DNA of 27,608 nucleotides from a virus. The notes below the pieces were generated by a model. That model saw only the letters and a program-made list of their open reading frames with translations, ran no database searches and had not been told where the DNA came from. This document shows positions 1 to 27,608 of this stretch, in pieces. Position numbers and translations under genes: made by a program. How positions within the stretch are numbered: position 1 is the stretch's first letter; each line of letters starts with the position of its first letter. The DNA lies in the IMG/VR virus record IMGVR_UViG_3300027971_000180, positions 1 through 27,608 of that record; one strand, 5' to 3'.

Positions 1-169
1 CGCGCAAATTATCTAGGCTAATTTGACCACTTGTAGGCACTCCACTAACACTTGCAGGCACATAACTACCACCAGCATAATATTCTGCAATTTCAATGGG
101 ATTTGTGCCACCAAACTCCGTTTGAACGTCGTCTAAAGTAATTTGATTAGGCGAAGCAGGTGTAGTCAC
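1..169 (-). CDS. Virion-associated protein, N-terminal part (gene runs off the window)
   Basis: A GTG start at 169-167 overlaps the TGA stop of the upstream fibre gene (GTGA), with AGGAG six bases upstream, so the two genes are translationally coupled. The 56 visible codons are open to the window edge. They begin V/M-TTPASPNQITLDDVQTEFGG and continue with a second segment containing PTSGQISLDNLR. From memory, paired short motifs of the type 'G-x-I-S-L-x-D/N-V/L' recur at the N termini of small phage structural or tail-associated proteins. Its place directly behind the tail fibre suggests a virion or fibre-accessory role. The function is inferred from context only and the C terminus is not visible. 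Confidence 0.6.
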   Translation of the reverse strand, partial: MTTPASPNQITLDDVQTEFGGTNPIEIAEYYAGGSYVPASVSGVPTSGQISLDNLR

Positions 170-2730
170 TTAGTTCTCCTATCTAGTTCTTTAATAGCCT
201 CAATAATAAGTGGTATTAGTCGTTCATAGTCTATGGTTAAATATTTATCATCAATAGGTGCTTTGTGAATAATTTCAGGCAATATTTTTTGTACGTCTTG
301 AGCACTTATACCTACTTCACGACGTTTTTCATATCCCAAACTTTGTGCTAATTCATTTGGTTCATAATAAAACCCCGATAAGGTATTTAACTTTTCTAAA
401 GGATTAGATATTATACCTAGCTTAGTTTTTAATCTGTCATCAGAATAAAATGCAATAATATTACCACTGGCTCTAATACTTCCTATTGCATTAATAGCAG
501 CATAGCTAGATCCGTAATTATTAGTAATATCTACTGAAGGATATATTGAACTACCTGCAACAACTGCAAGACCTATACCAATACCTTGACCATTAGTGTT
601 AGTAGAAGTAATGGTTACTGCAGTATTTGTTCCACCACCTTCAAATGTAGCTGCAGAATATCCTAAATTTGTTACACGCAATCCTGTTGTTGCAAATCTA
701 CTATACATACTAAATATGTCTAGTCCTACATCTCCTGACCCCTGTATGCTGACAACATTTACGCCTGTAATATTATTTAAAGCTGCATCTGAATAAAATT
801 TTGCAGTACTGCCGTATTTAGAATATGAATAAAGTCCTGGTTGAAAATTGCTAAATCCTCCAGTATTTCCTGTATATCTGGTACTATCATTAATCATAAT
901 ACCAAATCCAGGAACTTTTTTAACAGTTCCAGTACCATTACCTGTAAAATAACTACCTGCTACAAACCACTTTGTAGTACCAAATGTACTATAATTAGGC
1001 CAACTAGTATTGCCTAAATCAACAATTTCATAGATTGCACCACTACTAAGATTAAAAGTATTTACAGCAGTATTATTGTCATTTTTACGTTCAATATGTA
1101 TGCCATTAGTAGTTGTAAAAGTATCCGGTAAGGCCTGCTTTACAGCACCACCAATAGTAAGATTAAAATTACCATCAGTAGAAGTAATAGTACCTGCACT
1201 TATTTTATCAGCAGTTAAAGTACCTGCAATAATTTTACTGCCACTAATTGAATTTTCAACAATTAAGGAACCGGTAATATAAGTAGTCTGTTGTGCCCAA
1301 CTAGAACCCGTCCACCTAACCACTCTGGAATTATTGCCATTAGTAATTGTAACAATATCCCCTAAAATTGGGGCGTTTCTACCAACTACTAATGATATTT
1401 CACCAATAATAGGATCAGCATCTATGTCACTACTACTATTACTACTATTTGGACGAGTAATTACATAAGTTGCACTACCCGCACTACCTGTAGCACCAGT
1501 AGCACCATCACTACCATTAATAGCAGTAGCACGCATAGGATAACTACTACTAGTCCAAGGTAGTGGGCTAGTAGTAGTTGTGCCACTAACAGTAAGTGGA
1601 ATTGTAATTTGCCATAGAGTATAGTTTTTTGTAGTATTGCTAGGTGCTTCTGACCACCAATATCCTTGAGTACTATCACTACTAATGATAGCACCTTGAT
1701 AACTACCATCGGACCATGTATAGGTACTATCACTACTAGGTCTACTGGGACTAGTTCCTGTAGGTAACCATTTATACATACTAGGAAAAGCACTCATTAA
1801 ACCAGCTTGACCAACCTGTCCCTGAACACCTTGATCTACTACAGCCATAGTTTTACTAACAGTAGTACTAGAAATATTACTGCCGGTTACTGTAAGTGAA
1901 ACAGATATAGTTGAGCTTCCTGTAGGAGTAATTACAACACTACTACTAGTACTACTAGTAGGTGTTGCTCCGGAAATTGTCCAACTATAACTAGGACTCG
2001 TAACATTTTGTGCTACTGCTGTTAGTGTAGCAGTAGCCGGACTAATTGTTGCAGCAGAGTTTTTATAAAAAGTAGTTATACCAGATATATCAACAGTAGT
2101 ACCTTGACTGCCGGCTTTTACTTTTATTACAGTAAAACGTTTAGTAATACTAGAATATCCGGTACGACTAGCCGTAATATCTACATATCCTACATCAACT
2201 TCAGAACTCATACTAGTTATAGTCTGAGTTCTGCTAGTAGTAGCTTCACTACAAGTAACGCTATTTTTAGTAACACTATATGTCCAATTAGCGGAATCAT
2301 CAATACCGTTACTAGTAATAGTCATAGTAGTAACGGCATTAACATAACTACTAACCACGCCACTACTATTAGCTGCTAATAATACACTATCTTGACTAAG
2401 TGATGCTACAACACTTGCAGCATCACTTAGTGTAGTTTGACTGTACTGTTTTGAGTAGGTATATACTGTTGGGTCAATACTAGATATAAAAGCATATCTA
2501 ACATAATATGTAGTATTAGCAGCTAAACTACCTATAGTAATAGAAGAACTAACGGGGCCGCTAAATGCTAAATTAGTGTCTGCAGGAGTAAATCCCTGAG
2601 TAGTAGAATACCAAATTTTAATAGCACTAAGATCATTTCTGGGTTTAGTGTTATTCCAATCAGTAGGTGTCGACAATTTTAATATTAAAGACCTGTTACC
2701 GGCACTTAATGAGGCTAACGTATCTGACAT
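166..2730 (-). CDS. Tail fibre/spike with C-terminal S74 intramolecular chaperone
   Basis: An 854-residue Ser/Thr/Gly-rich fibre. Residues about 1-105 look fibronectin-like and about 110-300 like Ig-type beta repeats. Short collagen-like Gly-X-Y pieces occur near 301-310 and 406-419. Residues about 487-515 carry the 'GSLIVENSISGSKIIAGT' type motif common at the C end of phage J-type central tail proteins. The last 92 residues match the peptidase S74 intramolecular chaperone domain: Ser763 and Lys768 sit in SDDRLK, followed by GISAQDVQ and YERLIPLIIEAIKEL. In the family this dyad trimerises the fibre and then cleaves itself off just before the Ser, so mature fibre would end near residue 762. 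The ATG has GAGG upstream and lies just after the K-I-J gene. Probable role: receptor binding at the tail tip. Confidence 0.85.
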   Translation of the reverse strand: MSDTLASLSAGNRSLILKLSTPTDWNNTKPRNDLSAIKIWYSTTQGFTPADTNLAFSGPVSSSITIGSLAANTTYYVRYAFISSIDPTVYTYSKQYSQTTLSDAASVVASLSQDSVLLAANSSGVVSSYVNAVTTMTITSNGIDDSANWTYSVTKNSVTCSEATTSRTQTITSMSSEVDVGYVDITASRTGYSSITKRFTVIKVKAGSQGTTVDISGITTFYKNSAATISPATATLTAVAQNVTSPSYSWTISGATPTSSTSSSVVITPTGSSTISVSLTVTGSNISSTTVSKTMAVVDQGVQGQVGQAGLMSAFPSMYKWLPTGTSPSRPSSDSTYTWSDGSYQGAIISSDSTQGYWWSEAPSNTTKNYTLWQITIPLTVSGTTTTSPLPWTSSSYPMRATAINGSDGATGATGSAGSATYVITRPNSSNSSSDIDADPIIGEISLVVGRNAPILGDIVTITNGNNSRVVRWTGSSWAQQTTYITGSLIVENSISGSKIIAGTLTADKISAGTITSTDGNFNLTIGGAVKQALPDTFTTTNGIHIERKNDNNTAVNTFNLSSGAIYEIVDLGNTSWPNYSTFGTTKWFVAGSYFTGNGTGTVKKVPGFGIMINDSTRYTGNTGGFSNFQPGLYSYSKYGSTAKFYSDAALNNITGVNVVSIQGSGDVGLDIFSMYSRFATTGLRVTNLGYSAATFEGGGTNTAVTITSTNTNGQGIGIGLAVVAGSSIYPSVDITNNYGSSYAAINAIGSIRASGNIIAFYSDDRLKTKLGIISNPLEKLNTLSGFYYEPNELAQSLGYEKRREVGISAQDVQKILPEIIHKAPIDDKYLTIDYERLIPLIIEAIKELDRRTK

Positions 2731-2731
2731 A

Positions 2732-5700
2732 TTAATCCTCTGGATCTTCTTCTACAATTGTTTTTAGGGTAAAACTAGTAAGAGTACTAGTACTACTATA
2801 GTTGTTGTTAGTATCTAAAACTCTACAAGCTATTCTGTACTGCACACCAGCTTCAGAAATTCTTGGCTGATCAAAAGTGCGTAGGTCTATTCTACTTGCA
2901 CTACGACTTTGAACAAATTTAATAGTGCTCAATGTAGTTCCTAAATCCCAGAAGTCTTGGGCAGTGTTTCCAGAACTTTTATACGCCCTATACTCAAAAG
3001 TTTTAAACGTATCGTCTTTTGATACAGTACTATCGCTAGGAGTAATTACTAAGTAATACCCATCTAAATCAACTGTTATATTAGGCGGAACTAAGCTATT
3101 AGTGCGCTTACCTACAACTACTGCAGTAAAAGGTGGATCGGACCAAGGACCTCGTACAGTTCCCAAGTTATTTAAATATCTAGCTCTAAATTTATAAGGT
3201 TGCTCAGATACTAATCCACGAATTTCAACGCCAGCACTAGCAGTTTTATCTACAGTAATATTTAAACCAATGCTATCACTGTTTAAGCTTTCTGTTCCTG
3301 CAACATACTGTACTTGTACTCGTTGAGCTGTTTGAGTTAATCCATTAGGATGCGCTATTGATAACTTTAAGATATTGGTATATACACCTGGCGAACTTAA
3401 TTCAGCAACCGCACTATCACTGGTAGCTTCTTGAATAAATGGTACATCAGTAATTGAATTAACAACTACATCGTTGTTGCTACCAGTAATTTGTGGATCG
3501 TATACTAGGTTTTGAAAATCTTCAGCATATATTTGTGATGAATAGTCTGTTAAGGTTAACACAGCACTAGTATTGCTGGTAGGTTCAATAGACAGCACAA
3601 CTAATTCTTGTGAATCTTTTGCTGTAGTGCCCACCAATTCACCAAGCATAAATAAGTTATCTGAAGCAACGCCTAGTGTAACTAAGTCTTGATTAACCAT
3701 AATTACACTGGTATATCCAGTAGTATAACCAACTAAAGTTTTATTAGTTATACTATAAAATGTACTGCTGTTAGTTCTAAATCTAATAGTGTAAGTTTTT
3801 GTGCTGTCTAAATATACTTGTTCTGTTAAGTTTATAGTACTATTACCAGTTTGACTACTATAACTAATACTGTTAACTCTGCCACTTGCAGTACCCCATT
3901 GTGGAATATCATGTGATACTCGAACTAAATCACCACGAGTACACACCAAATACTCAAAATCAACATTAAGTTTATAAGTTTCTGGACGCAATTTTAGCTG
4001 AGCAAGGTGCCATTTAGCTAAAAAAGTAGCCTGAGCTTTATTTGTTACACCGGGTAGGGACAGCTGTTCATAAATTTTTGCATTATTAGCGGTCATGTTT
4101 TCTCTGAAAACAAAGAACTCATCTGGTTGATAAGCTTTGGTTTCATTGTTAATAGTTACTCTAAAAGCATCTGGGATTTTTGGTAGTGCTTTAGTAGATT
4201 CAAAACCCCAACTATTATGTGGTGTAAAATGTTGTGTTACATAACTTCGCGGTTTGTCAACAACCACAGACCACTTGCCATTTATCATGGTAGGACTAGC
4301 TAAACCCGCAGCACAAATTTCACGCAGTGTGTCCATAACACTTTGTGTACTAGTAAGCACATTATTATAAGTAAACTTTTTAATTTCACAAAAATTATGC
4401 CACTCTGCTAGTTGCACCAAGTCAATATCACTATCGACTACAGCATACATATTAGCAGGATGTTGTAACACATAGCGAAATAAACTAGCAGGATTGTTAA
4501 TAGGCAGATTTGGGGTCCATGTTTTTGTAGCACCATTATTAGTATAAATTACATCATATCCGCGAGTTTGCACTAGCGCATTTATTCCGTCAACATTACC
4601 ATTTACTTTATTAGTACTTTGCAATCTAATAGCTGTTCTGGCTAAATAACATCCTGACGGATTAGTAATAGGTTTATTATTACTATATCCTGTTACACTA
4701 TATAATATAGATTTATCATAATTATTAAATCCGCTGCTTTCAGGAACATCATTACCACCAAATGAATAATTATATCTGCGTACTCTTACGCTATAAAGAG
4801 CAGGAGGTAAGTCTCTGATGTTATAGGTTGCATTAAAGGCGTCTTTTTTCTTTGCATAATCAGTGCCCTCAGCACCCCAACTTAGGATAGTTTTAGCTGC
4901 AACATTAGCGCTATTTTGTCCGTCTTGGGTAATAGTAAACTTTACAGCTACTGCAGCAGGTGTAGTAATATCGGTATTTACAGCAACTATTCGCACAGTA
5001 TGCGTTCCTGCTGCGATAAGTACACTGTTGCTAAATACCGTACTATAAGAGTCATTATTTAAAGACATTACCAAATTATCGTCTACATATATTTGTGCAG
5101 TATTATCTGCACTAGCATATACGGTATAAACTCCTGCATTAGCTGCTGAAACTGTCCAAGTTTGTGTAATATCACAAGTAGTTGTATACACAGTACCAGT
5201 ACCACTGCCTATACCTGTGGATGTAAATACTGTTCCTACTATGGCACCTGCAGGCGCACCAATACTTTGCCAATTAGTATTACCCAAGGTGGCAATTTTA
5301 TATACTTTTCCTGCTACAATACTTGTGGCAGTATAACTACACCACCGACCATAATCTTGTAAAAAACTATACCAAGTACTTTGAGTTGCAGGAACTACAA
5401 TATTATAGCTGCTAGTACTTGCAAATTCTTTTACACTAAATTTTTCTTGTTGTGTAATACTTGTAATAGCAGTTTGAGCACTATTACTAATATTGCCAGT
5501 ATTAATACTAACTTTTAAAGTACCGTTTGTAGTATCTTCTGTTTTAGTAAGATCTAAACCTGTTACTGTACCTGATTGACTACGTTTATCTTCTTGTGTA
5601 AAGAAAATACTTGAATCAGTACCTATTGCACTTCTTAGGCATATTCTGTACAACTCAACATGATTACTAGGAATTACTGGAAGTCTAGTATATTGTTCAG

Positions 5701-7504
5701 AAAGAGTCGCTGCTAACCCTAATGAGTTATATTGTGTATTTTTATAAGTGTCAATAATTTCTTGGGCTGGTTCACTATATGGACTAAAAGTAGGAGTACC
5801 TTTGTATACATTAATACCACCACCACTTTGTAGTGTAATTATATACCATTGATAAGTTTGATTTGTAGTATAAGTAGTACTTGGTGCTTCGCTTTCGTAA
5901 GTAGTAGTAGTTGTCATAATAGCTTCAGGTCTACGAAGTGTTGCACTCCAACCCGTACTACTAGTACCACTACTAGTGATACTGCTAGCTTGATTACTAG
6001 TAAAAGGCACTACATCTGTCCAATATCCGCCTTCAGCTTTATACTGCACTTCTATCATTGCTACTGCTGGTTGAACTTCATTAGGTGCTTTTAAGGCGCG
6101 TAAGCCTTGTGGAAAATTAAATGCTAGCTCAATTCTAGTACATGGTTCAGTTAGTGCAACCTCTTTCCAAGCTCCACCTGTTATGTTATTAGTGTAAGGT
6201 GCTTGAGGATTAGGATACACTAAATTAGTGGCGCTTGCAGGAGGATTAGTTGAGTCCGCACCTAAATAGTAGTCATTAGTTAGATCCGCATTAACAATCT
6301 GCTGTGTTACATCTTGTCCGTATAGTTGATCAAATGCGGTAGTATCCTCGTTGGCATAACCATATAGTGTTTTTGGCACAACTTGATCAGTTGCTCCGCG
6401 AAGGTTAACACCGTAAAATTGTTCAATAGGTACTAAACCTACCTGAATGTCATCCACGTCTAGTGGACCAAATCCCCAAATTAGGGCCATGCTAATAACG
6501 CTGGTATCTGTTAAACTTTCTATATAGGGTGTAGCACCATGTACAGCAGTCATACGCACTTTACCAAGCACAACTGGTATAGCGCCAAAACGACTTATTT
6601 GATTACTGCTACCGTTAAATAAGTTTAGGGTTGCACCCGGTGTTTCTTGCTTGGGCGGTTTAATAGGAGCAATAGCATTAATTAATGCCATACCAGCCAT
6701 GTTAAGTCCAATACCTGCAGCAACTGCCCAACTTGTAGCAGTTCCAAAACCAAAAGCATTTACACCAGCTTGTCCTATAGTATATCCAAGACTTCCAGGT
6801 GTTCCGGCCCCTGCAGTAATAATAGTAACAGCTACAACTAGGGCAATAGTCATTAACATTCTGCCAGTACTACCACCAGCTGCTACAAGTCTATAGGCAA
6901 CAGTTTGCCCTGGCAATAATTTAGTAGTTTGCCAGTTTTGTTGTGCTACGGGAACACCGTCTATTAAGATTACAATACGTTCTAGTAGTCTGGTACTTAC
7001 CTTGTATTTTTCCTGAATATATTGTGTAAGTTGATATACACTAGTACCAGCAGGAGCCCAATCAGTAACTACATTTTGTAGTTGTAGTGGATGTGGCGTA
7101 CCAGTTAGTTGAATTTCACCAAAGTTATATTGGTAAATGCCTTCTAGTCTACGATTCCAGCCTACACTATCCAAGGACTCAATAACACTATCCTGACCAG
7201 CACGTGCGTGTAGAAATTTTTGATTACCAATGTAAATGCCAACGTGAGTAGGTTCGCCTAAGACATTAAATACACAAATATCCCCAGGTTTAGGCTCTTG
7301 AGTGGCAATCCAAGATTCTTTGGTACTAGTAACTAAGCTACTAATGGTTAAATCTTGGCTACCCACATACTGATCATCTAGTGTGGGTAGTTCAATATCA
7401 AAATGTTCGCGATATACTAGACAAGCTAATCCCCAGCAATCAATTCCAGCTGTAGTTCTGCCATTGTCCTTGTAGGGTAGTCCAACGTATTTATTATACC
7501 ACAT
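2732..7504 (-). CDS. Tail-tip fusion: NlpC/P60 peptidase + lambda I-like + lambda J-like central fibre
   Basis: One 1590-residue frame appears to join three proteins that are separate in lambda. Residues 1-127 are an NlpC/P60 cell-wall cysteine peptidase with Cys23 (GIDCWGL), His87 (PTHVGIYIG) and His99 (FLHAR), as in lambda K. Residues about 128-290 have a beta-grasp-like start and a long Gly/Ala-rich hydrophobic stretch (about 215-285), as in lambda I. From about 290 it reads as a J-type central tail protein, with 'GAIPVVLGKVRM' and the J-type hub region near 1040-1230. Fibronectin-like repeats lie at about 1350-1585. A PA14-like beta domain lies at about 710-860 and is interrupted at about 730-774 by a GxxYxIxxLGNTxW module that also occurs in the fibre gene. 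The start forms TAATG with the stop of the upstream gene. Probable role: tail tip assembly, host binding and local peptidoglycan cutting during entry. Confidence 0.85.
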   Translation of the reverse strand: MWYNKYVGLPYKDNGRTTAGIDCWGLACLVYREHFDIELPTLDDQYVGSQDLTISSLVTSTKESWIATQEPKPGDICVFNVLGEPTHVGIYIGNQKFLHARAGQDSVIESLDSVGWNRRLEGIYQYNFGEIQLTGTPHPLQLQNVVTDWAPAGTSVYQLTQYIQEKYKVSTRLLERIVILIDGVPVAQQNWQTTKLLPGQTVAYRLVAAGGSTGRMLMTIALVVAVTIITAGAGTPGSLGYTIGQAGVNAFGFGTATSWAVAAGIGLNMAGMALINAIAPIKPPKQETPGATLNLFNGSSNQISRFGAIPVVLGKVRMTAVHGATPYIESLTDTSVISMALIWGFGPLDVDDIQVGLVPIEQFYGVNLRGATDQVVPKTLYGYANEDTTAFDQLYGQDVTQQIVNADLTNDYYLGADSTNPPASATNLVYPNPQAPYTNNITGGAWKEVALTEPCTRIELAFNFPQGLRALKAPNEVQPAVAMIEVQYKAEGGYWTDVVPFTSNQASSITSSGTSSTGWSATLRRPEAIMTTTTTYESEAPSTTYTTNQTYQWYIITLQSGGGINVYKGTPTFSPYSEPAQEIIDTYKNTQYNSLGLAATLSEQYTRLPVIPSNHVELYRICLRSAIGTDSSIFFTQEDKRSQSGTVTGLDLTKTEDTTNGTLKVSINTGNISNSAQTAITSITQQEKFSVKEFASTSSYNIVVPATQSTWYSFLQDYGRWCSYTATSIVAGKVYKIATLGNTNWQSIGAPAGAIVGTVFTSTGIGSGTGTVYTTTCDITQTWTVSAANAGVYTVYASADNTAQIYVDDNLVMSLNNDSYSTVFSNSVLIAAGTHTVRIVAVNTDITTPAAVAVKFTITQDGQNSANVAAKTILSWGAEGTDYAKKKDAFNATYNIRDLPPALYSVRVRRYNYSFGGNDVPESSGFNNYDKSILYSVTGYSNNKPITNPSGCYLARTAIRLQSTNKVNGNVDGINALVQTRGYDVIYTNNGATKTWTPNLPINNPASLFRYVLQHPANMYAVVDSDIDLVQLAEWHNFCEIKKFTYNNVLTSTQSVMDTLREICAAGLASPTMINGKWSVVVDKPRSYVTQHFTPHNSWGFESTKALPKIPDAFRVTINNETKAYQPDEFFVFRENMTANNAKIYEQLSLPGVTNKAQATFLAKWHLAQLKLRPETYKLNVDFEYLVCTRGDLVRVSHDIPQWGTASGRVNSISYSSQTGNSTINLTEQVYLDSTKTYTIRFRTNSSTFYSITNKTLVGYTTGYTSVIMVNQDLVTLGVASDNLFMLGELVGTTAKDSQELVVLSIEPTSNTSAVLTLTDYSSQIYAEDFQNLVYDPQITGSNNDVVVNSITDVPFIQEATSDSAVAELSSPGVYTNILKLSIAHPNGLTQTAQRVQVQYVAGTESLNSDSIGLNITVDKTASAGVEIRGLVSEQPYKFRARYLNNLGTVRGPWSDPPFTAVVVGKRTNSLVPPNITVDLDGYYLVITPSDSTVSKDDTFKTFEYRAYKSSGNTAQDFWDLGTTLSTIKFVQSRSASRIDLRTFDQPRISEAGVQYRIACRVLDTNNNYSSTSTLTSFTLKTIVEEDPED

Positions 7505-8037
7505 TAAAATAATCCTGGAAAATTTCTGGGTGTAAAGTTATAAGCAGGAAATGGTTCTGTATTATAATTAATCATGCCAAGCGTCAATGTAATACTTTCA
7601 GCATTGTAACTAGCACTGGTAATGTAAAATCCAGAAAAAGTGGCTTCTACAGTATTAAGATCTGCATTAGTACCGTCTGTGAGTACTAATTCTAGCAAAA
7701 CTTTAACTGGACCTGTTAATTGTTCACGAATAATTTGTATAGCCTCTGGCGTAACAAAGTTAAACCTAATATTACAATTACTATTACCGTCCTCAGTTTC
7801 ACTAGGTAGTGAAATTTCCATTGGCAAGAATACGTAGTCATTTCCACGACTACGTACTCCGTATACAATTTCTGTTTCAGTTTCACTAATACGTTTATTA
7901 AAATTATCTGCTAGGCGAATAACTACAGAAGTGCCGTCAAGGCCATAAATCGTCAACAACATAACAACTGCTTGTTCTGTTTCTGATGAAAACATCGCAC
8001 GGATAGCTGTTGCACTAAGTGTACTTAATCTGCTCAT
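7504..8037 (-). CDS. Minor tail protein, DUF1833/lambda L-like
   Basis: A 177-residue protein between the M-like gene and the NlpC/P60 fusion, the slot held by L in lambda-type tails. The N terminus ('SATAIRAMFSSETEQAVVMLLTI') followed by beta-rich sequence and a C-terminal 'PFPAYNFTPRNFPGLF' matches my recollection of the DUF1833 family, which is usually encoded just upstream of an NlpC/P60 tail-tip gene. No zinc or iron-sulfur cysteine cluster like that of lambda L is visible, so the match to L is positional rather than by residue. The start overlaps the previous stop as ATGA and the stop overlaps the next start as TAATG. Likely function: joins tail tube to tip complex. Confidence 0.7.
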   Translation of the reverse strand: MSRLSTLSATAIRAMFSSETEQAVVMLLTIYGLDGTSVVIRLADNFNKRISETETEIVYGVRSRGNDYVFLPMEISLPSETEDGNSNCNIRFNFVTPEAIQIIREQLTGPVKVLLELVLTDGTNADLNTVEATFSGFYITSASYNAESITLTLGMINYNTEPFPAYNFTPRNFPGLF

Positions 8038-8402
8038 GGTAATACTTCAAAGACTAGGTCTGTTTGCCAATAACCTGGCGCTATATAAGTTAATTTATAA
8101 AATTCGCCATCGCCTTGTGGTATAATTCTAACTTCTACTGTACTACTAGTACGTGGGTGTAAGAAGTTAAAACGTTTAGTACCCAACAGTGTAGTTTTTA
8201 CAAAGGTTTCTAGTGTAGCTGCTTGTGCACTAGTAAGTATAAAAGCAACATTAAGTGTACTAGGTCTAGCACCACGTCTGCGCATTTTGGCAGGACCAAT
8301 ATCCATAGGGGAACGTAATACGTTAACCCCTACAGATTCAGTAAAACCTTTTTGTGGCACTTGCGGAAAAGGCGCACTAGGCCAATAAATGTTTGTAGCC
8401 AT
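8034..8402 (-). CDS. Minor tail protein, lambda M-like/distal-tail N-terminal fold
   Basis: A 122-residue protein directly after the tape measure, in the position of lambda M (109 residues). The sequence has the pattern of a small beta-sandwich tail protein: 'GFTESVGVNVLRSPMDIGP', Arg-rich 'AKMRRRGARP', a helix with 'TSAQAATLETFV', and a terminal 'YWQTDLVFEVLP'. AGGAG eight bases before the ATG is a good ribosome binding site. Probable role: first tail-tip protein recruited to the tape measure, capping the tube distally. The assignment rests mainly on gene order and size; the family name is not certain. Confidence 0.6.
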   Translation of the reverse strand: MATNIYWPSAPFPQVPQKGFTESVGVNVLRSPMDIGPAKMRRRGARPSTLNVAFILTSAQAATLETFVKTTLLGTKRFNFLHPRTSSTVEVRIIPQGDGEFYKLTYIAPGYWQTDLVFEVLP

Positions 8403-8405
8403 TGT

Positions 8406-11400
8406 TTATCTCCTAGCAAGTGCTGGTCTATTACCATAGGTATTAGACATAGACTGTTGTACTGGGCTGCCCTTAGTTGCAATTTGTTGTGCAACCACAT
8501 CACCAACAATTACTTCAATTGTACGATTACCACGACTATCCATGGTTTCACGAGTTTCTGCTGGTTGACCGCTGTGATTATTAACCACAACATTAACATT
8601 ACTAGGCTGTGAGCGTATTCCAAGATTACCTTCACCATCACGCTTTAGGGGCATAATGGCTTCGGGTCCTGCTTCGCCCATTAACCCAGTACCTTGTGCA
8701 AATTTAAATAGTGTAGGACTATTTACTATTTGATTACTAAATGCACCGCCCATAGCAAATTTATGAACTGGATAAGCTTGATCAAATGCTCCGCCTTTGG
8801 CATATGAGGAACCAAAACCTTGTACTCCATAATCATTAATCGGAGTACTAGTACTACTGCCAAATCCTAAAAAGCTTCCCACTGTTTTTAATCCACTAAC
8901 TAATCCAGGTCGTGCAGCGGCGTAAAGTGCTATTTTTTGCTGTTCCAATTCATAGCGAAGTAGACCTTCTAGCATTGAATTTATTAAGTCTTTGTGATTT
9001 AATTTGCCGGTTTTTACAAAGTCTACAATAACATCAGTCATCTTATCAAATGTACCCTTAAATACATCTAGATAAGCTTCTTGACGATTACTTAACTCAA
9101 AGGTAGCATTAATCTGTGCATCTCTGCCTTCTTTGTCAATCACAAGATTTTGACGTTTTGCGGCAAAAATTGCTCTTTCATTGTTCATGGTTAGAGTAAA
9201 GCCTTCTTCATCCATATTACCGCCAGCAGCAAGTCTTGCTTTTTCATCTCGGCGCAATTTGTCTAATACAGCAGATTCTTCTTTATCTAAGTTTATTTTA
9301 TCACGTTGATATTTATTTTCTGCTTCTGCTCGTGCTGTATTTTCATCAAAATCGCGTTTTCTTTGACCAGAAATAACACCCCGTTGTACATCTAAATCAA
9401 ACTTTTCTTTATCTATTCTTAGCTGTTGCTCGGCAGTGTCTAGTATAACAGAGTCTAGTCTATATGCACGCTCTTTTTCAGCAGTTATTCGTCTATATTC
9501 ATTATCTATAACTAAAATTTGTTGTTTAATACTAAATAATTTTTCGTTTAAAGTTATTCTTGTTATTGTACTTGCATTTTCTTGTTTGCCAAGTTCTAAA
9601 GCTTCGTTTGCAGTTGCTAATTGTTCGCTTGCTCGCACATAATCTTGAACTTGTTGGCCACTAGATTCACCATCCATACCCTCAGCGATTTGTTTTTGTT
9701 TATTAAACTGTTCTTGTGCAGCTGTTTGAGCTTTTGTAACCTCTTGAAGTTTTCTTTCTGCCTGTGCTCGTTGACTTGCTGTGTCTAAGTCAAACAATGC
9801 TCGTTCTTGAATTTGACGATCCAATACAGTTTTCTTTGATAGAAATTCTAAACCAGTATCTTGTAAGGCATTTAACTCATTTTGCAGTGATAACATTGCT
9901 TGTAAATTTTGTACGCGCTTTTGTTCTAATCTTGTAGCTGCCTCATTGCGTGTTATTAAATCTTCTACTACACGTAGTTGATTTTTATTTTCTAGGGTTT
10001 GATCTGTTAAACCAAGCTTTTGATCTCGTAATGTGGCTAACCTACCTTGTTCAGTTTTATATAGATCAACATTAGCGTCTTTATTAGCTGCTAGTGCAGT
10101 ATCAATTTGTTGTTGAAGTCTAGCATTTTCACGATTATATTCATTTTGTGCATTTTGTTTAGCAGTATTTGTGGTTAAAATATCTTGTTCTAATCGCAAC
10201 TGATTGCGTAATTCAACAGCTACTTCACCAACAGTTACGCCTATTTTATCATACTGTGCTGCTAGTTCATTATTAAACTGAACAGCCTGAGTTTGTGTTT
10301 GATTTGCTAAATCTTGCAACTTAACAAAATACTCTCGTAAATTATTTTGTTTAGCATACTCATTGTTTATATTTCTAATATCCTGTTGTATTTTTAAGTT
10401 AGTGCTCTCTTCAAACTGTCGGCTCAAAATAAGAGTTTTATACTGCTTTTGAATTTCACGTTCTTGTGCTGTAGCCGCGTTTTTAATTGCTAAATCTGCC
10501 GATAAAATTTCAGTTTTTACTTTACTGGCTTGTGTAAGAAATTCATAAGTATTTTGTTGAGCTAAATATTCTTCGCTCATAAATCCTACTGAAGCGGCTT
10601 GTAAGCCTAATCTTGTTTGTAAAACTTGATTAATATTTTGATCTAAACTAAGGCCTTTTTGTATATCTTCTACTTTACCTGACTCAATTGCTCGTTGACC
10701 AGTAAGGGCAGCAGCAGTTTGCTCGCTTTTTACTTTAATTTTTGTAGCTTCTTGAGCAGCAGTTTTATTTATTATGGTTAATAGTTGGCTCTTTGTTAGT
10801 GCAACTGTAAGTTTATCAGCACTTTCTCCAAGTACTTTAGCAACTACACTATCAATATTTTTAGTAGTTAATTTAACACCTTCGCTTTCTTCAGTACCTA
10901 AGATTTGTTTAACAGCAGCAGCAGCATCTACACCACTTTGTAGTCTTGCAATAGTATCTGGACTTTTCTTTTCTTTTATAGCATCGGCTAAACTGTCTTT
11001 TGTATTTGCTTCATTAATTACTGCAGTTAGCCGTTCGGTGGCAAGTATTAGGTCAGTATTAGTTTTAATTGCACGTAACTGAATTTTAAAACCTTCATCT
11101 GCAATTCTAGCTTCTTCTCTAGCTCGGCGTTCACCACTTAGTCCACCTAATTGCGCTTTAGCAATTGTAAGTGCGGCTTGCTCTGAAGCATTACCTAATC
11201 CTTGTTCTATTAATAAAGAACCTTTTTGAAATACACTATTTAATCCGTTGGCAAATAAATCATTAGCTGTTTTAACGGCGCTTTGATCAATGCCTATTTT
11301 CATTTCTGCTGCTATATCTCTATTTTTAGTTGCCTGACTAATTTGTTGTAATAATGATTTTTGTTGATTACTAGTTCCTGATTGCCCTTCGCGGTATCCA

Positions 11401-14000
11401 GTATCTGCTAGTTTTTTATTAAGATTCAAAATTTTATTGTCGTACTCTTCAACAGCAACATTAAGTTGTGAATAAGCTAAAGTTTGTGTACCGAGTTCTT
11501 TACGAATACTTACCAAACCTTGTACAAATTCGGGTCCAAAAAGCACACCGCTTTCAGGACTTTTACCAAGTTCAATCATTGCGGCTTTTACTTCATCTAT
11601 ATCTTGACTGCTAAGCTTATTCATAATGCCGCCAAGATTTTGTAATGATGCACCTAATTTAAATATGGGATCATTGCTAGCTGTAGACTGTATAAACTCT
11701 TGGTATGCTTTAGTGGTTGCTTCAGTAGCAGATTTAAATTCTTGTAGCTTACCACTACTAGTTTTTGCTTCTACACCAAGTTCTTGAAATCTTTCTATTA
11801 CCTTTTTACTGCTCTCTTCACCTAGACGTTTAAAAGCTTTTGTAACGCTTTCAAGATCAAGATTTTCAATTCCTAAGTCTGCTTTTAATTGCGCTTCTGC
11901 TTTACCTTTTAAACCGCTTCGTTTAAGTAAACTTAAGCCACTCATGACTTGTTTGCCAAGATCTTCTGCTAATACAGTATCAATATCTTTGCCGACAATG
12001 CCTTTTACCCAATCAATAGGCTTATCAAACCACCAATTCATTGCTTCTTTGGATTTTTTAGCTTTTTCAGCAACTAACTGTATTGAGTCAGCAACATTAC
12101 TAAAAGCAGTAGCAATTGCATTAAGTCCTTGTATACTATCAGGTATAAATCCGCCAAAACCTTTATCCAATTCAGCCACAGTTCTGGCAACGCTATCCAT
12201 AGAACTTTTACTGTTTTCTAGTGCGCTGTTAAATTCTTCGGCTTCTTTTGTATTACTACTTAAAAGTGGTTCTAATATTGTAAATGCTGTTACTAGTGCT
12301 AAGCCACCTTCAATCCAAGGTGCAAATGCTGCTCCAATTATGCCTATTTCCGTACCAATAGCTGCAGCAGTACCTTGCACATTAGTTAACATTTTACCAA
12401 ATGTACCTAGTTCTTTACTTGCTGCAATACGTTTTGCTAATTCTTCACGGGCAAAACCAATACCGCCTATTTCGGTTTCTTCAGCAACTTTAGAAACTAT
12501 ACCTAGACGTTCAGCTCTAGAACCGGCTTGTTGGCTTATTTTAGCCCTTGCTTTCATTGCAATATTTTCGTACAATGTGCCTTTTTCAGCAGCCTCAAGT
12601 GCAAAAGTATTAGCAGCAGTAATTTTTTCATCTAAAACTAGTTGTTGTTTTTTTAAATCAACTATTTTTTGTAGTCCAGCAGCATGTTCAGTATATATTT
12701 TTACCTTTTGTTGCTCACTTTGAGTTAATGCAACTTGAGTCTTTTGTTCTTTATCTAATAAATCATTAGCTTTTTTACGGCTATCATTAACCTCTTTTTG
12801 AGCCTTATTTAAATCTAAGGTTGCAAGGGTACTTTGAACAACTCCTTGATCATTACTGCCTAATCCTTTTGCAATAGCTGTACGTCTAGTATTACCACTA
12901 GTAAATTCTTGTCTGGCTGCATTTAAATCTTTTTTTAGATTTTCCTCTGCCTCTTTTAAAGCAGGTATTTGTGCTTTTGCATTAATTCTGTTAACAGCAA
13001 TATCACCAAAACTTTCATTAATATCTCTAGCTTTTGCTTTTGCTAATTCAGCACTTTTAACAATTTGTGATTGCCAATCCTGTAGTGCAGGAATAGCCAT
13101 TTTAGCTAATTTAAATCCTATACCTACAATAGCTGCAGTTAATAATCCTGTATTATTAGCCAATAAACTTGCAATAGGTCCTAATACAGTATTAAATAAA
13201 CTTAGTGTAGTTTGGGCTATATTTATCAAACTAGCTTGTAATTCTTTATAGGGATTAGCTGGTAAGTCAATATTACCAAATTTATCTGTACCCTCTTTTA
13301 ATACCGCATTAGCAAAAGCTTGACGTCTTTCAAAATCAGTTAATTGACTAGCAGTTTTACCAATACTTCTGGCATAGTTTTCAGTAGCTGGACCAATTTT
13401 TGTAAATAAACCTAATTCATCCAACAGTTCTGGTTCTAGTTTAGTGATACCACGACTTAATCTACTAAGTGCATCTGTTACATCAACTCCTAGTGCTTGT
13501 GATGCTTTTTGTGCTACTTCACTAAGTCGCAACATTTGAGCACTAGTTAAACCTGCACTAGTTCCTTGTGCAGTAGCTGTCATAGCCTCTTTTAAACTAA
13601 TGGCTCCACCGGTTGCTTTTACTAAGTTTTGAGCCAGTGTGCCCAAGGCAATTCCGCTTCTAGCACCAAGTTGATCCAAGCCTTTAACCATGGTATCAGT
13701 ATCCATGGCTCTACTTAATACATTAAAAGCAGTAGCCGCAGCATATGTATTGGCCGCAACTGTAGCGTATAGTCTGACTAATCCACCAAGACCTTGCTGT
13801 TCATTAGCAAAGTCTCTAGCACTGGCACCAGTTAAACCACTAGCACCGCGAGCACGACCGTACTGCATTGAAGATAGTGCAGCAGGTCCTTTACCAAACT
13901 TTTCAGTTTCTTTATTATACTCTTTAGCATTATCAATATGTCGGCGCATAGCACCTTCATCACTGATATTTAGCTTAATGTCTATAGTTTGACCTGCCAT
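8406..14000 (-). CDS. Tail tape measure protein, lambda H type
   Basis: A very long (1864-residue) mostly helical protein, the largest in the window. Hydrophobic segments near 258-303 and about 540-570 could insert into the host membrane during DNA entry. The middle, roughly 310-1600, is Ala/Gln/Glu/Lys-rich coiled coil. The C terminus has the lambda-H-like signature, with GG-turn repeats (KGGAFDQAYP, MGGAFSNQIV) leading into 'GLMGEAGPEAIMPLKRD' at 1772-1788. The role is to set tail length as the tube polymerises round it, then to leave the tail at infection. At about 0.15 nm per residue (the usual rule of thumb) the tail would be about 280 nm. Start chosen at ATG 14000 with GGAG seven bases upstream. 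It has its own promoter and lies beyond a terminator that separates it from the chaperone genes. Confidence 0.92.
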   Translation of the reverse strand: MAGQTIDIKLNISDEGAMRRHIDNAKEYNKETEKFGKGPAALSSMQYGRARGASGLTGASARDFANEQQGLGGLVRLYATVAANTYAAATAFNVLSRAMDTDTMVKGLDQLGARSGIALGTLAQNLVKATGGAISLKEAMTATAQGTSAGLTSAQMLRLSEVAQKASQALGVDVTDALSRLSRGITKLEPELLDELGLFTKIGPATENYARSIGKTASQLTDFERRQAFANAVLKEGTDKFGNIDLPANPYKELQASLINIAQTTLSLFNTVLGPIASLLANNTGLLTAAIVGIGFKLAKMAIPALQDWQSQIVKSAELAKAKARDINESFGDIAVNRINAKAQIPALKEAEENLKKDLNAARQEFTSGNTRRTAIAKGLGSNDQGVVQSTLATLDLNKAQKEVNDSRKKANDLLDKEQKTQVALTQSEQQKVKIYTEHAAGLQKIVDLKKQQLVLDEKITAANTFALEAAEKGTLYENIAMKARAKISQQAGSRAERLGIVSKVAEETEIGGIGFAREELAKRIAASKELGTFGKMLTNVQGTAAAIGTEIGIIGAAFAPWIEGGLALVTAFTILEPLLSSNTKEAEEFNSALENSKSSMDSVARTVAELDKGFGGFIPDSIQGLNAIATAFSNVADSIQLVAEKAKKSKEAMNWWFDKPIDWVKGIVGKDIDTVLAEDLGKQVMSGLSLLKRSGLKGKAEAQLKADLGIENLDLESVTKAFKRLGEESSKKVIERFQELGVEAKTSSGKLQEFKSATEATTKAYQEFIQSTASNDPIFKLGASLQNLGGIMNKLSSQDIDEVKAAMIELGKSPESGVLFGPEFVQGLVSIRKELGTQTLAYSQLNVAVEEYDNKILNLNKKLADTGYREGQSGTSNQQKSLLQQISQATKNRDIAAEMKIGIDQSAVKTANDLFANGLNSVFQKGSLLIEQGLGNASEQAALTIAKAQLGGLSGERRAREEARIADEGFKIQLRAIKTNTDLILATERLTAVINEANTKDSLADAIKEKKSPDTIARLQSGVDAAAAVKQILGTEESEGVKLTTKNIDSVVAKVLGESADKLTVALTKSQLLTIINKTAAQEATKIKVKSEQTAAALTGQRAIESGKVEDIQKGLSLDQNINQVLQTRLGLQAASVGFMSEEYLAQQNTYEFLTQASKVKTEILSADLAIKNAATAQEREIQKQYKTLILSRQFEESTNLKIQQDIRNINNEYAKQNNLREYFVKLQDLANQTQTQAVQFNNELAAQYDKIGVTVGEVAVELRNQLRLEQDILTTNTAKQNAQNEYNRENARLQQQIDTALAANKDANVDLYKTEQGRLATLRDQKLGLTDQTLENKNQLRVVEDLITRNEAATRLEQKRVQNLQAMLSLQNELNALQDTGLEFLSKKTVLDRQIQERALFDLDTASQRAQAERKLQEVTKAQTAAQEQFNKQKQIAEGMDGESSGQQVQDYVRASEQLATANEALELGKQENASTITRITLNEKLFSIKQQILVIDNEYRRITAEKERAYRLDSVILDTAEQQLRIDKEKFDLDVQRGVISGQRKRDFDENTARAEAENKYQRDKINLDKEESAVLDKLRRDEKARLAAGGNMDEEGFTLTMNNERAIFAAKRQNLVIDKEGRDAQINATFELSNRQEAYLDVFKGTFDKMTDVIVDFVKTGKLNHKDLINSMLEGLLRYELEQQKIALYAAARPGLVSGLKTVGSFLGFGSSTSTPINDYGVQGFGSSYAKGGAFDQAYPVHKFAMGGAFSNQIVNSPTLFKFAQGTGLMGEAGPEAIMPLKRDGEGNLGIRSQPSNVNVVVNNHSGQPAETRETMDSRGNRTIEVIVGDVVAQQIATKGSPVQQSMSNTYGNRPALARR

Positions 14001-14059
14001 ATAATCTCCAGGTAATCTTAGGTAACCAGTAAATTAGTTACACATTTTTATGTATACCA

Positions 14060-14088
14060 ATTATACCACATAGGCAAATAGGTGTCAA
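14060..14088 (-). promoter_or_regulatory. Perfect sigma-70 promoter for the tape measure and tail-tip genes
   Basis: On the minus strand TTGACA (14088-14083) and TATAAT (14065-14060) are separated by exactly 17 bases. TGG stands directly before the -10, giving an extended -10 element (TGnTATAAT). Both hexamers match the consensus completely. Start of transcription is expected near 14053, about 50 bases before the tape measure ATG. It sits between the terminator at 14112-14144 and the tape measure, so it restarts transcription. Confidence 0.85.
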
Positions 14089-14111
14089 CACAAAAAATTT
14101 TTAAACAACAC

Positions 14112-14144
14112 AAAAAAACCCGCTTAACTGTTTGGCTAAGCGGG
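14112..14144 (-). terminator. Strong rho-independent terminator after the tail chaperones
   Basis: On the minus strand an 8-bp stem CCCGCTTA/TAAGCGGG with a 10-base loop is followed by seven T residues (14118-14112). The plus strand also has CTTTTT after the stem, so it could work in both directions. The TAG stop of the frameshift chaperone (14138-14136) lies inside the hairpin. It ends the upstream head/tail-tube transcript. Confidence 0.85.
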
Positions 14145-14911
14145 CTTTTTACTGTCGTGTTTAGAATTAACTTGTTCTTGTCTAATACTATCAATTGTTT
14201 GTACAAGTGATATAATAATTTTGTAGTCTTGTGGATCAATTTCGCAACACTGTAGTATTTCTTGAATTCCAGATAAGGATTTACCTAAATAAATACCATT
14301 CATGCCTTCCCATTCATCACGCAACATTCTGTATACAATAAAAGCCTGTTGCACTTCATAAGGAAAATCATCAAATTCTACTGGAATTTCTTCTTCTATG
14401 GGTTCAGTATCCATCATTTCGCACATTTCAAAATAACTTTCTTTAGTCATACTAACTTGAGTATTTTGAAAATAGCTTTTAAGCAGCCTGTTTACTTCGG
14501 CAAGCTGCTCATCGAAAAATTTGCTAGATCGCTTACCTGTTCACTAATAAACGCATCAAAATTGCTTGAATTTTTCATCAAATACAGTGCATTTTCATTA
14601 GTAAACTCTAAAAAATCTTCTAGGTCTTGACCAGTTAAATCAACTGGTGCTAGTTGTTCTAGGTATTTAAGTTTAAATCCAGTCCAACCTTTAATTGCAT
14701 TTTCTGTGTATAGTTGTAGGAATAAGTCTTCGTTAAAGTCTTCTTGTGGTTGGCGATTTTTAAAAGTAGTTTTTGTAGACTTTTTGCGAACGTTAAGTAG
14801 GATTTCCCTGGACAAGAAACTAAGTTGCAGCATAAAACCTGGCATACCAGGATACTCAACTTCTACTGATTTAGAGGGAACTAGTAGGGTTTTAAGAGAA
14901 AGTGTAGACAT
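14136..14911 (-). CDS. Tail assembly chaperone GT-type product made by -1 frameshift
   Basis: The downstream frame (ATG-accessible from 14450) stays open back to the slippery site. Ribosomes slipping at A AAT TTT (14522-14516) read 132 codons of the first frame and then continue FDEQLAEVNRLLKSYF into the second, giving a 258-residue protein ending at TAG 14136. The second frame is acidic at its start (about 12 residues from MTKESYFEMCEM onward contain EEE clusters) and ends Lys-rich (NSKHDSKKPA). Lambda gpG/gpGT and many siphoviruses make such a pair between the major tail protein and the tape measure, where both proteins coat the tape measure while the tube assembles. The second frame has no clear ribosome binding site before ATG 14450, which favours expression by frameshifting only. 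Confidence 0.85.
14480..14522 (-). other. -1 programmed ribosomal frameshift signal (A AAU UUU plus stem-loop)
   Basis: In-frame codons GCA AAT TTT contain the X XXY YYZ heptamer A AAT TTT at 14522-14516. Four bases later a stem of up to 10 bp begins (14511-14502 with 14489-14480, two G-U pairs; core AGCAGC/GCTGCT) with a 12-base loop that contains the zero-frame TAA. Re-pairing of both tRNAs after a one-base slip is allowed (AAT to AAA, TTT to TTT). The -1 frame from this point leads into the downstream 126 codons without a stop. Confidence 0.85.
14492..14911 (-). CDS. Tail assembly chaperone, G-type short product
   Basis: A 139-residue protein made when ribosomes do not shift frame. It lies between major tail protein and tape measure, the invariant slot for tail assembly chaperones. 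It begins MSTLSLKTLLVPSKSVEVEY, a pattern common for this class (short beta hairpin followed by helices with conserved acidic residues; PVDLTGQDLEDFLEF in the C-terminal half). AAGG lies about eight bases before the ATG. It ends seven codons after the slippery heptamer at TAA 14494-14492. It probably binds the tape measure and is lost from the mature tail. Confidence 0.8.
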   Translation of the reverse strand: MSTLSLKTLLVPSKSVEVEYPGMPGFMLQLSFLSREILLNVRKKSTKTTFKNRQPQEDFNEDLFLQLYTENAIKGWTGFKLKYLEQLAPVDLTGQDLEDFLEFTNENALYLMKNSSNFDAFISEQVSDLANFSMSSLPK

Positions 14912-14932
14912 TAATTACCTTAGGTTTAGGGT

Positions 14933-14955
14933 GAGGCTGGAATTACTCCAGCCTC
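14933..14955 (-). other. Hairpin between major tail protein and chaperone genes
   Basis: Perfect 8-bp inverted repeat GAGGCTGG/CCAGCCTC with a 7-base loop, in the 58-base gap after the major tail protein stop. No T-tract follows on either strand, so it is not a standard intrinsic terminator. It could slow transcription, protect the 3' end of the abundant tail protein mRNA, or be an RNA-processing site. Confidence 0.6.
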
Positions 14956-14969
14956 CGTGTTTAAATTAT

Positions 14970-16181
14970 TTAGTTAGCTATAGTAGTTGCTTCTGTAGCC
15001 CAGTATTTAATAGAGACTTCATTAGCTTGTTCAATATCAAATGCACCGGTTGTGTAACCTTGACCAGTAAATCCAATAGTTGTAGAAACAACTTGTTCTG
15101 TTGCAACTGTAGGAATACTAAGCATAACTGCCGGTAATTCAATATCAACTCGTGCAAGAGCTGTTGTGCTGCCGCCAATAGTAATTTTCATTGAGTATGC
15201 AGGATCTACAGCAGTAGCACTGTTACTAAGCAAAGTAGTTAGCAAATCAGCAGTATATCCTGTACCTGTACGTAGGTAAGCATTCATTGTACCTGTAATT
15301 GCACGTGTACCTGTAAAGTAGGTAATTGGTGTATTAACCACACCTAAATTAGCTGGTACTAGGTAAGTAATGTTATTTGCAAAAGTAATGCTACCACCAG
15401 TAAGTGGAATAGTATATGCTGTGCCAGTACCAGTAGGATTAGCTGCACTGCCAATACCACTATCAAATGTAACAGTACTTAGTTTATTAGCTAAGTAGTA
15501 TGCATTTGAACCTGTGTGTTTATAAGCAACAGTACCTGTTAATGTTCCAGTAAAACTAACTGTTTGTGCTGCACTAGCACCTGAAGTAGGTGCTGATATA
15601 GTAGGACTTGTAATTTGTCGTAAGATAGCACCCTTACCTGTCCATGCAATAGTAGCAATTGCATCTAAACCAAAATCAATTACTGCTTGATCCATAGCAC
15701 AATTGTCAATAACAAATGTAGTATTTTCAAGAACAACAATTAAGCCAAAAGGCTGAAGTTGATGAGTATTAGAGTTTGTGCTAACACATTGTGCATAAAA
15801 AGTGCTACTACCAGCACCAGCGCCAGGTGTCCAAGCTGGATTACTTCCACCAATTGCATCTTTGGCAAACATTGCGTTCCACAGTGCACCTTCTTCAGCA
15901 TCAATTGTACCACCAGCATCGCGTGGGCGAATATAGGTACTAAAGCTAAAATCAACTGGATTTAGTGCTGTGTTAAAGTTACGCTGACCACGATTAGGTG
16001 TTGCACCAGCTTCGCTTAGGGTAACAGTTTCAGTTGCGGTATTTTGACTAAAGCTAAATCCAGCCAATACTTGAATTTCGCGAGTATTGCTAGCACTAAA
16101 TCCAGTTGCTGCAACTACGCCTGTTGTATCTACGTTTGTAGTAAAGAATACTCGACTACTACGAATTAAATTAAATGCCAT
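14970..16181 (-). CDS. Major tail (tube) protein
   Basis: A 403-residue beta-rich, Thr/Ser/Gly/Ala-rich protein lying between the tail terminator and the tail chaperones, the usual place for the major tail protein. Its N-terminal half has the tube-protein pattern: 'IRSSRVFFTTNVDTTGV', 'LNPVDFSFSTYIRPRD', 'EEGALWNAMFAKDA', and 'IDFGLDAIATIAWTGKGA'. The middle (about 200-330) is a Gly/Thr-rich insertion that may be a surface Ig-like or decoration domain. The C-terminal 'STTIGFTGQG' closes the tube fold. AAGGA lies just ahead of the ATG. It polymerises into hexamer rings around the tape measure. Confidence 0.82.
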   Translation of the reverse strand: MAFNLIRSSRVFFTTNVDTTGVVAATGFSASNTREIQVLAGFSFSQNTATETVTLSEAGATPNRGQRNFNTALNPVDFSFSTYIRPRDAGGTIDAEEGALWNAMFAKDAIGGSNPAWTPGAGAGSSTFYAQCVSTNSNTHQLQPFGLIVVLENTTFVIDNCAMDQAVIDFGLDAIATIAWTGKGAILRQITSPTISAPTSGASAAQTVSFTGTLTGTVAYKHTGSNAYYLANKLSTVTFDSGIGSAANPTGTGTAYTIPLTGGSITFANNITYLVPANLGVVNTPITYFTGTRAITGTMNAYLRTGTGYTADLLTTLLSNSATAVDPAYSMKITIGGSTTALARVDIELPAVMLSIPTVATEQVVSTTIGFTGQGYTTGAFDIEQANEVSIKYWATEATTIAN

Positions 16182-16258
16182 TTTCGTTCCTTTTTGTTAA
16201 TGCCCAAAATGCATAAACTAGACATTTATCTGTTTTTAACATTTATCAGCATGGTTGC

Positions 16259-16693
16259 TTACAGAATCTGGTATCGGACTTGTAAGTTAATTTCACCAAC
16301 AGCATAAGGGGCTAGTAGCCCTTCGTCAGTTGTGATTGACTGGATTAAAATCTCAGTCGTGGAATTATTATTAGAATCGTAAACTAGTTGACGATTATCA
16401 TGAATGCATTTTTCTATATCGGTTAGTAGATTTTCTAATTGCTCACTGCTTAATTCACCATGACAGTATACTTTAACAGCAATGCCTAAAAATCCCCAGG
16501 CAAAATCACTGGGATGATATTCGCGCAGCTCAGTACCTGGCATTAAAAATACGCTGGGAAAATCTTCTACTTCGTCCCAGAACTTTAGCTTAGCATAACA
16601 ATTTTTAAAAAGGTTAACCGTATAAGGAGCTTTGCCGTCAATTAAGTTTAGTTTAGCAGTCAAGGCTTTTACAATTTGTGTGCGCTTGCTCAT
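16259..16693 (-). CDS. Probable tail terminator/tail completion protein
   Basis: A 144-residue alpha/beta protein directly upstream of the major tail protein, the position held by tail terminators such as lambda U. It starts 'RTQIVKALTAKLNLIDG', has 'FPSVFLMPGTE' and 'FLGIAVKVYCHGE', and ends in a strand 'GEINLQVRYQIL'. This layout (an N-terminal helix, a beta sheet, a C-terminal strand) fits the fold of this class. In the family it forms a hexameric ring that stops tube growth and joins the head. The start overlaps the previous stop as ATGA. The name rests on synteny and general pattern. Confidence 0.6.
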   Translation of the reverse strand: MSKRTQIVKALTAKLNLIDGKAPYTVNLFKNCYAKLKFWDEVEDFPSVFLMPGTELREYHPSDFAWGFLGIAVKVYCHGELSSEQLENLLTDIEKCIHDNRQLVYDSNNNSTTEILIQSITTDEGLLAPYAVGEINLQVRYQIL

Positions 16694-18162
16694 ACTAACA
16701 CCGCCCTTAATCTATTTTTTACTTGGGTTTCAGCAATTTCCCTGATTGACTTAGCTATTAACAATTTAGGGTTTCTAGTTTTTGGACTTTCTTGACGTCC
16801 ACCATCACTAAATGTAGCATAAGGATTACGCATATAAGTATAAAACGCAGTAATCATACCTTCACGACTTTGCGTTAATCTTTCTAGTTTGACACTTTCG
16901 GCAAATCTGCCAGTACGCAAGTTTAAAATATCACGGCGACTACCAGTGCCCATGTTTTCTTTAATAGTTTTTGTTAGTAGGCTATTAATTAAAGTTTGCA
17001 GAGATATTAAACTTAGTTCTGGTTGTTCTTCAATAGCCTGTACCGTTGTAGGTACTTTTATTGATTTTTTAAGATCACCACTTAGTGCCTTTAACTGTGC
17101 AATCTTACTAGCATTTTTATTATCTTTAGATACTTTTGTAGATTTTTTAGCTACCAGTGTGGGTTTTCCTACATAAGTTTCTTTTTTACTAGTGCCGCTT
17201 TTAATATGATCTGCTATATTATTAGCCAGCATTTGAGTAAATCTAGGAGAGCCTTCAGTATTTAGTAGTGCTACGCCAAGTTCTGGTGAATTAACCAAAA
17301 TCTTTTTAGCATCTTCAGTTGTTAGTGTAAATACTTTACTAAGTTCATTTAAAATACCCGCACTAAGACTTCCAGCTGTTTGATTTTCAGTACTAAACTG
17401 AAACTCTACTAAATATTTACCATAACTATCTTTTACATAACTAGCATAAATGGTTTGATCTATACTTTTTAGGTTACTAGTATCAATATCGTCTTGTTCT
17501 AATTTACTGATATAACTATCAAGCACAGTTACAAGTGCAGATTTTTGTTGATCTTGTAAGCCTTCTAGCTTTTTAAGATCATCACGAAACTTTTTTACTA
17601 AATTGGTGGCAACGCTAATAACGTGGCCTTTATTTACAAAATAACCAAAACTTCCGCGACGCTTAGCTTCTTTTTCAGCTTTGGTAATAGCAGCCTGCTT
17701 TTCAGAACCTTTTGCATATTTAGTATTATTAATAACTGCCATTTGCGAGTCTAAGTATTCTTTTTCAGTAGCGGCGTAAACCTGCAATACTTTAGGATCG
17801 TTATCAAATACTGGTGCTACTAACTCACTAATACCTTCCCAACTTATTGACTCAATAAAAATAGCATTTTTACCACTTACTTTAATTGCTTTGCCACTTT
17901 CCTTTGCCGGAGATAAACTAGTACTTTCAACTAAATTATTAATAATGCGTTTTGCACGATCATCGGGCATTTTTTGACCAGTTATACGCTCATACATACT
18001 TTGAAGTGTATCTGTGGTCATGTAAAAACTAGTCTTACTTGCAACCTGTTCTTTTTTCCGCAAACTTTTAGCACTATTAGTAATAATATTATCGTTTAAC
18101 TTTTTAAGCCAAGTCTCGTAGATTTTACTTTGAATAGCAGAAGTAAAATTTTGAATACTCAT
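16690..18162 (-). CDS. Putative neck/tail-completion structural protein
   Basis: A 490-residue, Lys-rich, largely helical protein between the head-tail connector and the tail terminator. The C-terminal 80 residues ('LRTGRFAESVKLERLTQSRE', 'YTYMRNPYATFSDGGRQESP', 'LLIAKSIREIAE') resemble the strand-and-helix core of HK97 gp10/lambda Z type adaptors. The first about 380 residues are an unusual extension with coiled-coil-like stretches (for example around 'KKFRDDLKKLEGLQDQQKSA'). Known gp10 proteins are about 110-150 residues, so this is three to four times longer. It is tied to both neighbours by ATGA overlaps. A role in the neck is likely; I do not recognise the N-terminal part. Confidence 0.55.
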   Translation of the reverse strand: MSIQNFTSAIQSKIYETWLKKLNDNIITNSAKSLRKKEQVASKTSFYMTTDTLQSMYERITGQKMPDDRAKRIINNLVESTSLSPAKESGKAIKVSGKNAIFIESISWEGISELVAPVFDNDPKVLQVYAATEKEYLDSQMAVINNTKYAKGSEKQAAITKAEKEAKRRGSFGYFVNKGHVISVATNLVKKFRDDLKKLEGLQDQQKSALVTVLDSYISKLEQDDIDTSNLKSIDQTIYASYVKDSYGKYLVEFQFSTENQTAGSLSAGILNELSKVFTLTTEDAKKILVNSPELGVALLNTEGSPRFTQMLANNIADHIKSGTSKKETYVGKPTLVAKKSTKVSKDNKNASKIAQLKALSGDLKKSIKVPTTVQAIEEQPELSLISLQTLINSLLTKTIKENMGTGSRRDILNLRTGRFAESVKLERLTQSREGMITAFYTYMRNPYATFSDGGRQESPKTRNPKLLIAKSIREIAETQVKNRLRAVLV

Positions 18163-18755
18163 GTGTAATCCGACCTGTACATATCTAACACGCGTCGAAT
18201 ATGTGCCGGCAAGCCTGTAGTTGAAATATATTCAATCTGTACGCTATTAGTTCCTGGCGCTTTGGTGCTATGTACACTCATATCATTTTTACGATAGTAA
18301 GTTACCATGTCCATAATAGCTAGTGCAACGTCTGCAGGTACATCATCATATCCTGCGCGATAAGTTACCTTGTAACCTTTGATTACTTCAGGAAATCCAC
18401 GATTAACTGTAATTAGACTATTAACTGCATTAGTATTTAAACTTCGTACTTCATTGCCATCTAAAATCCAGTCTTTGTACTGTACAAGATTAGTGTAGTT
18501 TTGACCAAAGTCTATGCTATAGCCAACACTAGCAACACTAATAACAGGATTTTCGGCTAGTAAAAATTTACTTACACCACCGTTAAAATACTCGACTTTG
18601 TCACTATCAACATAGTCTACAAAAGTCCTGCCACAATAGTTTTTAACAAACTGGCTTACGCGAGGAATAAGTGCAGTAACTTCTGCATCATAGTTGTTAC
18701 TCTTGATTCCGGCATAAGTTTTATATTCTACTAGGGTAATTAAATTTAATGCCAT
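18159..18755 (-). CDS. Head-tail connector (HK97 gp6-like)
   Basis: A 198-residue protein just after the capsid gene. It has the gp6-like layout: an N-terminal 'NLITLVEYKTYAGI', the helix 'DAEVTALIPRVSQFVKNYCG' and the C-terminal 'YDDVPADVALAIMDMVTYYR', the last being the common P-x-D-V-x-x-A-I helix of this family. In the family it forms a ring under the portal that takes the next neck protein. GAGG lies eight bases before the ATG; the stop overlaps the following start (ATGA). It is the first gene after the post-capsid hairpins. Confidence 0.75.
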   Translation of the reverse strand: MALNLITLVEYKTYAGIKSNNYDAEVTALIPRVSQFVKNYCGRTFVDYVDSDKVEYFNGGVSKFLLAENPVISVASVGYSIDFGQNYTNLVQYKDWILDGNEVRSLNTNAVNSLITVNRGFPEVIKGYKVTYRAGYDDVPADVALAIMDMVTYYRKNDMSVHSTKAPGTNSVQIEYISTTGLPAHIRRVLDMYRSDYT

Positions 18756-18768
18756 TGTATTCCTCTAT

Positions 18769-18808
18769 TGTCTTTTATATGGATTCCACAAAACCCATAT
18801 AAAAGACA
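18769..18808 (-). other. Long inverted repeat upstream of the head-tail connector gene
   Basis: A 14-bp perfect inverted repeat (TGTCTTTTATATGG at 18769-18782 and its complement at 18795-18808) with a 12-base loop. In the minus-strand RNA it comes directly after, and overlaps by four bases, the terminator-like hairpin at 18805-18826. The two stems compete for GTCT/TGTC bases, so the full forms cannot both be complete. Its 3' arm ends just before the ribosome binding site of the connector gene. Confidence 0.65.
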
Positions 18809-18826
18809 GGGCCTTTCAGCCCTGTC
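18805..18826 (-). terminator. Probable terminator/attenuator after the capsid gene
   Basis: On the minus strand an 8-bp GC-rich stem GACAGGGC/GCCCTGTC with a 6-base loop is followed by TTTTAT, 17 bases after the capsid stop. The U-tract is short, so partial termination is likely. This would give more capsid than connector mRNA. Confidence 0.6.
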
Positions 18827-18842
18827 AGTACTAATCTAAAGA

Positions 18843-20195
18843 TTAGGCGGAGTAAATTAGACGAGTTACACCTGCACCGTAGTTGCTTGTAACCTGTACA
18901 AAACCTGTACGTAGGCTAGCAACCATAACGCGACGCTGTGTCTCAACCAATTCTTGTGTGTCGATACGTAAACCACGCTGGTTACCAACAACGAAGTTGC
19001 CAGGAGCAACGCAAATTGCACCAACGTTAGCAAATGTAGTACCGGCTGTTGCGCTAGGATCACCGAGCTCGCCAGAAACTAGTACTGGTGAGTTACCGAT
19101 CTGACCAATTTGGCCAGTAAGTAGTGTAGCTTGTGGACCAACTTGGTTCATTGTCTGGAAAACTGTGTCTTCAAGTAGGTTGTAGTAAACGCTGCTGTTA
19201 ACAATGTAAACTACATCTGCTGGATCTAGACCCCAAACACCTAACTGCTTACGCATATTACGTAAGTTAGCAACTGTAACAGCTGTTGTAGTATTAGTAA
19301 TACCAGTTTGTGTTGAACTACCAGCTGCACTAGCTAGACCCTTAATAGGATCGCCTGTAGTATCAGCACCGCGAAGTAGAGCCTTGTCAACTGCACGAGC
19401 AATACGACGAATCATACCATCACGAATTACAGGCATAATAGCGATAAGACTATCTTCCTCTTCTTCGTAAGCTGTGTACTCGTTGGTAGCAACTTTGTAT
19501 GCGCTGAGTGTGACCTCTTTGAGCGCATGTGTGGCATTATTACCAGCACTTGTTGAGCTACCAAATGAAGAGTTGTCAATCCACTGAGCAGTACCTGCTT
19601 CTGGATTAACGGGGATCTTCATTACGTTGGTTTGCATAGCGATCTGACGGAATAGTGGTGCGACGACTAGGCGACGACGAACCTCAGCTTCCATGTTTAG
19701 GCTAACTTCAAGTTCCCAAGTAGCGCTTGGTACATGCGCGCCGTACTTTTGAACCATTTCACGACCAAACTTGGTGTCTTCAACACTTTTGTTAGCCATG
19801 CGAGCAAGTAGAACAGCCTTTTCTTTGTCAGCATAGCTCATTGTGGCTGATGTACCATCAGCAGCAAATTGCATACGTGATTTTTGAACGGCCTCGAGTT
19901 CAGCAGCTTTTTCTGCTAGTGTGGCTTGTAGACCAGCAATAGCAGACTTGTGTGATTGCTCTTGTTCAGCAACACGCTTTTCTACTTCGGCTAGTAGGCG
20001 CTCAGCACCTGTGTCAACTGTTTGCACTTGTGCAACAGCAGCTTTGATTTTAGCATCAAGATCAGCCTGTGCACGCTCTTGTGCTACTTTTTCTTGAGTA
20101 GCTTGAGCATGTTGCTCAGCAATAGCTTTTGCTGTTTCAACAGCGGCTTGCTTAGCTGTGTCAGCTAGCAATTTTTCCAAATCTTTAGGATCCAT
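18843..20195 (-). CDS. Major capsid protein from an internal in-frame start
   Basis: ATG 20195-20193 (Met199 of the fusion, MDPKDLEKLLAD) has AGGA seven bases upstream, a normal ribosome binding distance, and would give a 450-residue delta-plus-capsid protein. HK97 gp5 is 385 residues with a delta domain of about 100, so this size and layout fit. Protease cleavage would be expected near the end of the coiled coil (around residues 305-320 of the fusion). The inference is strong but the relative use of the two starts cannot be read from sequence. Confidence 0.65.
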   Translation of the reverse strand: MDPKDLEKLLADTAKQAAVETAKAIAEQHAQATQEKVAQERAQADLDAKIKAAVAQVQTVDTGAERLLAEVEKRVAEQEQSHKSAIAGLQATLAEKAAELEAVQKSRMQFAADGTSATMSYADKEKAVLLARMANKSVEDTKFGREMVQKYGAHVPSATWELEVSLNMEAEVRRRLVVAPLFRQIAMQTNVMKIPVNPEAGTAQWIDNSSFGSSTSAGNNATHALKEVTLSAYKVATNEYTAYEEEEDSLIAIMPVIRDGMIRRIARAVDKALLRGADTTGDPIKGLASAAGSSTQTGITNTTTAVTVANLRNMRKQLGVWGLDPADVVYIVNSSVYYNLLEDTVFQTMNQVGPQATLLTGQIGQIGNSPVLVSGELGDPSATAGTTFANVGAICVAPGNFVVGNQRGLRIDTQELVETQRRVMVASLRTGFVQVTSNYGAGVTRLIYSA

Positions 20196-20789
20196 GTTCC
20201 ATTCCTTTGTAGTGTCGCTATTTGCTTCCACGGGGGACTCTAGCCCTTTAGCTGATTCCAACTTGGGCGCAAATTGCAGTTTGAAAAATTTAACTTCTTC
20301 GTCGGTTTCAAACGACTTAGACAAACTAAATAATGTGTTTTGATTAGCAGGTACGGACACTACTGAAATTTCATGTAGCTCCAGTTCTTTTACAACAAAC
20401 AGCTCGTTGGCTGCATTATATTCCGCATCACTGATACGAAAACCAATACTAAACGCAGTAAGTACTCCGTCTTTGATAAGATTAAATACTTCGCCTGCTG
20501 CTGCAGAAATCCGTGCTTTAATCCACAAACCTTTACTGTCGATTCTATGATCTACCATTCTACCAATAGGCTCACTATGATCGTGGTATGCTAAAATTAC
20601 TGGATTTTTCAAGTAATTTTGTACACCGCTTTTCCATACTGTGCTAGGTACAATATCACCCTGACGATCAGTATCTACGGTACTTGCGTAACCTTCGATC
20701 ATGATCGAGTCAATGCTGATATCTTTGGTAGGTAGAACACTTTTAGTAAATGTACTGGTTAAGGTAATTACCTTGTTTTTATCTACCAT
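18843..20789 (-). CDS. Prohead protease fused to HK97-fold major capsid protein
   Basis: A 648-residue frame. Residues about 25-160 are an S78-type prohead serine protease: 'GYASTVDTDRQGDIV', His69 in ILAYHDHSEPIG, Ser114 in TAFSIGF and Glu140 in HEISVVSVPAN are the probable catalytic residues. Residues about 199-305 are an Ala/Glu/Gln-rich coiled coil, equivalent to the HK97 delta (scaffold) domain. The rest is an HK97-fold capsid ('SATWELEVSL', 'YTAYEEEEDSLIAI', 'MIRRIARAVDKALLRGADTT'). In HK97 protease and capsid are separate genes; here no stop divides them. Met199 has its own ribosome binding site, so the full-length fusion is probably the minor product. GGGAG lies before ATG 20789. The protease would mature the shell by cutting off the delta domain. 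Confidence 0.88.
   Translation of the reverse strand: MVDKNKVITLTSTFTKSVLPTKDISIDSIMIEGYASTVDTDRQGDIVPSTVWKSGVQNYLKNPVILAYHDHSEPIGRMVDHRIDSKGLWIKARISAAAGEVFNLIKDGVLTAFSIGFRISDAEYNAANELFVVKELELHEISVVSVPANQNTLFSLSKSFETDEEVKFFKLQFAPKLESAKGLESPVEANSDTTKEWNMDPKDLEKLLADTAKQAAVETAKAIAEQHAQATQEKVAQERAQADLDAKIKAAVAQVQTVDTGAERLLAEVEKRVAEQEQSHKSAIAGLQATLAEKAAELEAVQKSRMQFAADGTSATMSYADKEKAVLLARMANKSVEDTKFGREMVQKYGAHVPSATWELEVSLNMEAEVRRRLVVAPLFRQIAMQTNVMKIPVNPEAGTAQWIDNSSFGSSTSAGNNATHALKEVTLSAYKVATNEYTAYEEEEDSLIAIMPVIRDGMIRRIARAVDKALLRGADTTGDPIKGLASAAGSSTQTGITNTTTAVTVANLRNMRKQLGVWGLDPADVVYIVNSSVYYNLLEDTVFQTMNQVGPQATLLTGQIGQIGNSPVLVSGELGDPSATAGTTFANVGAICVAPGNFVVGNQRGLRIDTQELVETQRRVMVASLRTGFVQVTSNYGAGVTRLIYSA
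20202..20208 (-). promoter_or_regulatory. Internal ribosome binding site for the capsid protein
   Basis: AAAGGAA inside the protease/capsid frame, with AGGA seven bases before ATG 20195. It marks the junction of protease and scaffold/capsid domains, exactly where a separate capsid gene would start. Confidence 0.6.
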
Positions 20790-20801
20790 ATGTTCTCCCT
20801 G

Positions 20802-21980
20802 TTATTCTGTAGGGGCGGTGGTGGGACGACCACCTTGTGCTGGATTTACAGCACTGCCAGCAATATTAGCAGGAACACGTAGGTCGTCGTATCCTGGCAT
20901 TTTTTCATATCGCAGCTCTACCCGCGCTTCGTTTGGTGTAATAATACCGCCATTTACGAGTGTTTGATGATAGGTTGCAATATCTTTTAGTTCCGGTTGT
21001 AGGGCACTTACATTAGTAGTAATTGCATCCACATCGTATCCATAATAACGTTCTAGTGCGCTAACAAATTTTCTAATAACCGGCATAACTGTTTCTAAGT
21101 AGAACAGCCGCAAGTTAGGTGAAATGTTAGCGTTATTACCGCCGTTTAGGAGAATAGGTGGTACACCAATTACTTGTAGTAATATATCGTTGTGAGTTTT
21201 AATTGCTTGATCAAAGTCTAAGTCTTTGTAACTGTTGTTACTAATACTATGTGGTTTTAAACCGCTGTCTAAAATAACTGGTCGTTTACCACCAGTTTTA
21301 TTACTGTATCGCTGTAACCAATACTGAACGGTTTTTTCTTTAGCAACTTGTGATAGTGTATTGTCGCTGGTTAACACAAAACCAAAAGTAGCACCGTTTT
21401 CAAAAAACTGTGTTTGAAACTGGTACATTGAATTCAGCAAGTCAATACTATGTTGTGCCGACTCTAAGCGACTAGCGCCACGATAAATACTCACAGAACT
21501 CAAGTCGCGAAAGTGAAATACGTCTTTTTCTTCAAACTCGATATAACCGCTGTAGCGGTAACCACGAATAAAGGTTTTGGTGTCAGTTAAGATTTCTGTG
21601 TACTGTGCTGGCAAGTGATACATAAATACACCATCAAAGTGTATAAACACGTTGCCTTCTAGTAACAAGTCAGTAAAAATAGCTTGACGAAATTCTTGTA
21701 TGCTTTGGTAGGGGTTAGGCCTAAAGTTAAGCAAGTTAACTAACTGCTTTTGCCTGATACCACTAACAACGCCTTCATTTAACTTATCTTTTACATCGTA
21801 GTCTAAGGAGCTTGCTGCTGACACTACCATGTTTACACCGCGATTTACAACTTCTAAGTTTTTAAATGCGTGTTGAAAAGTAAGTTTACTAGTCGAGGGG
21901 ATGTGTGTGCCCTCGCCTTGTGCAATTCTTTCTTGTGCGGGATTCAGCTTTTCACGAATCCAGTCTGTAAAACGACCCAT
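20802..21980 (-). CDS. Portal protein, HK97 family
   Basis: A 392-residue portal protein that forms the dodecameric DNA entry ring at one capsid vertex. Family features include 'EVVNRGVNMVVSAASSLDYDV' near the N terminus, 'LLNFRPNPYQSIQEFR', 'LLLEGNVFIH', 'VFHFRDLSS', 'FENGATFGFVL' and 'IGVPPILLNGG'. The C-terminal tail is Pro/Thr/Gly-rich. The frame can be extended five codons to a TTG at 21995, but ATG 21980 has AGGA six bases upstream and clears the HNH stop, so I chose the ATG. It lies upstream of the protease/capsid gene, the usual HK97 order. Confidence 0.9.
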   Translation of the reverse strand: MGRFTDWIREKLNPAQERIAQGEGTHIPSTSKLTFQHAFKNLEVVNRGVNMVVSAASSLDYDVKDKLNEGVVSGIRQKQLVNLLNFRPNPYQSIQEFRQAIFTDLLLEGNVFIHFDGVFMYHLPAQYTEILTDTKTFIRGYRYSGYIEFEEKDVFHFRDLSSVSIYRGASRLESAQHSIDLLNSMYQFQTQFFENGATFGFVLTSDNTLSQVAKEKTVQYWLQRYSNKTGGKRPVILDSGLKPHSISNNSYKDLDFDQAIKTHNDILLQVIGVPPILLNGGNNANISPNLRLFYLETVMPVIRKFVSALERYYGYDVDAITTNVSALQPELKDIATYHQTLVNGGIITPNEARVELRYEKMPGYDDLRVPANIAGSAVNPAQGGRPTTAPTE

Positions 21981-21988
21981 GTTTTTTC

Positions 21989-22420
21989 CTAACAAAATTC
22001 GCTAAAGAAGCTACCATAGCTTTGCTTAGGAACCGCAGGACCACCGCCAGCAACTTTGTCACGCTGAATATTAATCCAACGCGCTTGTTTGGGTTCGCTG
22101 CCAGGCTGAGGAGTTTTACCGTACACACCATGAAGCGCTACATGATGAGGATTACATAGGGTGTAAACCTGTTCATATAACTCACTATGATGCTCACTAA
22201 TAAACTCATCCCTAACAGCTAAGATTCCCTCATCAGTTGAAATATCATATGCCTTGCGACGAGCCCAGTTTTCTAGCAACAGGGTAACGCTATGCAAGTG
22301 ATGTAATTCCAAGTCCTGACTTGTGTTGCAAATATAGCAATGATCTTGCTTTTCATAAGCCGACTTGGCTTTATCTCTAACGTGTTTAACGGGTATACGC
22401 TTGTTTGTATTCTTTGCCAT
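21989..22420 (-). CDS. HNH endonuclease
   Basis: A 143-residue protein with an HNH beta-beta-alpha metal site: Cys28-x-x-Cys31, LELHHLHS (His40-His41), and LCNPHHVALH (Cys89, Asn90, His92, His93, His97). The two cysteine groups suggest a structural zinc. Many HK97-like cos phages encode an HNH protein beside the terminase and portal, and in HK97 it works with terminase in cutting the genome ends; this position fits such a role. A free-standing homing nuclease is a less likely alternative. The ATG directly follows the Dps stop (TAA ATG) with no gap. Confidence 0.75.
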   Translation of the reverse strand: MAKNTNKRIPVKHVRDKAKSAYEKQDHCYICNTSQDLELHHLHSVTLLLENWARRKAYDISTDEGILAVRDEFISEHHSELYEQVYTLCNPHHVALHGVYGKTPQPGSEPKQARWINIQRDKVAGGGPAVPKQSYGSFFSEFC

Positions 22421-22861
22421 TTACTTAAGTGAACTACGAAGCATCCACGAATGCTTTTTGTGTGCATCTTGACGATCTGCTAAAAAGTTCGATAAGCCAT
22501 GATCGCCAAAAGTTTCTGCTATTGCAAACAACTGCTGAAACTTCATTGCCATCATGTCTGAATCTAGGAGTAGCTCTTGTAGCAGACCTTTCCAGTCGCC
22601 TGGAGCATTTTCATCTTGAATATAGGTTAACTGTGAAAACTGTGACAAGCTAGCAGGTGTAACAATTTGTAGCGCACGCAGCTCTTCAGCATAGATATCA
22701 ATGGACTCTAAAACTTCATTATAAATACGCTCTAACATTAAGTGTAGTTGGTAAAAAGGTTCGCCTTCTACATTCCAGTGAAAGTTTGCTGCTTTTAAGT
22801 AAAAGCTAAACTCACTGGCAAAAACACGTTGCAGCTCTAGGTAGTACTCTGACTTTTCCAT
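22421..22861 (-). CDS. Dps-type ferritin-like protein
   Basis: A 146-residue four-helix protein of the Dps family, which form 12-subunit shells that oxidise and store iron with peroxide and can shield DNA. The Dps signature is plain: 'AANFHWNVEGEPFYQLHLML' followed by 'IDIYAEELRAL'. His28, His40, Asp55 and Glu59 have the spacing (12, 15, 4) of the intersubunit ferroxidase site of Listeria Dps (His31, His43, Asp58, Glu62), so the site looks functional. It is shorter than most Dps and lacks a Lys-rich N-terminal tail; the C terminus has KK, R and K. No good ribosome binding site precedes the ATG; the leader is A-rich. It has its own promoter and heads the HNH/portal/capsid group, implying late expression and possible packaging-linked use. 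Confidence 0.85.
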   Translation of the reverse strand: MEKSEYYLELQRVFASEFSFYLKAANFHWNVEGEPFYQLHLMLERIYNEVLESIDIYAEELRALQIVTPASLSQFSQLTYIQDENAPGDWKGLLQELLLDSDMMAMKFQQLFAIAETFGDHGLSNFLADRQDAHKKHSWMLRSSLK

Positions 22862-22896
22862 TTTTAGGGACTCAGTAATTTTTTTATAATACAGCC

Positions 22897-22925
22897 ATTG
22901 TACACCTAAAGCACCAACAAGTCAA
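22897..22925 (-). promoter_or_regulatory. Sigma-70 promoter for dps and the head genes
   Basis: TTGACT (22925-22920) and TACAAT (22902-22897) on the minus strand with a 17-base spacer. Start of transcription expected near 22890, giving a leader of about 30 bases. It lies in the only sizeable gap (81 bases) between terminase and Dps genes. Confidence 0.75.
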
Positions 22926-22940
22926 CATAAAATTTTTATG
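22926..22940. promoter_or_regulatory. AT palindrome abutting the -35 of the dps promoter
   Basis: CATAAAA-A-TTTTATG, a 7-bp inverted repeat with a one-base centre, immediately upstream of the -35 hexamer. It may be an A/T-rich UP element or an operator. It is too AT-rich and lacks a GC stem for a convincing terminator of the terminase mRNA. Confidence 0.4.
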
Positions 22941-22942
22941 AC

Positions 22943-24232
22943 CTAGATAGTGTATGTGTACAGTGCATAACGAATAGCATCGGCCATGTGTGAGTACTTA
23001 TCATGTACAGGGCGCTCGCGCTGTAAATTTTCACGACTATCCCAACGATACTGGTCCATTACGTCTAAGACGTGCTGACAATGTGGTGATATTTTTAACC
23101 TGCCGGTTTCTACTAAGGTCTGTACGTAGGCAATACCTGGTAACACGTCTTTTTTAGCCTTAGTGGTAGAGATGTTGTAAGTGTAAGCAAGATCGCCAGC
23201 AAACTGTGCTGCTGCCGAATCTATAAATACTACTTCCACCTGCCAGCGATCCAAGTACTCACGAAATGCTAGGGCATGCTTGTCTGTGGTAGCCTCGCTT
23301 TTTAAGTACTCGTCTACAATGTGGAAACTGTCACTATGAGGATTATAGCTGATAACCACAAAAGCAGTAGCGTCGCGATAGCCTGGATCGCAACCAGCAA
23401 TGTATTCGCAACCGTCTTGGTGTGTATATTCTGCAACGCCAACCTCACGACTAAAGTTATAGATCTGACCCTCAAACACATTAAAGCTGGCTAAGTATTC
23501 TTGCTCAAATTCAGCCTTTGACATCGACCGGCGCGCTTCTTGCACGTCCGATTCAGCCATTCTAGAATTCTCAGTATAGTCTGCTTGCAGTGAACACCAT
23601 TCAGGATACTCATCGCTAAAACCACGTTGGTAAAACTTTGAAAACCAGTTTTGCTGACCGCGGGGGGTGGAGATAAAAATGGCTTTTGAATTAGGTCGGT
23701 CTAGTGTAGGGCGTAGTTGCACGTTAAATGCCGACTCACCATCATCGCCTAGTGCAGCCTCGTCAAATAGGATAATTTGGTAACTGCGTCCAACTGTTGA
23801 GTCTACTGTACTTAAGGAACCCATGCGGATTGTAGAACCGTTGCTCAACTCTACTACTTTGTCTTTTAGGTTATCACGTTCTACTTCTAGGTCAAAGTGA
23901 CGTATAAACTTACGTTGCAGTTCAAATGAGATGCTGGATAGGTTGTAGTTTGGCGAAATAATCAACACATTGCATTTAGGGACTAGTGAGACTAGCTGTG
24001 CAATAATATTAGCAATATAAGTTTTACCAAGTCGGCGGGCTAGTGCGGCGCATACAAACCGGTACTTGGGGTTATTGATTGCGTTGATTAGGGCAATTTG
24101 TGGGCGATTCATAGAATCCCAAGCACCTAATAACTTCAAGTAGTTTTCAATAGGTAGTTTAATAAAACGATCTTGTACAGGAAACTCTGTAATCTCATCA
24201 CGGTCTACATCATCACGCGAAATTTTAAGCAT
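22943..24232 (-). CDS. Terminase large subunit
   Basis: A 429-residue DNA packaging motor and nuclease. The ATPase half has a Walker A-like ALARRLGKT (residues 63-71) and Walker B IILFDEAA (153-160), with the coupling motif 'AIFISTPRG' near 184-192. The nuclease half has the acidic triad of the RNase H fold: Asp282 (GCDPGYRDATA), Asp338 (VVFIDSAAAQ) and Asp418 (HMADAIRYAL). Length is normal for the family. The start forms TAATG with the small subunit stop, with AGGAG about ten bases upstream. It docks on the portal and fills the head using ATP. Confidence 0.93.
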   Translation of the reverse strand: MLKISRDDVDRDEITEFPVQDRFIKLPIENYLKLLGAWDSMNRPQIALINAINNPKYRFVCAALARRLGKTYIANIIAQLVSLVPKCNVLIISPNYNLSSISFELQRKFIRHFDLEVERDNLKDKVVELSNGSTIRMGSLSTVDSTVGRSYQIILFDEAALGDDGESAFNVQLRPTLDRPNSKAIFISTPRGQQNWFSKFYQRGFSDEYPEWCSLQADYTENSRMAESDVQEARRSMSKAEFEQEYLASFNVFEGQIYNFSREVGVAEYTHQDGCEYIAGCDPGYRDATAFVVISYNPHSDSFHIVDEYLKSEATTDKHALAFREYLDRWQVEVVFIDSAAAQFAGDLAYTYNISTTKAKKDVLPGIAYVQTLVETGRLKISPHCQHVLDVMDQYRWDSRENLQRERPVHDKYSHMADAIRYALYTYTI

Positions 24233-24714
24233 TACAATTTGTCTCCTAGCAGCCGACTAATAAGTGCTCCGTACTTGGTACCGTCACCGCCTTCATTGAT
24301 TTGCACGTTTACTTGCGATTTAGGTCCTTGACGCTCTGACCGCAGCTTTTCTAGCTGAATTTCGCGGTCTAGTAGTTCCATGCTCATTTTATGTGATAGT
24401 GCTAAAAGTTCTGCAATGTCTTTATTCGAGCCAACATCTGCCTCCTCCATTTCCTTGAACTTGCGTTTTAGGACTGCATCCATTGCTGACCGCATTTTAA
24501 AACGGTTGTTAAAGCCTAGGTCAAAGAAAACTTGGTTGATATAAGACTTTACTTCTCTGCGGGCTAGGATGCCAGACACGCTTTCTACGGGCAGTCCTAA
24601 GTTGTCTGCGACCGCACGTGCGTCTTGGCATTGCAGGTAGCAATTAGCCACTTCCAGTGCCTCTGGAGAAATTTCCAGCACCTCCGCGGGTGCTGTGGTT
24701 GGGGTCAGGTTCAT
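24232..24714 (-). CDS. Terminase small subunit
   Basis: A 160-residue protein just upstream of the large terminase, its normal place. Residues about 18-60 form a helix-turn-helix ('ALEVANCYLQCQDARAVADN' then 'LGLPVESVSGILARREVKSY'), followed by a helical oligomerisation segment (about 70-128) and a Gly-rich tail ending 'YGALISRLLGDKL', which may contact the large subunit. It recognises the packaging site on phage DNA. The ATG overlaps the previous stop (ATGA) and only a weak AAGA lies ahead, so translation is probably coupled. Confidence 0.82.
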   Translation of the reverse strand: MNLTPTTAPAEVLEISPEALEVANCYLQCQDARAVADNLGLPVESVSGILARREVKSYINQVFFDLGFNNRFKMRSAMDAVLKRKFKEMEEADVGSNKDIAELLALSHKMSMELLDREIQLEKLRSERQGPKSQVNVQINEGGDGTKYGALISRLLGDKL

Positions 24715-25031
24715 TTCTTAATCTTTTCTTCTAGGATAACAATACGTTCACGATTTAAGTGGATAAAGTCACGATTTGCCTGGATTTCTTTTTCTAAATC
24801 TTGACGCAGTTTTTCACGTGCTAATTCTGCACCAGTATTAGTAGCCTGCTTGTTGTCGCTGGTGACTACTAGTGAGATTTTTGAATTCAGCACAGTAACG
24901 TCGTGTTGTAGGTTTTGTAGTGCACTCATCAAGTACACTACGCAGGTAAATAACAGTGGTAACAGTGCAAATGTAAGTTTTTCAATAAGCTGACCTTTAG
25001 CGTGGACTTCTTCTAATTTCTGTTCCGACAT
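24711..25031 (-). CDS. Single-span membrane protein with coiled coil, unknown function
   Basis: A 106-residue protein. One hydrophobic segment (about 19-38, 'LTFALLPLLFTCVVYLMSAL') follows a short charged N terminus. The rest is a charged helix (about 65-105, with heptad-like Leu/Ile) that could be a coiled coil. AAGGAG lies eight bases before the ATG and the start forms TAATG with the glycosyltransferase stop. Its layout fits a holin-like or spanin-like lysis factor or a membrane adaptor, but no family is recognised. It sits between the lipid-type genes and terminase. Confidence 0.65.
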   Translation of the reverse strand: MSEQKLEEVHAKGQLIEKLTFALLPLLFTCVVYLMSALQNLQHDVTVLNSKISLVVTSDNKQATNTGAELAREKLRQDLEKEIQANRDFIHLNRERIVILEEKIKK

Positions 25032-26032
25032 TATATTCTCCTTATTAAGTTATATTCAAATATCTGCCAGCATTTTTCCCATGACCAGCGATAGCTAGCC
25101 ACCACTACTACGTGTCTGGGAATTGCTAGTGCACGTACCACAGCCAGTTTAAGATCTGGGCTAGTGTAACCGGTTCTGTCCAGCTCTATCACATCTTGTG
25201 GACCACAAACTGGATAGGCTGCCACAGGTGTACCACACGCCATTGCTTCCAACATTACAATGCCAAAAGTATCCCAGCGGCTGGTAAATACTAGGCAATC
25301 TGCTTGCTGGTAGTAGCTGGCTAGTTCCTTACCAGTTTTCATACCCACAAATTGGACTTCAGGGTACTTGCTCTGCAGGTACTCACGCTGCGGCCCATCA
25401 CCGACCACAATTTTACGAGCACCTAGGTAGTCCAGCTTGCAAAAGTCCTCGCACGACTTTTCCACAGAAACGCGACCAACCCATAAGAGTGTAGGGTACT
25501 TAGTTTCACGAAACTCTGATGTTGGATAAAACTGCTGGCGATCTACACCGCGGGTCCAGGGCACAATATCGCCGCAAAAGCCGTGTGATTTAAGTTCATC
25601 AACCATGCTGACTGTAGTAGCTAACACTTTGCCCGAATGCTTGTGAAACCAGCGTAAGTAGCGATAGGTCCAGCGCTCAGGAATTTTATAGTACTTCTTG
25701 ATAGCTTCTGGCAGTTTGGTGTGGTAGCTGGTGTTATACCGCCAACCATGACGATCCATCCAGCAACGTGCAGCTAAGCCCAGTGGCCCCTCAGTGGCAA
25801 TGTGTACATAATCAGGGTTTACCCTTTCCAGTTTTTCACCAATGCCACGAGGCCACGCCAACCTAATATCGCTGTAGCCAAGAGCACCACAATTAGGGAA
25901 CTGCCGGGGATCACAATATACAATATTGTAGCCGTGGCTATTTGCCTCGCGTTCCAAGTTGTTGAACGTTGTAACCACTCCGTTAATTTGCTGGGGTACA
26001 TTATCCGTTACTATTAGTATTGTTTTCGGCAT
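25031..26032 (-). CDS. Family-4 glycosyltransferase, Agt/alpha-mannosyltransferase-like
   Basis: A 333-residue GT-B fold enzyme of the GT4 class. The N-terminal lobe has 'INGVVTTFNNL' (16-26), 'HIATEGPLGLAAR' (77-89) and 'SYHTKLPE' (102-109); the nucleotide-sugar lobe has 'TRGVD' (160-164), 'VGRVSVEK', 'VVGDGP' and 'DTFGIVMLEAMACG' (254-267), where the first acid of the usual E-x7-E is Asp. These are the marks of the group that contains bacterial lipid glycosyltransferases such as Agt and PimB/MgtA. Its gene overlaps the metallophosphoesterase by 32 bases with GGAGG before the ATG, so the two are co-made. Probable reaction: transfer of a hexose or hexuronic acid from a nucleotide sugar to diacylglycerol or another lipid. 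Donor and acceptor cannot be read from sequence. Confidence 0.85.
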   Translation of the reverse strand: MPKTILIVTDNVPQQINGVVTTFNNLEREANSHGYNIVYCDPRQFPNCGALGYSDIRLAWPRGIGEKLERVNPDYVHIATEGPLGLAARCWMDRHGWRYNTSYHTKLPEAIKKYYKIPERWTYRYLRWFHKHSGKVLATTVSMVDELKSHGFCGDIVPWTRGVDRQQFYPTSEFRETKYPTLLWVGRVSVEKSCEDFCKLDYLGARKIVVGDGPQREYLQSKYPEVQFVGMKTGKELASYYQQADCLVFTSRWDTFGIVMLEAMACGTPVAAYPVCGPQDVIELDRTGYTSPDLKLAVVRALAIPRHVVVVASYRWSWEKCWQIFEYNLIRRI

Positions 26033-26777
26033 CTTTTGGCCTCCATGTTATAATCTGCCACTCTCCTTCCAGGGTCTCTACTAAGGCAGTACACGACTCT
26101 ACCCAATCTCCCGAATTCATGTAGCCTATGCCCGCCACGGTCTTAATCTCAGCTTGATGAATGTGACCACAGATTACGCCAAAAAACTTGCGTTTTTCAG
26201 CATATTTGGTAATAGTCTGCTCGAATTTGAATACAAAGTCTACTGCGCGTTTTACCTTGGACTTTAACCACTGCGATAGACTCCAGTAACCAAAGCCTAG
26301 GCGGTGACGTAATTGGTTAAACTGGGTGTTTAAGCCTAGGACAAAATCATAGGCGCTGTCGCCTAACCAAGCTAGCCAAGGTGCTAATCTGGTAATGCCG
26401 TCAAACATATCGCCGTGTGTAACTAACCAGCGGCGGTTATTGAGGTCTAAGTATTCGCACTGGTTTACCACCTCGATGCGGCCAAACTTTAAACCGTAAC
26501 TGATTAGTGGTCTAAGGAATTCGTCGTGATTGCCGGCCACGTATATAACACGGGTTTTTTTACGATTAGCTTTGGCTAAAATATGCCTGACCACATTGGT
26601 ATGCTGATTAGTCCAGCGCAGCTTATTTTGCTTGACCTTCCAACCGTCAATAATATCACCAACCAAGTACAGTGTATCACAAGTGTTAGACTTTAAAAAT
26701 TGGCTTAGGTACTCAGCTTTACTAGCCTTGGTACCTAAGTGCACGTCCGAAATAAATACGGCGCGGTAGTGTGCCAT
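26001..26777 (-). CDS. Metallophosphoesterase, LpxH/PlcP-like
   Basis: A 258-residue calcineurin-type phosphoesterase with a full two-metal site: Asp11 and His13 (SDVHLG), Asp41 (GDIIDGW), Asn83-His84-Asp85 (GNHDEF), His121 (THGDMFDG), His205 and His207 (GHIHQAE). The 'GYWSLSQWLKSKVKRAVDFV' segment and 'YMNSGDWVESCTALVE' near the C terminus are typical of the proteobacterial subgroup often annotated UDP-2,3-diacylglucosamine diphosphatase, which includes PlcP, a phospholipase C. Such genes are often followed by a GT4 gene exactly as here. By that context PlcP-like release of diacylglycerol from phospholipids is more likely than lipid A synthesis, but this is inference. The ATG forms TAATG with the 50-residue upstream gene and lacks a strong ribosome binding site. 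Confidence 0.85.
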   Translation of the reverse strand: MAHYRAVFISDVHLGTKASKAEYLSQFLKSNTCDTLYLVGDIIDGWKVKQNKLRWTNQHTNVVRHILAKANRKKTRVIYVAGNHDEFLRPLISYGLKFGRIEVVNQCEYLDLNNRRWLVTHGDMFDGITRLAPWLAWLGDSAYDFVLGLNTQFNQLRHRLGFGYWSLSQWLKSKVKRAVDFVFKFEQTITKYAEKRKFFGVICGHIHQAEIKTVAGIGYMNSGDWVESCTALVETLEGEWQIITWRPKDAENNTNSNG

Positions 26778-26929
26778 TATTTGTCACGTTTGTTGTAAAG
26801 ATCAAATAAACTTTTTACTTTATCTTCTAAAACGCCCAAACGCATATCTGCTTTGGCAAAAAGGACTACAATCATAATAAAGGCCACAAATACTGGCCAA
26901 GCTTTTAACATTAACTCGATAATTTCCAT
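26777..26929 (-). CDS. Small membrane protein, 50 residues, unknown
   Basis: A short gene at the head of the minus-strand operon. A near-ideal ribosome binding site (GGAGG, six bases before ATG 26929) and a strong promoter upstream support it. The protein starts MEIIELMLKAWP, has one hydrophobic span (about 11-25, ending LFAKAD) and a charged helical tail ending NKRDK. Its TAA shares a base with the metallophosphoesterase ATG (TAATG), so it probably couples translation of the lipid-type genes. It could be a membrane anchor or a holin-like protein; no family is recognised. Confidence 0.75.
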   Translation of the reverse strand: MEIIELMLKAWPVFVAFIMIVVLFAKADMRLGVLEDKVKSLFDLYNKRDK

Positions 26930-26950
26930 GGTCGACCTCCAGTTCACTAG

Positions 26951-26979
26951 AGTATAACACTTTAGGGCTGTAATGTCAA
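26951..26979 (-). promoter_or_regulatory. Strong sigma-70 promoter for the minus-strand late operon
   Basis: TTGACA (26979-26974) and TATACT (26956-26951) with a 17-base spacer and TG one base before the -10 (extended -10). Transcription would start near 26944, about 15 bases before the 50-residue gene. It is the first promoter for the lipid-type, terminase and downstream genes. Confidence 0.82.
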
Positions 26980-27014
26980 GTTGCGAATATTTTGTGGTGT
27001 CCCAAAAAATTTTC

Positions 27015-27043
27015 TTGAATTTGTTTAGTTTTAGTGATATAAT
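27015..27043 (+). promoter_or_regulatory. Divergent sigma-70 promoter for the plus-strand region
   Basis: TTGAAT (27015-27020) and TATAAT (27038-27043) with 17 bases between and TGA just before the -10 (extended -10). Start near 27050, about 13 bases before the 49-residue gene. The -35 elements of this and the minus-strand promoter are only 35 bases apart, so they may share control. Confidence 0.78.
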
Positions 27044-27062
27044 ATATGTTTTGGAGAAAGTT

Positions 27063-27212
27063 ATGTGGCGGCTGTGGGCAAAAGCATTAGGTGATAAGTA
27101 TGGTTTGACTGATCAGGAGGCTGATGCGGTTTGTTGGATTAGGACGGGGATAGTTTTGTGTTACTTGGTGACAAATGTGGTGATTGTGTTGGGTGTGGTG
27201 CATCACTGGTAG
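27063..27212 (+). CDS. Small membrane protein, 49 residues, early-region type
   Basis: ATG 27063 has GGAG nine bases upstream and a consensus-like promoter. An in-frame upstream ATG at 26973 lies ahead of the promoter and is unlikely to be used. The protein starts MWRLWAKALGDKYG, then has an acidic turn (TDQEAD) and a hydrophobic span (about 25-46, 'WIRTGIVLCYLVTNVVIVLG') ending VVHHW. From memory, similarly laid-out small proteins (MWxxWxxALG..., IRT..., HW at the end) occur in other phages as hypotheticals. The coding strand is notably G/T-rich. Function unknown. Confidence 0.7.
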   Translation: MWRLWAKALGDKYGLTDQEADAVCWIRTGIVLCYLVTNVVIVLGVVHHW

Positions 27213-27216
27213 TGGT

Positions 27217-27240
27217 TTTGGCTTTGGCTTTGGCTTTGGC
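27217..27240 (+). repeat. Hexanucleotide tandem repeat (TTTGGC)4
   Basis: Four perfect copies of TTTGGC begin four bases after the stop of the 49-residue gene. They lie outside any gene. This is a likely slippage-prone tract; a role as a protein-binding iteron is possible but four 6-base copies are few. Confidence 0.85.
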
Positions 27241-27550
27241 ACCGAAAGTTTTGTGGAGATTTTTTTAAAGTTGGCCGTGTGGGAGGGCCCTTATAGTTCT
27301 ACCATTCATAACGTCTAATAACCCCCCTAGTCATTATAAATTCTATAACTATATAATCAACTTGTTATAGCATAAAAAATCGGGCCGGGTCAACCCCTGG
27401 TGCAAAAATACAACATAAGGATAAACCCTACTAAATTTTATGATCATACTAAAATCCCTGCGTCAATGTGTCGCACCTTATGGGCTTGCGTTTTGAAATT
27501 GACTGGCCTATAATTACTACATCGAAACAGCGCACTAAGGAGTACGCAAA
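27241..27550. other. Non-coding stretch, candidate cos/origin/control region
   Basis: About 310 bases with no convincing gene on either strand. A weak hairpin plus T-run near 27241-27268 (ending ATTTTTTT) could end the 49-residue gene mRNA. GC-rich islands near 27275-27292 (containing GGGAGGGCCC), 27321-27330 (ACCCCCCTAG) and 27382-27400 (GGGCCGGGTCAACCCC) stand out in AT-rich DNA. A 7-bp inverted repeat CTATAAC/GTTATAG spans 27343-27370. Position between early and late arms fits a cohesive end, an origin or an operator zone; none can be proved here. Confidence 0.4.
27486..27514 (+). promoter_or_regulatory. Probable promoter of the early gene at the window end
   Basis: TTGCGT (27486-27491) and TATAAT (27509-27514) with a 17-base spacer, about 37 bases before ATG 27551. 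The -10 is perfect, the -35 keeps only TTG. Confidence 0.6.
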
Positions 27551-27608
27551 ATGGCCGAGAAAACGGTAAACTATAGCCCTGAGCAAACCGCTCAGGTAAT
27601 CGCGGATT
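27551..27608 (+). CDS. Early-region protein, N-terminal 19 residues only
   Basis: ATG 27551 with AAGGAG eight bases upstream opens a frame to the window end: MAEKTVNYSPEQTAQVIAD. From memory, 'TVNYTPEQTAxxVxxY' starts small phage proteins that continue into a helix-turn-helix-like segment, so a DNA-binding early regulator is possible. Too little is visible to name it. Confidence 0.65.
   Translation, partial: MAEKTVNYSPEQTAQVIAD

Follow-up and report, generated by a model that had tools for sequence, protein, structure and literature searches.

A predicted PlcP-Agt-type pair of lipid-remodelling genes in the packaging operon of a phage

Does a phage that carries a phosphoesterase gene overlapped by a glycosyltransferase (GT) gene use the two to rebuild the membrane lipids of its host? 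Phages are known to carry photosynthesis, nucleotide and phosphate-uptake genes, and the phosphate in the phospholipids of a cell is of about the same order as that in the nucleic acid of the phages released in one burst. The question was raised by a virus record of 27,608 bases (hereafter the window), which contains the minus-strand late region of a siphophage with genes for the terminase subunits TerS and TerL, portal, a prohead protease-capsid fusion, head-tail and tail proteins and a J-like tail protein. The original prediction described an intact two-metal phosphoesterase overlapped by an intact GT4 glycosyltransferase and compared them with PlcP and Agt, by which bacteria split phospholipid to diacylglycerol and add a sugar. 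Both ORFs were confirmed to be intact by their motifs and Pfam scores, and they overlap by 32 nt.

In transcription order, a promoter-like site is followed by a gene for a small transmembrane (TM) protein, the phosphoesterase, GT4, a second small TM gene, TerS and TerL (Table 1). The pair had been placed in a phage late operon directly upstream of terminase. The late, packaging operon was correct, but the gene of 106 codons intervenes between GT4 and TerS. The first gene of the operon has a GGAGG ribosome site before its ATG at 26929 and codes for a hydrophobic segment; its product would be 56 aa (26777-26947) with translation from the GTG at 26947 instead. This 50-56-aa single-TM gene was retained in 17 viral loci, and a family search with the protein gave no match. 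The 106-aa single-TM gene was retained in close relatives with a dN/dS of 0.08, and its product had no match in Pfam or PHROG. No meaningful match to defence-system profiles was found, and scanning the window for Rfam families and tRNAs gave no match.

Table 1. Positions of the promoter-like site and the genes of the operon in the window.
Feature	Position	Strand	Basis
Promoter-like site, TTGACA-17-TATACT with TG before -10	26951..26979	(-)	11/12 consensus matches
Small single-TM protein, first operon gene	26777..26929	(-)	ORF; 50 aa from ATG 26929
PlcP-type two-metal phosphoesterase, 258 aa	26001..26777	(-)	PF00149, tree, motifs
Agt-type GT4 glycosyltransferase, 333 aa	25031..26032	(-)	PF13439, PF13692/PF00534, tree
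106-aa single-TM protein, between GT4 and TerS	24711..25031	(-)	ORF, TM segment
Terminase small subunit TerS	24232..24714	(-)	phrog_3802, 131 bits
Terminase large subunit TerL	22943..24232	(-)	PF03237, PF17289; phrog_2

The order PlcP-GT4-TerS-TerL-portal was kept in divergent contigs, down to about 52-60% protein identity. Among 15 close relatives, the median dN/dS was 0.079 for PlcP and 0.123 for GT, compared with 0.062 for TerL and 0.045 for TerS, indicating that both genes are under purifying selection. Because of this synteny and the low dN/dS, the pairing of PlcP and GT4 in the window is more than chance, and the two genes form a recurrent cassette among phage hallmark genes and under selection, as is asked of auxiliary metabolic genes. 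The distance matrices of PlcP and GT were correlated (Mantel r 0.84, 0/999 permutations), which partly reflects shared phage ancestry. Virus-specific clades were found in both the PlcP and the GT tree, and the window lay outside the betaproteobacterial clades in both, so that the pair looks like an established virus lineage rather than a fresh capture. That the two genes stem from the host, through an error of assembly or of virus calling, is extremely improbable, since, even though the window is only a 27.6-kb fragment, dozens of contigs had the cassette next to TerS, TerL and portal, it was also found in contigs of 99-343 kb and its proteins formed the virus-specific clades above, and host contamination was ruled out by the recurrent synteny.

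The phosphoesterase scored 49.7 bits with PF00149 (Pfam gathering 21.5) and contains the five motifs SDVHLG, GDIID, GNHDE, THGD and CGHIH. The corresponding two-metal calcineurin-like set (D.H, GD..D, GNHDE, HGD, GHIH) was invariant in the alignment, and the full PlcP motif set was present in 113/113 viral copies. A maximum-likelihood tree was built from 80 proteins, in which eight LpxH references, all above the LpxH cut-off and each from a PlcP-bearing genome, separated at 100/100 and the window protein fell within the PlcP family. Characterised PlcPs stand in this tree as same-species orthologs picked by their gene neighbours, and those of Sinorhizobium meliloti and Pseudomonas aeruginosa were on the window's side of the LpxH split. 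The sequences representing P. aeruginosa come from a plasmid record with the gene order plcP-GT-cyaB, which we equate with PA3219-PA3218-PA3217 on the basis of the gene order in PAO1. The window PlcP showed 52.9% identity over 238 residues to the PA3219 ortholog and 47.7% to the S. meliloti ortholog, both above the 46.6% that the two references share with each other. The phosphoesterase thus groups with characterised bacterial PlcP and not with LpxH, as the original prediction had it.

An LpxH-type UDP-2,3-diacylglucosamine hydrolase, with a GT that decorates LPS, would give the pair a different role, the alteration of lipid A or LPS. In public records, proteins of this kind do bear the name UDP-2,3-diacylglucosamine hydrolase or diphosphatase, and the closest solved folds to the AlphaFold model of the window PlcP (pLDDT 80.6) were LpxH-lipid X structures. 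Taken alone, however, the fold search favours LpxH because the PDB matches included no PlcP structure, and the decision between PlcP and LpxH rests on sequence and tree, with the fold neutral. The helical lid (about residues 123-180) was modelled at low confidence, so the lipid pocket is not judgeable from the model. With the curated LpxH models the window protein scored 47 bits (NF003743, cut-off 134) and 33 bits (TIGR01854, cut-off 190), and the two reference PlcPs were comparably low (55/45 and 38/39 bits). Its GNHDE occupies the position of GNRD in the LpxH references, and 8 of 12 genomes holding a PlcP of the window's family have a separate LpxH above the cut-off. LpxH as the identity of the phosphoesterase was therefore rejected by the tree split and the scores under the cut-offs, and a role of the pair in lipid A or LPS is very unlikely. 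The window PlcP is predicted to be a phospholipase C that cleaves phospholipid.

The GT4 gene has a GGAGG ribosome site, and its product scored 74.7 bits with PF13692 (gathering 27) and 53.3 bits with PF13439 (gathering 28.5). The GT4 motif set was present in 82/84 viral copies. The AlphaFold model (pLDDT 93.5) had a GT-B fold nearest to BshA/PimB'/MshA. In a tree of 86 proteins, 42/42 viral GTs formed a single clade (100/100) inside the Agt family, from which other GT4 paralogs split off at 100/99. The nearest cellular proteins to the viral clade were a Pseudomonadales PlcP-linked GT (97/79) and the ortholog of PA3218 (Agt1) (87/93), and the latter shares 40.2% identity with the window GT. 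This result places the window GT4 in the Agt clade together with Agt1 and PlcP-linked GTs, again in line with the original prediction, and the protein is predicted to be a diacylglycerol glycosyltransferase. Neither the window PlcP nor the GT has a clear TM segment, which fits enzymes that attach to the membrane on its cytoplasmic side. The chemistry of PA3219/PA3218 is established, with MGDG formed by PA3218 in E. coli (PMC8528852), and a SAR11 Agt expressed in E. coli yields MGDG and GADG (PMC4796936).

We analyzed gene neighbours of PlcP in cells and viruses. Among the 80 nearest cellular PlcPs from GTDB genomes, GT4 was directly downstream in 44/80, often with an overlap of a few bases, and a Burkholderiales MAG possessed a natural PlcP-GT4 fusion of 625 aa in one ORF (L159:5001-6878). 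These neighbours and both trees support the reading of the window genes as a PlcP-Agt-like pair. The bacterial model of adjacent genes, for which Sinorhizobium and marine bacteria had been named, held for P. aeruginosa PA3219-PA3218 (PMC8528852) and for SAR11 (PMC4796936), but not for S. meliloti, where the neighbour of plcP is not a GT.

For viruses, 80 IMG/VR loci were retrieved with PlcP alone as the query. GT4 was downstream of PlcP in 43 of them, a GT2 (PF00535) was in the same place in 30, and neither was present in 7; GT2 and GT4 occurred together in 0/80. In none of these 80 loci did the 2.5 kb upstream contain a same-strand GT2 or GT4. When the search was reversed, PlcP was found upstream of GT2 in 77/77 loci with room and upstream of GT4 in 46/48. 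The start of GT2 mostly overlaps the plcP stop by 3-25 bases. The GT2 form is represented by L051:5749-6459 and 29 further viral loci. The viral-type GT2 was found in 0/80 cellular PlcP loci and had no match in 150 genomes from the order of a Methylotenera MAG. A ceramide-glucosyltransferase-like gene beside a divergent PlcP of Gemmobacter was considered as its kin and rejected, as no similarity was found.

The two loci with GT4 and no PlcP were near-identical contigs retaining the last ~18 codons of plcP before the GT, which mark a deletion (L118, 4958-5038; L122, about 3540-3596), with GT4 intact. The loss of plcP with retention of the GT in these two relatives implies that some phages can do without their PlcP. 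That two GTs of different folds alternate behind the same PlcP is good evidence for a GT step working on the product of PlcP. Diacylglycerol would be the obvious common acceptor of GT4 and GT2, which for GT2 we infer.

Some cassettes contained additional genes. A protein of 56-64 aa with a hydrophobic start, conserved cysteines and a weak match to phrog_5579 was encoded between PlcP and GT at L003:5725-5919 and in about 40 other cassettes, and is missing from the window. In some large phages a RimK-family ATP-grasp ligase was between PlcP and GT4 (L035:5734-6621, L036:5889-6779, L052:2926-3816), and this enzyme may attach an amino acid to a target, possibly the lipid. In some GT2 cassettes, genes for a phrog_3577 protein and a class II aldolase came next, ahead of TerL (L016:7038-7679, L016:6464-7057).

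The acceptor of GT4 might instead be phosphatidylglycerol, ceramide or a polysaccharide, with PlcP acting separately. The best NCBIfam model for the window GT was N-acetylglucosaminyl-phosphatidylglycerol synthase, though at 56 bits against a cut-off of 480, and some lipid GTs of Caulobacter use ceramide and not diacylglycerol (PMC6445935). Nevertheless, the ortholog of the MGDG-forming PA3218 gave the same best model at 59 bits, and the tight pairing with PlcP and the exchange with GT2 fit a shared diacylglycerol acceptor. We regard another acceptor as unlikely.

We consider it probable that the phage carries the pair as a PlcP-Agt operon for lipid remodelling. Most likely it would cut phospholipid to diacylglycerol and then glycosylate the diacylglycerol, where we infer both the chemistry and the sugar. 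PlcP, a two-metal phosphodiesterase at the inner membrane, would remove the phospho-head group of PE or PG to leave diacylglycerol, and GT4, with a UDP-sugar as donor, would add a hexose or uronic acid to it, giving MGDG- or GADG-like glycolipids. Such a pathway could serve the phage in two ways: lipid phosphate might be freed for phage DNA, or the envelope might be changed in a manner that hinders a second phage or eases lysis.

Regulatory sites bear on this choice. The window operon is predicted from the consensus match to have a sigma-70-type promoter, and both hexamers were retained in relatives in which the spacer and flanks had changed. A Pho box is typical of plcP though it does not define the family; upstream in the window, 0 matches to one were found, and Pho-box control of the window's own operon was rejected since it has no site. 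Phosphate starvation need not be the trigger for it; with both enzymes made from the phage's own operon, the pathway would run with or without phosphate starvation of the host. Upstreams of cellular plcP had a Pho box (<=3 mismatches) in 36/79, against 1.5 expected. When 69 distinct viral upstreams were scanned with a matrix made from the cellular sites only, about 9 had a Pho-box-like site against 1.4 expected when other windows of these contigs serve as background; 7 of the 9 sit 24-44 bases before the plcP start. These loci belong to phages outside the window's group. Pho-box-like direct repeats such as ATGTCATATTATTGTCAT were seen before plcP in L044, L025, L051, L019, L029, L026 and L045. 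For those relatives, use in phosphate supply is favoured.

The host was judged from a 99-kb sister contig. It codes for a permuted tmRNA that scored 139.8 bits on the Rfam betaproteobacterial model RF01850 (cut-off 84), and the sister-phage tmRNA (L270:9080-9464) has the tag ANDEVFALAA. The contig also carries five tRNAs, PhoH and a TctC-type binding protein, and had weak matches to an outer-membrane beta-barrel and an Rz1-like protein. The gene for the TctC/Bug-type periplasmic binding protein is beside that for the possible outer-membrane beta-barrel protein (L271:16269-17210, L271:15606-16220). A betaproteobacterial, Gram-negative host is likely for the window's phage group. The window TerL, used as a prophage and host query, had no match in 150 genomes from the order of a Methylotenera MAG, a result that says little about the host.

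The strongest competing explanation accepts that glycolipids are made and differs from ours in purpose only: the aim would be envelope change, as superinfection exclusion, masking or preparation for lysis, and not phosphate supply. The window operon has its sigma-70-type promoter without a Pho box and lies between genes for small TM proteins and packaging genes, and the sister phage has the possible outer-membrane beta-barrel and the TctC-type binding protein. In bacteria, a glycosphingolipid made by Caulobacter under starvation lowers phage adsorption (PMC6445935), and aminolipids of Ruegeria alter phage attachment (PMC9938194). Against it, other phages that carry this cassette have Pho-box-like sites, which link it to phosphate in those phages. 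We give envelope change a substantial chance, somewhat short of even.

For the wider set of loci, we lean slightly towards the view that a widespread group of environmental phages actively converts host phospholipids to glycolipids, with PlcP constant and its partner either an Agt-like GT4 (GT-B) or a previously unrecognised, diacylglycerol-glycosylating phage GT2 (GT-A), and that the cassette would be PhoB-controlled in some phages and part of the packaging operon in others, including that of the window. These patterns in sequence and gene order suggest that phages rebuild host membranes during infection. If true, a phage pathway from phospholipid to glycolipid would be a single function linking the phosphate economy with the make-up of the membrane.

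Bacteria are already known to have both the chemistry and the gene pair, and lone plcP-like genes are known in phage isolates under LpxH names. In the open literature, we found no paper on a phage plcP-GT cassette, on the GT2 exchange or on Pho boxes before phage plcP. The novelty of the phage cassette is provisional, because subscription papers and preprints lay outside the literature searched. The cassette may have been missed, as phage PlcPs are labelled lpxH or 'UDP-2,3-diacylglucosamine diphosphatase'. For example, the lpxH auxiliary gene listed in a table of the Lake Baikal virome (PMC9611531) could be a phage PlcP.

Compared with known systems, LpxH shares the superfamily and overall fold of the window PlcP, but belongs to another clade with another motif, and the window protein is under the curated LpxH cut-offs. 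The plcP-like genes of Pelagibacter phage Mosig EXVC030M (43% identity to the window PlcP) and Synechococcus phage S-SRM01 (34%) are also phage-borne, but are annotated as UDP-2,3-diacylglucosamine hydrolase/diphosphatase and, unlike the window gene, have no annotated GT beside them. PlcP of S. meliloti is of the same family (48% identity), while its gene has no adjoining GT in the record examined. In SAR11 and other marine plcP-agt loci (type 2 context; PMC4796936), agt is directly downstream of plcP as in the window, but these genes are cellular and linked to phosphate stress (PMC4796936). P. aeruginosa PA3219-PA3218 (PMC8528852) has the same layout of PlcP followed by an overlapping GT4, with the same motifs and the same clades (53% and 40% identity to the window proteins). 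Unlike it, the window pair is phage-borne and part of a packaging operon that has a predicted sigma-70-type promoter and no Pho box, and its proteins belong to a virus-specific lineage with a predicted activity.
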